Origin: Gammaproteobacteria bacterium
GTDB lineage: Bacteria; Pseudomonadota; Gammaproteobacteria; GRL18
Direction: 5' to 3'
Assembly (NCBI GenBank): GCA_016744375.1
Contig: JADGEM010000015.1
Span: 1 to 64,000, forward strand
Length of the DNA: 64,000 bases
The notes beneath the pieces are model-generated. The model was not told the origin of the DNA. It searched no databases and saw only the letters and a program-made list of their open reading frames with translations. The position numbers and the translations under genes were made by a program. Positions 1-64,000 of the stretch are shown here, piece after piece. Every line of letters begins with the position of its first letter. The stretch's first letter is position 1.

Positions 1-72
1 TTGCTCATTGACGAACCTGAGCTGAATCTTGGAACAGAAATTCTACATATGATGGAAAAGTTAAGAAAATGA
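1..72 (+). pseudogene. Probable Uma2-family (DUF820) nuclease fragment
   Basis: The window opens inside a reading frame that ends at the TGA at 70-72. The 23 visible residues include LIDEPELNLGTEIL. This resembles the 'DEPELHLG-D-I-L-VPDLAGW' stretch of Uma2-family PD-(D/E)xK endonucleases, which I recall from that family. After 'EIL' the similarity is lost and the frame stops eight residues later, so the gene appears cut short within the domain. The DEPEL string alone could also be a Walker B motif of an AAA or OLD ATPase, but such a protein would need a long C-terminal part that is absent. A second damaged Uma2 gene lies at 12687-13028. Assignment is tentative because the upstream part is outside the window. 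Confidence 0.35.
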
Positions 73-113
73 TATTTCTACAAGGTTTTACGAATACCCG
101 AAATTTAAAAAAC

Positions 114-920
114 TTATTTCTTCCTTGCAATTACTAATAAACTGCCACCGAATAAATTAGGTAAATATTTGTTAAATTTATTTTCAAGTCTGGACAAATA
201 GAGAAGAATGTTACTAAGAAATGGATTTATTGATATGTCATGATTATATTCATGTAGTTCCACACTACATTTAGTATCTCTAAAGATCAACCTTCTCAAG
301 AACAACAAAGGAACTATACTCATAAAGAAATAAGTTGAAACATCAATATCGAACCCTGCATGTTTTAACTTTAATATAAGGTCTTTTTTTGTATATCTAT
401 ATTTATGTCCAGCAATCGCATCATCGCGGCACCAAAGCCACTGATGTGCAGGTACTGTAAGAATAACATGACCATTTATTTTTAACATTTTATAAATATT
501 TTTTAAGACTAATTCATTGTCCTCAATATGCTCTAAAACATCAAACAGACAAACCCCATCAAATACATTCTCAAAAGGAGTTCTTAATAAGTCAAATTGA
601 TAACATTCATCTATACCATATGATTTTGCATATTTTAGGCCTATGTGGTGCATTTCACCAACAGCAATATCAGAATAACCTTTAAATTTAAGATATCTTG
701 AGACATTTCCTGTACCCGCCCCAATTTCAATAATTTTTGATGATGAATCAATAACACTCTTCATTTGTTGAAAAATAAATTCTTTTCTAGAAATAAACCA
801 AAAATGCTGTTCTTCTGCCTTGAACAACTTATCTAACCCTTGAGAATTATAATCTGTATGATTTTCATCAATATCATCATGAATAATTATAATGCCATTT
901 TTATCTTTATACTTTTTCAC
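114..920 (-). CDS. Class I SAM-dependent methyltransferase
   Basis: A 268-aa soluble protein that should transfer a methyl group from S-adenosylmethionine to an unknown acceptor. The Rossmann motif I is visible as IIEIGAGTGNVSRYL at about residues 63-77, followed by the acidic strand-2 end and the motif FDGVCLFDVLEHIEDNELVL near residue 120, typical of the Methyltransf_11/23 group (UbiE-like and polysaccharide-associated enzymes). The N-terminal segment with HFWFISRKEFI is common in methyltransferases of surface-polysaccharide and lipid-glycosylation clusters. It begins 6 nt downstream of the SMR-type transporter stop, so the two genes are probably cotranscribed. A GGTG ribosome-binding sequence lies about 7 nt before the ATG. 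The acceptor cannot be told from sequence. Confidence 0.85.
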   Translation of the reverse strand: MKKYKDKNGIIIIHDDIDENHTDYNSQGLDKLFKAEEQHFWFISRKEFIFQQMKSVIDSSSKIIEIGAGTGNVSRYLKFKGYSDIAVGEMHHIGLKYAKSYGIDECYQFDLLRTPFENVFDGVCLFDVLEHIEDNELVLKNIYKMLKINGHVILTVPAHQWLWCRDDAIAGHKYRYTKKDLILKLKHAGFDIDVSTYFFMSIVPLLFLRRLIFRDTKCSVELHEYNHDISINPFLSNILLYLSRLENKFNKYLPNLFGGSLLVIARKK

Positions 921-926
921 CAGTAA

Positions 927-1295
927 TTACGAGCCCTTACTTAAAACAAATACACCTACTACTATCAACAACAGCCCCCCCATTTTTAAAAAAGTAAAGG
1001 GTTCTTTCAAAAAAACAATTGCAAAAACACTTGTAAGAACAGCAAGCCCCCCAACAATAATGGGATATGCATGGCTAACATCAAATTTTGTCATCGCTGC
1101 CATCCAAAAAAAAGAAGCTATAAACGCAGCAAAAAAACCACTGAAGATATACGGATCATATAAGAACTTAAATAAAAAAATCAACTTTTCGCTAAATTCT
1201 TCAGGCAGAGCGCCATATTTCACAATTCTCCACTTTAGAATAAGCTGACCATACACAGTAAAAAGCACAGTTCCAAAAATATATAAATAACCCAT
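927..1295 (-). CDS. Small EamA/SMR-type membrane transporter
   Basis: A 122-aa integral membrane protein with four hydrophobic segments, the length and layout of small multidrug resistance and ArnE/ArnF-like proteins. The last two segments (HAYPIIVGGLAVLTSVFAI, then GGLLLIVVGVFVLS) match the C-terminal half of the drug/metabolite transporter fold. ArnE/ArnF relatives flip undecaprenyl-phosphate-linked sugars. With a polyprenol-phosphate glycosyltransferase at 2806 and a methyltransferase directly downstream, a role as a lipid-linked sugar flippase is an inference; a multidrug or amine transporter is the alternative. It ends 6 nt before the methyltransferase gene. No strong ribosome-binding site precedes the ATG. 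Confidence 0.7.
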   Translation of the reverse strand: MGYLYIFGTVLFTVYGQLILKWRIVKYGALPEEFSEKLIFLFKFLYDPYIFSGFFAAFIASFFWMAAMTKFDVSHAYPIIVGGLAVLTSVFAIVFLKEPFTFLKMGGLLLIVVGVFVLSKGS

Positions 1296-1352
1296 TTATT
1301 TTTTTGCCATTGAATAAACATCCCCGGGGCAAGCCCTCTCGCTTATGCTCGA

Positions 1353-1369
1353 CTTTCACTTTGTGAAAG
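1353..1369. other. Short hairpin upstream of the transporter gene
   Basis: CTTTCAC-TTT-GTGAAAG is a perfect 7-bp stem with a 3-nt loop. Around it, CCCCG (about 1322-1326) and CGGGG (1370-1374) could extend a larger fold. It sits in the 223-nt gap between the transporter gene and the left end of the IS4-type element. It may be a leader hairpin or the remains of an intergenic repeat; nothing else in this gap is recognisable. Confidence 0.3.
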
Positions 1370-1508
1370 CGGGGAATTTAACCCACCCAGATTAAAAAAT
1401 TTTTCACTCTCAGTTGAAGAAATTTAAACTATATAATTAATTTGTAAATATAAGCTATAATATAGTAGTTATTATAATTTTGTCCATTCACGGATGTGAT
1501 ATACGTCT

Positions 1509-1518
1509 AAGCCCAACT
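1509..1518. repeat. Left copy of 10-bp IS target-site duplication
   Basis: AAGCCCAACT lies directly outside the left end of the IS4-type element and recurs exactly at 2669-2678 outside its right end. A 10-bp duplication is within the usual range for IS4-family elements. It shows that both ends of one insertion event are still present. Confidence 0.8.
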
Positions 1519-2668
1519 CATAGGGAGGATCTTTAAAAGTTGAAATGAAGCCGTTTTCATGATCAAATAGTTGTTCCTACACAATTATTTTTTCAAAAAA
1601 AAGACTTCAAAATGAACATTAGCATATTCACAAAAAAGCTAAAACTAATTCTAAGTGAAAAGAAATTAAATAAGCTGGGAAAAGAAACACAATTTACTCA
1701 GCGAGAAAGAAATATAACTGCCTTTCAATTAGTTACAGCCATGATATGTGCATTGGGAGATAAACAGGCTGATTATTTATCTGATATTCTAAGATATTTT
1801 AATCAAATGGTGGTTTTGAAAGCGCAAGTCTAACCCCTGATACTTTTTCAGAGCGAGGTGAGATGCCAACAGTTATGGAACTGAAAGGTAATTTATTTCT
1901 GGCTGACCGAGGTTATTATTCCGCTGATTTTATATTGGAACTGGATAAGGCTGGTGATTATTATGTTTTAAGAGTGAAAGGCTTAAAACGCGTGTTGATC
2001 CATAGTGCTGTTCGACAAGATGGTCAACAACTGATTAATAAAAAATCACCTAAGCTCTCAGTCTTACAGAATCGACTACCCAAAAGACAAGCAGTTGATA
2101 TGGGCGTTGAAATCAACGGTGAAATTGTCAGACTGGTTGCCTATTGGAGTTTAAAAGAGAAGCGACATACCTATCTCATCACGAACTTAAAGCGAGATGA
2201 GTTTTCAATACAGGATATCAGTAATATATACTGCATGCGCTGGCAAGTTGAAATTCTTTTTAAAGAATGTAAATCCCATAATAATTTGCATGGATTTAAT
2301 ACACAAAGTGCAAGCTTACAGGAATCACTTATTTGGGCCAGTTTGATTTCAACGACATTGAAACGATTTGTGGCGGGTTGTATTGGACTGACATTTAAAG
2401 TTAAAATGTCGACAATGATTGTCGGTCAACTGGTGGTATGGCTTACTAGAAGCCATTGTGCAGCAACGAAGAAAAGGTTTAGTGAACCAAATTACTGAAG
2501 CTTGTGACTATTTAAAAGAAAAAGCCCAACGTGCACACCCTAAACGTGATCGACAATCAGGCATTTTACAGTATGCATTGGAGCCAGAATTTTATGCTCA
2601 AATGTGATAATAAATCAGGTGCTATTTATATGAAAAATAACGATGTTTTTCTTAAGTGCCTACCTATG
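1519..2668 (+). mobile_element. IS4-family insertion sequence, internally deleted
   Basis: The element is delimited by imperfect terminal inverted repeats, CATAGGGAGGATCTTTAA on the left and, read inward on the opposite strand, CATAGGTAGGCACTTAAG on the right, and is flanked by a perfect 10-bp duplication. At 1150 bp it is shorter than a typical IS4-family element because the transposase gene has lost an internal segment near 1801-1808. The transposase reading frame is broken at least twice. The ends and target duplication are well preserved while the gene is dead, so this copy could move only if supplied with transposase from elsewhere. Confidence 0.85.
1612..2607 (+). pseudogene. IS4-family DDE transposase, deleted and frameshifted
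   Basis: Three in-frame pieces belong to one transposase. The first (1612 to about 1805) holds the N-terminal helical region ending in YFNQ. After a junction near 1801-1808 the reading continues one frame over with SLTPDTFSERGEMP, then LADRGYYSADFI (second catalytic Asp) and YCMRWQVEILFKECKS, the Y-R-E-K signature of IS4 with the catalytic Glu. Near 2425-2440 the frame shifts again, and the tail from WWYGLLEAIVQQ to EFYAQM ends at the TGA at 2605-2607. The segment that normally carries the first catalytic Asp (a DGSSFA-like motif) is missing, so the enzyme cannot be active. The final piece includes KRDRQSGILQYALEP. Confidence 0.9.
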
Positions 2669-2678
2669 AAGCCCAACT
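2669..2678. repeat. Right copy of 10-bp IS target-site duplication
   Basis: AAGCCCAACT, identical to 1509-1518, immediately follows the right terminal repeat (CCTACCTATG) of the IS4-type element. Confidence 0.8.
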
Positions 2679-2805
2679 AAAAATAGATAGTTCAGCTGAT
2701 TACTTTATTGATACATTGCCTATAATTAAACCATGCTTGGAGGCATCAATAAATATCAACCCAAACGTATTATTTGTGCATACTAACACCATTTGAGGTT
2801 AAATA

Positions 2806-3744
2806 ATGTCCCATATACACATTTCGGTTGTAATCCCAGTTTATGGGTGTTGCAAGTGTTTAGACATGCTTTATCAACGTTTGGAAAATTCACTATCCAG
2901 CATCACACAAGATTTTGAAATTATCATGGTGAATGATTCAAGCCCAGATAATTCATGGATGTTAATTCAATCTTTAGCAAAAAAAGATGATAGAGTAAAG
3001 GGGATCAGCCTTTCAAGAAATTTCGGTCAGCATTATGCAATTACAGCCGGACTTAATCATGCTCATGGAGATTGGATCGTTGTTATGGATTGTGACCTGC
3101 AAGATCAGCCTGAAGAGATTGTAAAACTTTACGAAAAAGCACAGGAAGGATTTAATATTGTTTTTGGAAGGCGATATCAACGACAAGACTCCTTTTTCAA
3201 ACGACTAGGGTCAACAGTGTACTATAAAGTATATAATTATTTTACAGAAAGCAATGTTGATAATAGTATTGCTAATTTTAGTATCATATCATCTAATGTT
3301 CTTGCACAATTAATAAAATTAAAAGAACAAAATCGCTCTTATCCACTTTTTATCAATTGGGTTGGATTCAAACGAACTGAAATAAATATTGAGCATGCAG
3401 CTCGTGAGCAAGGAAATACAACTTATACATTAAAAAAATTAATCAATTTGGCCATTGATGGTATAGTTTCACAATCAAACAAGCCTTTACGCTTATCCAT
3501 TAAATTTGGTTTTTTAATTTCATTACTATCTTTATTTTATACTCTATTTTTGATTCTTCGCTACTTTATTCATGGAATACCAGTAGAAGGTTGGACATCT
3601 GTAATGGTTTCAATTTATTTTATTGGAGGATTAATATTTGCAAACATGGGAATCATAGGTCTCTATATTGGAAAAATATTTGACGAGGCAAAAAACAGAC
3701 CTCTATATCTCATATCAGAAACAACTTTTGATAAGGATCCCTAA
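2806..3744 (+). CDS. Polyprenol-phosphate glycosyltransferase, family 2
   Basis: A 312-aa GT-A fold glycosyltransferase of the DPM1/GtrB/ArnC type, which moves a sugar from a nucleotide donor to undecaprenyl phosphate at the inner face of the cytoplasmic membrane. The N-terminal domain shows SVVIPVYGC, then IIMVNDSSPDNSW and VVMDCDLQDQPEEI, the paired acidic motifs that bind the nucleotide sugar and metal. SLSRNFGQHYAITAGLNHA is also characteristic. Two C-terminal membrane segments (about 235-257 and 267-290) anchor it, as in GtrB. The gene is followed one base later by the acyltransferase at 3746, implying an operon. The sugar is unknown. Confidence 0.88.
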   Translation: MSHIHISVVIPVYGCCKCLDMLYQRLENSLSSITQDFEIIMVNDSSPDNSWMLIQSLAKKDDRVKGISLSRNFGQHYAITAGLNHAHGDWIVVMDCDLQDQPEEIVKLYEKAQEGFNIVFGRRYQRQDSFFKRLGSTVYYKVYNYFTESNVDNSIANFSIISSNVLAQLIKLKEQNRSYPLFINWVGFKRTEINIEHAAREQGNTTYTLKKLINLAIDGIVSQSNKPLRLSIKFGFLISLLSLFYTLFLILRYFIHGIPVEGWTSVMVSIYFIGGLIFANMGIIGLYIGKIFDEAKNRPLYLISETTFDKDP

Positions 3745-3745
3745 A

Positions 3746-4312
3746 ATGGCTTATTACACAAATAATGAATTAAAAAAGTTAAATTTTAAATCCTTGGGCA
3801 ACAACCTAAAAATAAGTACAAAGGCCAGCATTTATGATTACGATAAAATTGAAATAGGTGACAATTCTAGAATTGATGATTTTTGCGTAATTTCTGGAAA
3901 ATTAACAATTGGAAGAAATGTACATATTACACCTCAATGCTTAATTGCTGGTGGCGATAAAGGAATAGTTTTTGAGGATTTTACTACAATTGCATATCAT
4001 TCACAGATTTTCACACAATCTGATGATTATTCTGGTATTACTATGACCAATTCTACAATACCAAAAGAATTTAAAAATGAGTTTAAAAAAGAAGTTATAA
4101 TAAAAAAAAATTCAATTATCGGTGCAGGTTCAATTATTATGCCGGGGGTTATTTTAGCCGAGGGAACATCCATTGGCGCAATGTCACTGGTATTATTTAA
4201 CACATTACCTTGGAGTATTTATGTAGGAATCCCGGCAAAAAAAATAAAAACCAGGAGTAAAAACTTACTAGAATTAGAACATCAATATTTAAATAAAACC
4301 ATAAGTAAATAA
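3746..4312 (+). CDS. Hexapeptide-repeat acyltransferase (LbH fold)
   Basis: A 188-aa protein with left-handed beta-helix hexapeptide repeats, seen as IEIGDNSRIDDFCVIS, LTIGRNVHITPQCLI and IGAGSIIMPGVILAEGTSIG. Its C-terminus (WSIYVGIPAKKIKTR) is the standard ending of sugar O-acetyltransferases of the LacA/NodL/WbbJ group. It probably acetylates a surface sugar using acetyl-CoA. I chose the ATG at 3746, one base after the glycosyltransferase stop, with AAGGA about 9 nt upstream, in preference to an in-frame ATG at 3668 that would overlap the upstream gene by 77 nt. The acceptor is unknown; perhaps the sugar handled by the upstream enzyme. Confidence 0.8.
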   Translation: MAYYTNNELKKLNFKSLGNNLKISTKASIYDYDKIEIGDNSRIDDFCVISGKLTIGRNVHITPQCLIAGGDKGIVFEDFTTIAYHSQIFTQSDDYSGITMTNSTIPKEFKNEFKKEVIIKKNSIIGAGSIIMPGVILAEGTSIGAMSLVLFNTLPWSIYVGIPAKKIKTRSKNLLELEHQYLNKTISK

Positions 4313-4483
4313 TTTTAATCTCACTGCTATCGCTAACAGCGAAATCATATTCTCACCTCTGATATAGGGGTGGACCTATTTTCACATAAAAAGCATTTAT
4401 CCAGAAGGCTATCTTAAACTCCAATCTATGAGATATTCTAAAGCTATAGTCACTCTTACTCTAAATATGACTGAAGACAATAT

Positions 4484-6508
4484 ATGGTAATGGGTAAAAT
4501 TAATATTATATCAAATACATCAATGTTTGTGATGGTTGTAATTATACTAGTAGTCATCACTGTATTTATGTCTTTGATTCATTTTGTTCCATTAGTTGAT
4601 TGCTTAAAGTTTTATGCTGCTATTTTCTTTTTTATCTATCTACCCGGTTATAGCATCTTAAAATTATGCCACTGGGATAACAACCCAGTTTCTTATACTA
4701 TTCTTTCTCTATTAACAGGTGTAGCTGTAACAACGATTTCATATCCCTTAATAAGAAAAGCAGACCAAATGTGGTTGTTTATTTTACTATCTGTACTTTC
4801 TTTAGTTTTCTTTGTTGTCAAAAATAAAAAAGCATATGAACAATTTACAAGCATAAAGAATTATCACCTTGATAAAGCCTGGTGGTTAGGGCTAATAATA
4901 TGTTGTTTAGTACTAGTTTTACTCAATTTTAGTCATTTTGGAGATTTAATCATATTGCTCAATAATGAAGGTTATTTGTTAAGAAATGATCCTACTTCAG
5001 AGTCAATTTATCACTTTGGTATTATTAATGCTTTAAAAACAACGCTGACACCCGACTTTCCATATCTAAGTGGTTATAATTTTTCATATCACTTTGGCAT
5101 GCACTTATTGGCAGAGATGTTATGTCGATATACTGGAATCAATTCATTGTTGATGACTTACTATTTTTTACCTCTCCTATATTTTATTCTCCTCATTTCA
5201 GTATCTGCCATATTTTTCTATCAAATCACTCGAAATATTTTATTTAGTATTTTATTTGGTTTTACTTTATTTGCAGAAGATTTATCATTTATTGCCAACA
5301 TTTTAGAGTTTACAGAAAATTCTGCAAACCCTTCAGTCTTTAGAACTCTTACCTGGAGTATTTTCACTCTAAACGGAATCCTTCCAGGCATTCCCTTTTT
5401 GTTTGGAGCCATTATTATGTTTGATCGTTTTTTTAGGAATAATAAGTGGCAAAATCTACTCCTTTTTACTCTATTTGTTGTTGTTTCATTTAGCATAAAA
5501 GGCTCAATTGGACCTCATATTATTGGAGCATCAATAATATCTTTGTTTATTATGTTCGTTATGAAAGAGTGTCAACACTGCTGGAAAATTGGACTTACAC
5601 TTTTATTGTCATCTATATTTATAACAATAGAATATATCATCAGACCCTCTCCAACAGAATCTATTCAACTAATTAAAATTGATCCATTTAACAGCTTTTT
5701 TTTAACATTAGAACGCTTAAACATAAACCTCGACATATTGATAATAAACCAGCCCGTACTATGGGTTATATTTTTTCTATTAGCTTTATTATTTTATATA
5801 GTTGGTAGTTTTGGAGTAAGAATTGTTTTTATAAAATATGTACTTGACTTTTTTAAAAGAAGGACTAACCAGCCTATAATCATCTTTCTTTTGACATTTA
5901 TTATCTCTGGTTTTTTTCTTTCAGAATTTATATTTATTGGCTCAAATATAAGCAAGATTAATAATGGCGGATGGTTCGCTATTCAATCAATATATATAGC
6001 CAATTTTTTTATTATAAGCTTACTAGTATCAATTAAAAACAAAAAAAGAAGAAGGGTATTAAGCATATTAGTTATCATTTTTTCCTTTACAGGAACATTC
6101 TTATTTCTTTCTGATTATAGAAATAAGAATAAGTATCTTCATATTTCACCACAGCAAATCAATTTATCTCAATTCATACAACAGAATACTTTCAACAAAT
6201 CAATAATACTTGAACCACTTTATTATGCCCCATCACTTGTTTCACATTTATCTGGAAGAAGTAGCCCTATGACCGTTTACATGGTTTTCACAGAACAGAT
6301 CGCATCTAAGCATATTATTGATGAGCGCTATAGAGATATAATTAATTTTTATGATAAAAATTTTATAGGAAGCCGTAAAGAAATAATAAAAAAATATAAC
6401 ATTGATTATTTTATTACGACGAAAAAACTACAAGGGAATTTTAACGAAGAAGCTCTTGGAGATAAAATTTTTAGCAATAATGAATATATTATTTATAAGA
6501 TAAAATAA
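4484..6508 (+). CDS. Large polytopic membrane protein, GT-C-like
   Basis: A 674-aa protein with about a dozen hydrophobic segments and a small soluble C-terminus (about 555-674). The loop between early membrane helices carries LLRNDPTSESIYHFGIINAL followed by GYNFSYHFGMHLLAEML. Acidic and His/Tyr-rich periplasmic loops of this kind are seen in GT-C glycosyltransferases such as ArnT/PMT relatives, which take sugars from lipid carriers. The tail motif NIDYFITTKKL resembles the C-terminal domains of such proteins. No named family is certain. A second ATG at 4490 is an equally good start. It follows the polysaccharide-type genes at 2806-4312 after a 171-nt gap and probably serves the same product. 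Codon use is very A+T-rich. Confidence 0.55.
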   Translation: MVMGKINIISNTSMFVMVVIILVVITVFMSLIHFVPLVDCLKFYAAIFFFIYLPGYSILKLCHWDNNPVSYTILSLLTGVAVTTISYPLIRKADQMWLFILLSVLSLVFFVVKNKKAYEQFTSIKNYHLDKAWWLGLIICCLVLVLLNFSHFGDLIILLNNEGYLLRNDPTSESIYHFGIINALKTTLTPDFPYLSGYNFSYHFGMHLLAEMLCRYTGINSLLMTYYFLPLLYFILLISVSAIFFYQITRNILFSILFGFTLFAEDLSFIANILEFTENSANPSVFRTLTWSIFTLNGILPGIPFLFGAIIMFDRFFRNNKWQNLLLFTLFVVVSFSIKGSIGPHIIGASIISLFIMFVMKECQHCWKIGLTLLLSSIFITIEYIIRPSPTESIQLIKIDPFNSFFLTLERLNINLDILIINQPVLWVIFFLLALLFYIVGSFGVRIVFIKYVLDFFKRRTNQPIIIFLLTFIISGFFLSEFIFIGSNISKINNGGWFAIQSIYIANFFIISLLVSIKNKKRRRVLSILVIIFSFTGTFLFLSDYRNKNKYLHISPQQINLSQFIQQNTFNKSIILEPLYYAPSLVSHLSGRSSPMTVYMVFTEQIASKHIIDERYRDIINFYDKNFIGSRKEIIKKYNIDYFITTKKLQGNFNEEALGDKIFSNNEYIIYKIK

Positions 6509-6527
6509 TTAAAATACTAAAATAAAA

Positions 6528-6840
6528 GAGGCTGTAAAACAAACTGTGTAACTGCCCGTTCTTAAATGTGAGGAGCTATCTGTTCCTCATTTTCGATTAT
6601 TGCGTATTCTGCTGATGGTGAACACTGATTCTGCTCCATCATGAACGCCAATTCTCCCCCTGTGTCAGGATATACACTTATAAAACGATTTAATGCTGGT
6701 TTCCAATTATGAATCGGCATTGTCCATTTTTTAGGGGCTGCTGTAATGGCCAAATAAACTACTTTCAATGCCGCATCATCACTTGGAAATAACTTACGAG
6801 TTTTAACTGATTTTCTTATAACCACTATTCATACTTGTTA
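6528..6840 (-). mobile_element. IS256-family (Mutator) remnant, 3' end only
   Basis: The sequence at 6528-6551 (GAGGCTGTAAAACAAACTGTG, then TAA) looks like the terminal repeat of an IS256-family element, which commonly starts with GAG(A/G)CTGT and contains a TGTGTAA core. It sits just beyond the stop codon of a C-terminal transposase fragment at 6562-6825. Upstream of about 6840 the transposase similarity vanishes, so most of the element, including the left end, is gone. Confidence 0.65.
6562..6825 (-). pseudogene. IS256-family transposase C-terminal fragment
   Basis: The 87-residue frame matches the extreme C-terminus of Mutator-type (IS256) transposases: VIRKSVKTRKLFPSDDAALK, then LAITAAPKKWTMPIHNWKPA. 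In intact proteins the segment 'IESLNS' precedes the first of these. Here MNS is found immediately upstream but one frame off (ATG-AAT-AGT at 6826-6834 on the minus strand), so a single-base frameshift separates them, and a stop codon follows a few codons further out. All catalytic residues are missing. This is a decayed remnant between the accessory membrane-protein gene and the pilin island. Confidence 0.8.
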
Positions 6841-7140
6841 TAAAATAGTGTCTCTAATTAACATATTGTCATTATATTATCTATTTTTTACTCAATGATC
6901 CCATAAGCTGGCAGAAAATTTTCGCTTTATGCCTAATCATTTCAGGAACAATTGTGACAAGCAAAAGCATACAAGAACAAGATTTATTGATATTTATCAG
7001 TCACTTAAGTTGTTTTAGGTAAGAATACCCACAAACATATCAAGGTAACACAAATAATTGGCATGTGCATTGCTTCATAACTACATAGAATTTAGTTTTA
7101 TTATGTTTTATACAAAACATAATTACAAAAGGAAGCTCTA
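6841..7140 (+). other. Intergenic leader of first pilin gene
   Basis: This stretch holds no gene. Its only clear signal is the sigma-54 promoter at 7058-7075. From the expected start near 7087 the untranslated leader would be about 50 nt, ending in AAAGGAAG before the ATG at 7141. Confidence 0.6.
7058..7075 (+). promoter_or_regulatory. Sigma-54 (-24/-12) promoter of first pilin gene
   Basis: TTGGCATGTGCATTGCTT matches the sigma-54 consensus YTGGCACGRNNNTTGCW at most positions, with the invariant GG and GC exactly 10 bp apart. It lies 66 nt upstream of the pilin ATG. Major pilin genes in Pseudomonas and relatives are transcribed by RpoN with the activator PilR, so this is expected biologically. 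The second pilin gene has an equivalent site. Confidence 0.85.
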
Positions 7141-7530
7141 ATGAAAAAAAAACAATCTGGTTTTACACTTATCGAGCTAATGATTGTGGTTGCAATTATT
7201 GGTATTTTGGCGGCTGTTGCACTGCCTGCATATCAAGAATATATTGCAGAGTCACATGGTGCTGCAGCAATGAAGGGTGTTGCAACAGTTTCGGCTAAGG
7301 CGGCCACTTGTACACAAATTAATATCGGTTGTACAACTTTAGCAGCAGAAATGGGTTCAACTGGTTATGGCGGCACTATAACCTATCAGGTCGGTGGAAC
7401 TATAACCTATAATGATGGTGATTGCATTGCAACTGCTACTGTGCCTGCTGTAGGTTTGATTACTTATGGTGCGGCCTCTAGTGGCTCTGGAGCTACTACA
7501 CCTCAATGCCAATCCGGGGCGGGTTTATAA
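7141..7530 (+). CDS. pilA: Type IV major prepilin, copy 1
   Basis: A 129-aa type IVa prepilin. The short leader MKKKQSG is followed by [20 protein letters not shown], the hydrophobic assembly helix. PilD would cut between Gly7 and Phe8 and methylate Phe; Glu at mature position 5 is present. Four cysteines (57, 64, 95, 123) probably form two disulfides, the last enclosing the C-terminal loop. Residues 77-91 contain a small internal duplication (GGTITY twice). The C-terminal region is rich in Ser, Thr and Gly, a plausible O-glycosylation zone. Copy 2 at 11989 is the same length, identical at 88 of 129 positions, and keeps all four cysteines. AAAGGAAG precedes the start, and a sigma-54 promoter lies upstream. 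Confidence 0.93.
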
Positions 7531-7606
7531 CCCCATAAACACTTTCATATCAGACTTGGAAAAAACTTAGTTGGGTTCAATGCTGGAATTTAACACACTC
7601 AATTCT

Positions 7607-9685
7607 TCATAACCCAAAAAAAACTTTACAGGCATCTTGATTAGGCATAAATGTTGTTAAAGGTAAGTCATTATTAAATTTTTCTTTTTTAAGTTTATTT
7701 TTAAATATCTCTATATCCTTAAGTGAAAATTTTTCAAGCTTATTATCTTTTTGAAAAAGTTCAAGGATTTCTACTATAACAGCAATGTCATACAGTGATA
7801 AGGGGTCATTCTTTAATTGAGTTTTTCTATCTATAAAATTTAATAGCAGGATTTCTACATCTTTTCCTTTCTTTAGTTTTGCCATAGAATAAGCAAACAT
7901 AAGCGTATCATAAGTGTACGAATCTTTAATCCCACCAAAAAGATGATAAGCACTTAAATAATTTAAGTCGTGTAAAGCTAAATACCCCATTAAGCGACGA
8001 ACAATATCAGAGGAAAGTGATTTTTCATCAAGCGTATTAAAAAAAGTAGAATTTTTTCCATTTAATCGGTAATTATCAATAGCTAATAACAATTGCTTTA
8101 CCGTATAAGACTTATTTGCAAACAACTTATTTGATAACTCGATTTCTTTTTGTATCGGCACCATTAATTGGTCACTCCAACACATAGGGAGGATGGTTAA
8201 TTTGCTTGCAATAGGAAAGGCAATAGGGGTATTACTTTTGGCAAATAGCAAAAAACCATCATCAGCAAAGTTAAGAGTTCTGTTTTTAATCGTTTTTGAA
8301 AAATTAAGTGCCGCTATAGAGGAGCGATACACTAGATATTGAATATTATAGTGCTCAACCTCCTGACTAAGTATTGTAGAGTTGTTATAAACTTTTCGAT
8401 GATGTTTATAATAATCAAGAGAGTATAAAATATTGGTGCGGCCATCAATATGCACTTTAAAATCAGGCGACAACTTATGGATCAGATACCCTCCCATTGT
8501 AAGACTATTTAAAATATTCCCACCGTCATGATAGTTTTTCAAATAGTCTGAAAGCTGAATAGGATACCGCTTGTTTGAGTTGTTATCCATTGTCTGTAAG
8601 ACAAAACGAGCATCTCTGATGGCATGATAATAAGCTAACAATGATAGGCTAATGGCAACAGTAATAACCATTGTTTTTACTAGCGAACTTAATCGCATAG
8701 AAGCAACTTTTTTAGGCGTGATTTGACTTAGAAAAAAAGCCAGAACACAAAAATTGACAATAGCTACTGGCGTGATTATACGTGCTATATAATAGGAACA
8801 AACACCTAAAAAAATAGTCACAAATGCAAAGCCATATTGTTTTTTTATCAAAGACCAAATCGATAAATAAACCGATAAACCCCACAATAAAAAGACGATT
8901 TTATTAGTAGAATATACATCCATAGAATTCTGGTATTCACTAATATAACCTTTCCAATTATCTGACGAAAAAAACAAAGCAATAAAAAAATGTTCAAAGG
9001 TCGGGTTAACAAAACCAATAAAAAAGATCCCTCCTCCCCACAAAAACCATGTTTTCCAAGAATAACTTTCATCTTTATTGATGACTTTAGCAATCGCTCT
9101 GTCTAAAAAAAGAGCAAACACAATCACATAACCAAAAACCGGGGAGTGGTAATTTACCCAAAAAAGCAATAACAAACTGGTGGCAATAAGCTCTTTATTG
9201 GCAAAGGAATCTCTTGCTTTTAGATATAAAGAAAGACTAATAATGATGAGTATATTGGATAATATATCAGGTCTTATGATTAACCGCATTTGAATAAAAT
9301 AAGTTAAAAATGGCAAAATAAGAAAAATAACAAACCAGGAGGCTTTTATTTGCCTAAAGTAGACATGGATAAAAAATAATAACAATAAAACATAAAACTG
9401 TTTAAAGAAAACAAAACCATTATTCTCACCAAAAACAGATACCACCCATGCAAGCAGCACCTGAAAAATAATAGGAACGGAGCTCACTGGCTGACCATAA
9501 TGAGTGAAACTATAATGATCAATCCAGGGTGACAAGCCCTGATTCAAGAAATCATTCCCCAATTGCAAATGCCAAAAGCTGTCAAAAACTAATGGTGGAC
9601 GTAAAGAAAAGATGAACAAACTAATGTAACAAAATAGAAAAACCAGTGCGGTTAAAATAAAGGATTGATTGTTTATTTTACTCAC
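7607..9685 (-). CDS. GT-C-like membrane protein, pilin-island copy B
   Basis: A 692-aa protein with about eleven hydrophobic segments in residues 10-345 and a soluble C-terminal half. After the first membrane helix comes FDSFWHLQLGNDFLNQGLSP, a periplasmic-loop motif with Asp and Trp-His like the catalytic loop of GT-C glycosyltransferases. The soluble part begins with GGYLIHKLSPDFKVHIDGRT and later has LPMCWSDQL and helical-repeat-like sequence. The tandem neighbour at 9693 is a full-length paralogue sharing every one of these motifs. The start lies 7 nt after that gene's stop, so the two are cotranscribed. By position (beside a pilin gene) and by topology and size it recalls TfpW, the GT-C enzyme encoded next to group IV pilins of Pseudomonas aeruginosa. 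Pilin glycosylation is inference; no family is confirmed. Confidence 0.6.
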   Translation of the reverse strand: MSKINNQSFILTALVFLFCYISLFIFSLRPPLVFDSFWHLQLGNDFLNQGLSPWIDHYSFTHYGQPVSSVPIIFQVLLAWVVSVFGENNGFVFFKQFYVLLLLFFIHVYFRQIKASWFVIFLILPFLTYFIQMRLIIRPDILSNILIIISLSLYLKARDSFANKELIATSLLLLFWVNYHSPVFGYVIVFALFLDRAIAKVINKDESYSWKTWFLWGGGIFFIGFVNPTFEHFFIALFFSSDNWKGYISEYQNSMDVYSTNKIVFLLWGLSVYLSIWSLIKKQYGFAFVTIFLGVCSYYIARIITPVAIVNFCVLAFFLSQITPKKVASMRLSSLVKTMVITVAISLSLLAYYHAIRDARFVLQTMDNNSNKRYPIQLSDYLKNYHDGGNILNSLTMGGYLIHKLSPDFKVHIDGRTNILYSLDYYKHHRKVYNNSTILSQEVEHYNIQYLVYRSSIAALNFSKTIKNRTLNFADDGFLLFAKSNTPIAFPIASKLTILPMCWSDQLMVPIQKEIELSNKLFANKSYTVKQLLLAIDNYRLNGKNSTFFNTLDEKSLSSDIVRRLMGYLALHDLNYLSAYHLFGGIKDSYTYDTLMFAYSMAKLKKGKDVEILLLNFIDRKTQLKNDPLSLYDIAVIVEILELFQKDNKLEKFSLKDIEIFKNKLKKEKFNNDLPLTTFMPNQDACKVFFGL

Positions 9686-9692
9686 ACCACTA

Positions 9693-11777
9693 CTACTCCA
9701 TTAGCTTTTTACATTGTTTACGATAGGGAATTAATGTATTAAGCGGGTAATAATGATACAGTTTATCTTGTTGCAAACGCTCCTTAAAACGCTCAACGTC
9801 CTCAGGCTTAAAAATCGTTCCCTGGTCTTGGTCTCTAATCGCCATAATCACTTGATAGAGAGCGACCCGATCAAAAGCAGGTTTTAATGTATCCTGTCCA
9901 TTGTTTGTCCTAACTGCATAAAATTGTGCCAGCGTTTGTTCTGCAGTAACAAAATCTCCTTTTTTGGCTTTTATTACGCCAAGCATCCAAACATCATAAG
10001 CTTTTTTTCTCGATATTGTTGAAAACAAGCTTTCCGCAACATCCCAATACCCTAGATCATAGGCACGATAGCCTGCGACTCGTTTGACAACATTCACGGC
10101 ATCTTTTTTTATATTATTGAGAAATAGCTCTTTATTACTTGCCATAAAATAACCATTATAAAACGTTAACAAATGGGCAACATCAGTCGGCATTAAAGTT
10201 ATTTTTTTAGCCTGAGCTGACTCATTTTGCAATTGCTGCTGAAATCCACCTTGCCAACACATGGGATACACCGCTAACTTGGCGGTTTGGGGGAAATTAG
10301 GTGTTTTATCCCGAACAAAAAGCATATTGTCATTATCAGCATAGTCCAGTTTTAATCCAACTTTTCCTTGAAAACGACTATACTGCTCTGGTCTGTTTTT
10401 TATTAACAAATAATTGATGTTATATTTTTCTATTTCGGCTTGCATTTTAGTAACACTACGTAAAGCCTCATTATATCGTTTCATAAATTCAAACGGGTAG
10501 AGTATATTGGTGCGGCCATCAATATAGATTTTGTAATTGGGTGATAAATTAGCAATTAAAAAACCACCATAACCATAAGGATTAAAAACTTTCCCCCCAT
10601 CCAGTTGATTTAAGTAATTCACCACCTGGACTGGATACCGATAGTCTGGAATTTGGCCAATCTCACTACGCTCATCGTATACGGGTTTAAGAATTTTATA
10701 ATTTTCTTTAATAGCAAGAGCAGGTATAAGGAGAGTGGTGACTAAGAGCAGATACCAGATGAAGGGTCGAAGTGTAGACTTTAATTTTGGGATATCTGTC
10801 GTTGAAATAAGATACATTAGCATAGAAACATTAATGATTGCTGCAATAGGCACCAACCTTGCCATAGAAAGTGACACATAGCCAAAAATCACAGCAATAA
10901 AAGCAAGACCGTATTGACGATGAAACAAAGCCAAAATTAAGGTATAAAATGAGAGTATCCATGATAATAGAATGGTATTATTTTGTATGTAAATAATAGT
11001 AGGGTCTTGCCATTCACCAATATAAAGTGACCAGTCAGCACCACCTAATGTTAATACATCAAGCAAAAAATAGCTGCCTGTTGATAAATCAAAACCTGCC
11101 AATAATAATATCACTCCCCAACCAACAAGCTTTGGCCAGCGAATATCTGTTTCTTTGAAAATAAGTTTTTGTATACCCTTATCAAAAAAAAGCCCTCCGA
11201 TAATCACATAACCGAATATGGGCGTATGGTAATTTGACCAAAAAGCCAATAACAACAAAATAAAAAAACAATTTTTATGACTAAAGTTGTTTTTAGTTTG
11301 AAAAAAAAGAATTAAGCTGGCAAGACTTAAAATAATAGAAACCAGTTCAGGCCGGACGATATCACGCAATAAGACAAAATAGAGCAACACGGGCATAAAA
11401 AGGATAATGACCCACCATGAAATTTTAAGCGAGCTAAAATAAAACCATAGGAGGCTAAAGAAAATGGATACATAAAGAATTTTAATAACAGCAAAGCCCC
11501 AATATTCACCAAAATAGGCAACCGCTGTCGCCAGACCTATTTGAAACATCCAGGGTATGTTACTAATGTTCTCACCATTATGAGTAAAACTGTAGTGATC
11601 AACCCAGGGAGAGAGGTCTGATTGCAAATAATCTCGTCCCATTTGCAAATGCCACCAGGAATCCCATGCAAAGGGTATTCTTATCGAGTAAAACACAGCC
11701 AGGATATAAGTGAATATCATCATAACGATGCCAACAAAGAGCAGGTAACGACGGTTATCTTGAAGCAGGTAAGTCAT
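9693..11777 (-). CDS. GT-C-like membrane protein, pilin-island copy A
   Basis: A 694-aa polytopic membrane protein from the ATG at 11777. A TTG 42 nt further upstream stays in frame but has no ribosome-binding site, and the chosen start makes the protein nearly equal in length to its paralogue (692 aa). The first loop has WDSWWHLQMGRDYLQSDLSP, and the soluble domain starts with GGFLIANLSPNYKIYIDGRT and continues with YPMCWQGGF and a helical C-terminus. These blocks line up one for one with the gene at 7607, showing tandem duplication and divergence. A GT-C fold that takes sugar from a polyprenyl carrier is the best structural guess. It lies downstream of pilin copy 2 on the same strand, behind a terminator-like hairpin, so read-through from the pilin promoter would give low expression. 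Confidence 0.6.
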   Translation of the reverse strand: MTYLLQDNRRYLLFVGIVMMIFTYILAVFYSIRIPFAWDSWWHLQMGRDYLQSDLSPWVDHYSFTHNGENISNIPWMFQIGLATAVAYFGEYWGFAVIKILYVSIFFSLLWFYFSSLKISWWVIILFMPVLLYFVLLRDIVRPELVSIILSLASLILFFQTKNNFSHKNCFFILLLLAFWSNYHTPIFGYVIIGGLFFDKGIQKLIFKETDIRWPKLVGWGVILLLAGFDLSTGSYFLLDVLTLGGADWSLYIGEWQDPTIIYIQNNTILLSWILSFYTLILALFHRQYGLAFIAVIFGYVSLSMARLVPIAAIINVSMLMYLISTTDIPKLKSTLRPFIWYLLLVTTLLIPALAIKENYKILKPVYDERSEIGQIPDYRYPVQVVNYLNQLDGGKVFNPYGYGGFLIANLSPNYKIYIDGRTNILYPFEFMKRYNEALRSVTKMQAEIEKYNINYLLIKNRPEQYSRFQGKVGLKLDYADNDNMLFVRDKTPNFPQTAKLAVYPMCWQGGFQQQLQNESAQAKKITLMPTDVAHLLTFYNGYFMASNKELFLNNIKKDAVNVVKRVAGYRAYDLGYWDVAESLFSTISRKKAYDVWMLGVIKAKKGDFVTAEQTLAQFYAVRTNNGQDTLKPAFDRVALYQVIMAIRDQDQGTIFKPEDVERFKERLQQDKLYHYYPLNTLIPYRKQCKKLME

Positions 11778-11916
11778 GGTTGTGAGCCTAAATTGTGAAT
11801 GGCCATTTATATAGGGCAAGAAGTGAATCGCATGTATTTATTATTGAAAGGAGCTGGTGCTGTCTGTCTAAGGTTGCTGACAACAAACCTTTAGCAATCA
11901 ACAAACACAGTAACAC

Positions 11917-11952
11917 AAAAAACCCAGATGCAGTTTTTATACTGCTTCTGGG
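11917..11952 (-). terminator. Intrinsic terminator after pilin copy 2
   Basis: On the minus strand CCCAGAAGCAGTATAAAAAC begins a stem that closes with CTGCATCTGGG, followed by TTTTTT. The stem has about 10 pairs with one mismatch. It lies 37 nt past the pilin stop and before the GT-C-like gene. It would let the pilin be made in bulk while only read-through transcripts reach the membrane proteins. A T-rich run on the other side suggests weaker activity in the plus direction. Confidence 0.8.
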
Positions 11953-11988
11953 CTGTTTTTGATAAAACTAATTAAAGTGAGCGCTTAA

Positions 11989-12378
11989 TTATAAGCCAGC
12001 ACCTGACTGACACTGTGTAGCAGTAGCAGCACCACCGTTCGTAGTTGAAGCATAAGTGACTGCTCCTGTATTAGGCACGGTTGCTGTGACAATACAGTCA
12101 CTATCACCAAAAGCATAACTACCACCAGTTCCAGCGGCAATAGTACCACTATAACCAGCAGCACCTAGTTCATTAGTTAAGGTACCACAACCAATACTGG
12201 TCTGCGTACAGGCAGCCGCTTTACTAGCAAGGGATGCAGTGCCTTTCATTGCAGCCGCACCATGAGACTCAGCAACATATTCTTGATAAGCAGGTAGAGC
12301 AACTGCGGCTAAAATACCGATAATTGCGACCACGATCATTAATTCGATAAGTGTAAAACCTGATTGTTGTTTTTTCAT
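11989..12378 (-). CDS. pilA: Type IV major prepilin, copy 2
   Basis: A 129-aa type IVa prepilin with leader MKKQQSG and assembly helix [20 protein letters not shown], identical over this stretch to copy 1. Cleavage is expected after Gly7. Cysteines 57, 64, 95 and 123 are conserved. Divergence from copy 1 concentrates in residues 50-120, the surface-exposed head, while the final QCQSGAGL is identical. The C-terminal loop ([12 protein letters not shown]) is rich in Thr and Ser. A sigma-54 promoter lies about 65 nt upstream and a strong terminator follows, so this looks like a highly expressed gene. Which of the two is the main pilin cannot be told. Confidence 0.93.
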
Positions 12379-12440
12379 GATAGTTCCTTTTAGTTTATTT
12401 CAATGTAAATAGTTAAATATTACATGCTTGAATTAATTAA

Positions 12441-12457
12441 AGCATCTTCCATGCCAG
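12441..12457 (-). promoter_or_regulatory. Sigma-54 (-24/-12) promoter of pilin copy 2
   Basis: On the minus strand CTGGCATGGAAGATGCT fits the sigma-54 consensus, with GG and GC 10 bp apart. It lies about 63 nt upstream of the pilin ATG, almost the same distance as in copy 1. The rest of the gap from 12379 to 12686 shows no gene. Confidence 0.85.
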
Positions 12458-12686
12458 AAAAACAATTTATAAGTTTCTTTTTTACCCACAAATAAATAAA
12501 CTTTATAATTCATTCGGTTAACAAGCTTTCACCGCCAGACCAAAAAAATTGTCAGAATGAAAATTAGCTTAATAAATAAGTCTATCTTTGTCAATAAATG
12601 ACAAAGTGTCACTTATTACTCAAACTTTAACTTTTAGTAAAACACTATTAACATCACATGGGTCAGTTTAGTGATCGCCCATCATG

Positions 12687-13028
12687 TCACTCACTCCATA
12701 AACTTGAAAGAGAGAAACTGATTTCCTGAAAAGGTGCAATTGATACTTGTTTATCATTATCAATTGTTTCTAATAAAATCCATTGTTCCTTATAGAACTC
12801 ATAAACTTCCAGGGTTTGAAGCTGAGGATCGAATAACCAGAAATGGCTGACACCCTGATGGGCATAGATCGGCATTTTTTTCCAGCCAGCTAAATCGGGG
12901 GCTAAAGCATGTTTGGAAGCGGGCCTGGGATGGGTTTCAATACGACCATTAATGATTTCTCCAATAATGTGCTCTGGTAATTGGAGTATATCTTCATATA
13001 CTACTAATTTTATAGCTGTATTACTCAT
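12687..13028 (-). pseudogene. Uma2-family (DUF820) endonuclease with two internal deletions
   Basis: The frame encodes 113 residues from the ATG at 13028 (preceded by GGTGAAA). It starts like a Uma2 protein (EHIIGEIINGRIETHPRPA) and ends like one (KKMPIYAHQGVSHFWLFDPQ, then a beta-strand tail). The middle is missing: HALA is joined directly to PDLAGW, and PDLAGW directly to KKMPIYA. In full-length relatives these blocks are separated by the region carrying the EPELHLG motif and by the catalytic PD-(D/E)xK core with the 'EVLSPST' segment. Both deletions keep the frame, so a short protein could be made, but without nuclease residues. An upstream GTG/ATG extension to 13157 is open but does not resemble the family. 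Confidence 0.7.
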
Positions 13029-13259
13029 TTTCACCACATCTTGATTTTTTGTACCTATTTTTAGTGAGAGTATCTCTGTACTATTTAAATTATAGACAAA
13101 TAACCATTGATTTATTGAAACAACTCTCATTTTTAATAATTTATTGAGAAAAAACAATAATTTTTTGGCTATAATTAAAGTTCGTACTAGAATGTATTAG
13201 TAGAGTATGTCAATCTTCTTAAACTTCTTTCATCAAATAGAGTTAACTATTAGGCAATT

Positions 13260-14975
13260 ATGGCATTAGCACAACAATCATCTCAGTTAACCGGCCTGGC
13301 CCGACAACTTGTCATGCAGAGTTTCCTCAGTGAAGAGGATGCAATCAGTGCATTAGCTCAGGCAACCAAAGACAAATTACCCTTTGTCCAGTACGTAACT
13401 AAAAAAAATATCGTTAAACCCATTGATATCGCAACGCTTGCCTCAACTGAATTCGGTACCCCACTGCTTGATATCAGCACGGTGGAATTTGAAAAAGAAA
13501 CAATTGCAGTTATTAAAGAAAACCTGATCAACAAACATCATGCCCTCCCGCTTTTTAAACGAGGGGCTCGTTTATTTGTTGCGGTAGCTGACCCGACTAA
13601 TATTGCCGCACTGGATGAAATTAAATTTCAATCCGGTTTGAGCACTGAGGCTATTCTTGTTGAAGCAGACAAGCTCGAGTCTGCCATTGAAAAAGCACTC
13701 GCAGAGGCAGACGACAGCATGGATATGTCTGACTTTGATGATGATGATCTTGAAGGTCTTGACTATGAAGATGCCGAAAAGGAAGAGGAAGATGGTGGCA
13801 GCGGACAAGATGATGCCCCGGTTGTCAAATTTGTTAATAAAATTCTATTAGATGCCATTAAAAAAGGGGCATCTGATATTCATTTTGAGCCTTATGAGAA
13901 ATTCTTTCGGGTACGTTTAAGAATGGATGGTATCCTTGAAGAGGTTGCTAAACCACCGGTTTCTCTCACCCCGCGGATACTGGCACGAATTAAAGTGTTA
14001 TCCCGGCTTGATATTTCAGAACGACGCATCCCCCAGGATGGTCGAATGCGCATGAAAATATCTAAAAATCGAGCCATTGATTTTCGAGTAAGTACCTGCC
14101 CTACTCTTTTTGGTGAAAAAGCAGTCTTACGAATTTTGGATCCAACCAGTGCACAATTAGGGATTGATGCACTCGGTTATGAAAGCTTTCAAAAAGATCT
14201 CTATATGGATGCCCTGGCAAAACCTCAGGGCATGATTCTGGTCACAGGCCCGACAGGCTCTGGAAAAACTGTTTCACTCTATACTGGTTTAAACATTCTT
14301 AATACTGAAGGGGTCAATATATCAACGGCTGAAGATCCAGCAGAAATTAATTTACCTGGTGTAAACCAGGTTAACGTCAATCCTAAAACTGGTCTGACCT
14401 TTGCAGCCGCACTTCGCTCATTCTTGCGTCAGGATCCTGACATTGTTATGGTCGGGGAAATACGTGACTTAGAAACAGCCGAAATTGCAATTAAGGCTGC
14501 CCAAACTGGCCATATGGTGCTTTCTACTCTGCATACAAATGATGCCCCGCAGACACTTGGCCGCTTAATGAATATGGGTGTTCCTCCTTACAACATTGCT
14601 TCAGCTGTGAGCCTTATTATTGCTCAGCGCCTTGCACGACGCTTATGTGAAAACTGTAAAACTGCCCATGATGTCCCAAAAGAGGCCTTATTGGAAGAAG
14701 GCTTTACAGATGAAGACCTTGCTTCTAGCTTTACTGTCTATAAGCCTGTTGGCTGTGCAAGCTGCAATGCAGGATATAAAGGACGGGTAGGAATCTATCA
14801 GGTGATGAAAATATCAGAAGAAATGGGTCGTATTATTATGGAAGGGGGTAATGCATTGAATTTAGCAAATCAGGCAAAAGAAGAAGGGATCCCAGATCTT
14901 AGAAAATCAGGACTAAGAAAAGTAATGCATGGTATTACCAGTCTTGAAGAAGTTAACAGGGTTACTAAGGACTAG
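13260..14975 (+). CDS. pilB: Type IV pilus assembly ATPase PilB
   Basis: A 571-aa hexameric secretion ATPase that powers pilus extension from the cytoplasmic face. The N-terminal T2SSE_N domain (about 1-150) is followed by an acidic linker of Asp/Glu runs (about 157-185). The ATPase core has Walker A GPTGSGKT at about 330-337, the Asp box and Walker B with DIVMVGEIRDLETAEIAIKA, and the His box STLHTNDAPQT. Four zinc-binding cysteines are at 463, 466, 499 and 502. Length matches PilB of Pseudomonas (566 aa). It is first in a pilB-pilC-pilD-coaE set. It would polymerise the pilins encoded just upstream. Confidence 0.97.
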   Translation: MALAQQSSQLTGLARQLVMQSFLSEEDAISALAQATKDKLPFVQYVTKKNIVKPIDIATLASTEFGTPLLDISTVEFEKETIAVIKENLINKHHALPLFKRGARLFVAVADPTNIAALDEIKFQSGLSTEAILVEADKLESAIEKALAEADDSMDMSDFDDDDLEGLDYEDAEKEEEDGGSGQDDAPVVKFVNKILLDAIKKGASDIHFEPYEKFFRVRLRMDGILEEVAKPPVSLTPRILARIKVLSRLDISERRIPQDGRMRMKISKNRAIDFRVSTCPTLFGEKAVLRILDPTSAQLGIDALGYESFQKDLYMDALAKPQGMILVTGPTGSGKTVSLYTGLNILNTEGVNISTAEDPAEINLPGVNQVNVNPKTGLTFAAALRSFLRQDPDIVMVGEIRDLETAEIAIKAAQTGHMVLSTLHTNDAPQTLGRLMNMGVPPYNIASAVSLIIAQRLARRLCENCKTAHDVPKEALLEEGFTDEDLASSFTVYKPVGCASCNAGYKGRVGIYQVMKISEEMGRIIMEGGNALNLANQAKEEGIPDLRKSGLRKVMHGITSLEEVNRVTKD

Positions 14976-15112
14976 CATAATACGTAGGTATAAAGGCAAC
15001 CTCATCTCAATTCCCCTTCGCCTCAGGGCTCCATATTTTGGTTTGAAAGGGAGAAACAAAAAGCAATGATAAGTACCTCTAATAATAAAAAATTGATAAT
15101 TAAGGATTAGCA

Positions 15113-16345
15113 ATGGCGACGAAAGAAAAATCAGCTCCACTTTTTGTTTGGGAAGGTGCCGATAGAAATGGGAACCGGAAAAAAGGTGAGATTCAGGCTA
15201 AAAATTCTGCTTTAGCCAAGGCACAACTCCGGCGTGAAGGGATTAATGTTCTTAAAATGAAACCCAAGCCAAAGCCGCTGTTTGGGCTTGGCGGACCAAG
15301 AAGAAAAGCCATTACAGCACTGGATATCGCCATTTTTTCCCGGCAGCTGGCCACTATGATGAAAGCAGGTGTACCGTTGGTACAATCATTTGAAATTGTC
15401 GGCAATGGCCATGAAAACCTGGCAATGCAGGAAATGATTCTAGGTCTTAAAGCTGAAGTTGAAGGCGGTAGCTCATTAACAGAAGCTTTGAGAAAGTACC
15501 CCCTGCTTTTTGATGATTTGTACTGCAATCTAGTACAAGCTGGCGAACATGCCGGTATTCTGGATGGTATTTTAGATAAGGTTGCCACTTATAAGGAAAA
15601 ATCAGAAGCACTTAAGGCAAAAATTAAAAAAGCCATGGGCTATCCTATTGCTGTAATCGTTATTGCTATTATCGTTGTCAGTATTTTGTTAATTTTTGTG
15701 ATACCTGTATTTGACGGTATGTTTAAAAGCTTTGGTGCTGATCTGCCTGCTCCCACTCAGTTTGTAGTCAATTTATCAAAATTTTTACAGGAATGGTGGT
15801 GGGCACTTATTGGTGCAATAGGAGGAGCAATCTTAACCTTTTCTTACTTTCATAAACGCTCTAAAAAAATGCGTGAAACTGTTGATAGAGTGATGCTTAA
15901 AGTCGCCATTATCGGACCCATTATGGAAAAAGCCGCTATTGCCCGTTATGCCCGCACCTTACAAACCATGTTTGCAGCAGGCACACCATTAGTAGAAGCG
16001 TTAACTTCTGTTTCAGGTGCAGTCGGAAATATTGTTTTTCAAAAAGCGGTGGAGCAAATTCAACAGGAAGTTTCAACGGGCACTCAATTATATAAGGCCA
16101 TGACTAATACCAACATATTTCCTAATATGGTGATTCAAATGACCATGATTGGCGAGGAGTCTGGTTCACTTGACACCATGCTGGGTAAAGTGGCTGATTT
16201 TTATGAGGCTGAGGTTGACAATCTGGTTGATAGTTTAACCAGTTTGATGGAACCTATAATTATGTCAGTCTTAGGTATCATTATTGGTGGTATTGTGGTC
16301 GCAATGTATCTACCAATCTTCCAGATGGGCAAAGTTATCGGCTAA
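15113..16345 (+). CDS. pilC: Type IV pilus inner-membrane platform protein PilC
   Basis: A 410-aa polytopic platform protein with two T2SSF domains. The first begins around residue 77 (DIAIFSRQLATMMKAGVPLV), the second around 280 (RYARTLQTMFAAGTPLVEAL). Three membrane segments are visible near 175-200, 228-250 and 382-405. PilC couples PilB ATP hydrolysis to insertion of pilins at the fibre base. AAGGA lies 6 nt before the ATG. It follows pilB after 137 nt with no terminator seen, and pilD begins 6 nt downstream. Confidence 0.97.
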   Translation: MATKEKSAPLFVWEGADRNGNRKKGEIQAKNSALAKAQLRREGINVLKMKPKPKPLFGLGGPRRKAITALDIAIFSRQLATMMKAGVPLVQSFEIVGNGHENLAMQEMILGLKAEVEGGSSLTEALRKYPLLFDDLYCNLVQAGEHAGILDGILDKVATYKEKSEALKAKIKKAMGYPIAVIVIAIIVVSILLIFVIPVFDGMFKSFGADLPAPTQFVVNLSKFLQEWWWALIGAIGGAILTFSYFHKRSKKMRETVDRVMLKVAIIGPIMEKAAIARYARTLQTMFAAGTPLVEALTSVSGAVGNIVFQKAVEQIQQEVSTGTQLYKAMTNTNIFPNMVIQMTMIGEESGSLDTMLGKVADFYEAEVDNLVDSLTSLMEPIIMSVLGIIIGGIVVAMYLPIFQMGKVIG

Positions 16346-16351
16346 AACCCT

Positions 16352-17260
16352 ATGGACATTATTTTATATTTTAAAACAAACCTTGTTTTTTTTCTTTTTT
16401 CAGTTTTTATACTTAGCTTACTGGTGGGGAGCTTTCTAAATGTAGTCATATATCGCATTCCCATCATGCTTAAACGTGAATGGAAAACGGATTGTGTTGC
16501 CTTTCTGGCTGATGAATCTGACACCGGGAAGCAGACACAAGCGATTTCTGAAGTAAGTTCTGAGGAAGAGTCTTTTAACCTTTCAGTGCCACGTTCTCGC
16601 TGTCCTTCTTGTGGTCATCAAATCACAGCATTGGAAAATATTCCTGTGCTCTCATGGCTTTTTTTAAGAGGAAAGTGTTCTGAGTGCCAGTCAAGTATTT
16701 CAATTCGCTACCCTATTATAGAGCTGACAACAGCATTGCTTTCTACTTTAGTCGCTTATTACTTTGGTGTGCAATGGTTTACTTTAGCCGCACTCTTTTT
16801 GACCTGGACACTTATCGCCCTGACGATGATTGATTTTGACACACAATTATTGCCTGATAATATGACTTTGCCCTTATTGTGGCTTGGCCTTCTGATGAGT
16901 TTATTACAAATCTCCTCAATCCCACTTACAACCAGTGTGATTGGAGCTATGGCAGGTTATATGGCACTCTGGAGCGTCTATCAACTATTTAAACTGGCCA
17001 CAGGCAAGGAAGGTATGGGTTATGGTGATTTTAAATTACTGGCAGTTTTAGGCGCCTGGCTGGGCTGGCAGGCACTGCCTCTGATCCTGCTGCTTTCAGC
17101 AGTCGTGGGGGCATTTGTCGGTATTTCACTCATCGTCTTTATGGGACGCGATAAAAGCATTCCAATTCCTTTTGGTCCATACCTTGCATCAGCAGGATTT
17201 ATCAGTCTGTTATGGGGTGATTCCATTCAGAAGTTTTACTTGAATATTTCAGGGTTGTAA
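16352..17260 (+). CDS. pilD: Prepilin leader peptidase / N-methyltransferase PilD
   Basis: A 302-aa inner-membrane aspartic protease that removes the Gly-terminated leader of prepilins and methylates the new N-terminus. The cytoplasmic N-terminal domain carries paired CxxC zinc motifs (CPSCGHQITALENIPV, then GKCSECQ). The two catalytic aspartates are in MIDFDTQLLPD and GYGDFKLLAVLGAWLG. Eight hydrophobic segments fit the A24 family. An insertion of acidic, Ser-rich residues at about 50-75 (DESDTGKQTQAISEVSSEEE) precedes the zinc motif, somewhat longer than in many PilD proteins. The stop overlaps the coaE start as TAATG. Confidence 0.97.
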   Translation: MDIILYFKTNLVFFLFSVFILSLLVGSFLNVVIYRIPIMLKREWKTDCVAFLADESDTGKQTQAISEVSSEEESFNLSVPRSRCPSCGHQITALENIPVLSWLFLRGKCSECQSSISIRYPIIELTTALLSTLVAYYFGVQWFTLAALFLTWTLIALTMIDFDTQLLPDNMTLPLLWLGLLMSLLQISSIPLTTSVIGAMAGYMALWSVYQLFKLATGKEGMGYGDFKLLAVLGAWLGWQALPLILLLSAVVGAFVGISLIVFMGRDKSIPIPFGPYLASAGFISLLWGDSIQKFYLNISGL

Positions 17261-17895
17261 TGCTGACAATTGCTCTGACTGGAGGGATTGGGAGTGGTAA
17301 AACTGCCGTCACTGACTTGTTTCAACAGCTAGCAACAAAACCGGACTTTGAACATTCTCTGCAAATCATTGATGCTGACATGATTGCTCGTGAGCTTTTG
17401 GCAGGATCGTTAACAAATGGAAAGGTTAGAACAAAGGCCTTATTTGAAGTTCATCAATTATTTGGTGCTGATGTCTTTGATACAGATGGGTATTTAAATC
17501 GATCCCAGCTCCGTTCGCTTATATTTTCATCACCCCCCCAAAAAAAACAGCTCGAAGCACTTTTACATCCAATGGTATACGAGCAAATTTTCTCTCTGCT
17601 CAGTCAAAACACCCCGGATATTGCAATTATTGCCATTCCTCTGCTTTTTGAAACACAGGCTGAGCATAAGTTTGATCGCATTCTGGTTATCGATGTCCCA
17701 GTTGATATTCAAATTGAACGCAGTTCCAAAAGAGACAGCTGTTCACCCGATTTAATAAAAAAAATAATCAGTTCACAGGCAAACCGACAGGTCAGACTTG
17801 ATCAGGCTGATGATATTATCGATAATTCAGGCACATTCTTAGAACTTCAGGCAAAAGTTAACTCTCTGCTCCAGTATTATCAGTCACTTCTGTAA
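17260..17895 (+). CDS. coaE: Dephospho-CoA kinase
   Basis: A 211-aa P-loop kinase for the last step of coenzyme A synthesis, phosphorylating dephospho-CoA at the 3'-hydroxyl. It starts with IALTGGIGSGKTAVTDLF, containing the Walker A motif, followed by the family features IIDADMIARELL and HPMVYEQI, and IPLLFETQAEHKFDRILVID. Length is usual for the family. The ATG overlaps the pilD TAA by one base, indicating translational coupling. The pilD-coaE-zapD-yacG order is widespread in gammaproteobacteria. Confidence 0.96.
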   Translation: MLTIALTGGIGSGKTAVTDLFQQLATKPDFEHSLQIIDADMIARELLAGSLTNGKVRTKALFEVHQLFGADVFDTDGYLNRSQLRSLIFSSPPQKKQLEALLHPMVYEQIFSLLSQNTPDIAIIAIPLLFETQAEHKFDRILVIDVPVDIQIERSSKRDSCSPDLIKKIISSQANRQVRLDQADDIIDNSGTFLELQAKVNSLLQYYQSLL

Positions 17896-18061
17896 TATGG
17901 TCTGTCATAAAACTTATTGGCATGGCCAGGATGCCCATGCTCCAACAAAGAAAAAGTACACATATTTATGAAGTACTACAAATGATTGTTGCAACCGTGT
18001 GCAAGATATTGGACAATATCATGAACAGGATTTTATTGCTGTAAAATAATAACAGGAAGTA

Positions 18062-18835
18062 TTGAGCAACGTGTCAGATTCCACTATTTACGAACTTCCC
18101 CTCAACGAACGAATTAGAACCATACTACGCCTTGAGTTTTTATTTCAGCAAGCTCGATATTCTATGCGTGGTTATACCGTGTGGGACAGCAGGGCAACTA
18201 TCAGTCATATTCTTGATATTTTAAATATCATGAGCCGTATTGATCTGCGTTCTGAGCTGGCTAAGGAATTAGAGCGGCAGACTTCCGCTTTAATTGCGAT
18301 CAGTTCAAGCCCTGGAGTCGATCCTTCAATTTTGGAAGATACTCTAAAAAAACTGGAAACCTATACACAAAATCTGAATCCTGCTAATCATTCAGGCCAT
18401 GATTTAAATAAGATTGAACTTTTAAAGCTCATCCGCCAACGTGATGCAATCCCTGGTGGCAGTTGTGATTTTGATATTCCCATTTACCATTTCTGGCTCA
18501 AACAACTCCCCGAGCAAAGAGTCAAAATACTTGAATCATGGCTGAATCAGCTGGAAAATTATCGCATGTCAATTGATGTTATTCTCAATTTATTGCGCGA
18601 GAGTGCTATCAATACACCCATCACAGCAGAACAGGGTTTTTATCAGCAGACACTTGACACGAACATTCCTTTTCAGCTGATTCGAGTCATTGTACCCGCC
18701 GATGCCAGCTATTATGCAGAGATGAGTGGCGGTAAACATCGTTTTAGCGTTCGCTTTATGTTGCCGATAAGCGGTGAGCGTCCAGCACCCTGTACTGAAG
18801 ACATTGAATTTCAACTTTCCTGCTGTGCATTGTAA
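18062..18835 (+). CDS. zapD: Cell division protein ZapD
   Basis: A 257-aa protein of the ZapD (YacF, DUF1342) family that cross-links FtsZ filaments at the division site. Recognisable blocks are [39 protein letters not shown] and [20 protein letters not shown] near the end. I used the TTG at 18062, 4 nt behind AGGA; a GTG at 18071 is the alternative and has looser spacing. It lies 166 nt after coaE and 10 nt before yacG, in the standard order. FtsZ itself is encoded at 28117. Confidence 0.93.
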
Positions 18836-18845
18836 GCGGCGAACG

Positions 18846-19088
18846 ATGAAAAAACTCAGTGTAAAATGCCCAACTTGCTCAGAAATGCATGATTATTATC
18901 ATTCAAAACCCTGGAGTCCTTTTTGCTCCGAACGATGCCAGTTAATTGATTTAGGGGCCTGGGCCAGCGAAGAGCACCGGATTAAGGGCGAAGCCATTTC
19001 TGCTTCTGAGAATTCTGACAATCTCACATTTGACAGCAATGCATTTGATGACATAACAGATGAACATTCAGATGGTTTTATTAATTAG
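18846..19088 (+). CDS. yacG: DNA gyrase inhibitor YacG, zinc-binding
   Basis: An 80-aa zinc-finger protein that in E. coli binds GyrB and blocks its DNA binding. The four zinc ligands are in [11 protein letters not shown] and [19 protein letters not shown], the family signature. The ATG at 18846 was chosen because it gives the family N-terminus; the frame is open to 18774, but that would overlap zapD. The C-terminal tail is acidic. Its stop abuts the convergent stop of the hypothetical gene at 19089 with no spacing. Confidence 0.93.
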
Positions 19089-19586
19089 TTAAAAATGAAA
19101 AGGGAATGCAGCTCGATATTCTTTTTTACTGGATTTTAATCGAATGACAGCCAGCCAGTCGGTTCGCCCGCCTGATGTCTGTGGTAATTTAGCCATTGCA
19201 TTCCAGCGTTCAGGCACAACCTGCTGTAGTGATTTATCCGGCAAGAAAAGTAACAGATTATCTTCAATGTCTTCTCCCTGCATTTCAAAAGAAACCGAAA
19301 TTGATTCAATCCCCTCAAAGTCGAAACCAACCGCAGTGACTGCCACAGGATACTTTGACTCAGAATTTTTTGTCCGATTAACAGTAAAGCTAATCCGCTG
19401 AAAATCACCTTCATTTATAATGGACGCACTACAGATACTGCCTGCAGAATTACAATGTTGATTTACTCCAAGTTGAATGACTTTATCTGAATTTTCATCC
19501 AGAAAATCACCAAAATCCTGCACAAAAATTAATGCCAGAATGATGACAGAAGTCATAATCAGCAAGCGAAAGTATTTGTTATTCAA
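19089..19586 (-). CDS. Hypothetical membrane-anchored envelope protein
   Basis: A 165-aa protein that I do not recognise. One N-terminal hydrophobic segment (about 8-24, LLIMTSVIILALIFVQDF) would act as an uncleaved signal anchor. The remainder looks like a periplasmic beta-sandwich, with two cysteines about ten residues apart (QHCNSAGSIC) that could form a disulfide. It reads towards yacG and is tail to tail with it. The next minus-strand gene upstream is the Nudix fusion (48 nt away), so it may be the last gene of the secA-argJ-Nudix transcription unit. Confidence 0.6.
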   Translation of the reverse strand: MNNKYFRLLIMTSVIILALIFVQDFGDFLDENSDKVIQLGVNQHCNSAGSICSASIINEGDFQRISFTVNRTKNSESKYPVAVTAVGFDFEGIESISVSFEMQGEDIEDNLLLFLPDKSLQQVVPERWNAMAKLPQTSGGRTDWLAVIRLKSSKKEYRAAFPFHF

Positions 19587-19634
19587 ATAATTGTCCTTGT
19601 TTACAAAAGTGCGTTCTTTTTTCCGCTGGGAGCA

Positions 19635-20696
19635 TTAATTTTCCCACAAGCTGCGAATGGCTGAAATTCCCTGGGCGCCATTATTTTTGGCCTGTTCAAT
19701 ATCATTCTGGCTCATTCCACCCAAGGCAAAAACCGGCATTTTAGCAAAAGAGGTCAGTGTTCTAAATTGCTCCCAGCCAAGTGGTTTACTGTCAGGATGG
19801 GATGCCGTCTGCTGTACAGGTGAAATGACAATAAAATCCAGCTTTAAATCATTGGCTCTATCAATATCTGCTTTGCAATGACAGGAAGCTGCCATTTTTT
19901 TGTCTGGAAATTGCTGCCGAAATCTTTCTGGAAAAGTCTCGTACAGGTGCTCACTGGTTAAATGAACACCCGCAGTCATATTTACAAGTTGGGATTGAGC
20001 CATTGATAGGCTTGCGGAATCATCAATAAAACACAGTGATGAATTCAGCATAATCCGTGAGTTATTGTTTTTGGCAATGTCGCAAACCTGCTGAATTAAA
20101 GTATTCAGAGCACTGTCTTTAAGCGACTTAATACGCAGCTGAACCAGCCCTCTGCCTGATTCATAATTGGCAAGAATCCTTGAAAGATGTCTGATGAAAT
20201 GATTAATTTTATTGCTTTCAGGCTCGCAATCGGGGGTAATCAGGTATTTCTCCGGCAACATAAGTGCTTCGATAATCGCCTGGTTAGCTTGTGGGAACGG
20301 GTAGCTTTTCAGCTGTTCCCATAGTACCCATTTAACCTGCTGGCCTTCTAATCCTTTTTGTTTAATAACCGGATCACACTCATATTCAATCCCTTCAAAT
20401 GCTGTTACCATGAGAACATCTAAAATAACACGCTTATCCGGATAGTCGTGCTCCAGGGAAATCAGAGGCTGACTCGCTTTGATATTAATACCCAGCTCTT
20501 CTTTAATTTCTCTAGTAAGAGCTTCTGAAACAGTTTCACCCGCTTCAACTTTACCTCCCGGAAATTCCCATAAACCGCCCTGATGAACATGCTGTGCTCT
20601 TTTTGATATTAAAACATGTCCATTTGTTACAATAACGGCAACAGCCACATGAACACATTCATTAGGTCGATGTGAACTAACTTCGATATTCGGCAT
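19635..20696 (-). CDS. mutT: Nudix (MutT-like) hydrolase fused to ThiE/TenI-like domain
   Basis: A 353-aa two-domain protein. Residues about 15-140 form a MutT-type Nudix hydrolase with the box GGKVEAGETVSEALTREIKE-ELGI, which would hydrolyse oxidised nucleotides such as 8-oxo-dGTP. Residues about 165-353 resemble thiamine-phosphate synthase (ThiE/TenI) with LVQLRIKSL, CHCKADIDRANDLKLDFIVI-SPV and the phosphate-binding end ALGGMSQNDIEQAKNNGAQG. Such fusions are known next to argJ and secA in gammaproteobacteria; the role of the second domain is unclear. The start overlaps the 3' end of argJ by 20 nt. Confidence 0.9.
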   Translation of the reverse strand: MPNIEVSSHRPNECVHVAVAVIVTNGHVLISKRAQHVHQGGLWEFPGGKVEAGETVSEALTREIKEELGINIKASQPLISLEHDYPDKRVILDVLMVTAFEGIEYECDPVIKQKGLEGQQVKWVLWEQLKSYPFPQANQAIIEALMLPEKYLITPDCEPESNKINHFIRHLSRILANYESGRGLVQLRIKSLKDSALNTLIQQVCDIAKNNNSRIMLNSSLCFIDDSASLSMAQSQLVNMTAGVHLTSEHLYETFPERFRQQFPDKKMAASCHCKADIDRANDLKLDFIVISPVQQTASHPDSKPLGWEQFRTLTSFAKMPVFALGGMSQNDIEQAKNNGAQGISAIRSLWEN

Positions 20697-21924
20697 TAAT
20701 TTTCACATAGTCATAGGAAAGATCACAGGTCCATATCTGAGTATCAAACCTGCCTCGCTGTAAATTAACGCTTACAGTGATTTCATCCTGGTTCATAACT
20801 GCCTGACCACGCTCTTCTGTGTAGTCCTCAGCTTTCCCACCCTGGCGTACCAGGCAAACATCATCCAGAAAAATTTCCAGAGCATCAATATCCATATTAT
20901 CAATACCAGAACGTCCCACTGCAGCCAATATCCGTCCCCAGTTTGGGTCACTGGCAAAAAAGGCCGTTTTGACCAATGGAGAATGTGCAATCGTATAGGC
21001 GACATCACGGCATTCCTGTTCTGTCTTCCCGGATTTAACTTTAATGTGTATTAATTTTGTCGCACCCTCACCATCCAGAACAATAGCCTTTGCCAATCGT
21101 TCAAGAATATCAGTAATGGCATTAAGCAGTGCAGGATAATCTGGGTGCGCTTCACTATCAATGAGAGGTCCCTTTGATTTCCCAGTGGCCACCAGCATAC
21201 AGGCATCATTGGTTGAAGTATCACCATCAACAGTAATTCGATTAAATGAATGATCCGCCCCGTGTTTCAGTATTTTCTGCAATAATAAAACATCTATTGA
21301 TGCATCGGTTGCCACAAAACCCAACATGGTTGCCATATCCGGACGAATCATTCCAGAGCCCTTAGATATGCCTGTAATTGTTATCTGCTGGCCGCTAAGA
21401 GTCAGCTGAGTTGAAGCACCTTTAGCTCGTGTATCCGTAGTCAGAATTCCCTGAGCAGCATCCTGCCAGCCATTTTCAGACCGATGACTCAGAGCATCCG
21501 GCAAAGCCTGGATAATTTTATCGACAGGCAAAGCTTCCCCAATCACTCCAGTTGAAAAAGGCAGCACAGACTCGCTTCCGGTTTCGGTCAATTCTCCAAG
21601 GTGCAAACAGGTACTCAAAGCATCATTCATACCCTGTTTTCCAGTTCCGGCATTAGCATTTCCCGTGTTTATTACAAAATGCTGTATAGGGCTCGATGAT
21701 TTTTTCATTAAATGCGCTTTAGCAACATGAACGGGAGCAGCACAAAAAGCATTCTGAGTAAAAATACCTGCCACGCTGGCAGAGGCTTCAAATGACATCA
21801 CGACAACATCTTTTCGCTCTGCCACTTTTATTCCCGCACAAGTAGTGCCCAGGGTGAATCCCTTGACAGGATGCATTTTAGGAAGACTGGATACCATTGA
21901 TACTCCTGTGTTTGATATTGTCAT
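20677..21924 (-). CDS. argJ: Bifunctional ornithine acetyltransferase / N-acetylglutamate synthase
   Basis: A 415-aa arginine-biosynthesis enzyme that moves acetyl from N-acetylornithine to glutamate and may also use acetyl-CoA. The self-cleavage site is visible in RPDMATMLGFVATDA, where the chain splits between Ala and Thr and the Thr becomes the nucleophile. Other conserved parts are VINTGNANAGTGKQGMNDA and DGEGATKLIHIKVKSG, and the oxyanion-hole TT equivalent upstream. The ATG at 21924 or the internal one 27 nt later (MVSSLPKMHP) could be used. It lies between secA and the Nudix fusion. Confidence 0.95.
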   Translation of the reverse strand: MTISNTGVSMVSSLPKMHPVKGFTLGTTCAGIKVAERKDVVVMSFEASASVAGIFTQNAFCAAPVHVAKAHLMKKSSSPIQHFVINTGNANAGTGKQGMNDALSTCLHLGELTETGSESVLPFSTGVIGEALPVDKIIQALPDALSHRSENGWQDAAQGILTTDTRAKGASTQLTLSGQQITITGISKGSGMIRPDMATMLGFVATDASIDVLLLQKILKHGADHSFNRITVDGDTSTNDACMLVATGKSKGPLIDSEAHPDYPALLNAITDILERLAKAIVLDGEGATKLIHIKVKSGKTEQECRDVAYTIAHSPLVKTAFFASDPNWGRILAAVGRSGIDNMDIDALEIFLDDVCLVRQGGKAEDYTEERGQAVMNQDEITVSVNLQRGRFDTQIWTCDLSYDYVKINAEYRS

Positions 21925-21952
21925 TTTTCTACCTTGAGAAGACCGAATTAAA

Positions 21953-21975
21953 AATGCCCACGGAATGCGGGCATT
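21953..21975 (-). terminator. Terminator-like hairpin before argJ
   Basis: On the minus strand AATGCCC and GGGCATT form a 7-bp stem around a 9-nt loop, followed by TTTAA. It lies about 28 nt upstream of the argJ start and past the secA stop, so it could end secA transcripts or attenuate read-through into argJ. Confidence 0.55.
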
Positions 21976-22017
21976 AATTGTAAGAATATATCTTGGGTTA
22001 TTACATAAATATTATTA

Positions 22018-22071
22018 CTCCTCTAGGATGGTGGGTGGCTCATCCACCCTCCTAGAACCCTCCTAGAGGAG
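22018..22071. other. Long perfect stem-loop just 3' of secA
   Basis: CTCCTCTAGGA (22018-22028) and TCCTAGAGGAG (22061-22071) are an exact 11-bp inverted repeat. Inside it GGGTGG-CTCAT-CCACCC (22033-22049) forms a second 6-bp stem. There is no U-run on either side, so it is not a classical terminator; it may protect the secA mRNA 3' end from exonucleases. Confidence 0.6.
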
Positions 22072-22080
22072 CTCAAAGTA

Positions 22081-24810
22081 TTAGTTGAGTTTACCGCAGC
22101 ATTGCTTATATTTTTTACCTGAGCCACAGGGGCAAGGTTGGTTTCGCCCGACTTTTTGTCCACTTCTGACAAATGGCTGAGCTTTCTCTTCTTGCTCTTC
22201 CTTTGAACCAGGATCGGACTGCTCACCCAAAGTATTCATTTCATCATGCTGAAATTCCATCTCAGGTTTTTCATGCTGCTCAAATTCACTCATATCAGGC
22301 TCTTCACGAATTTGCATAATACTTAATCGAGCAATCACATCATGTTTCACTCGATCAAGCAAATCAGTAAACAGTTCAAACGACTCGCGCTTATATTCCT
22401 GTTTTGGGTTTTTTTGTGCATAACCACGCAAACCAATGCCTTTACGCAAATAATCCATTGCGGCCAGATGCTCTTTCCAAAGACTATCCAGCACTTCTAG
22501 CATGACGCCTTTTTCAACACGACGCATCATTTCAGAACTAATGAGTTCTTCTTTTTGTTTAAAAGAGTCAGTCATTTCCTGAAGAATTCTTTCTCTTAGA
22601 GATTCTTCATGCAGATCATCATCTTCATCCAGCCACTGTGCTATCGGAAGATCCATCAAAAATTCTATTTTCAGTTCTTCTTCCAGACCCGGAATATCCC
22701 ACTGCTCTTCAATGCTTTCAGGTGGAATAAAACCATTAATAAACTGATCCAGCACATCGACACGAATATCAACAATCAGTTCAGAAATGTCTTCTGTTGC
22801 CATCAATTCAGTACGCTGCTCATAAATAACTTTACGCTGATCATTGGCAACATCATCATATTCCAGTAATTGCTTACGAATATCGAAGTTATGACCCTCT
22901 ACTTTACGCTGAGCATTTTCAATAGAACGTGTCACCCATTTATGCTCAATGGCCTCACCCTTTTCCATACCCAGCTTACGCATCAGACCGGCCATTTTTT
23001 CTGAAGCAAAAATACGCATCAGATTGTCATCCAGTGACAGATAAAAGCGGGATGAACCCGGATCGCCCTGACGTCCTGAACGCCCTCTTAACTGGTTATC
23101 AATACGTCTTGATTCATGACGTTCTGTACCAATAATATGCAAGCCACCATTATTTAAAACCTGTTCATGGCGGTCTTTCCACTCTGAACGCATTTTTTGT
23201 ATAATAGTCTCATCAGTATCGTCTAATTTATTAATTTCAGCATCAATATTACCACCCAGAACAATATCAGTACCGCGACCCGCCATATTGGTTGCAATGG
23301 TAATATGGCCCGCTCGCCCAGCCTGAGCAATAATATCTGCCTCGCGGGCATGTTGTTTAGCGTTCAGAACTTCATGCTCAATGCCTGCTTTTTCAAGTGC
23401 ATTTGAAAGTAACTCCGACACTTCGATGGATGCAGTACCCACCAGTGCAGGCTGCCCCCTCTGCTGGCAGTCTTTAATGTCTTCAGTAATGGCATCAAAT
23501 TTTTCTTCCTGAGTAAGAAATATTAGATCACCATGATCCTGGCGTTGCATGTCTTTATTAGTTGGTAAAACAATGACTTCCAGATTATAAATCTCATGAA
23601 ACTCAAAGGCTTCTGTATCTGCCGTACCCGTCATCCCTGAGAGCTTATTATACAGGCGGAATAAATTCTGGAAGGTAATAGATGCCAGGGTCTGATTCTC
23701 AACCTGGATCTCCACTCCTTCTTTCGCCTCAACCGCCTGATGCAGACCATCAGACCAGCGTCGGCCCGGCATAGTACGGCCGGTAAATTCATCAACAATA
23801 ACCACCTCACCATTACTGACGATATAGTCCACATTTTTGGCAAACAGACTGTGCGCTCTCAACGCTGCATTAATATGGTGCATGAGGATGATATTGGAAG
23901 GATCATACAGACTTTCATTTTCCTGAATAAGCCCTTCTTCAACCAGATATTCTTCAACATGCTGATGCCCTTCATTAGATAAAAGTACATTTTTATCTTT
24001 CTCATTGACCGTATAATCACCCGGTGGCTCTTCTTCCTGTTCTTCCAGAGACTCAACCACTTCCTGTTTCACAAGTTTCGGAATGAGTTTATCCACTCGT
24101 TGATAAACATCTGAATTATCTTCAGCAGGCCCTGAGATAATTAATGGTGTTCTGGCTTCATCAATGAGAATAGAGTCAACCTCATCAACAATAGCAAAAT
24201 TTAAACCTCTCTGAGCCTTCTCTTCAGTTGAGAAGGCCATATTATCGCGCAAGTAATCAAAACCAAATTCATTATTGGTGCCATAAGTGATATCAGCTGC
24301 GTAAGCCTGACGTTTCTGCTCTGAATCCTGGCCCGATAAAATAATGCCAACCGATAATCCCAGGAAGTTATAAAGCTTACCCATCCATTTTGCATCACGC
24401 TCTGCCAGATAGTCATTCACGGTAACTACATGGACACCCTTTCCACTTAGGGCATTCAGATAAACAGCCAATGTCGCCATTAAGGTTTTACCCTCACCAG
24501 TACGCATTTCAGCAATTTTACCTTCATTTAAAACCATGGCACCAATGAGCTGAACATCAAAATGACGCATTCCCATAACACGACGACTGGCTTCTCTGAC
24601 CACAGCAAAAGCTTCGGGCTGTATTTCTTCCAGTGTTTTTCCATTATTAAGCTGCTGTCTGAGCTCAGTAGTTTTTTCCTGAAGCTCCTGATCAGTCAAC
24701 TCCTGTAATGCACCTTCAAGTACATTAACATCAACTACTCGTTTGGAATAACGTTTTATTTCCCGATCATTTCGACTTCCAAAAAGTTTTCTAAAAAATT
24801 TTGCAACCAT
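22081..24810 (-). CDS. secA: Preprotein translocase ATPase SecA
   Basis: A 909-aa motor that pushes unfolded preproteins through SecYEG. From the ATG at 24810 the protein opens [20 protein letters not shown], the usual start; an in-frame ATG 48 nt upstream adds an unrelated 16-residue tail. Walker A is in [20 protein letters not shown], and the DEAD-like box in [34 protein letters not shown] and [19 protein letters not shown] belong to the second helicase motor. The C-terminal SEC-C zinc finger is complete ([17 protein letters not shown]), preceded by an acidic, Gln/Glu-rich linker. A stem-loop follows the stop. Confidence 0.98.
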
Positions 24811-25007
24811 ATTCTTATAAGCACTTAATTGTATGTAATGTGTGTAAAAGAGCAGCAAGCACTTTGCTGCTCATGCTCTAAACCCTTGACCGCCTAGCAT
24901 AGCACAAAGCCCATGCAAATAATGGCGAATTATTAACATGGGGACAAAAAAAAAGATATAAAGGGGTCGGGAACCTGATGACAGTCATGCTATATGTTTA
25001 GAGAAGT

Positions 25008-25117
25008 GAGTCTCCAACTAAACTCTTGAGTCTTCAACTAAATATGAGTCTTCAACTAAACATGAGCTTTCAGTTAAATATGAACCTTTAGTTAAACAAC
25101 CATCTTCAGCTAAGTAA
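25008..25117. repeat. Six degenerate 18-bp direct repeats upstream of secA
   Basis: The 317-nt gap between the secA start and the M23 peptidase stop contains a tandem array with unit GAGTCTTCAACTAAATAT. Successive copies begin near 25008 (GAGTCTCCAACTAAACTCTT), 25028, 25046, 25064 (GAGCTTTCAGTTAAATAT), 25082 (GAACCTTTAGTTAAACAAC) and 25101 (CATCTTCAGCTAAGTA). The first three are nearly identical and the rest are progressively diverged. No coding frame or spacer structure is present, so it is not CRISPR. The array lies where secA transcription would start. Confidence 0.75.
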
Positions 25118-25127
25118 AAGTAGATAA

Positions 25128-26120
25128 CTATTTTTGAGCTGTTCTAAGGTATTTCTTAGGATTAACCTGTTTTCCATTTCGCAAAACTTCATAATGCACA
25201 TGCGGGCCAGTTGAACGTCCGGTTGAACCCATGGTTGCAATAGCCTGTCCCTGTTTAACAATATCACCCACTTTGACTAAAGCCGTTTTATTATGAGCAT
25301 AACGGGTACTGAGTTGATAACCATGATCAATTTCAATCACTTTGCCATAACCGCTTTGTTTTTTTATCTTAATTACAACACCATCAGCCGTGGCAAGCAC
25401 AGATGAACCTGATTTTCCGGCAACATCAACGCCTTTATGCATTTTTTTGCGGCCAGTAAACGGGTCCTTTCGCATGCCGAAAAAGGACGAGACCCATCCA
25501 TTCTCTGCCGGTTTTCCTGTCGGTGTTGATGCCAGTTTAAAATGATCAGCAATAAGCAGATTTTCCAGAATCGTTAATTGTTTAGTCCTGCCATCGATAT
25601 CTTCAGTTATCTGCGCCATTCTTTTAATAAATTCATTGTATTTTATGTTTTCAGGAAAAAGTTTTTCTGAAAGTGTTTCCTGAGGATCAATTGAGCCACC
25701 CATTGACGGTTCAAAATCAAAATTAAATGCTTTTTGATCCAGTTTGGCAACCTGCGTTAAACGTTGTCCTAAAGAATCCAGACGAATAATATGTGCCTGT
25801 AATTTTGCCATACTATTAGTCAGGGCATTGATATTTTCCTGATTATGCAGCTTAATCGCATCGAGCTCTTCTTGCTGCTGAGCAAGTTCTTCCTGGTAGA
25901 TACTACCAATTATTTGATTCAACTTTGTTCTAATAGGCTCGATGTGCTCAGGCTTATCCAGATCAGCAATTGATGGTACACGATCATTAGAAATAATCCC
26001 CAGATAATAGGTTATCACCGGGACACTAAGCATTAGCAGTGAAAGAATGATAATAAAACTACGAGACAAATTAATATCAAATGTCGCCCCGCTTCGTTTT
26101 CTTACTAAAATAATATTCAT
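25128..26120 (-). CDS. M23 (LytM-type) peptidase with coiled coil
   Basis: A 330-aa inner-membrane-anchored protein with a periplasmic peptidoglycan endopeptidase domain. One membrane segment at about 24-45 is followed by a helical coiled-coil-like region (about 75-195, rich in Gln, Glu and Leu). The C-terminal M23 domain has the zinc ligands in KKMHKGVDVAGKSGSSVLA (HxxxD) and STGPHVHYEVLRNGKQVNP (HxH), so it should be catalytically competent, unlike EnvC- or NlpD-type activators. Its place next to secA and lpxC is common in Pseudomonas-like genomes. It is divergent from the dciA-like gene with 124 nt between. Confidence 0.88.
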   Translation of the reverse strand: MNIILVRKRSGATFDINLSRSFIIILSLLMLSVPVITYYLGIISNDRVPSIADLDKPEHIEPIRTKLNQIIGSIYQEELAQQQEELDAIKLHNQENINALTNSMAKLQAHIIRLDSLGQRLTQVAKLDQKAFNFDFEPSMGGSIDPQETLSEKLFPENIKYNEFIKRMAQITEDIDGRTKQLTILENLLIADHFKLASTPTGKPAENGWVSSFFGMRKDPFTGRKKMHKGVDVAGKSGSSVLATADGVVIKIKKQSGYGKVIEIDHGYQLSTRYAHNKTALVKVGDIVKQGQAIATMGSTGRSTGPHVHYEVLRNGKQVNPKKYLRTAQK

Positions 26121-26244
26121 AAAGACCTTGAGACGTTCTTTTAATAAACGCCCTATTGTAGTTGGTTAATGAGACAGCATTCCATGCTACAATCTTTTTA
26201 ACTCTTTATTTAAATTCTTTTTTATTTTTATTCGTCGAAATAGT

Positions 26245-26694
26245 ATGAAAAAAATCTTTCAAAAACCCGGCGTCAACATTGATCGTCTGTTGCAGCATAG
26301 CCGCTATCTTGAATACCTTACTAAACGAGTTTTAACTTTTCTTCCAGATGAGTTTTCTGGAAAGATAACAGTTTTGGGATTTTCCAGCCGTCGTTCCAAC
26401 AAAGAAAAACAACAAAACCTGATCATTGCTGCTGCCAGTGCCGCATGGGCCAGCAAGCTACGTTTTTATACTCCAACATTAAAACGTTCCTTAAGCGCCG
26501 AACCTCAATTCAGCCAGTTAGGAAAAATTGCCATTAAAGTAGCTTCTGCTAATATTAGCACAAAAAAAGACAAAAAGATGCCAACCTACTCTAATAATTC
26601 AGCTGATATTATTCAAAGCAGTGCACAGTTTATAGAAAATGATGAGTTAAAAAAGGCTTTAATGCGACTGGCGCATAGTGTTGGGAAAAAATAG
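26245..26694 (+). CDS. dciA: DUF721 protein, DciA-like helicase loader
   Basis: A 149-aa protein of the DUF721 family. DciA assists loading of the replicative helicase DnaB in bacteria that lack DnaC or DnaI. The family pattern is seen in LIIAAASAAWASKLRFYTPT, the conserved 'S-aWa-eL' core, followed by a basic, low-complexity C-terminal region. In Pseudomonas the DUF721 gene likewise lies between lpxC and secA, which supports the assignment. It is the only plus-strand gene in this block and is divergent from the M23 gene. The ribosome-binding site is weak. Confidence 0.72.
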   Translation: MKKIFQKPGVNIDRLLQHSRYLEYLTKRVLTFLPDEFSGKITVLGFSSRRSNKEKQQNLIIAAASAAWASKLRFYTPTLKRSLSAEPQFSQLGKIAIKVASANISTKKDKKMPTYSNNSADIIQSSAQFIENDELKKALMRLAHSVGKK

Positions 26695-26756
26695 TGTTGG
26701 AGAGAGAAAATTAAAAACTGAGATCTTCAGAGTTCTTACAAACACGCCCAGAACGA

Positions 26757-26780
26757 AGTAGGTCGGGCTTTAGCCCGCCA
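26757..26780. repeat. GTAGGTCGGGCTTTAGCCCG-type palindromic intergenic repeat
   Basis: GTCGGGCTTTAGCCCGCC contains CGGGC-TTTA-GCCCG, a compact palindrome. Elements beginning GTAGGTCGGGCTTTAGCCCG recur between genes in many gammaproteobacteria as REP-like repeats. Here it sits between the convergent dciA-like and lpxC genes, where it could also act as a terminator. Confidence 0.5.
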
Positions 26781-26892
26781 ATTAACACCCTTAGAAGGGC
26801 GACCCACAATTGCCCCTCATAAAACTGTATTTATTCAGGATTATGAGCGATTGAAATCTTAAGCAGATAAAAAAAATGTCTCGAGGTACACA

Positions 26893-27804
26893 CTAGTTTG
26901 CTACAATAGACTTCATGTAAGAGATTGGCGCAAGCTTTTCATCATCAAAAATGACTTCTTCCCAGGCTGACTCATCACAAAGAAGTTTGCGTAAAATCTT
27001 ATTATTGAGTGCATGTCCTGCTTTATGTCCGCTAAAAGCACCGATCAGGCTACTTCCTAAAAGATAAAGATCACCAATTGCATCCAAAATTTTATGTTTG
27101 ACAAATTCATCTTCATAGCGCAAACCGTCTTCATTAAGAATCCGATATTCATCCATCACAATGGCATTATTTAAACTGCCGCCTAATGCAAGATTTTTGG
27201 CTCTGAGCTGCTCTATCTGGTTCATAAAACCAAAAGTTCTGGCCCGACTGACTTCCCGAACGAAAGAAGTTGAAGAAAAGTCGATCTCTGCACTTTGTGA
27301 ACGCCCCTGGATAACCGGATGCTCAAAATCAATGATGAATGACACTTTAAAACCTTCATAAGGCTCAAAACGAACCCATTTATCACCTTCTTCAATAACA
27401 ACATTTCGTTTGATTCGAATGAAGCGTTTGGCTGCTGATTGTTCAACAATACCAGCAGATTGCAATAAAAAGACAAAGGGGCCCGCACTACCATCCATAA
27501 TAGGCACTTCTGGTGCACTGAGATCAATATAAGCATTATCAATTCCCATCCCTGCCATGGCAGACAATAAATGTTCCACAGTAGAAATTTTGACACCATC
27601 TTTAACCAGAGTGGTGGAAAGTGTCGTGTCACCCACATTCTCAGCTCTTGCTGGAATTTCAACAGGTGTATCCAGATCAACCCTGCGAAAGATAATTCCC
27701 GTATTGACTGGAGCAGGCCTGAGTGTTAAATACACTTTTTCGCCCGAGTGTAAGCCAACACCGGTTGCCTTGATGCTATTTTTCAATGTACGCTGTTTTA
27801 TCAT
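26893..27804 (-). CDS. lpxC: UDP-3-O-acyl-N-acetylglucosamine deacetylase LpxC
   Basis: A 303-aa zinc hydrolase for the committed step of lipid A synthesis. The first metal ligand is His78 in [12 protein letters not shown]; the HKILD segment near residue 237 supplies the other ligands His and Asp, and SGHKAGH near 264 supplies the general-base/acid histidine. Length equals that of P. aeruginosa LpxC (303 aa). It follows ftsZ on the same strand after 312 nt, the conserved ftsZ-lpxC order. Its C-terminal tail, which in E. coli directs FtsH proteolysis, here ends YMKSIVAN. Confidence 0.98.
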
Positions 27805-28116
27805 TGACGATATTCCTGATTGATGATAAAGCCCTCAGCGGCTGAGTGTACCATATAGACTACAAAAATCCTAACCCAGACCTATAGATATTAGCCTGGC
27901 ATTCAATAACTGATAGAAATCAATCATTGATAGAGACCAAAAGCCTAGAAGTCTGTTGGTTAACCTGAATAAATCAGTTGAACCTACTAATTTTTTAGGC
28001 TTAGACACATTTCCTTTGCCTACATCCATTTTCCCACCTACAGCTCATTGTATGATGCAATCAGCTGCGTTTTTGTAACCATCATGTCACCCTGTAGCTG
28101 TCTAAAGTATAACAGT
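27805..28116 (-). other. ftsZ-lpxC intergenic region
   Basis: No gene is seen in these 312 nt. A small palindrome (CTCAG-CCG-CTGAG on the minus strand, about 27833-27845) lies 30-40 nt upstream of the lpxC ATG. The region presumably holds the lpxC promoter, but I cannot point to a convincing -35/-10 pair. Confidence 0.4.
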
Positions 28117-29292
28117 TCAGTCGTTTTGGCGGCGTAGAAAAGCTGGAATGTCAAGATATTTCAGATCTTCAACTTCCCCGTCAGATGTGTAATCCCCACC
28201 AGAAACCTTTTTAGCAACAACAACTTCATCTTCAACAATAGAATTGTGATTAATAGTCGGTATTGTTTCTGCCCTTTCAGTTTCAGGTCTCACCAGTTTA
28301 ATACCGGCTTTTTCTTCCTGAATTTGTGCAGCACGCCCAATTCCTGTTGCAACAACTGTGACCCGCATCTCTCCATTCATTTCTGGGTCGATAACCGTAC
28401 CAACAACAACTGTGGCGTTTTCAGCGGCAAATGACTTAATGGAGTTACCCACTTCTTCAAATTCACCAATTGACATATCCATGCCTGCCGTAACATTCAC
28501 TAGGATACCCCTAGCACCAGAAAGATCGACATCTTCCAATAATGGGCTCGAAATTGCTCGTTCAGCAGCATCTTTTGCCCGGTCTTCACCTGTTGCAGAC
28601 CCTGTGCCCATCATAGCCATACCCATTTCTGACATGACAGTTCGAACATCTGCAAAATCCACGTTAATTAAACCTGGGCGAGTAATTAACTCAGCAATAC
28701 CCTGAACGGCATTTAACAAGACATTGTTCGCTTCTTTAAACGCATCCAGTAATGTAGTGCCCTTACCTAAAACGGCCTGCAGTTTTTCATTCGGAATAGT
28801 GATTAATGAATCAACATATTCTCTCAATTCACTAATACCATCTTCTGCCTGCTTCATACGGCGGGGACCTTCCCATGGAAATGGTTTGGTCACAACCGCA
28901 ACCGTTAAAATACCCATTTCTTTAGCCAGTTCTGCAACAATCGGAGCAGCACCGGTACCGGTTCCGCCACCCATGCCAGCAGTAATAAACAACATATCCG
29001 TTCCAGTAATGGCTTCCATGATACGTTCACGATCTTCAATTGCCGCTTCACGACCCACAACCGGGTTAGCACCAGCACCCAGACCTTTTGTCATTTCATT
29101 ACCAATTTGCAGCACAGTTCGTGCTGAAGAATTGGCTAATGCCTGAGCATCGGTATTAGCACAGATAAAATCCACACCATCCAGGTTACTATTTGCCATA
29201 TGTTCAACAGCATTACCACCGCCACCACCAACACCCATGACTTTTATTACAGCACGATCACTTGATGTATCCATTAATTCAAACATTCCCAC
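28117..29292 (-). CDS. ftsZ: Cell division GTPase FtsZ
   Basis: A 391-aa tubulin-like GTPase that forms the Z ring. The tubulin signature GGGTGTGAAP is present near residue 105, with GVGGGGGNAVEHM at the N-terminus and the T7 loop NVDFADVRTVMSEMG, whose Asp completes the neighbouring active site. A variable acidic linker (about 320-375) precedes the conserved C-terminal peptide LDIPAFLRRQND that binds FtsA, ZipA and ZapD. A second ATG 6 nt downstream (MFELMD) is also possible. It is the last gene of the dcw cluster before lpxC. Confidence 0.99.
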   Translation of the reverse strand: MGMFELMDTSSDRAVIKVMGVGGGGGNAVEHMANSNLDGVDFICANTDAQALANSSARTVLQIGNEMTKGLGAGANPVVGREAAIEDRERIMEAITGTDMLFITAGMGGGTGTGAAPIVAELAKEMGILTVAVVTKPFPWEGPRRMKQAEDGISELREYVDSLITIPNEKLQAVLGKGTTLLDAFKEANNVLLNAVQGIAELITRPGLINVDFADVRTVMSEMGMAMMGTGSATGEDRAKDAAERAISSPLLEDVDLSGARGILVNVTAGMDMSIGEFEEVGNSIKSFAAENATVVVGTVIDPEMNGEMRVTVVATGIGRAAQIQEEKAGIKLVRPETERAETIPTINHNSIVEDEVVVAKKVSGGDYTSDGEVEDLKYLDIPAFLRRQND

Positions 29293-29472
29293 TTACTCCT
29301 TCTTCACGCCAATGAAAAGATAAAACATTAAAAATATAAAATAAAAATAAAACAACCAAAATTACCACCAACACTTTGTATGCTCTACAACCTTTTACCA
29401 CTTTGCTCATCATTCAAATAAAAAATTAAATGATATTAAGCACGGCCACACTTCCAATACTAATATTCACTA

Positions 29473-30708
29473 TTAAAAATTACCTTGAAACCACTTCTTC
29501 ATTTTGGCAAAAATACTACCAATACCCTTATTTTCTGAAAATTCAAAACCACTCATTTCCTGATTCTGTTTTCCAAATAAAATTAAACCCACTCCGGTTG
29601 CAAACCGGGGATCTTTAACCATATCGGTTAAACCTTCTACTTCCATAGGAATACCAATTCGGACAGGCATATGAAATACTTCTTCTGCCAATTCAACTGC
29701 GCCTTCCATTTTCGAACTTCCTCCAGTCAATACAACACCTGAAGCACAAAATTCTTCCAGACCACTTCGTTGAAGTTCATTTTTTATCAATGTAAATAAC
29801 TCTTCATAACGAGGTTCAACCACTTCAGCTAAAACCTGACGAGCCAGGCGTCTTGGTGGTCTGTCGCCCACACTTGGGACTTCAATGGTTTCTTCCGGAT
29901 TAGTCAATTGCCTTAAAGCACAGGCATATTTAATTTTAATTTCTTCTGCATATTTTGTCGGAGTTCTTAACGCCACAGCAATATCGTTAGTTACCTGATC
30001 ACCCGCAACAGGAAAAACTCTTGTGTGGCGAATGGCACCATTATTTAAAATTGCAACATCTGTGGTCCCACCGCCAATATCAACAAGACACACACCTAAT
30101 TCTTTTTCATCTTCGGTCAGAACGGAATAGCTCGATGCCAATTGCTCCAGGATAATGTCATCAACTTCCAGATCACAACGATGAATACATTTAACGATAT
30201 TCTGCACTGCACTTTCAGCTCCGGTCACCATATGAACATCAACTTCAAGGCGGACACCTGACATACCAACTGGTTCACGTATACCTTCCTGATCATCAAT
30301 TAAAAACTGCTGCGGTAAAACATGCAGAATTTTTTGATCCGTAGAAATTGCAACGGCTTTTGCAGCATCCATTACTCGTTCTAGATCTTCAGTTGAGACC
30401 TCTTTATCACGGATAGCAACCATTCCATGAGAATTCAGACTACTGATATGGCTCCCGGCAACACCAACAAAAACAGAATGAATTTCACACCCTGCCATCA
30501 GCTCCGCTTCTTCAATCGCTCGTTTTATTGACTGAACGGTGGATTCAATATTGACCACCACACCTTTTTTCATTCCACGTGCAGCATGTTTTCCCATACC
30601 GATAATTTCTACATCACCATCAGTAGCGACTTCAGCAACTATCGCCGAGATCTTGGATGTACCGATATCCAGACCTACTATGAGACGTTTATCATTTCGC
30701 TTAGTCAT
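29473..30708 (-). CDS. ftsA: Cell division actin-like protein FtsA
   Basis: A 411-aa actin-family ATPase that tethers FtsZ to the membrane. Phosphate-binding motifs are seen in LIVGLDIGTSKISAIVAEV and CLVDIGGGTTDVAI, and the adenosine motif in VVLTGGSSKMEG. The C-terminal amphipathic helix GSIFAKMKKWFQGNF is the membrane-targeting sequence. FtsA lies 180 nt upstream of ftsZ, enough for an additional ftsZ promoter, and 27 nt downstream of ftsQ. Confidence 0.98.
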   Translation of the reverse strand: MTKRNDKRLIVGLDIGTSKISAIVAEVATDGDVEIIGMGKHAARGMKKGVVVNIESTVQSIKRAIEEAELMAGCEIHSVFVGVAGSHISSLNSHGMVAIRDKEVSTEDLERVMDAAKAVAISTDQKILHVLPQQFLIDDQEGIREPVGMSGVRLEVDVHMVTGAESAVQNIVKCIHRCDLEVDDIILEQLASSYSVLTEDEKELGVCLVDIGGGTTDVAILNNGAIRHTRVFPVAGDQVTNDIAVALRTPTKYAEEIKIKYACALRQLTNPEETIEVPSVGDRPPRRLARQVLAEVVEPRYEELFTLIKNELQRSGLEEFCASGVVLTGGSSKMEGAVELAEEVFHMPVRIGIPMEVEGLTDMVKDPRFATGVGLILFGKQNQEMSGFEFSENKGIGSIFAKMKKWFQGNF

Positions 30709-30735
30709 ATGCCTTTTTTAACCCTGTTCCCTTCT

Positions 30736-31581
30736 CTATTTTGTAAGAGGTTTGTTTATTACTTCTTTTTGCAAACGGCCACTTAGGATGTCACTTGCAT
30801 TCCATTTAATACTAAATCCGTTGGTATAACGTAAATCAACAGTTTCAATTGAAACCAGAAATTGTTTTAACTTTCCGGAAAAAACCTGCACAAAGCGATC
30901 TAACCTCTGAACAACATTGTCCTTTCCTACCTGGATTTCTATATTGGCTTCTCTATTTTTATTAAAATCCGCCAGAATAAGTCTCCAGGTTCTTCGGTTA
31001 TTCATTCCACACTGTTTTATTCCTAAATTTAAAGTGAATAATTTTTTGTTAATAGCAAAGCATTTATCCAGTATTTTTCTGGCGTTCATCTCTGGACCAA
31101 AGAACAAAGCCATTTGATCAAACTTTAATAGTTGATCGGCTGTTAATTGAGGCCTAAAAATAACACCTTCCTGACTTAATAATTGCTTCGTTTTCTTTAA
31201 TGAATGATTATCAACAGATTGCCAGCGAACAACCGGTTTATATTCAATAATTTCTACCGCTATTTTATCAGGCCATAGTTTTCTTACAGAAACCGATTTA
31301 ACCCATGGTAATTTATTTAATAAGTTTTCTCTGAATTCATCAACATTCAAACTAAAAAAACCACCATTTAATGCCTGCGCTGCTATTTTCTGTAACTCTT
31401 TACTTTCCTGATTCTCCAGCTGATTAATTAACTCCACTTTTTTAAATGGAAAATTACCCGGCTTATTTAACCAATTAATCACAATGCCAAGTGACGTAAT
31501 GATTAAAACAATAATCAACAATAAAATTAATCGGGTGAAAATATTTGCCCGTTTACTTTCAGTATTACTCACCTTATCCAC
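30736..31581 (-). CDS. ftsQ: Cell division protein FtsQ
   Basis: A 281-aa bitopic membrane protein linking early and late division proteins (FtsL, FtsB, FtsI, FtsW). A short cytoplasmic segment is followed by the membrane helix at about 16-37. The periplasmic POTRA domain (about 45-115) contains LPWVKSVSVRKLWPDKIAVE, the hallmark stretch, and the following FtsQ domain includes RRTWRLILADF and VDLRYTNGFSIKW. The ATG lies 8 nt inside the 3' end of ddl, so translation is probably coupled. Confidence 0.96.
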   Translation of the reverse strand: MDKVSNTESKRANIFTRLILLLIIVLIITSLGIVINWLNKPGNFPFKKVELINQLENQESKELQKIAAQALNGGFFSLNVDEFRENLLNKLPWVKSVSVRKLWPDKIAVEIIEYKPVVRWQSVDNHSLKKTKQLLSQEGVIFRPQLTADQLLKFDQMALFFGPEMNARKILDKCFAINKKLFTLNLGIKQCGMNNRRTWRLILADFNKNREANIEIQVGKDNVVQRLDRFVQVFSGKLKQFLVSIETVDLRYTNGFSIKWNASDILSGRLQKEVINKPLTK

Positions 31582-32563
31582 ACGAAACCGCAGTATTTAA
31601 AATTTGAACAATTAAGTCATCAAATTCAATACCTGTATTTCTTGCCGCCATAGGCACCAAACTATGATCCGTTAAACCGGGAACTGTATTAATTTCGATT
31701 AGCCAGGGTTGCCCCAGTTCATCACACATAAAATCAACCCGGCCCCAGCCTTCAGCACCAATACGTTCAAAGGCATCCAAAACTAATGCTTGATACTGGC
31801 TTTCTTGCTCTTTCTCTAGACCACAGGGGCAGTGATAATTGGTATCATCATTTACATATTTAGCCTGATAATCATAGAATTCACGTGGCGTCTCAAGCCT
31901 TATCAGAGGCAGAACATTCCCTGCTAAAACTCCTCCCGTATATTCTTTTCCAACAATCCATTTTTCAACCAGGATTTCTTTATCATATTTTGCTGCAGTC
32001 ATTAAGGCTTCTAATAATGTTTGTCTGTCATCAACTTTACTCATGCCAATACTGGAACCTTCATGAGCAGGTTTTACCATAACAGGAAAATTCAATGATG
32101 CTTCAACTCGCTGCAATAACAATTCAGTTATGTTTTTATCTTCTGACAATACGTCAGATGCTTTAATTAATTCAAAAGCAGGGGTTGGTAAGCCCGCACC
32201 AGACCAGAGCAACTTTGTTCGTAATTTATCCATACCTATTGCTGATGCTGCAACCTTACAACCACTATAAGGAATATTAAGTGCTTCCAGAACACCCTGG
32301 ATCACACCGTCTTCACCACCTCGACCATGCAAGGCAATAAATGCCGCATTAATTTTTTCTTCATTCAGTTGCTGGCAAATACTTAGACCATTTTCATGTT
32401 GATTAAAACGTAGGTCCAGACCAAAGGCATCAATCCCTTTACGCTTTAATGCACTCAGAGCTGCCGCACCACTTTTTAGAGAAACTTCACGTTCAGCAGA
32501 ATCACCTCCCATCAGGACTGCAACACGGCCAAAGGCTTTGCATGTGTTATCGTGACTATTCAT
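31574..32563 (-). CDS. ddlB: D-alanine--D-alanine ligase
   Basis: A 329-aa ATP-grasp ligase making the D-Ala-D-Ala dipeptide for MurF. Visible motifs are VAVLMGGDSAEREVSLKSG at the N-terminus, ALHGRGGEDGVIQGVLE, and the ATP-grasp metal site GRVDFMCDELGQPWLIEINT with PGLTDHSLVPMAA at the C-terminus. The active-site Tyr/Ser region matches D-Ala ligases rather than D-Lac ligases. It overlaps murB by 8 nt upstream and ftsQ by 8 nt downstream, in the usual murB-ddl-ftsQ order. Confidence 0.97.
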   Translation of the reverse strand: MNSHDNTCKAFGRVAVLMGGDSAEREVSLKSGAAALSALKRKGIDAFGLDLRFNQHENGLSICQQLNEEKINAAFIALHGRGGEDGVIQGVLEALNIPYSGCKVAASAIGMDKLRTKLLWSGAGLPTPAFELIKASDVLSEDKNITELLLQRVEASLNFPVMVKPAHEGSSIGMSKVDDRQTLLEALMTAAKYDKEILVEKWIVGKEYTGGVLAGNVLPLIRLETPREFYDYQAKYVNDDTNYHCPCGLEKEQESQYQALVLDAFERIGAEGWGRVDFMCDELGQPWLIEINTVPGLTDHSLVPMAARNTGIEFDDLIVQILNTAVSCG

Positions 32564-33569
32564 GAAATTCCTTACTCAGTGCTAAATGCTCTCCAATAAT
32601 TCTAACTTCTGTATCCAGAGCTATCTGGCATTGCTCGGATACTGTTTTTTTAACTTTATAAATTAATGCTTCAACATCATCCGCTGTGGCATGACCATTG
32701 TTAATAATAAAGTTTGCATGCTTTGGTGAAATTTGAGCACCGTTGATTGAGAGACCTTTTAAACCACACATTTCAATCAAACGAGCAGCATAGTCATTGT
32801 CCGGGTTTTTAAACACCGAGCCGGCATTCGCCTGTTTTGTCGGCTGAGTTTCTGCACGCCGAGCCAGTAAACGTTTAATCTCCTGCTTACTTTGCTTTAA
32901 ACTCTGTTCATCTTTTTCAAAACTAAAAGTGGCACTGACAAACCATTCATCAACTGTCTCAAGGCCTTTTAAAGATGCCTTTTTAAAAGTGACTGAACGA
33001 TACTGAATATCAAATTCAGCAGGTGTTCGTTCAATAATTTCACCTTGTCGATTTATCATTCTCACCTTCTCAACATGTTTCCAGGTTTCACCACCGAATG
33101 CACCAGCATTCATTGCTAAAGCTCCACCCATTGTTCCCGGAATACCGGATAGGAACTCAGCACCATTGATACTCTCATTTGCCGCTTTTCTTGCAAAGAT
33201 GGCGCAGGCGACTCCCGCTTGCGCTGAGATAATACATCTCGTTCCTTCTTTTGCTTCAGTACAGTTAATATCAATCTGGTTTAAAACACCATTTGTGTAA
33301 ATAACAATGCCTTTTACACCACCATCTCTGACCAATAAATTACTGCCTAAACCAACCCAGTAAATTGATGCTTTTTCAGGTATTTGTCTCAACAAATTTT
33401 GTAAGTCACCTTCATTTTCAGGCTGATAAAAACACTCTGCTTCACCACCTATACGCCATGTCGTATAGTGAGATAAGCGCTCATTAAATTTTAATTGCCC
33501 CTGCAATAAGCCTTTACTTTTTGCCTCTTGCAGTTTTTTTTGTAAACTTGTTTTTATATTAAGAGTCAT
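32556..33569 (-). CDS. murB: UDP-N-acetylenolpyruvoylglucosamine reductase MurB
   Basis: A 337-aa FAD enzyme reducing enolpyruvyl-UDP-GlcNAc to UDP-MurNAc with NADPH. FAD-binding motifs are YTTWRIGGEAECFY, VGLGSNLLVRDGGVKG and FLSGIPGTMGGALAMNAGAF. The catalytic Ser is in ANAGSVFKNP and the C-terminal Glu in QIALDTEVRIIGEH. The phrase SPKHANFIINNGHATADDV is typical of the shorter type II MurB, though a short insertion-like N-terminal extension (about 25 residues) makes the protein longer. It lies 8 nt after murC. Confidence 0.96.
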   Translation of the reverse strand: MTLNIKTSLQKKLQEAKSKGLLQGQLKFNERLSHYTTWRIGGEAECFYQPENEGDLQNLLRQIPEKASIYWVGLGSNLLVRDGGVKGIVIYTNGVLNQIDINCTEAKEGTRCIISAQAGVACAIFARKAANESINGAEFLSGIPGTMGGALAMNAGAFGGETWKHVEKVRMINRQGEIIERTPAEFDIQYRSVTFKKASLKGLETVDEWFVSATFSFEKDEQSLKQSKQEIKRLLARRAETQPTKQANAGSVFKNPDNDYAARLIEMCGLKGLSINGAQISPKHANFIINNGHATADDVEALIYKVKKTVSEQCQIALDTEVRIIGEHLALSKEFHE

Positions 33570-33577
33570 TATTTAAA

Positions 33578-35062
33578 TCAATGCTCAGCTGCAAATTGTT
33601 CAAAGATATCAGCACCAATTGCACCCACATTACCCGCCCCAAGGGTCAATAAAATATCGCCTTTTTTTAATGTCTCTTTTAATACACCATTAATCTGATC
33701 ATGCTGCTCAATAAAAATGGGATCTACTTTTCCTCTATTTCTGATTGAGCGACTGAGAGCACGAGAATCAGCACCAGCAACAACATCTTCGCCTGCTGAA
33801 TAAACTTCAAGTAATAATAATTGATCAACCTGGCTCAGAGCATAAACAAAATCCTCAAATAAATCTCTGGTTCTGCTATATCGATGTGGCTGAAATAATA
33901 CCACCAGACGTTTATCCGGCCATCCGTTTCGTATGGCGTTAATTGTTGCCTCAACTTCAGTTGGGTGATGACCATAGTCGTCAATCAACATAACTTTCTG
34001 CCCATCAATGTTAAGCTCACCATACATCTGAAAACGACGTCCTATACCCTCAAATTTTTCTAGCGCTGAGGCTATCTTTTCTTTTTCAACACCTAATTCA
34101 ATTGCAACAACAATGGCTGCCAATGCATTTTGAACATTGTGTAGCCCAGGCATATTCAGAGTGACATCTATCCAGTCACAATGCTGACCTTCAATATCTT
34201 TACATGAAACTTTAAATGAAGTTTTGTTCAATTTTTGTCTTATGCCATAAGCCTGAACATCAGCCTTACTATTATTTAAACCATAGGTTTTAACAGGTTT
34301 ACTAATTTCATCCACAAGCTCAGCAACCACATCATCATCAATACATAACACCGCTAGACCATAAAAAGGCAGTTGATGCAAAAACTCGTTAAATGTTGAC
34401 TTTAATTGTTCAAAATCACCGCCGTAAGTATCCATATGATCGGCTTCTATATTGGTCACTACAGAGAGCATCGGCTGCAGATGTAAAAAAGAAGCATCGC
34501 TTTCATCAGCTTCTGCCACTAGATATTTACTGGCACCCAGTTTTGCATTAGTTCCGGCACTATTTAATTTACCACCAATAACAAAAGTAGGATCCATACC
34601 ACCCTCTGCCAACACACTGGCCACCAGACTGGTCGTGGTTGTTTTTCCATGAGTGCCTGCAATAGCAATACCAAACTTAAAACGCATCAATTCTGCTAAC
34701 ATCTCAGCTCGTGGAATAATTGGTATCCTCAACTCTTTAGCTCGCTGTACTTCCGAGTTATCCCCTCCTACTGCAGTTGAGGTCACTACTACATGAGCTT
34801 CATCAATCTGATGCGCATTGTGTCCCTGATAAATAACTGCCCCTGCTTTTATTAAACGTTCTGTCACCTTATTGCTTTGTATATCTGAGCCTGAAACCTG
34901 ATATCCCATATTAAGCAGCACTTCAGCAATACCACTCATACCTGCTCCACCAATACCAATAAAGTAAATATGCTCAATCCGTCCCATAGTCATTTCACTA
35001 TGTGCTTTATTGATATTGTGATCAGCTGTTGTTTTTGTCAGACTCATATTTTTAAAACCCAT
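33578..35062 (-). CDS. murC: UDP-N-acetylmuramate--L-alanine ligase MurC
   Basis: A 494-aa Mur ligase adding the first amino acid of the stem peptide. [20 protein letters not shown] is the UDP-binding start, [18 protein letters not shown] the ATP P-loop and [15 protein letters not shown] the metal-binding motif; [14 protein letters not shown] lies at the domain 3 boundary. The start is uncertain among ATGs at 35062, 35047 and two others within the first 26 codons. It follows murG after 19 nt. Confidence 0.97.
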
Positions 35063-35081
35063 ATTTTAAAATCTCTAGCCA

Positions 35082-36278
35082 TTAGCCAGCCAATAGCAAA
35101 CATTCTTCAGCAACAACTTCTGCCGCATTATTGATTGATAGTGACCTGGCCTTATTCGCCATATCCAGAATTATCTTTTTATCTAGCATCATTAAAATAT
35201 CAATTATTTTTTTACTCTTTAATTCTTTCTGCTGAACCAGAAATGCAGCACCGCCTTCTGCTAGATAAGCCGCATTAGCCGTTTGATGATCATCCACTGC
35301 ATAGGGATACGGCACAAGCAATGAAGCAATACCAACTGCTGCAATTTCACTCACAGTTAATGCACCCGAACGACAAATAATTAAATCAGCCCATTTATAA
35401 TTTTCAGCCATATTATTAATGAAAGTCATAATCTCAACTTCAATTATTGATTGTTTTTCTTTTTGCTCACCATCCTGACTAAGGAAGTATTGATAATATT
35501 TTCTGGTTGATTCCAGATTCTTCTCACCGCATTGATGACGGATATGAATTTTATCAAATGAACTTTTCTCAAATTGTTTTGTCCGATAAATTTCTTCCAG
35601 GGCTGCGGGTATTTTTTCATTCAATGCTTCAGATCCCAGACTTCCACCAACAACTAATATATTGAGTTGCTCAATTCCCATATTTTTCCATTTGTTTCCA
35701 AAACGGTGTTCAGGCTCATCAAGCATCATAATTTCTTTTCGAACTGGATTACCGATAATACTCAGCTTATTTTTTGATTCTTCATTTTGCTCAAATGCAC
35801 CAGGAAATGCAGCCAGTACTTTTTTTGCAAATCGATACAAAATCTTATTCGTCATTCCTGCAATCGCATTCTGTTCATGCAGCACCAAAGGTACGCCCAT
35901 CATCCAGCCAACAATACCACCGGGCCCCGTTACAAAACCACCCATACCTAATACAACATCAGGTTTCAGTTCCCTATAGACACCTAAAGTCTGAATCAGG
36001 GCACGAGACAAACGAAACGGAAGCAGCAATAATGTTTTAATTCCTTTCCCTCTCAAACCACTAATTTTAATGTAATTGATTGGGTAATTATTCTCAGGAA
36101 CCAGTCTGGACTCCATACCTTTTTCTGTACCCAGCCACTCAATGTGCATACCTTTTTGTTTGAGAATATTAGCAGTAGCCAGAGCAGGGAAGATATGTCC
36201 TCCAGTACCACCAGCCATAATTAATATTTTTTTAGCAGAAACCTCTCTACCAAATTGAGTGTTATTTGACTGGGCCAT
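35082..36278 (-). CDS. murG: MurG lipid II synthase (GlcNAc transferase)
   Basis: A 398-aa GT-B glycosyltransferase that adds GlcNAc to lipid I at the inner face of the membrane. The glycine-rich loops are IMAGGTGGHIFPALATANIL, MGGFVTGPGGIVGWMMG and VVGGSLGSEALNEKIPAAL, and the donor-site motif is ICRSGALTVSEIAAVGIAS. Length is greater than E. coli MurG (355 aa), mainly from a charged insertion around residues 225-275 (EKSSFDKIHIRHQCGEKN and following). It begins one base after the ftsW stop. Confidence 0.96.
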   Translation of the reverse strand: MAQSNNTQFGREVSAKKILIMAGGTGGHIFPALATANILKQKGMHIEWLGTEKGMESRLVPENNYPINYIKISGLRGKGIKTLLLLPFRLSRALIQTLGVYRELKPDVVLGMGGFVTGPGGIVGWMMGVPLVLHEQNAIAGMTNKILYRFAKKVLAAFPGAFEQNEESKNKLSIIGNPVRKEIMMLDEPEHRFGNKWKNMGIEQLNILVVGGSLGSEALNEKIPAALEEIYRTKQFEKSSFDKIHIRHQCGEKNLESTRKYYQYFLSQDGEQKEKQSIIEVEIMTFINNMAENYKWADLIICRSGALTVSEIAAVGIASLLVPYPYAVDDHQTANAAYLAEGGAAFLVQQKELKSKKIIDILMMLDKKIILDMANKARSLSINNAAEVVAEECLLLAG

Positions 36279-36279
36279 A

Positions 36280-37689
36280 TTAAAATGATTTCCCAGATTT
36301 TTTTTCTCTACCGGCGCTACTAGAGCCTTTTAAATGAGTACCCATCAATCGAGACCAAAGTGCATTGCCTAAAGGGTACTTGTATCGAGTTTCGTGTTCT
36401 GCTCGTAAGATCAGTGCTATTACCACACACATAACCATCATACTGCTGCCCCCATAACTCATTAACGGTAGAGTTAAACCTTTGGTCGGTAACACCCCCA
36501 TATTTACAGCAATATTGACAAATGCCTGCAAGCCAAGCCAGATAGCTAAACCAAACATAAGATAGGCTGAAAATGTCTGCTTAAGTCTGTCTGCTTTTTT
36601 TGCCAGTATAAAAATCCGACTGACTAATGCACTGAACAAAGCAATAATAGATACAGCACCTACCGCTCCTAATTCTTCTGCCAGCACAGCAAATAAAAAA
36701 TCGGTATGACCTTCAGGTAAATAAAATAATTTCTGAATGCTATTACCAAGTCCAACTCCTGTAAACTCACCTCGACCAAAAGCAATCAATGATTGTGTTA
36801 ACTGAAACCCTGTATTAAATGGATCAGCCCAGGGATCCATAAATGATTGTATGCGAGCCAGTCGATAGGGCTCTAAAATAATCAAATAGTAAACTCCCAA
36901 AGCCATGACCATAATCAGCACTGCAAATTGCCACAATTTAACACCACCTAAAAACAACATGCCTAGCGCTGTTACAGAAATAACAACCGTAGCACCAAGA
37001 TCAGGTTCCATTAGTAATAAAACAGCAACAGCGGCCAGGACAACCATAGGCATAAAAAAACCTTTTATCGTTTCTCTGACATTATCATTATGTCTGACTA
37101 GATAACCTGCCAGGTAAATAACCATCGCCAGCTTTGCAAGTTCTGAAACCTGAAGATTAAAAACGCCCATAGAAATCCACCGTGAACTGCCGTTTATTTC
37201 TCTGCCAATTCCAGGAACCAATACTGCAATTAATAGCATCAAACTAACTAATAACAAAAATGGTCCTATTTTTTGCCATAACGTTATCGGTGTAAATAAA
37301 ACCAAAGTTCCAATTCCTAAACCAAATCCAGTCGCAATAAGTTGTCGATATAAATAATAAAAAGGGTCACCATTATTTCTATCAGCAATTGATATAGATG
37401 CCGAGCCAACCATCGTAATACCAATGGCAATAATACTGACTGTAATAACCAACAGCCATGGATCAAATAACCATCTTTGCTCTTTGTCTGAAACAACCTG
37501 TGTTGCTCGTTTTGTTGAACGAGGCTTTCTTTTTTTACTTACATTTTTACTATTAACTTTTATTTTTTCACCACGCTTTCTGGCACTCTGCTCAAACATT
37601 TTGCTGAGTGAGTCACTATTATCAGCTGGCATAACCGGCTTTTTAGTCAGAGTATCAAGTGTAACTTCAACTGACATTTTTAAGCTCAC
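36280..37689 (-). CDS. ftsW: Septal peptidoglycan polymerase FtsW (SEDS family)
   Basis: A 469-aa polytopic SEDS glycosyltransferase that works with FtsI. The SEDS signature is in AELGAVGAVSIIALFSALVS and LPLMSYGGSSMMVMCV, and the catalytic Asp region in YLPEGHTDFLFAVLAEELG. Ten membrane segments begin at about residue 75. The cytoplasmic N-terminus before that is long and strongly basic (KRGEKIKVNSKNVSKKRKPR and following), longer than in E. coli FtsW. The start overlaps the murD end by 23 nt; an internal ATG 12 nt later (MSVEVT) would still overlap by 11 nt. Confidence 0.96.
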   Translation of the reverse strand: MSLKMSVEVTLDTLTKKPVMPADNSDSLSKMFEQSARKRGEKIKVNSKNVSKKRKPRSTKRATQVVSDKEQRWLFDPWLLVITVSIIAIGITMVGSASISIADRNNGDPFYYLYRQLIATGFGLGIGTLVLFTPITLWQKIGPFLLLVSLMLLIAVLVPGIGREINGSSRWISMGVFNLQVSELAKLAMVIYLAGYLVRHNDNVRETIKGFFMPMVVLAAVAVLLLMEPDLGATVVISVTALGMLFLGGVKLWQFAVLIMVMALGVYYLIILEPYRLARIQSFMDPWADPFNTGFQLTQSLIAFGRGEFTGVGLGNSIQKLFYLPEGHTDFLFAVLAEELGAVGAVSIIALFSALVSRIFILAKKADRLKQTFSAYLMFGLAIWLGLQAFVNIAVNMGVLPTKGLTLPLMSYGGSSMMVMCVVIALILRAEHETRYKYPLGNALWSRLMGTHLKGSSSAGREKKSGKSF

Positions 37690-39124
37690 TCTTTGCTTTA
37701 GTTTTAAACTCAGACCTTATGAGCAATACATTTTCTTTAAAATCTTGTCCTCTTTGCATATAATTCTGATACATATCAAAACTGGCACAGGCTGGTGAAA
37801 ATAGGATGATATCACTTGAACTTGCCAGTTTGTATGCCATTGAAACGGCCTCAAACATTGTATCAACTGAGTATAAAAAGGTATTTTCTACTCCTGCTTT
37901 TAAAGCACTGCTCTTTATCATTTCCAAATCAACACCCATTAAAATAGTTGACTTGATTTTGCTCTTTATAACCTTACCCAATTCTGTAAAGTCTGCATCT
38001 TTAGCAACACCACCAGCAATTAAAATGACCTTTCTCTGTGGTTGTTCTTTACCCTCATCAGCTTCAAGACCATTAATTGCAGCAATTGTTGCTCCAGTGT
38101 TTGTCCCTTTTGAATCATTATAAAACACCACACCATTAATCTGATCAACCCATTCACACCGATGGGCAAGCCCCGTGTATTCTTTAACTGCAGCAAGCAT
38201 TATTTCCATGTCTAACTGCAATGGTTCAAGCAGTGCCAGTGCTGCTAGAGTGTTAATATAGTTAAATGTACCCTTAATTTTGAGTTCATTCACATGAAGA
38301 ATTTCATCCGCACCTTTCATTAAAAAGCTATTTTTCAGGCGATATTCTGCTGAAGGCTTTTTACCCGCTGAAGGCTCCTCACCAAATGTACTGATACTAT
38401 ATTCTGCATCATTGTTTGCAAGTGCATCTTCTATCCGCTGAAGTGTTATTTCTTCATTAATATTCACTACAGCATTTTTAGTATTTTTATAAATACTTTC
38501 TTTTACTTTTCTGTAATCATCCAGATCATTATATCGGTCCATGTGATCTTCAGTGACATTTAAAACTGTGGCTGAGACTGTTTTTAATTTATAGGTTGTT
38601 TCTAATTGAAAACTTGATAATTCCAGAATATACAAGTCACTATGAGTATCCAGAAGTTCCAGAGCTGGGATACCAAGATTACCACCAGCTATGGCTTTAA
38701 CGCCGCTATCCTGAGCAATTTTTTCTACTAATGTTGTTACGGTGCTTTTTCCATTTGAACCTGTAATAGCGATAACCGGTTTATCAACAACTTGAGCAAA
38801 AAGTTCGATATCGCCCAAAATAAAACATCCCTTTTCAACCAGAGAAACAAAAAGCTCGCTACGAATTGAAATACCGGGACTGACTACAATCTGCTGATAG
38901 TTTACAAATTGCTCATATTTAAAATCACCGGCTAAAATTTCAATTGGATTATAATTTTCGACTATTTCATCCAATGTTGACCATTCTTTTCTATTATCAG
39001 CCAAAGCAAAAGAACAAGCTCTCTGTTTAAGATAGCGAGCACAAGACAAACCAGTCCCTCCGATACCGACAATTAATGTCGGTATGCTGAAGTCAAACTG
39101 CTTGTTGTCTGTTCTTTTTATCAT
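37667..39124 (-). CDS. murD: UDP-N-acetylmuramoyl-L-alanine--D-glutamate ligase MurD
   Basis: A 485-aa Mur ligase adding D-glutamate. Motifs are TLIVGIGGTGLSCARYLKQR at the N-terminus, ITGSNGKSTVTTLVEKI as the P-loop, LELSSFQLETT as the metal site, and FYNDSKGTNTGATIAAI at the start of domain 3. The length exceeds E. coli MurD (438 aa), with an insertion at about 235-265 that repeats an acidic phrase (GEEPSAGKKPSAEYRL). It lies 20 nt after mraY and overlaps ftsW. Confidence 0.96.
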   Translation of the reverse strand: MIKRTDNKQFDFSIPTLIVGIGGTGLSCARYLKQRACSFALADNRKEWSTLDEIVENYNPIEILAGDFKYEQFVNYQQIVVSPGISIRSELFVSLVEKGCFILGDIELFAQVVDKPVIAITGSNGKSTVTTLVEKIAQDSGVKAIAGGNLGIPALELLDTHSDLYILELSSFQLETTYKLKTVSATVLNVTEDHMDRYNDLDDYRKVKESIYKNTKNAVVNINEEITLQRIEDALANNDAEYSISTFGEEPSAGKKPSAEYRLKNSFLMKGADEILHVNELKIKGTFNYINTLAALALLEPLQLDMEIMLAAVKEYTGLAHRCEWVDQINGVVFYNDSKGTNTGATIAAINGLEADEGKEQPQRKVILIAGGVAKDADFTELGKVIKSKIKSTILMGVDLEMIKSSALKAGVENTFLYSVDTMFEAVSMAYKLASSSDIILFSPACASFDMYQNYMQRGQDFKENVLLIRSEFKTKAKSELKNVS

Positions 39125-39144
39125 GAGTTATTTTTTATAAGCCT

Positions 39145-40227
39145 TTAACGTATTTTTAATGATGCCAGTCCAATTAAAACCAGAATAACAGTAATGATCC
39201 AAAAACGGACAATGACTCTGGGCTCTGGCCATCCCTTTAATTCAAAGTGATGATGAATAGGAGCCATTCTAAAAATCCGCCTTCCAGTCAACTTATAGGA
39301 ACCGACCTGCAATATAACTGAGACAGTTTCCATTACAAATACACCACCCATAATGAACAGAATAATTTCCTGGCGCACAACCACCGCAATAATACCAAGA
39401 CCTGCACCCAGGGCCAGCGCACCAACATCACCCATAAAAACTTGTGCAGGATAGGTGTTAAACCATAAAAAACCCAAACCAGCACCAACAAAAGCGGCAC
39501 AAATTACAACAATTTCACCAACCCCGTGAATATAGGGAATTCCTAAGTACTCTGCAAAGTTATAATGTCCAGTCAAGTAAGCAAAAATACCTAATGCCCC
39601 TGCGACCATGACGGTAGGCATAATGGCCAAACCATCTAGGCCGTCTGTTAAATTAACGGCATTACTGCTGCCGACAATCACAAGATAAGTCAGCAAAATA
39701 TAAAAGGGTCCTAAATCAATAAAAACATCCTTCATAAATGGAATCAGTAATAATGTTTCTTCAGGTGTTTGCGCACTTATGTATAGAAAAATGGAAGCAA
39801 CCAGGCCAATAATGCTTTGCCAAAAGTACTTATAGCGTGCAATTAATCCTTTCGTATTTTTATGAACCACTTTTTTATAATCATCAATCCAGCCAACAAT
39901 GCCAAATGACAAAGTAACCAGTAGCACAACCCAGACATAATGATTTGTTAAATCACCCCATAATAGCGTGCTGACTGCAATAGCCACCAGAATCAAAGCA
40001 CCACCCATTGTCGGCGTGCCAGCTTTACTAAGGTGACTTTCAGGACCATCATTTCTTACAACCTGACCAATTTGTCTAACACTGAGTTTCTTTATCACAA
40101 AAGGTCCCACCAGCAATGCAATGGACAGAGCAGTTAGAATTCCTAAAATAGCACGCAATGTCAGATATGAAAAAACATTAAACGCACTATAATATTGAGA
40201 TAAGTATTCAGCCAGAGCCAGTAACAT
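39145..40227 (-). CDS. mraY: Phospho-MurNAc-pentapeptide transferase MraY
   Basis: A 360-aa membrane enzyme making lipid I from UDP-MurNAc-pentapeptide and undecaprenyl phosphate; the length equals that of E. coli MraY. Ten membrane segments are apparent. Catalytic and substrate motifs include [17 protein letters not shown] (DD pair), [32 protein letters not shown] and the His-rich [17 protein letters not shown]. The ATG overlaps the murF stop by one base. Confidence 0.98.
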
Positions 40228-41663
40228 TATTGACCACCTTTTTGTTGTCTGGTTGTTGAGGAACTGTCAATTAACGCTTTAACAACCGTTTCCATTGCCA
40301 TACTTCTGGAGCCTTTGATTAAAACAACACTTTGTTTACCCAACTTGTTTTTCACCTTGTGAAGTAATGCATCTTTATCTGAAAAATGAATCGCTTCTAT
40401 TTTGTTACTCGCAGAAACGGATTTATAGCCATCAATTGTTTTTTGGCTCATTACTCCCACTGTGAATAATTGTCTGATTCCCATATTTGCCACATCAATG
40501 CCCAACTGATAGTGTAAATATTCAGACTCATCACCCAGTTCTGCCATGTCACCGAGAATTAAGACAGGCTCACCTTTAAGCTGTTTTATAGCATCCACCC
40601 CAGCTCGTACTGAACCTGGGTTAGCATTGTAGGTATCGTCAAAAATTACTGCTCCATTGACCCCTGCTTTCTGTTCTAATCTTCCTGAGGCGTTAGTGAA
40701 ACTTTCTAATCCAGCCTTGATATCATCCAGGCTGCAGCCCGATGACAAAGTAACCGCAGCAGCAGCCAAAGCATTATAGACATTATGCTGACCAAACTGT
40801 TTTAAACAAACTTTCTGGTTTCCCTCTGGCGTTTTAATTAAAAGCTCAATACCGTCATTTAATTGTTTATATTCAGCACTAATATCCGCATCAGTTTTTA
40901 TCCCAAAGGTAACCTGCTTTATCAGTCCATTTTCACTGGGCTGTTTCTGACAGAAATCCTTCCAGTAATCAGAAAAATGATCATCCGCATTTATTACTGC
41001 CGTGCCATCATTTTCAAGTCCGGTATAGATTTCTGCCTTACCTTTAGCAATACCTTCTATTGAACCAAAGCCCTCAATATGAGCATGAGTCACATTGGTG
41101 ATCACAGCGACATCCGGCTGTACCATATTCACTAATTGCTTAATTTCACCAATATGATTGGCTCCTAACTCAACCACCGCAGCTTTATGTTCTTTGGTTA
41201 ATCTCAGCAGTGTGAGTGGCACACCAATCTCATTATTAAGATTACCTTTGGTTGCTAATACCACATCATTATCTTGAGGATCTGCAGCGTATTTCTTTTG
41301 GAAAATAGACGCTATCATTTCTTTTACGGTTGTCTTACCACAACTACCTGTAATCGCAACAATTGGCAAAGAAAATGCAGAGCTCCATAATGAAGCAATA
41401 TCACCCAAAGCTATTCTGGTATTTTCAACAACAATCTGAGGCAATACAGATTGGCAAACTCGTTCAACAACCAAACCACAGGCTCCTTTTTTTTCAGCCT
41501 GGTCAATGTATGCATGAGCATCAAAGTTTTCACCTTTAAGGGCAACAAATAAATCACCCGCTTCCAGGGTACGAGTATTAATACTCACATTAGAAAAATT
41601 ACAATCTCCTCCAATTAAATCAACACACATGGTAGCAGCAACCTGAGCAAGAGTTTGATTCAT
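40227..41663 (-). CDS. murF: UDP-MurNAc-tripeptide--D-Ala-D-Ala ligase MurF
   Basis: A 478-aa Mur ligase adding the D-Ala-D-Ala made by Ddl. The P-loop is [19 protein letters not shown], followed by [16 protein letters not shown] and [16 protein letters not shown]. Domain 3 starts with [19 protein letters not shown] chose the ATG at 41663 because it forms an ATGA overlap with the murE stop and has GGGAGGG 7 nt upstream; an ATG 15 nt earlier would add MGGLP by reading through that ribosome-binding site. Downstream it overlaps mraY by one base. Confidence 0.96.
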
Positions 41664-43360
41664 TGGCAACCCTCCCATTCAGCTTTGGCAAAAGAGTGCA
41701 CACAGCCTTTATCGCTAAATGGAAAACGTTGGCCATTAATCTCCTGATAGTTTTCGTGCCCTTTTCCTGCAATCAGCAGAACATCATTGGCATTCATTAA
41801 ATTTAACGTTGAGTGAATGGCTTTTTCTCTATCAATTTCTATCATCACATCATCTGGCTGCTTAAATCCTGTCATAATGTCTTCAATAATTTGCTTCGCA
41901 GATTCTGTTCTTGGGTTGTCCGAAGTAATTACAACCTGATCTGCCAGCTGTTCAGCAACTTTTGCCATCAGAGGACGTTTTCCTTTATCTCTATCACCAC
42001 CACATCCAAAGAGACAGATTAATTGTCCTCTGGCGTGCGCTCGGACTGCACGAAGTGCTTTATCCAATGCATCAGAAGTATGAGCATAATCGACAACAAT
42101 CAGCGGCAAAGCGCTTTTTGATGAGTGATTCACTGGTGAAGGAAAAGTTACTTTTTCCATTCGCCCCGGGACCACGATTAATTTTTCTATACTATCCACA
42201 ATTGTACTTATTTCATTTCCCTGTGTGTGCAACACCGCAATAGAAGCAAGTATATTTTCAATATTAAAGTCACCCACAATAGACGTCTTTACTTTAAAAG
42301 CTGTTTCACCCTTTACATGCAGCCTGAAAGAAATGCCCTTATGGCCTAAATGAATAGAATCTGCAAAGTATTCTGTACTCTCATCTTTTCTGGAATAACG
42401 AATAACAGAGATTTTTTCATCGTATGAGTGATGCTTAATTGACTCAATAATTTCTTCTGAAAACAAATCATCCTGGTTCACAATGATTTGTTTAAGTGAT
42501 GAAAAATGGAATAGTTTTAATTTTTCATTGGCATAAGATTTCATATCACCATGATAATCCAGATGATCGCGAGTCAGGTTTGTGAAAATAGCACAGTCAA
42601 ATTCCACACCTTTTACCCGGCCTTGAGATAAAGCATGAGATGAAACTTCCATCACCAGAGTTTCAGCCTGTTCATCACGAAACTCTGCTATTAGCTCCTG
42701 AACTGTCACTGCATCCGGTGTTGTCAGTGTTATATGGGTTCCCTGTTTAAGCTGTCCATATAAGCCATTACCCAGAGTTCCTATCACTGCACATTTTTTC
42801 GGTGTCTTTTGAGATATTTTATTCACTGCAACGTTATTCAGGCTATGAGTTAACTGTGCAATAAAATGCGCAATCGATGTTTTTCCATTGGTTCCAGTAA
42901 TTCCAATCACATTCATTGAGTGACTGGGGTGCTGATGAAACCGTGCAGCAATTTCACCCACTTTGTCATGCAGACCCTCAACCTGAATCAAAGGCACATT
43001 CATGGTCCCTTCACCTTTTTCAACAGGGCAATTAACCGGCATGCTTTCAAGTTCTGCAGTTGGCTCCCAGGCAACGCAATTTGCACCAAGATTAATTGCT
43101 TCACCCGCATAGGCAATACCATGCTGTAAGCTATCTCCTACGCCAGCACAGGCTAAAAACAGATACTCTTCATGTATTTTATTACTATTAATAGATAAGC
43201 CTTTGAAACTAAGGTCACAATTTTCAACCCCACTAAAATCAACAAAACCATCAAACAGTGACTGTAGATGGTTATGAGGGTAGTGCTTTTCAGCTTTCCT
43301 GATTATGGGCTTCGCCAGAGGCCTGTTGAGGGAACTGGCTATGGGCAGTTGACTTTTCAT
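41660..43360 (-). CDS. murE: UDP-MurNAc-L-Ala-D-Glu--meso-DAP ligase MurE
   Basis: A 566-aa Mur ligase adding the third residue. The P-loop is VIGITGTNGKTSIAHFIAQL and the metal motif is TLVMEVSSHALSQGRVKG. The DNPRTESAKQIIED motif near residue 480 is the signature (DNPR) for meso-diaminopimelate specificity, as expected in a Gram-negative. It is longer than E. coli MurE (495 aa), with an N-terminal extension of about 30 residues and extra sequence around 90-130. It has ATGA overlaps with ftsI upstream and murF downstream. Confidence 0.96.
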   Translation of the reverse strand: MKSQLPIASSLNRPLAKPIIRKAEKHYPHNHLQSLFDGFVDFSGVENCDLSFKGLSINSNKIHEEYLFLACAGVGDSLQHGIAYAGEAINLGANCVAWEPTAELESMPVNCPVEKGEGTMNVPLIQVEGLHDKVGEIAARFHQHPSHSMNVIGITGTNGKTSIAHFIAQLTHSLNNVAVNKISQKTPKKCAVIGTLGNGLYGQLKQGTHITLTTPDAVTVQELIAEFRDEQAETLVMEVSSHALSQGRVKGVEFDCAIFTNLTRDHLDYHGDMKSYANEKLKLFHFSSLKQIIVNQDDLFSEEIIESIKHHSYDEKISVIRYSRKDESTEYFADSIHLGHKGISFRLHVKGETAFKVKTSIVGDFNIENILASIAVLHTQGNEISTIVDSIEKLIVVPGRMEKVTFPSPVNHSSKSALPLIVVDYAHTSDALDKALRAVRAHARGQLICLFGCGGDRDKGKRPLMAKVAEQLADQVVITSDNPRTESAKQIIEDIMTGFKQPDDVMIEIDREKAIHSTLNLMNANDVLLIAGKGHENYQEINGQRFPFSDKGCVHSFAKAEWEGCQ

Positions 43361-45117
43361 CCCTGCCTCCCGATATGCTGTTCTATCTGTGTCACCACAT
43401 CCGGCTGGCTTATATCATCCGGATCAATATTAAGTAAGCGTAATGCCCCGGACATCACAGTAGAAAAAAGAGGAGCTGCCACAAGACCACCATAATAATC
43501 ACCATCAGAAGGTTCATCAATCATGATAACAATAGCCATCTTGGGGGTACTTGCGGGTGCATAACCAGCAAAAACTGCACTGTATTTCTTCTTAGTATAA
43601 CCACCATGTCTGGATGCTTTTTTTACAGTTCCCGTTTTTCCAGCAACTTTATAACCTTTCACTGCAGCCTTTGGTGCAGTACCTCCCATTTTAACAACCC
43701 TTTGCATCATCGTATTCACTTGCTTCAGGGAGCGTGCTGACAATGTCACTCTCTGCCCTGAATCTTGAGCAGCAATTGCAGCTGTTGACCCTATTTCATC
43801 ATTTGCAGCCTGAGATAAAAAAGTCACTGGCATCTTTAGACCCTGCCTGGCAATAATGCCATAAGCATTTGCTAACTGCAGATTCGTTACTGACATACCA
43901 TAGCCAAAAGAGAGTGTTGCCTGCTCTATTTTTGAAACACGTCTTGGACGAACCAGGCGCCCGGAAGATTCACCAGGAAAACCACTTCCTGTATCACTAC
44001 CAAAACCAAAACTATAATAGGTATCCCATAAAAGTGATTTAGGTAAACTCAGAGCAATTTTTGAAGTACCGACATTACTGGATTTCTGTATCACAGTAGA
44101 AACATCAATCGTGCCATAAGCATGGGTATCTTTTATGGTCTTACCACGAATCATGAACCAGCCATCACCTGTTTTTATTTGCGTAGACGGACTATAGCGG
44201 CCACTATTTAAAGCTGCAGCAATTGAAATGGGCTTCATTGTTGAACCCGGCTCAAACAGGTCTGCTATCGCCCGATTACGATACAGTCTTGATTTTCGAT
44301 CTTGTAAGCGGTTGGGATTAAACCCTGGCTGACTCGCCATAGCAATCACCTCACCTGTTTCAATATCTAATATCACAATAGACCCTGATTTTGCCTTATG
44401 TTTTTGTACTGTTTTTTTTAATTCTTTATACGCCAGGTACTGAATTCGACGATCCAGACTCAGGCTTAAATCCTTACCGGGTTGAGGTGCTTTAATCTGC
44501 TCCTCAATAGCAATGATGCGACCCAGACGATCTTTAACAACCCGCTTACGACCAGACTCACCACTTAGCCACTCGTTATAAGCCAGCTCCATACCTTCCT
44601 GGCCATTATCATCCACATCAGTAAAACCCAGAACATGACCAAAAATCTCGCCATCCGGATAATAGCGTCGATACTCTCTCTGTACATGAATACCTTTGAT
44701 ATTCATGCTTAATATTCTCTGTGCCAGGTTAGGATTAATACGCCGCTTAATATAGACAAATTCTTTATTCGCGCGAATTTTAACCTTATTTTTTATGTAC
44801 TGGCTGTTCAGCTTAAGTAATTTTGCCACCTGGTAAATTTTTTTATTATCCGCTTCAAACTCTTTTGGATTAATCCAAATTGATGAAACCGGTGTACTGA
44901 TAGCCAGAGGATAACCATTCCTATCCGTTATCATACCCCGATGAGCAGTCACTTCCAGTTGCCGCAGAATACGGGCATTTCCCTGCCCTTTTAAAAACTC
45001 ATTATTGATAACCTGCAAGTCCAGAACCCGCCAGATAAGGGCACAACAAACCATAACAAGAATCAGATAAAGAAAATTGATTCGATAGGTTTGTATTTGA
45101 CCATTTATTTTTGGCAT
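43357..45117 (-). CDS. ftsI: Septal transpeptidase FtsI (PBP3)
   Basis: A 586-aa class B penicillin-binding protein that cross-links septal peptidoglycan. One membrane helix at about 12-30 is followed by the pedestal domain (RGMITDRNGYPLAIST). The transpeptidase active site has the SxxK motif in FEPGSTMKPISIAAAL, SxN in VIQKSSNVGTSKIAL and KTG in YKVAGKTGTVKKASRHGG. The size is close to E. coli FtsI (588 aa). The stop overlaps the murE start (ATGA), and ftsL lies 22 nt upstream. Confidence 0.98.
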   Translation of the reverse strand: MPKINGQIQTYRINFLYLILVMVCCALIWRVLDLQVINNEFLKGQGNARILRQLEVTAHRGMITDRNGYPLAISTPVSSIWINPKEFEADNKKIYQVAKLLKLNSQYIKNKVKIRANKEFVYIKRRINPNLAQRILSMNIKGIHVQREYRRYYPDGEIFGHVLGFTDVDDNGQEGMELAYNEWLSGESGRKRVVKDRLGRIIAIEEQIKAPQPGKDLSLSLDRRIQYLAYKELKKTVQKHKAKSGSIVILDIETGEVIAMASQPGFNPNRLQDRKSRLYRNRAIADLFEPGSTMKPISIAAALNSGRYSPSTQIKTGDGWFMIRGKTIKDTHAYGTIDVSTVIQKSSNVGTSKIALSLPKSLLWDTYYSFGFGSDTGSGFPGESSGRLVRPRRVSKIEQATLSFGYGMSVTNLQLANAYGIIARQGLKMPVTFLSQAANDEIGSTAAIAAQDSGQRVTLSARSLKQVNTMMQRVVKMGGTAPKAAVKGYKVAGKTGTVKKASRHGGYTKKKYSAVFAGYAPASTPKMAIVIMIDEPSDGDYYGGLVAAPLFSTVMSGALRLLNIDPDDISQPDVVTQIEQHIGRQG

Positions 45118-45139
45118 ATCATTTTCAAAACTTGTTTCT

Positions 45140-45409
45140 TTATTGTCTTATGTAAATAACATCACTGGTATCCGGTGTTATCATCTGTAGCTTTTCTTTT
45201 GCAATACGTTCAATTCGTGCATGTGTCGCCCAGGTATTTTGCTCTATTTGCAATTTTCCCCACTCAACATCCATATCATCTCTTTGTTTTTCCAGCTTCT
45301 GCAGTTCAACAAAAAGTTTACGATTATAATGCTTCATATAAACAACACTGATGGCCGATACAAACGTTATAATCAGCAAAATCATTATGAATAATACTTT
45401 GCCACTCAT
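45140..45409 (-). CDS. ftsL: Cell division protein FtsL
   Basis: An 89-aa bitopic protein with a very short cytoplasmic tail, a membrane helix at about 5-24 and a periplasmic leucine-zipper-like helix (LFVELQKLEKQRDDMDVEWG) followed by NTWATHARIERIAKEKLQM. It forms the FtsQLB complex that activates FtsW and FtsI. Identification rests on this architecture and on its place between rsmH and ftsI; primary sequence is poorly conserved in the family. Confidence 0.92.
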   Translation of the reverse strand: MSGKVLFIMILLIITFVSAISVVYMKHYNRKLFVELQKLEKQRDDMDVEWGKLQIEQNTWATHARIERIAKEKLQMITPDTSDVIYIRQ

Positions 45410-45420
45410 TTTTTTAGGGC

Positions 45421-46362
45421 CTATATCTTGCTCGCAACTCTCAGTACAGCACTTCTGGCACGAGGATTTTCAGCTAATTCTTGTTTACCCGCTTTAATTC
45501 TTTTACCCACCAACTTCATTTTACGGTTTACTGCTTCTTCCATAATGGGTATATCAGGTGGTAATTTGTCACCCTCAACCTTGTGTTTAAAAAAACGTTT
45601 TACTTTCCTGTCTTCAAGCGAATGAAAACTAATAACCGCTAAATGACCATCTTTTGCCAGGCAGTGATAGCTCTGCTGCAGGCACTCATCCAGATCACTT
45701 AACTCATTATTGATAAATATCCGTATTCCCTGAAAGCTCCGGGTTGCCGGATGTTTTTTCTTTTCCCAACGCGGGTGAGCCTGTTTAATAATCTCAGCGA
45801 GCTGTTTGGTGTCATTCAGTAATTCATTTTCTCTGGCTAAAACAATTGCCCTGGCAATACGTCTTGAATATCGTTCTTCACCATATTCATAGATCACATT
45901 GGCAATTTCAGCTTCTTTAGCCTTATTAATCCATTGCGCCGCACTCATACCCTGCTGGTCATTCATACGCATATCCAATGGACCGGATTGTTGAAAACTA
46001 AAACCTCTTTGCGGATCATCTAATTGTGGTGAAGAAACGCCCAGATCCAGCAAAATGCCATTTATCTTGCCACACAAACCATGTGTCGTAAGATGTTCTT
46101 CTAGTTCTGCAAAAGAGCCATGGTGAATACTAAAGCGTGAGTCATCTGAAAAATTATCTTCCGCTGTTGCAATAGCCTGAGGATCTTTATCAAAGGCAAT
46201 CAGCCTGCCATTTTTCCCTAACTGCTCAAGTATGCACTTTGAGTGTCCGCCTCGTCCAAATGTCCCATCAACATAAATACCTTCAGGAACAATCGCCAGT
46301 GTTTCAATTGACTCTCTTAGTAGTACTGGTCTATGTTCAAAGTTCATTTCTTTTTGGGTCAT
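45421..46362 (-). CDS. rsmH: 16S rRNA m4C1402 methyltransferase RsmH
   Basis: A 313-aa SAM-dependent methyltransferase modifying N4 of C1402 in 16S rRNA; RsmI, encoded at 47963, adds the 2'-O-methyl to the same nucleotide. Motif I is YVDGTFGRGGHSKCILEQLG, followed by LLDLGVSSPQLDDPQRGFSF, GPLDMRM and LAVISFHSLEDRKVKRFFK. It is second in the dcw cluster, 52 nt after mraZ and 11 nt before ftsL. Confidence 0.98.
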   Translation of the reverse strand: MTQKEMNFEHRPVLLRESIETLAIVPEGIYVDGTFGRGGHSKCILEQLGKNGRLIAFDKDPQAIATAEDNFSDDSRFSIHHGSFAELEEHLTTHGLCGKINGILLDLGVSSPQLDDPQRGFSFQQSGPLDMRMNDQQGMSAAQWINKAKEAEIANVIYEYGEERYSRRIARAIVLARENELLNDTKQLAEIIKQAHPRWEKKKHPATRSFQGIRIFINNELSDLDECLQQSYHCLAKDGHLAVISFHSLEDRKVKRFFKHKVEGDKLPPDIPIMEEAVNRKMKLVGKRIKAGKQELAENPRARSAVLRVASKI

Positions 46363-46414
46363 AGCGGTTCAAAAAGCCTGTCCAGAGTAAAAACCAGTAT
46401 TTAAAAAAGCAGAG

Positions 46415-46852
46415 TTAAAGAGAAAGTGATTCCAGTTCCTCAGATAATTCCAGCTCTTCATCATCTTCCCATTCACGATTCCAGTTATCTTCATCCCAGA
46501 CTTCAAATTTGTTGCCAATACCGACTAAAACAATTTGTTTCTTCAATCCAGTCTTTTCTCTTAAATAAGGAGGAAGATTAATGCGGCCGTTTTTATCCAT
46601 ATCACAATCAGTTGCATGCCCCAGATATAAGCGCTTTATTCTTACGGCAGCTTTATTAACGCCGGAAAGCTTAACCAGTTTAGCTTCAACCTCTTTCCAG
46701 TCATTGTACGGGTAGATAACCATGCGTTTTTCTGTATCTAAAGTAATCACCAGGTGACCGGCACAATCATCCATTAGCCGTTCTCTATAACGGCTTGGAA
46801 TTGCTAAACGCCCTTTAGCATCAAGATTGAGTTTGGTTACACCATTCAGCAC
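46415..46852 (-). CDS. mraZ: Transcriptional regulator MraZ
   Basis: A 145-aa AbrB-like protein with two tandem MraZ domains, each with a DxxxR-type motif: LDAKGRLAIPSRYRERL and MDKNGRINLPPYLREKTGL. It forms ring-shaped oligomers and represses its own operon by binding spaced TGGG-type boxes; six such boxes lie upstream at 46941-47000. The C-terminus is unusually acidic (EWEDDEELELSEELESLSL). It is the first gene of the dcw cluster. Confidence 0.97.
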   Translation of the reverse strand: MLNGVTKLNLDAKGRLAIPSRYRERLMDDCAGHLVITLDTEKRMVIYPYNDWKEVEAKLVKLSGVNKAAVRIKRLYLGHATDCDMDKNGRINLPPYLREKTGLKKQIVLVGIGNKFEVWDEDNWNREWEDDEELELSEELESLSL

Positions 46853-46940
46853 AGAAAAATACCAAAAAATTAACGGTTAATTACACTTCATTTAAGGGTT
46901 CTGAAAGTAATGAATCAAATGGAAAAATAAGCCATATCCA

Positions 46941-47000
46941 TCCAATAGATACCACTTTAACCCATTTTGATCCATTCTGATCCACTTTACCCCACATTTG
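46941..47000 (-). promoter_or_regulatory. MraZ operator: six 10-bp-spaced TGG boxes
   Basis: On the minus strand the repeats read GTGGGGTAAA, GTGGATCAGA, ATGGATCAAA, ATGGGTTAAA, GTGGTATCTA and TTGGATGGAT, each exactly 10 bp, one helical turn apart. MraZ is known to bind repeated TGGGN boxes with 5-bp spacers. The first box is expected to overlap the transcription start of the promoter at 47003-47031, so binding would block initiation and early elongation. Four clear boxes plus two weaker ones is more than the three of E. coli. Confidence 0.85.
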
Positions 47001-47002
47001 CA

Positions 47003-47031
47003 ACTATAGAAACTGTTGAGGATAAGGTCAA
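47003..47031 (-). promoter_or_regulatory. Sigma-70 promoter of the mraZ (dcw) operon
   Basis: TTGACC (47026-47031) and TATAGT (47003-47008) on the minus strand are separated by exactly 17 bp. Transcription should start near 46996, at the edge of the MraZ box array and about 145 nt upstream of the mraZ ATG. Confidence 0.85.
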
Positions 47032-47485
47032 GTAAAATCGTGTATTTTTTTAATTTCTTTCTTTTATGACAATGACTTAGGAAAAACACCTCTTATTTTC
47101 TCAGGGCTAATTTTCTGTTAAATCAGTAGGTTAATGATCTTTATTAATGGGGGTGCTGAGGATTTATCCAGATATTAAAAATAAATAGCGGTGACACTAG
47201 GGAAAACCATAAATTATAATTAAATAGCCTTTAAGATAGATTTATGCAGAAAGGCTCAATTAATAATACTTTAAGGTTAGCAATACAGACTAAAACACAA
47301 TATTTAGTTTATTATGATATGTAAAACACTACATAGTGTATTTATGTTTTTTGTACATAAAACAGTTTTTGTAAGTTTGGCTTTATATTATACTTGCGCA
47401 GATTTACCAACAAGGTGGCAACTAAAAATGAAATACAAAGAATTTATAATTTCTAAGTTGCAAGGAAGATTCAGCCTTGAGCACG
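47032..47485. other. Intergenic region between the dcw promoter and rnpB
   Basis: About 450 nt of A+T-rich sequence without a supported gene. A 64-codon open frame on the plus strand (47314-47508) runs into the RNase P RNA gene and is judged spurious. No repeat or promoter stands out. Confidence 0.5.
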
Positions 47486-47492
47486 AAAAAAG

Positions 47493-47877
<385 letters not shown>

Positions 47878-47890
47878 GGGGCGCATTATC
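47878..47890 (-). promoter_or_regulatory. rnpB -10 region with GC-rich discriminator
   Basis: On the minus strand GATAAT (47885-47890) is followed by GCGCCCC up to the expected RNA 5' end. A GC-rich discriminator between the -10 and start is the hallmark of stringently controlled stable-RNA promoters. No strong -35 is present at 17 bp spacing, so the promoter assignment is partial. Confidence 0.5.
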
Positions 47891-47962
47891 CTTGAATACA
47901 CCGGAGAAATCCAGTCCCAACTTCTTTCAAAAGATAATTTGAGGTTATGAGTTAAGGCTATG

Positions 47963-48838
47963 TCAAACAGACTCCCGCTCCTCTTTCAAGGCTAATGCAA
48001 AATTATATATTCTTTTCTTTTTTTCACCCGTAATATCAACCGTCAGCTTAACAGCCTGTTTTAGTGACAACTCTTTAAGTAAAATTTTCAAAGTGCGTTC
48101 TGTTTCCTCTGAGATTGTGTCACCTTCCGGCATCCGATATCCCTGGACAACCAATACAATTTCACCTCTTTGCTGATTGCTGTCTTCTTTCACCCATGCC
48201 AATAGTGATTTTGCTGTATCATTACGTATCGTTTCAAATGTTTTGGTCAGCTCTCTTGCCAGAACCACCGTTCGATCTTCATCTAACTGTTCACATAAAT
48301 CCTTTAATGACTCAACGATCCTGTGAGGTGTTTCGTAGAAGACCATGGTTCTGGGTTCTTTTTGACGCTGAGAATAAAATGTTTTTCTTGGACCTCCTTT
48401 TGAAGGCACAAAGCCCTCAAAGCAGAATCGATCGGTTGCAACACCGGCTGCTGATAATGCCGCAATTAAGGCGCAGGGTCCAGGAATGGGGGTAACTGGA
48501 ATATTTTCCTCATGGGCTAATTTAACCAGAAAATAACCCGGGTCACTGACCAGCGGCGTACCCGCATCAGAGATAAGGGCAATATGACTCCCCTCTTTGA
48601 TTTGCTGAATGATTTTTTCTGCAAACTGCCTTTCATTATGTTCATGCAATGCAATACAATGCGTGTTAATATCAAGCTGTTTCAAAAGATGGCCGCTGTG
48701 GCGCGTATCTTCTGCGGCAATGCGGTCAACCCGTTTGAGTACTGCCACAGCTCGTGGTGAAATATCCTGCAGATTTCCAATAGGGGTGGCAACAATATAT
48801 AATTGGCCCATATCTGAACTGTGGTCGTTTGTAACCAT
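47963..48838 (-). CDS. rsmI: 16S rRNA 2'-O-ribose C1402 methyltransferase RsmI
   Basis: A 291-aa SAM-dependent tetrapyrrole-methylase-fold enzyme. LYIVATPIGNLQDISPRAV at the N-terminus, AEDTRHSGHLLKQLDI, IALISDAGTPLVSDPGYFLV and IPGPCALIAALSAAG are family signatures. Together with RsmH (45421) it makes m4Cm1402 at the ribosomal P site. It is divergent from lpoA (74 nt gap), the standard arrangement in gammaproteobacteria. Confidence 0.97.
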   Translation of the reverse strand: MVTNDHSSDMGQLYIVATPIGNLQDISPRAVAVLKRVDRIAAEDTRHSGHLLKQLDINTHCIALHEHNERQFAEKIIQQIKEGSHIALISDAGTPLVSDPGYFLVKLAHEENIPVTPIPGPCALIAALSAAGVATDRFCFEGFVPSKGGPRKTFYSQRQKEPRTMVFYETPHRIVESLKDLCEQLDEDRTVVLARELTKTFETIRNDTAKSLLAWVKEDSNQQRGEIVLVVQGYRMPEGDTISEETERTLKILLKELSLKQAVKLTVDITGEKKKRIYNFALALKEERESV

Positions 48839-48912
48839 TAAATGAACTCCAATAAAATAATGATGTCATTCATTATAACGAATCTCGGAAGCAACTGATA
48901 TTTAGAATCACT

Positions 48913-50928
48913 ATGTTAAAAAAAACACTAGCTAATAAAACAATGCCAAAAATATACCAATTTACTTCAATTTTCATTATTATTCTTTTTTTCACCGGAT
49001 GCGGTGGTTCAACCACCATAAAGCCACATACGGATAAAAGGGCTGATTCAACTAAAACCCAAACGGTTGATCAATCAAAAATTACCGCCATGAGCACTAA
49101 TGAAAAAATCAAACAGGCTGAACACTTGTTTGAATCGGCACTCACATCCAAAAATATTTCAGAAAAAAATAATCTGTTGATAAATGCCTTATTAATAAGC
49201 ACTCAAATTATAGTTAATTCTCATCAGGCTAAATTATCAAACACCCTGGCGGCATCAGAAACTTCACTGGAACAATACGATTATTCTTTGCAATTAACCA
49301 AAAAAATAATGTCTCAGCTCAATACAGACATATTCTCTAACGAACAAAAAAATCAATATACCCTGACTTCTGCTGCGATTAGTTTAACAAATTACCAAAA
49401 TGAAAAAACCCTGTCATTACTCAATATAGAATTTGATTCTGCCCAGAACAAACAATGGTCTCTTTATTATCAAATACGAGCAATGGCTGATTTCCAACAA
49501 GGACAATCATCAAAAGCAGTGAAAGAATTAATCATTAGACACGGGTATCTTGCTTCAGAGCCTGAGAAAAGGGCTAATTTAAATCTCATCTGGAATTACC
49601 TGGCCGCCATTAATTTAAATGAGCAAACTGAGATGTATCAGCAGGAAACTCATAGTGACAAGGCCAGTGACAGTGAGACTATTTATCTGGGTTGGCTTAA
49701 ATTAGCCAAAGCCCTGCGTGATTCAAAAGATCCTCAAACAATGAATCATGCCATTAATTTCTGGTTTCAGATTTACCCTTCTCACCAGGCAGACAGAGCC
49801 TTTGTTAACCATATCATTCAACTGCGCCAGGAATCTATTATTCATGTCAGACACATTGCCGTTTTATTACCCCAGCAAGGTAAATTAGCAAAACCAGCAA
49901 AAGCAATTCGTGATGGAATTATGGCATCACACTATAAGTCATCTCTGTCTTCTAACATACAACTTCGGTTTTATGATACCAGTAATGCGGATCACATTTG
50001 GCTGACCTACCAAAAGGCTATTGATAATGGTGCAGACTTTGTCATCGGTCCTCTAGCAAAAAGTAATCTTGAGATGCTCTCTGAGTCCAATGAATTAAGC
50101 GTACCAACTCTAGCTTTAAACAGCCTGGAAATAGACAATAATTTAACTAACAAATTAGCTGCTAAAGCTGATAACCTGTTTCAGTTTGGCCTTTCACCTG
50201 AATCCTCAGCACGAATGGTCGCTGAAAAAAGTCGTCAGGACGGACATTACTACGCCGCTGTTATGGTCCCTGATAACCACTGGGGGCAACGGATGCAGAA
50301 GGCTTTTACCTCTCACTGGCAAGAATCAGGAGGCATTGTCGTTGATTCTGTCAGCTATGACTCAAAAGAACATGATTTCTCAACAGCGATAAAATCCATG
50401 CTCAATATTGATCGCAGTGTATCCCGTAAAAAAGAAGTCAGTCGAACCATTGGACGCAAATTAGAGTTCACACCAAGAAGACGTCAGGATATTGATATGC
50501 TGTTCATGGCAGCACTTCCAAGACAGGCCAAACAAATTCCTTTGCAGATTATTTACCACCATGGTGAAACAATTCCTGTTTATTCATCTTCTCACATCGT
50601 ATCCAGTTATCACAACCCACGTCAAAACATTGATATGGATGGTGTTATTTTTTCTGATATGCCTTTTTTGCTAGGCTCAGTTCAGGATACTGCTAGCCAG
50701 GAAAACACCTATCAAAATACACTCTATCAACGCCTTTTTGCCATGGGTGTCGACAGTTATCAATTAGCGCCTTATGTGGATTATCTATACAAAAACCCGT
50801 CAGAATCATTTTCCGGCGACACGGGGAAAATAACCATTCAGCAAGATGGTCATATCATCCGTTCTTTGCCATGGGCAACATTTGATCAGGGTAATATAAT
50901 ACTGCAAAATGCCTCAACTCATTATTAA
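48913..50928 (+). CDS. lpoA: Penicillin-binding protein activator LpoA
   Basis: A 671-aa outer-membrane lipoprotein (LppC/YraM family) that activates the peptidoglycan synthase PBP1a. The signal peptide ends in the lipobox FFTGC with Cys30 as the acylated residue; an internal ATG (MPKIYQ) at 48943 would give a more usual signal length. Residues about 60-300 form a TPR-like helical domain, and about 310-670 a periplasmic-binding-protein-like domain starting HVRHIAVLLPQQGKLAKPAK. It heads a plus-strand set with yraN, diaA and dolP. Confidence 0.93.
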   Translation: MLKKTLANKTMPKIYQFTSIFIIILFFTGCGGSTTIKPHTDKRADSTKTQTVDQSKITAMSTNEKIKQAEHLFESALTSKNISEKNNLLINALLISTQIIVNSHQAKLSNTLAASETSLEQYDYSLQLTKKIMSQLNTDIFSNEQKNQYTLTSAAISLTNYQNEKTLSLLNIEFDSAQNKQWSLYYQIRAMADFQQGQSSKAVKELIIRHGYLASEPEKRANLNLIWNYLAAINLNEQTEMYQQETHSDKASDSETIYLGWLKLAKALRDSKDPQTMNHAINFWFQIYPSHQADRAFVNHIIQLRQESIIHVRHIAVLLPQQGKLAKPAKAIRDGIMASHYKSSLSSNIQLRFYDTSNADHIWLTYQKAIDNGADFVIGPLAKSNLEMLSESNELSVPTLALNSLEIDNNLTNKLAAKADNLFQFGLSPESSARMVAEKSRQDGHYYAAVMVPDNHWGQRMQKAFTSHWQESGGIVVDSVSYDSKEHDFSTAIKSMLNIDRSVSRKKEVSRTIGRKLEFTPRRRQDIDMLFMAALPRQAKQIPLQIIYHHGETIPVYSSSHIVSSYHNPRQNIDMDGVIFSDMPFLLGSVQDTASQENTYQNTLYQRLFAMGVDSYQLAPYVDYLYKNPSESFSGDTGKITIQQDGHIIRSLPWATFDQGNIILQNASTHY

Positions 50929-50950
50929 AAAGAATGCTTAGATAAAGAAA

Positions 50951-51951
<1,001 letters not shown>

Positions 51952-51988
51952 ACAACATTTTATTCACATTTAAAGGCAAGAGACAACT

Positions 51989-52585
51989 ATGAAATCATTA
52001 ACAGCAATACCCTTAATTCTAATTTCTCTTTATTTTCTTAGTGGTTGTACTGCCGCCGTGGTCGGTGGTGCTGTAGCAGGCACATCAGTTGCATTAGATA
52101 ATAGAACGACAGGGGACTATGTTGAAGACCAGAATATAAAAACAAAATTTGCTCATTTGTTTTATAAGGATGATGATTTATCAAAACACACTCATGTTAA
52201 TGTCACCAGCTACAACCGCCAGGTCCTTATTACTGGTGAAGCCCCAACAGAGCAGCAAAAACAAAAGCTCAGTGAGATTACAAATCAAATCAAAAACGTC
52301 CGCAGACACTTTAACGAAGTAAGCATTGCCCAACCAACTTCCATGAGCTCACGAACCAATGACAGCTATCTCACCAGCAAAATCAAAACCTCAGTTTTTT
52401 CTCATATGACTGAACTGGATGGCGCTCAGGTCAAGGTAGTGACAGAAAATGGCACTGTTTTTTTAATGGGTCTTGTAACCCGTAAACAAGGTAATCAGAT
52501 TACTGAGATTGCACGTAAAACCAATGGGGTAAAGCGTGTCATTAAATTATTTGAATACCCTAGCCCCAATGACAGTAGAATCTAG
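51989..52585 (+). CDS. dolP: BON-domain outer-membrane lipoprotein DolP
   Basis: A 198-aa lipoprotein (YraP) that supports outer-membrane integrity and BAM function. The signal peptide ends in FLSGC, with Cys20 lipidated, followed by TAAVVGGAVAGTSVALDNRT, the family start. Two BON domains follow (about 45-115, containing VNVTSYNRQVLITGEAP, and about 125-195, containing VKVVTENGTVFLMGLVTRKQ). It is the fourth gene of the lpoA set. Confidence 0.95.
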   Translation: MKSLTAIPLILISLYFLSGCTAAVVGGAVAGTSVALDNRTTGDYVEDQNIKTKFAHLFYKDDDLSKHTHVNVTSYNRQVLITGEAPTEQQKQKLSEITNQIKNVRRHFNEVSIAQPTSMSSRTNDSYLTSKIKTSVFSHMTELDGAQVKVVTENGTVFLMGLVTRKQGNQITEIARKTNGVKRVIKLFEYPSPNDSRI

Positions 52586-52604
52586 CTCTATTGATTGCTC
52601 TATA

Positions 52605-54005
52605 ATGCACAAAGAATTTATTGCTCAGCTAAAGCAACTCATCGATCCTAACGATCGGCTTATTGAGCCTTCACAATGTTGGAGTTATGGCTATGATAAT
52701 AGCCGCCTCCATGCCTTACCTGAGGCCGTTATTTTTGCGCGCAATCATCAACAGATAGTCAAACTAGTTAGACTCTGCCGACAATACCGAGTACCAATTA
52801 TTAGCCGTGGGGCAGGAACAGGAACAACAGGTGCAACCGTTCCTTCTGGAGGTGGAATTATCCTCTCATTTGAGCATATGAATCATATTCTGGAGATTGA
52901 TCCAGCTAACCGTTTAATTACAGCTGAGCCCGGCGTCACCAACCAACAAATTCAGGAAGCAGCAAAAGCACATGGTTTTTTCTGGGCACCTGACCCCACC
53001 AGCAGCAAAATCTGCACCATTGGTGGCAACCTGGCCTACAATTCAGCAGGCCCTAGAGCTGTTAAATATGGTACCACTCGTGAGAATGTTTTGCAGCTTA
53101 CACTTGTCACTGGTCAAGGTGACACGCTCCATACAGGTGTTAAAACGACAAAAGGGGTGGTAGGTTATGACTTAACCCGGTTATTAATTGGCTCTGAAGG
53201 CACTCTTGGTATTATCACTCAGGCCACCCTAAAATTACTGCCAATTGCCAGTGACAAACGCATTCTACAAATTTCCTATGACTCCATTCACAGTGCAGCA
53301 CAGGCGGTCTCTGCTATTATGGCACAGCCCGTAATACCCTGTGCATTGGAATTTATTGATAAAAATGCCATTGAAATGATCCGTGAATATTCATCAGCAC
53401 AACTCCCACAGAATGCTGGTGCTATGTTGATGGTTGAAATTGACGGCAGTAAAAAAGCCCTGGATGAGGGGCTTGAATCAATTATTTCTGCAGCAAACAA
53501 TAGCGGCTGTCTTAAAATCAGACAAGCTCAGTCAGAGGAAGAAATCAGTGCTCTGTGGGATACCAGGAAGGCTCTCTCTCCTGCATTAAGAAAAATTGCA
53601 CCTAAAAAGATTAATGAAGATGTTGTTGTCCCGGTTTCACGGATTCCTGAATTAATTGATGGGCTTGATAAACTATCACAGCAACATGGGATTCCAATTG
53701 TCAATTTTGGTCATGCAGGCAATGGTAACATCCATGTCAACCTGCTGACTGACCCCGATGATGCACAATTGCTCATTAAAGCAAATGATTGTCTTGAGGA
53801 AGTTTTTCAACTGGTACTGAGTTTAGATGGGACACTATCTGGAGAACATGGTATTGGCCTGGTCAAAAGAGAATATGTCAGTAAAGAACTTGATGAAGTG
53901 AGTCTTAACTACATGAAAGCCATCAAGCAGCAGTTTGATCCAGATAATATTTTGAACCCAGGCAAAAGTTTTCCTGGGAGCATGGGCGACTCGCCCAGAA
54001 GATAA
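52605..54005 (+). CDS. FAD-linked oxidase, GlcD/D-lactate dehydrogenase type
   Basis: A 466-aa FAD-binding oxidoreductase for a 2-hydroxy acid such as glycolate or D-lactate. The FAD_binding_4 domain (about 40-180) shows SRGAGTGTTGATVPSGGGII and GGNLAYNSAGPRAVKYGTTR; the C-terminal domain has VNFGHAGNGNIHVNLLTDPD and LSGEHGIGLVKREYV with the active-site histidines. I chose the ATG at 52605 (MHKEFIAQLKQL) because it fits relatives; an ATG at 52569 overlaps dolP and is also possible. Iron-sulfur partners (GlcE/F-like) are not in the window, so it may act alone. Confidence 0.87.
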   Translation: MHKEFIAQLKQLIDPNDRLIEPSQCWSYGYDNSRLHALPEAVIFARNHQQIVKLVRLCRQYRVPIISRGAGTGTTGATVPSGGGIILSFEHMNHILEIDPANRLITAEPGVTNQQIQEAAKAHGFFWAPDPTSSKICTIGGNLAYNSAGPRAVKYGTTRENVLQLTLVTGQGDTLHTGVKTTKGVVGYDLTRLLIGSEGTLGIITQATLKLLPIASDKRILQISYDSIHSAAQAVSAIMAQPVIPCALEFIDKNAIEMIREYSSAQLPQNAGAMLMVEIDGSKKALDEGLESIISAANNSGCLKIRQAQSEEEISALWDTRKALSPALRKIAPKKINEDVVVPVSRIPELIDGLDKLSQQHGIPIVNFGHAGNGNIHVNLLTDPDDAQLLIKANDCLEEVFQLVLSLDGTLSGEHGIGLVKREYVSKELDEVSLNYMKAIKQQFDPDNILNPGKSFPGSMGDSPRR

Positions 54006-54017
54006 TAAAAGATGCAG

Positions 54018-54062
54018 TTTAACTTGGAAAAATCAGTTTAATTTACTGATTTCCAGGTTAAA
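54018..54062. terminator. Bidirectional terminator between glcD-like and sspB
   Basis: TTTAACTTGGAAAAATCAGT pairs with ACTGATTTCCAGGTTAAA across a short A/T loop, giving a long stem with few mismatches. T-rich sequence follows in both directions (AAATTTTCT on plus). It lies between two convergent genes. Confidence 0.75.
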
Positions 54063-54066
54063 TTTT

Positions 54067-54471
54067 CTATTTAACGAGAGTCAAATGAGGTTTTTGAGTC
54101 GATGCCTCTTTTTTGCTTCCTTTACCCGGATTTGGAGTGGGCGAAAGCGGATCATCATCAATTCCTTCTTCCGGAAACATCATCCCCCTGCCATTTTCTT
54201 TTGAATACAATGCCAAAGTTGCCATAATAGGCACATTGACTTTCATCGGTTTACCACCAAAACGAGCGGTAAAACTAACACCTTCATTCGTTAATTCTAA
54301 ATCTCGTGTTGCAGTCAAACTAATATTCAAAATAATTTTACCATCCTGAACATGTTCTACCGGGACAATGACATCCTCAGCTTCAGCATCAACAAGAAGG
54401 TAAGGAGTTTGCTCATTGTCAATGAGCCAGTCATAAATTCCACGCAATAAGTAGGGGCGGCTCGGAGTCAT
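54067..54471 (-). CDS. sspB: ClpXP protease specificity-enhancing factor SspB
   Basis: A 134-aa adaptor that delivers ssrA-tagged proteins to ClpXP. The N-terminal substrate-binding domain begins SRPYLLRGIYDWLIDNEQTP and contains FTARFGGKPMKVNVP. A flexible linker leads to the short C-terminal ClpX-binding peptide (HLTLVK, equivalent to RVVK in E. coli). The usual partner order sspA-sspB is kept, separated here by 253 nt without a gene. Confidence 0.95.
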   Translation of the reverse strand: MTPSRPYLLRGIYDWLIDNEQTPYLLVDAEAEDVIVPVEHVQDGKIILNISLTATRDLELTNEGVSFTARFGGKPMKVNVPIMATLALYSKENGRGMMFPEEGIDDDPLSPTPNPGKGSKKEASTQKPHLTLVK

Positions 54472-54724
54472 AAATAACCTGTTATCAATTAAAAATGCAA
54501 CTATTCAGCACGTTTAGATTTTGCCCGAGTTCAGGCATTTTTGCACAGCCCTTAATGAACGCCACCGACGTTATGTGAGCATATACAAATATGTGACCAT
54601 TTGAGCACGAAAATAACGCTGAGTAGTTACTTAAAAAATATGTTTCTGCTATTTTAATATGCATTGAATACTAAAATAGCAAACATTTGAAATTAGATAC
54701 GAATATCTATATTTAGCCTGACTA

Positions 54725-55357
54725 CTAAGTAATTATTTCCATATCTTCTTCAATATCTGATAGACTTTCCTGAAAGGATTCTCTTTCAAACAGGCGTTGA
54801 CCATATTGAGTCACTGCGATTGCTGATTCGGGTAGTTCAATACACATTTCATTTAATCGCCATAAAATAGGCGCCAGAGCACAATCAACCAGAGTAAACT
54901 CGTCCGACATAAAGAATGCTTTTTGTTCAAAAACTGGAGCAATAGTTGTTAGACTTTCACGCAGCTCTTTTCTCTGTTTGACACCTTGTTTTTCTGTTTT
55001 CCCAATCAGCTTTTCAACCAGTGGATCCCAGTCTTTTTTTATTCGGATCAATAGCATTTTTAATTTAGCACGATTAACCGGATCAACTGGCATTAAAGGT
55101 GGATGAGGAAAGCGCTCATCCAGATACTCCATTATCAATTGAGCATCATACAAAACCAGATCTCTGTCCACTAGAGTTGGCGCAGTGTTATAAGGATTTA
55201 AGTCAATTAAATCTTCTGGTAGATTATCTGCATCAACATTAACAATCTCATGGTTAATGCCTTTTTCAGCTAAAACCATTCTAACTCGATGACTCAAAAG
55301 ATCATTCCCATCTGAAAAAAGGGTCATTATTGATCTTCTGTTAGTAAGTTGAGTCAT
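54725..55357 (-). CDS. sspA: Stringent starvation protein A
   Basis: A 210-aa glutathione S-transferase-fold protein that binds RNA polymerase during starvation. RRSIMTLFSDGNDLLSHRVR, then ILMEYLDERFPHPPLMP-like sequence (LIMEYLDERFPHPPLMPVDP) are diagnostic for SspA. The ATG at 55357 was selected because GGAGGA lies 4 nt upstream; an ATG 21 nt earlier is before that ribosome-binding site. SspA lacks GST activity. It is downstream of petC, as in most beta- and gammaproteobacteria. Confidence 0.96.
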   Translation of the reverse strand: MTQLTNRRSIMTLFSDGNDLLSHRVRMVLAEKGINHEIVNVDADNLPEDLIDLNPYNTAPTLVDRDLVLYDAQLIMEYLDERFPHPPLMPVDPVNRAKLKMLLIRIKKDWDPLVEKLIGKTEKQGVKQRKELRESLTTIAPVFEQKAFFMSDEFTLVDCALAPILWRLNEMCIELPESAIAVTQYGQRLFERESFQESLSDIEEDMEIIT

Positions 55358-55478
55358 AGTTCCTCCATAGGAAATCATAAACGCAAACAGGGGGCATGGA
55401 GCCCCCTATAAATATTCGCTCTATCTCCTCTTCTTTTAGAAAAAATAAAAAAGGAGAATTTGTTTGTCAAAGCCCTTA

Positions 55479-55510
55479 AGAGACAAGTAACTAAATCATA
55501 ACTTGTCTCT
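55479..55510. other. Stem-loop between petC and sspA
   Basis: AGAGACAAGT and ACTTGTCTCT form a perfect 10-bp stem around a 12-nt loop, 31 nt past the petC stop. No U-run follows on the minus strand, so it may be an mRNA-stabilising or partial-termination element between the bc1 operon and sspA. Confidence 0.55.
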
Positions 55511-55540
55511 GGAGCAGAGAGTAAGCATTCGTATTAAAGA

Positions 55541-56278
55541 CTAGTGAACATCTTTCCAGTAATCTTTCTTCATGGCATAAGCAATACCGAAGAAGATAAA
55601 CAGGAAGACCAGAACATAAATACCTAGAGACTTACGATAGGTCTGATTTGGCTCACCAATATACGAGAGAAAAGAAACCAGATCACGAATCATAGTATCA
55701 AATTCTTCTGGAGCCATCGTGCCTTTTTCAACCACTTCAACACCGACGAAAACTTTTTCTCCGTCATGCTCTTCATAGACAGCCTTTTTAACGCCTTCCT
55801 GTTTCCAGAAAATATTCGGCATGCCGACATCTTTAAAGATCGCATTGTTATGACCAGTGGTCTTAGTTGGATCAGCATAGAAGCTGATTAAATACGTGTA
55901 TAACCAGTCAACCCCTCTGGAACGAGCAACCAGCGACAAATCAGGAGGAAACGCACCAAAAGCTTCTTTGGCATAGTCTTCCGTAATTGCAGCGGTCATT
56001 GTTGAACCAAATTTAACACCAAGGTGATTTAAATTATCCATCACTTCAGATTCAGTCATACCCAGATCAGTTGCAACACGATTAAAGCGCACAAACTTTG
56101 CTGAGTGACAGCTTAGACAATAATCAGTGAAAACTTTAGCACCACGCTGCAATGAAGCCATATCAGTGACATCAACATTAGCGGGTGATTTTGGATAACC
56201 TCCACCACTGGCCAGTGTCAGGCCAGTACTTAACATTGCTATTGTAGTTAATAGCAGAACCAGGATTATTTTTTTCAT
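55541..56278 (-). CDS. petC: Ubiquinol-cytochrome c reductase, cytochrome c1
   Basis: A 245-aa membrane-anchored c-type cytochrome of the bc1 complex, passing electrons from the Rieske protein to soluble cytochrome c. A cleavable signal peptide (about 1-24) precedes the haem site CLSCH at 54-58 in DYCLSCHSAKFVRFNRVA. The likely axial methionine is in KDVGMPNIFW. The C-terminal membrane anchor (about 219-237) ends in basic residues. The ATG overlaps the petB stop by 4 nt. Confidence 0.97.
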   Translation of the reverse strand: MKKIILVLLLTTIAMLSTGLTLASGGGYPKSPANVDVTDMASLQRGAKVFTDYCLSCHSAKFVRFNRVATDLGMTESEVMDNLNHLGVKFGSTMTAAITEDYAKEAFGAFPPDLSLVARSRGVDWLYTYLISFYADPTKTTGHNNAIFKDVGMPNIFWKQEGVKKAVYEEHDGEKVFVGVEVVEKGTMAPEEFDTMIRDLVSFLSYIGEPNQTYRKSLGIYVLVFLFIFFGIAYAMKKDYWKDVH

Positions 56279-57516
56279 TTCATTGTCACCCTTTCTGGAA
56301 CTGGTTTATTTTTCTCCAACTTCGTATAAATCGGCATCAATAAGAAGAAAGCAAAATAGTAAGCAGTACAAATCTGAGCTAATAGAGTACGACCATCAGT
56401 TGGTGCCAAAGTACCTAAAACACCCAAAACAATAAAAGCAACAACAAAGATTGCTACCAGGATTTTGTACCAGCCAGCACGATAACGGATGGACTTAACA
56501 GGGTTGCGATCAAGCCATGGCAGGAAGAACAGAACCACAATTGCTGCCCCCATTGCAATAACACCAGGGAATGCTGAGCCAGCAATACTTGGAACCGCAC
56601 GCAGTACAGAATAATAAGGCGTGAAATACCAGACTGGTGCAATATGCTCTGGTGTTTTCAAAGGGTTAGCAGGTTCAAAATTAGCATGCTCCAGGAAGTA
56701 ACCAAACATCTCAGGCATAAAGAACACGACTATCGAAAAGAACATTAAAAAGACAACGACACCGACAATGTCTTTAACAGAATAATATGGGTGAAAAGGA
56801 ATACCATCTTTAGGAATACCATTTTCATCTTTGTTTTTCTTGATTTCAACACCATCCGGGTTGTTAGAGCCAACCTGGTGTAAAGCAACGATGTGAGCAA
56901 AAATCAAACCAATAAGAATTAAAGGAATTGCTGCAACATGTAAAGAGAAGAAGCGATTTAATGTCGCATCACCAATAACGAAGTCACCACGAACCCAAAT
57001 ACTCAGGTCTTCACCAACAAAAGGAATGGCGCTGACCAGGTTAATAATTACCTGCGCTCCCCAGAAAGACATTTGCCCCCAGGGTAGTAAGTAGCCCATA
57101 AAACCTTCGGCCATCAATGCCAGGAAGATTAACATACCAAAAATCCAGATTAATTCACGAGGTTTTTTGTAAGACCCATAAAGTAAAGCTCGGAACATGT
57201 GTAAATAGACCACAATAAAGAAGGCTGAAGCACCGGTAGAGTGGAAGTAGCGAATTAGCCAGCCCCATTCCACATCACGCATAATGCCCATTTCAACTGA
57301 CTGGAAAGCCAATGCCGTATCAGGCTTATAAAACATGGTTAAAAAGACACCGGAAAGAATTTGAATCACTAAAACCATAAAGGCTAAAGAGCCAAAGAAA
57401 TACCAGAAATTGAAATTCTTGGGTGTATAGTATTTTGCAAGATGTTTTTCCCACGTGACCGTGGCAGGGTAACGCTCGTCAACCCAACCCATAATACCCT
57501 TCGATTTTTGTTCCAT
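56275..57516 (-). CDS. petB: Ubiquinol-cytochrome c reductase, cytochrome b
   Basis: A 413-aa integral membrane protein binding two haems b and the two quinone sites. Haem-ligand histidines are in WLIRYFHSTGASAFFIVVYL-HMFRALLYG and in FSLHVAAIPLILIGLIFAHI. The Qo-site motif PEW is not seen in its usual form; the corresponding segment reads PVWYFTPYYSVLRAVP. Eight membrane helices are apparent. It starts at the base where petA ends (one-base overlap) and overlaps petC by 4 nt. Confidence 0.96.
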   Translation of the reverse strand: MEQKSKGIMGWVDERYPATVTWEKHLAKYYTPKNFNFWYFFGSLAFMVLVIQILSGVFLTMFYKPDTALAFQSVEMGIMRDVEWGWLIRYFHSTGASAFFIVVYLHMFRALLYGSYKKPRELIWIFGMLIFLALMAEGFMGYLLPWGQMSFWGAQVIINLVSAIPFVGEDLSIWVRGDFVIGDATLNRFFSLHVAAIPLILIGLIFAHIVALHQVGSNNPDGVEIKKNKDENGIPKDGIPFHPYYSVKDIVGVVVFLMFFSIVVFFMPEMFGYFLEHANFEPANPLKTPEHIAPVWYFTPYYSVLRAVPSIAGSAFPGVIAMGAAIVVLFFLPWLDRNPVKSIRYRAGWYKILVAIFVVAFIVLGVLGTLAPTDGRTLLAQICTAYYFAFFLLMPIYTKLEKNKPVPERVTMK

Positions 57517-58124
57517 TATACGTTACTCCCATCTTGACCAATCAGGATCACCGTATCACTCTCATATTTGTAAGGAGGAATCGGCAAGTTTGTTGGTGCT
57601 GGCATTGACGAATAAACTCGACCGGACAGATCATAAATTGAACCATGGCAAGGACAGAAAAAACCACCCTTCCAGTTATCCCCCAAAGAGCCGGCAAACG
57701 GGTTATTTAGGTCAGGAACATATTTAGGGGCACAACCCAAGTGAGTGCAGACACCTTCCATCACCGATATTTTGGTGTGTTTATCATAAGAACGCCCTGG
57801 ATTTTTACAGTACTCAGGTTGTTTTGAAGAATCTGAATTCACGTCAGCTAACATGTCTGTATCAGACTCTAATGCATTCATGTTCTCATCAGTTCGTTTT
57901 AATATGTAAACCGGCTTACCTCGCCACTCTACAGTTATCATTTGCCCTTCTTCAAGCTTACTGATATCAGCAAGCACTGGTGCACCAGCAGCTAAAGCTT
58001 TAGCGCTGGGATTCCAGGATTTGACGAAAGGTACAGCAACAAATCCGGCACCAACGGCACCAACCACAGATGTGGCGGCAACCAGAAGGCGGCGTTTGCT
58101 ATTATTTACAGCGTCTGCACTCAT
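57516..58124 (-). CDS. petA: Ubiquinol-cytochrome c reductase, Rieske iron-sulfur protein
   Basis: A 202-aa Rieske subunit. Twin arginines at 11-12 (SKRRLLVAATS) precede the single membrane helix, consistent with Tat export and an uncleaved anchor. The 2Fe-2S ligands are Cys126 and His128 in CTHLGC and Cys157 and His160 in CPCHGS, with Cys131 and Cys159 forming the usual disulfide. It is the first gene of petABC; the promoter should lie in the 342-nt gap upstream. Confidence 0.97.
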   Translation of the reverse strand: MSADAVNNSKRRLLVAATSVVGAVGAGFVAVPFVKSWNPSAKALAAGAPVLADISKLEEGQMITVEWRGKPVYILKRTDENMNALESDTDMLADVNSDSSKQPEYCKNPGRSYDKHTKISVMEGVCTHLGCAPKYVPDLNNPFAGSLGDNWKGGFFCPCHGSIYDLSGRVYSSMPAPTNLPIPPYKYESDTVILIGQDGSNV

Positions 58125-58466
58125 TTACTTAACTCCCAAATATAAGACCTTAACTCGCCTCAAGGCAACCAAAACATGAACTGCTTCAGCCCTTACAAAC
58201 TATGCATTTCACATCACATAATCCACATGAAGAGTGTTACTTCTCTTTATTCGATACCGAAAAAATTTGCAATATTTTCTTAGATGTAGGGGATAATATC
58301 AAGAACAATTTCATTATTTGCTAATTAAGCTGATATTTATCAGCATATGGTTGCTAAATTCCTCAAATTAGTAGAAAAATGACGAGATGTTTATTTTTCA
58401 TATAATACGATTGATTATCATTTATTCTTTATAATTATGAAGATTTTTCTATTCCTGGACAAGCCG
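58125..58466 (-). other. Intergenic region upstream of petA
   Basis: This gap between petA and nif3 has no gene. It is A+T-rich and must contain the bc1 operon promoter, since petA opens the operon. GATTGATTATCATTTAT near 58410 loosely resembles a Fur box but is too degenerate to call. No terminator after nif3 is evident. Confidence 0.4.
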
Positions 58467-59210
58467 TTAGACAGGATTAATAATATCAATAAACTCATGT
58501 TTCAATCCAAAATAGTCAGCCAGATGTTCTCCAAGTGCCTTCACCCCATATCGTTCAGTCGCATGATGTCCCGCAGCAAAATAATGGATATTATTCTCTT
58601 TAGCAATGTGCCAGGTATTTTCTGAAACTTCGCCGCTGATAAACGCATCAACACCCAGCTCTATTGCTTGTTCTATATAACTTTGGGCCGCTCCAGTACA
58701 CAAAGCAACCCGTGAAATCAAACAGTCAGATTCAATGTGCAGAGGTTCACGATGTAATACCCTGGCTATTTGCTGTTTTAATTCACTACCAGCCTGCTCC
58801 TTTATTTTGCCCAGCACAGCTATCTCCTGAGGGGCAAAAAAATGATCAATTGAAATACCCAGTTTCTGCGCAAGTTGAACATTATTCCCTAACTGCTTGT
58901 GAGCATCCAGTGGCAGATGGTAGGCAAGCAAATTAAGGTCATGAAGCAAAATAGATTTTAAACGTTTCTTTTTGATGCCTGTTACTACTATTTTCTCACC
59001 TTTCCAGAAAAAACCATGGTGTACAAGCAAGAGATCAGCCTGATTCTCTACTGCCTGATCAATTAAATCCTGACTGGCAGTCACCCCGGATACAATCTTT
59101 TTAATTGTTCCTTTGCCCTCAACCTGCAACCCATTTGGACAATAGTCCTTAAATTTACCCACTTCTAGTAATTCATCACAATAAGCAATTAACTCAACCC
59201 GATTTACCAT
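58467..59210 (-). CDS. NIF3/YbgI family metal-binding protein
   Basis: A 247-aa protein, the same length as E. coli YbgI. Metal ligands are visible in LLLVHHGFFWKGEKIV, LLAYHLPLDAH and, near the end, HYFAAGHHATERYGVKALGE. The family forms a hexameric toroid with a di-metal site; its reaction is not firmly established (GTP cyclohydrolase-like activity has been suggested for homologues). The ATG at 59210, with GAGGAA 5 nt upstream, fits the family start VNRVELIAYCDELL. It is divergent from degS with 41 nt between starts. Confidence 0.92.
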   Translation of the reverse strand: MVNRVELIAYCDELLEVGKFKDYCPNGLQVEGKGTIKKIVSGVTASQDLIDQAVENQADLLLVHHGFFWKGEKIVVTGIKKKRLKSILLHDLNLLAYHLPLDAHKQLGNNVQLAQKLGISIDHFFAPQEIAVLGKIKEQAGSELKQQIARVLHREPLHIESDCLISRVALCTGAAQSYIEQAIELGVDAFISGEVSENTWHIAKENNIHYFAAGHHATERYGVKALGEHLADYFGLKHEFIDIINPV

Positions 59211-59251
59211 ATATTCCTCGACTGATGACACGCTTTGTGTACAATAACTGA

Positions 59252-60427
59252 ATGTTACAAAATAAACATTCATCGCAAATATTTTTTCTGATATTTTCAG
59301 CACTCATTGGTTTTCTGCTGGCCTTAGGATATTACTATTTATTTCTTCAAACAACCGAAAGACAAACAAACATTTCTACATTTCAACCTGAATCAATACC
59401 TCAAATTCAGAATTTAAACCCACCCACCCCAGTTGCCATAACCAGCTTTTCGCCTGCAGTAAGCCGAGCAGCGCCTGCAGTAGTCAATATTTTTACTCGC
59501 AAACACATTAAACAGAAAAGCCGTTTCTATAATAATGCCACAATAAGAGCTTTAATTGAAAAACGTCCCCCACCTTCACGTTACAAAGAAGAAAATAACC
59601 TTGGTTCAGGCGTTATTGTGTCTTCACAGGGGCATATACTGACCAATAACCATGTTATTTCTGGGGCTAAAGATATCGAAGTTTTATTAAAAGATGGCCG
59701 CTATTTCAGAGCAAGTCTTGTTGGCAGAGATTTAGAGACCGATCTGGCTTTATTAAAAGTAAGCGCTCAAAACCTTCCTACAATTCATTTTGGTGACTCA
59801 TCAAACCTACAGGTTGGCGATATAGTTCTTGCGATTGGTAACCCATTTGGTTTAGGAAACACGGTTACATCTGGCATTGTCAGCGCTCTGAACCGCTCTC
59901 GCTTCAGAACCAATGATTTTGATAATTTCATCCAGACCGATGCCGCCATTAATCCAGGAAACTCAGGTGGTGCTCTAGTCAACACGCAGGGTGAGATGAT
60001 TGGTTTAAATACCATCAATATCACTAATAGCGGCGGCTCTCAGGGCATCGGCTTTGCCATTCCTTCTTCCATGGCACGAGATGTCATGCATCAACTAATC
60101 AGTTTTGGGGAAGTCAGACGCGGCTGGATAGGAATTGAAGCAAAAGAAATATCCCCCATGCTGGCTCAACAACTCAATAATGAAATTGAACATGGTCTGC
60201 TTATAATTGGTGTATTGCAAAATGGTCCCGGTCAAAAGGCAGGGGTTCAGGCAGGCGATATCATCACTCATATAAATAACATTAAAATAACATCCGCTAA
60301 GAAAACCCTGGACATGATCACCAATCTCCGTCCCGGTGATATTGCTGTTCTACGGGGCATCAGACATCACCAGTCGATGCAATTCAAAGTCATTGCTGAA
60401 GAAAGACCTCAGATGTCAGGTTCTTGA
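59252..60427 (+). CDS. degS: DegS-type periplasmic serine protease
   Basis: A 391-aa trypsin-like HtrA protease with one N-terminal membrane anchor (about 10-32) and a single PDZ domain (about 285-375), the DegS architecture. The catalytic triad is His134 (TNNHVISGAKD), Asp164 (LETDLALLKV) and Ser238 (NPGNSGGAL). DegS cleaves the anti-sigma factor RseA when unfolded porins bind its PDZ domain, starting the sigma-E response. A longer Pro-rich linker follows the anchor (about 45-70). The 3' end overlaps the convergent hisC by 12 nt. Confidence 0.92.
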   Translation: MLQNKHSSQIFFLIFSALIGFLLALGYYYLFLQTTERQTNISTFQPESIPQIQNLNPPTPVAITSFSPAVSRAAPAVVNIFTRKHIKQKSRFYNNATIRALIEKRPPPSRYKEENNLGSGVIVSSQGHILTNNHVISGAKDIEVLLKDGRYFRASLVGRDLETDLALLKVSAQNLPTIHFGDSSNLQVGDIVLAIGNPFGLGNTVTSGIVSALNRSRFRTNDFDNFIQTDAAINPGNSGGALVNTQGEMIGLNTINITNSGGSQGIGFAIPSSMARDVMHQLISFGEVRRGWIGIEAKEISPMLAQQLNNEIEHGLLIIGVLQNGPGQKAGVQAGDIITHINNIKITSAKKTLDMITNLRPGDIAVLRGIRHHQSMQFKVIAEERPQMSGS

Positions 60428-61534
60428 TAAACAATTGCCAACCGCTTTTAATAGGGCATCAATAAAAGCCTGATTCTCTTCAGGAGTGCCGATCGTCACT
60501 CGAAGACAGTTAACGAGAGGTCCTGAAGTGTCTGCAAGGCGTTTGATTAAAACACCAGATTGTTTGAGGGCTGCAAAAATATCTTCTGATCTCATGTCAT
60601 TAATTTTAAAAAGAATGAAGTTCGCTGCACTGGGATATTGAATGACACTTTTAAACTGAGCTAAAGCTTCTTTTAAAATAGTTCGATCAGTACAAATTTG
60701 ATCCGTTTGCTGTTTCAGGATGTCATCATGGTCAAGCGCAAATTCAGCACTGAACTGAGTTAAGACATTAATATTATAAGGCAAACGAACTTTATCAAAT
60801 TCATTAATCCATTCAGAATTTCCGCTGAGCAGGCCAAGACGCAAACCTGCCAGACCCATTTTAGAAACCGTTCTCATCACAGCTAAATTATCATATTCTG
60901 CAAGCATCGGCATAAAACTATGCCCTGCAAATGCATGATAAGCTTCATCAACCACCACCAGGCCCGGAGCCATTTCAATAATACTTCGAACATCCTGTTC
61001 TGTAAATAAATTACCAGTGGGGTTATTTGGATAAGCCAGGAAAATAACAGCAGGTTGATGGGTTTCAATTGCTTGTTTCATAGCAGGCATATCAAGTTGA
61101 AACTGACTGTCAAGGGGAATCCCCTGGTATACCATGTTTGTGAAACGAGCAATCATATTATACATGACAAAAGTCGGCTCAGGTGCCATTACGACGCTAC
61201 TGGTATTATCACCCTGTTTAGAGAGCGCCATACAGATAATCTGAATCAGTTCATCCGAACCATTCCCAAGAATAGAATTCATTCCTTCTGGGACGCCCAT
61301 AACCTCTTCAATTCTTGCAGTCAGTGTTGCGGCAGAAGGATCAGGATAACGATTCATTGGAATTTCTGCCAGTTGAGACAACCACTGCTGCCTCATTGAC
61401 TCCGGCCAAAGATAAGGGTTTTCCATGGCATCCAGCTTGATCATCTTGCCGGAATCTGGCACATGGTAAGCATGCAGTGAGCGAATATCCTCTCTGACCC
61501 ATTTTTCAACAAACTGTTTAGCCGAACCAGACAT
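60416..61534 (-). CDS. hisC: Histidinol-phosphate aminotransferase
   Basis: A 372-aa PLP enzyme converting imidazole-acetol phosphate to histidinol phosphate. Features include KLDAMENPYLWPESM near the N-terminus, LGNGSDELIQIICMAL, FLAYPNNPTGNLFTEQDVRS and the PLP lysine in MRTVSKMGLAGLRLGLLSG. VVVDEAYHAFAG carries the Asp/Tyr pair. It ends inside the last codons of degS on the other strand, an unusual but small convergent overlap. It follows hisD on the same strand by 42 nt. Confidence 0.96.
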   Translation of the reverse strand: MSGSAKQFVEKWVREDIRSLHAYHVPDSGKMIKLDAMENPYLWPESMRQQWLSQLAEIPMNRYPDPSAATLTARIEEVMGVPEGMNSILGNGSDELIQIICMALSKQGDNTSSVVMAPEPTFVMYNMIARFTNMVYQGIPLDSQFQLDMPAMKQAIETHQPAVIFLAYPNNPTGNLFTEQDVRSIIEMAPGLVVVDEAYHAFAGHSFMPMLAEYDNLAVMRTVSKMGLAGLRLGLLSGNSEWINEFDKVRLPYNINVLTQFSAEFALDHDDILKQQTDQICTDRTILKEALAQFKSVIQYPSAANFILFKINDMRSEDIFAALKQSGVLIKRLADTSGPLVNCLRVTIGTPEENQAFIDALLKAVGNCLSRT

Positions 61535-61576
61535 TCACTGCTGCTCCCATATTAGTAGTAGGTGAGGGATTAAGAG

Positions 61577-62878
61577 TTATTTTTTAATTCGATACTCTGC
61601 ACTACGAGCATGAGCAGTCAAGCCCTCACCTCGAGCAACGACAGAAGCAATTTTACCCAGATCTGAAGCACCCTCTTCTGAGCACATGATTAAGCTGGAA
61701 CGTTTCTGAAAATCGTAAACGCCAAGCGCCGAGCTGAATCGGGCGGTCCTTGATGTCGGTAGGACATGGTTCGGCCCGGCACAATAATCACCCAGAGCTT
61801 CGGCAGTATAACGTCCCATAAAAATAGCACCGGCGTGGCGTATTTTCGGTAATAGAGCCTGAGGCTCGTCAACAGACAGTTCCAGATGTTCAGGAGCAAT
61901 ATAGTTACAGACCTCAATGGCTTCATCGATATCTTTTACATGAATCAGTGCTGCACGTTCATTCAAAGAAACCTGGATAATCTCTTTGCGCTCCATGTCT
62001 TCCAATAAACGTTCAATGGATGCCTGAACTTTATCTAAAAACTCAGCATCTGCTGAAATCAGTATTGGCTGGGCATCTTCATCATGCTCAGCCTGAGAAA
62101 ACAGATCCATTGCAATCCAGTCTGGATCAGTTTTGCCATCACAAATGACCAGTATTTCAGAGGGGCCAGCAATCATATCAATGCCGACGGAACCAAAAAC
62201 CATACCCTTTGCTGTCGCAACATAAATATTGCCCGGCCCAACAATTTTATCAACGGCTGGAACCGATTCTGTGCCATAGGCCAGGGCAGCAACTGCCTGC
62301 GCACCACCCACCGCAAAAACTTTATCCACACCGGTTATTGCAGCAGCTGCAAAAACCAGCTCATTCACTGTACCATCGGGTGTTGGTACGACCATAATCA
62401 ACTCTTTTACACCGGCAACTTTAGCAGGAATGGCATTCATTAAAACTGAAGATGGATAAGCTGCTAGCCCCCCAGGCACATAGAGTCCAACCCGGTCTAA
62501 AGGAGTAACCTGTTGGCCCAGCAGCGTACCATCTTCTTCTGTATAGGACCATGATTCCATCTTTTGTTTATCATGGTAACGCCTGACACGCTCGGCTGAT
62601 ACCTCCAGAGCATGACGCTGCTCATCGGGTAATCCATCCAGAGCCTCTTGCAGACGTTCTTTCGGGATAGTAAGTGTTGACATATCTGCTGCAGTCATTC
62701 GATCAAATTTATTGGTATACTCCAGCAAGGCCTTATCCCCATCTCTACGGACATCAGCCAAAATCTGTTTAACAGTTAACTGAACAGAATGATCTGAGAC
62801 GTTATCCCAGGCCAGCAATTCTTTCATTGATGGCCAGAAATTAGTATCCGTGGTGTCAAGGCGCTTAATACTAAGCAT
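61577..62878 (-). CDS. hisD: Histidinol dehydrogenase
   Basis: A 433-aa zinc enzyme oxidising histidinol to histidine in two NAD-dependent steps. Signature segments are [56 protein letters not shown] and, with catalytic histidines, [18 protein letters not shown] and [20 protein letters not shown]. Length is usual. It lies 55 nt after hisG in a murA-hisG-hisD-hisC cluster like that of Pseudomonas. Confidence 0.97.
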
Positions 62879-62933
62879 AATAAACTCCGATGGGTTAGTT
62901 CTTTATAAATTCTTTTGAATAGTGACTAATACT

Positions 62934-63566
62934 TTATGCATTAACCGCTTCTGCAATGCGCTCAATCAGGAATTTGACACGGTGATGTTTCATTTTCATC
63001 GAAGCTTTGTTTACCACCAGACGTGAGCTGATATCAGCAATATGCTCCAGGGGTGTCAAGCCATTTGCTTTAAGAGTATTCCCTGTATCAACGACATCAA
63101 CAATGCGATCAGCAAGACCGACCAAGGGCGCCAGCTCCATAGAGCCATACAACTTGATGACTTCAACCTGAATACCTTTCTCTGCGTAAAATCGCTTCGC
63201 TGTATTCACAAACTTGGTCGCAACACGCAAACGTCCGGAAACAGGCTCATCTTCAACCGGGCCGGCTGTCATTAAACGACATTTGGCTATTTTCAGATCC
63301 AGTGGCTCATAGAGACCTTCACCGCCATGCTCCATCAATACATCCTTACCGGCAACACCAACATCAGCCGCCCCATATTGAACATAGGTAGGTACGTCCG
63401 TTGCGCGGATAATAACCAGTTTAATATTGTCATGATTGGTATCCAGAATCAGCTTGCGGCTTTTATCCGGATCATCGATGGGATAAATATCAGCATGAGC
63501 AAGCAAAGGCAGTGTTTCTTTAAAAATTCGTCCTTTGGATAGTGCTATCGTCAGGGTATCACTCAT
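62934..63566 (-). CDS. hisG: ATP phosphoribosyltransferase, short form
   Basis: A 210-aa enzyme for the first step of histidine synthesis. [20 protein letters not shown] is the N-terminus, [15 protein letters not shown] lies in the middle, and the PRPP motif is [20 protein letters not shown]. The protein lacks the C-terminal regulatory ACT-like domain of long-form HisG, so a HisZ partner, not present in this window, is expected. It follows murA by 35 nt. Confidence 0.97.
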
Positions 63567-63601
63567 TGAATAATCTCTTTTTCTACTTTAAGTATAAATT
63601 T

Positions 63602-64000
<399 letters not shown>

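Follow-up and report, generated by a model that had tools for sequence, protein, structure and literature searches.

The window, 64,000 nucleotides in all, starts at base 1 of its contig (C65), and the features considered here are collected in Table 1. Two prepilin genes, pilin A and pilin B, enclose the tandem genes P0003 and P0004, which run in the same direction as pilin B and converge on pilin A. The stop of P0004 and the start of P0003 are 7 bases apart. These coordinates, together with identity at 231 of 690 residues between P0003 and P0004 in a pairwise alignment, bear out the sequence-only reading of this DNA, in which two pilins face each other across two paralogous membrane proteins.

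Table 1. Features of the window, in order of position.
Feature	Position	Strand	Basis or remark
Methyltransferase, paired with the next gene	114..920	-	Pfam Methyltransf_23 3e-14
Small SMR/EamA membrane protein, ArnF-like, candidate undecaprenyl-phosphate-sugar flippase	927..1295	-	EamA 1.4e-6
GT2 of GtrB/ArnC polyprenyl-phosphate-sugar synthase type, 312 aa	2806..3744	+	PDB and NCBIfam matches
Hexapeptide-repeat acetyltransferase	3668..4312	+	Pfam Hexapep 5.1e-15
P0005, third large polytopic protein	4484..6508	+	14 hydrophobic segments
Sigma-54-type promoter site of pilin A, TGGCATGTGCATTGCT	7059..7074	+	Consensus scan, 0 mismatches
Pilin A, type IVa prepilin, 129 aa	7141..7530	+	Pfam N_methyl E 1.9e-11
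P0003, 692 aa, GTG start, same family as P0004	7607..9685	-	Fold inferred from P0004 (33% identical)
P0004, 694 aa from ATG	9693..11777	-	AlphaFold2 model, fold search, profile alignment
Candidate terminator or attenuator, 3' of pilin B and ahead of P0004	11905..11985	-	Hairpin, MFE -24.2 kcal/mol
Pilin B, type IVa prepilin, 129 aa	11989..12378	-	Pfam N_methyl E 6.7e-11
Sigma-54-type promoter site of pilin B, TGGCATGGAAGATGCT	12441..12456	-	Consensus scan, 1 mismatch
pilB, right border of variable island	13260..14975	+	Named by sequence and place
pilC	15113..16345	+	NCBIfam PilC 4.2e-126, under its cut-off
pilD	16352..17260	+	Peptidase_A24 3.1e-28

Pilin A and pilin B are identical at 88 of 129 residues (68%) over their whole length, have cysteines at positions 57, 64, 95 and 123 in common, and both end in CQSGAGL. 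The alignment and the N_methyl matches confirm the earlier description of two same-length prepilins with the same four cysteines. Both had also been called sigma-54 genes, and the consensus scan agrees: the site at 7059 (+) is the only one without a mismatch on either strand of the 64-kb window, and the site at 12456 (-) is among four with a single mismatch. The prepilin/N-methylation motif, the C-terminal cysteine pair and the sigma-54-type site mark both as type IVa pilins, and we infer that they are major pilins. A pilus in which two major pilins occur together is on record (PMC10628169). The hairpin 3' of pilin B (z -3.77, with 2 of 200 shuffles equally good, and a U-run 3' of the stem) may terminate or attenuate transcription there. 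A simple consensus terminator scan did not return this hairpin; the 12 sites that it did return in the region (4.9 expected) lie elsewhere.

P0003 and P0004 both carry the three motifs that had been named in them, DSFWHL/DSWWHL, GGYLIHKLSPDFKVHIDGRTNILY/GGFLIANLSPNYKIYIDGRTNILY and PMCW. For P0004, the open reading frame list gives an alternative TTG start at 11819, for a protein of 708 aa. Neither protein has a match at E <= 1 in Pfam or NCBIfam; a sequence search of P0004 against PDB sequences gave no match, and a profile search reached a best E of only 0.56 there. PglL/TfpO oligosaccharyltransferases are marked by Wzy_C or PglL-type Pfam domains. We rejected this type for P0003 and P0004, which lack any Pfam family at E <= 1, and such domains are absent from the 24 Pfam families listed for 29 family members at E <= 10. 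A domain specific to the human TMTC enzymes, which we take to be a Pfam DUF, was absent among the matches for the two proteins and the 29 members, in a library that may not hold that model.

The phylogenetic tree has 19 rows and includes 11 of the 14 close loci described below, L020, L021 and L023 being omitted as broken or partial. These 11 loci and both window proteins form one clade. P0003 groups with L010 and L011 to the exclusion of P0004 (support 100/98); P0003 and P0004 are therefore not sister genes, and a recent tandem duplication is rejected. The position of P0004 itself is unsupported, and long-branch warnings fall on five other rows. An origin as plasmid cargo was likewise rejected, a single plasmid record having matched over 14% of the query at E 5e-4.

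The AlphaFold2 model of P0004 (pLDDT 88.8, pTM 0.86) predicts a multi-helix membrane domain of GT-C fold at about residues 1-372, an alpha/beta domain at about 383-490, and a TPR-like tail at 493-690; for P0003 the same fold is predicted only through its 33% identity. A fold search with the model found the GT-C fold in rows 1-43 and 45 of 50 VIA rows. The sequence-only reading had proposed GT-C enzymes, a proposal open to refutation by structure prediction, and the model and fold search support it. Independent support comes from a profile-profile alignment of the family with PMT_2, which gave 96.8% (reference set of 17 proteins, 4 of them under the Pfam cut-off) and was run with PilC, PilD and reversed sets as controls; four non-membrane window proteins (0.1-0.2%) were discounted. 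In this comparison D39, in the D-S-W-W-H loop of P0004, aligns with the loop-1 Asp (the D of the DE motif) of GT39-type enzymes. D39 is invariant, as are E255, R142 and R307, in 9 of 9 rows of alignment A2 that were not found by the motif. A further alignment, A3, holds 11 of the 14 close loci and 16 of 29 distant ones, 13 distant loci being omitted by choice. An Asp in the first external loop is described as shared across GT-C enzymes (PMC7801869). The predicted structure and the profile comparison support P0003 and P0004 as members of a GT-C family unrecognised by Pfam and NCBIfam.

The GT2 matches GtrB sll0501 at 9.7e-63 (residues 4-305 of 312) and ArnC at 2.3e-48 (residues 6-308) among PDB sequences, and PgfS (1.9e-73, the best) and ArnC (9.5e-60) among NCBIfam models. 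Both NCBIfam scores lie under the equivalog cut-offs, and it is therefore assigned to the GtrB/ArnC type and not to an equivalog. Two parts of a three-component system, a GtrB/ArnC-type GT2 and a predicted GT-C enzyme, are thus present in the same locus. The SMR/EamA protein scores 7.1e-9 against the NCBIfam model for ArnF, under its cut-off, and its pairing with the methyltransferase gene recurs in L014, where the two products are 61% and 68% identical. The TTG start of the acetyltransferase gene overlaps the end of the GT2 gene, and its true start may lie further downstream; the gene is 62% identical to one in the L017 island. P0005 gave an AlphaFold2 model with no usable fold (pLDDT 43), and its homologues are confined to its own genome among 274 of the class, with none in the other 273. 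A transposase gene lies between the ArnF-like gene and the GT2, also upstream of the pilin pair. In 1-kb steps, GC content ranges from 0.29 to 0.38 over the first 13 kb, then from 0.38 to 0.44 as far as 24 kb.

The orthologues of pilB, at the right border, are 65-91% identical in relatives whose upstream content differs. A second contig of the same genome, C78, begins with a WecE-type aminotransferase gene (3.7e-163, over the cut-off; 72% to that of L014), followed by a broken third pilin that ends in QCQSGAGL as the window's pilins do, a pilR-like regulator, a pilS-like kinase and sucC. Family matches identify the sucC, PilC, NtrC-type regulator and histidine kinase types, and the names pilB, pilR, pilS and sucD were given by sequence and position. 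Synteny suggests that C78 carries the left flank of the island, and it is probably the island's left half, because two related genomes (G006 and G005) carry the order sucCD-pilS-pilR-pilins-pilB on one contig. The gap between pilR and pilB is 2.2 kb with two pilins in G006 and 11 kb, with further genes too, in G005, and we therefore regard it as a hot spot. The GT2, the ArnF-like protein, the acetyltransferase, P0005, the TPR-like tail of P0004 and the broken pilin on C78 do not figure in the sequence-only reading of the pilin pair.

A genome scan with the protein gave 43 loci, which we split, by our own division at the gammaproteobacterial rows, into 14 close (L010-L023) and 29 distant (L024-L052). 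Three of them (L014, L017, L022) are the same genes as matches in G009, G017 and G236, and each enters the count a single time; L013, labelled Muriicola (Bacteroidota) and probably misbinned, was kept in the count. A prepilin gene lies within 5 kb, at distances from 30 bases to 4.8 kb, in 7 of the 14 close loci (L012, L014, L015, L016, L017, L018, L023). None of the 29 distant loci has one nearby (Fisher P 1e-4, for rows that are not independent and distant rows mostly from other phyla). Against a chance of 3.7% per locus, a rough figure derived from 8 prepilin-bearing contigs x 20 kb over 4.29 Mb, the 7 of 14 has a P of about 3e-7, itself rough. At five of these seven loci pilB-pilC-pilD is present. 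WecE-like genes occur at 6 of the 14 close loci and a GtrB-like GT2 at 8, counts that include the loci supplying the references, L010 and L014; TfpX/TfpZ-type genes, under the model cut-off, occur in L014 and L023.

The same surroundings could be read differently: P0003 and P0004 may be real GT-C enzymes that act on LPS, an ECA-like glycan or an exopolysaccharide, the pilin neighbourhood being a shared hot spot for variable surface structures. Half of the close relatives have no prepilin nearby, although for five of these the flanks extend about 10 kb, the 29 distant loci have none while 6 adjoin a GtrB-like GT2, and WecE and GtrB also serve LPS and ECA. We nevertheless consider this reading rather unlikely, given the prepilin linkage of the close loci, the position of the enzyme gene directly 3' of two pilins in L017 and behind pilin B in the window, and a TPR-like tail that reads more easily as protein-binding.

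The explanation we favour, and hold to be probable, is that the window contains a variable island of pilin-accessory genes whose products make a sugar, flip it and attach it to type IVa pilins by a three-component route through undecaprenyl-phosphate-sugar. It rests on the predicted fold, the homology of the GT2 and the aminotransferase, and the gene linkage. The WecE-type aminotransferase would make a nucleotide sugar, which would then be acylated; because of the WecE-type genes, our guess is that the sugar is probably an N-acylated 4-amino-4,6-dideoxyhexose. The GT2 would load it onto undecaprenyl phosphate, the ArnF-like SMR protein would flip it, and P0004 and P0003 would transfer it in the periplasm, likely to pilin as judged from the gene neighbourhood, where D39 would belong to the active site and the TPR-like tail at the C-terminus would recognise the pilin. 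Two GT-C enzymes that are not sisters point to two sugars added in succession or to two sites.

That each pilin has an enzyme of its own, as the sequence-only reading had offered, would be a special case of this explanation and appears improbable. There are two pilins and two enzymes, and non-sister enzymes may differ in specificity, but both genes lie on one strand and follow pilin B alone, the two pilins share 68% of their residues and the same CQSGAGL end, and L016 and L017 each have two pilins and one enzyme. With both enzymes behind pilin B and P0003 grouped with L010 and L011 without P0004, one enzyme per pilin is therefore not favoured, and sequential or two-site action fits better. It is very improbable that P0003 and P0004 use a scaffold derived from GT-C enzymes to chaperone pilins or assist their assembly without catalysis, similar in effect to TfpY, a known non-glycosylating accessory protein in that slot (PMC11841053): the position in a pilin accessory slot and the TPR-like tail would suit such a role, but the invariant D39, E255, R142 and R307 and the GT2 and flippase-like genes of the same island speak against it. 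Returning to glycosylation, we suggest more tentatively that the gammaproteobacterial branch of this unnamed GT-C family may serve type IV pilins, its periplasmic TPR-like tail selecting the pilin and two divergent members adding sugars one at a time to form a short glycan on the pilus, while the pilR-pilB hot spot would be where species exchange their sets of enzymes.

TfpW of group IV Pseudomonas pili is reportedly a GT-C enzyme, judging by the title of a cited reference on an arabinosyltransferase. In the pilA-tfpW arrangement the pilin gene is described as followed first by a terminator and then by a glycosyltransferase gene (PMC11841053). The resemblance to this layout noted earlier holds in kind, since at 7 of the 14 close loci a relative of the enzyme has a pilin gene beside it; compared by description, the window differs in its two enzymes, two pilins, TPR-like tail and GtrB-, ArnF- and WecE-like genes. 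Three-component periplasmic glycosylation, described for GtrABC and GT136 ribofuranose systems, uses a polyprenyl-phosphate-sugar synthase, a flippase and a GT-C enzyme (PMC11127046), the same parts as proposed here, although the acceptor there is O-polysaccharide and the flippases are GtrA or MATE proteins, whereas our candidate is of SMR type. The island GT2 scores best against PgfS of the Streptococcus mutans Pgf system (PgfS, PgfM1, PgfE, PgfM2), in which surface proteins are modified, by a proposed ordered action of two membrane proteins, PgfM1 and PgfM2 (PMC5856776); that system involves no pilin, and P0003 and P0004 match no NCBIfam model at E <= 1. The O-mannosyltransferases TMTC1-4 join an N-terminal GT-C domain to C-terminal lumenal TPRs (PMC7801869), a layout that the predicted TPR-like tail of P0004 may resemble, but are human, with cadherin O-mannosylation described among the acceptors of that enzyme group (PMC11292533). 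In Caulobacter FlmG, a TPR domain is described as binding filament subunits destined for glycosylation (PMC7591256), a similar choice of subunit made by a cytoplasmic GT-B-type enzyme on flagellins.

In the titles and abstract beginnings covered by our literature search, most subscription papers being outside its scope, we did not find the arrangement of pilins with paired GT-C enzymes described. On the favoured reading, the system would be a variant of pilin glycosylation that employs a GT-C family unrecognised by the model libraries searched. The confidently predicted fold, the TPR-like tail and the recurrent pilin linkage together provide a rule, open to test, by which a sugar transferase would find its filament subunit; if the tail does select the pilin, the enzymes would be bacterial counterparts of TMTC in architecture. 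In Pseudomonas, the glycosylation of pilin by TfpO and TfpW is described as a means of evading pilus-binding phages (PMC11841053).

The P0003/P0004-type GT-C family can serve as a marker for such islands in other genomes. Within the taxonomic family, the long form occurs in the window's own genome and in 2 of 23 others; the order-level sample comprises the same 24 genomes. In the class sample P0004 matched in 7 of 369 genomes, with the long form in three (its own, G009 and G236) and weak matches in four; the order of G236 gave a match in 1 of 2 genomes. In the phylum sample of 398 genomes the long form is found only in the window's own genome, and 24 others have shorter or distant members. G009 belongs to the window's genus, and its gene is that of L014, whose record names a symbiont of Taylorina, presumably a lucinid bivalve; the window organism may therefore be kin to bivalve symbionts.

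Between pilR and pilB, two same-genus genomes (G005 and G011, loci L108 and L110) carry gene sets that differ from that of the window. Both loci encode a TfpX/TfpZ-type gene in this hot spot, scoring over the cut-off each time, accompanied by either an asparagine-synthetase-like gene, recognized by eye, or a pilin plus a 661-aa polytopic protein. Among the 29 distant loci of the P0004 family of membrane proteins with a predicted GT-C fold, a PilR-like (NtrC-type) regulator gene immediately precedes the shorter family member in 18 (L027-L036, L039, L040, L042, L043, L045, L048, L050 and L052). One member from the gammaproteobacterial clade, at the close locus L013, is encoded in a record labelled Muriicola (Bacteroidota), which is probably misbinned.

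Additional features of the island and of a second contig, C78, from the same genome are listed below. By eye, a KYNIDY stretch at the C-terminus of P0005 resembles KYNINY of P0004, and P0005 may perhaps be another GT-C protein. The third pilin, on C78, has a frame break in its leader and partly lacks the N-terminal helix, and its QCQSGAGL tail is the same as in the window pilins.

Additional genes of the island and of contig C78
Feature	Location	Description	E-value
DDE transposase	window 1863-2498	inside island	6.1e-15
P0005	window 4484-6508	674 aa, polytopic orphan	
Uma2-type nuclease-like gene	window 12687-13157	between pilin B and pilB	5.4e-8
Broken third pilin	contig C78, L118:2380-2730	flanked by WecE-type gene and pilR-like gene	

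A near-identical stretch, TTTCTACAAGGTTTTACGAATACCC, lies close to the first bases of both C78 (start of L118) and the window's contig, C65 (window ~75-110), and is perhaps a repeat at which the assembly broke.
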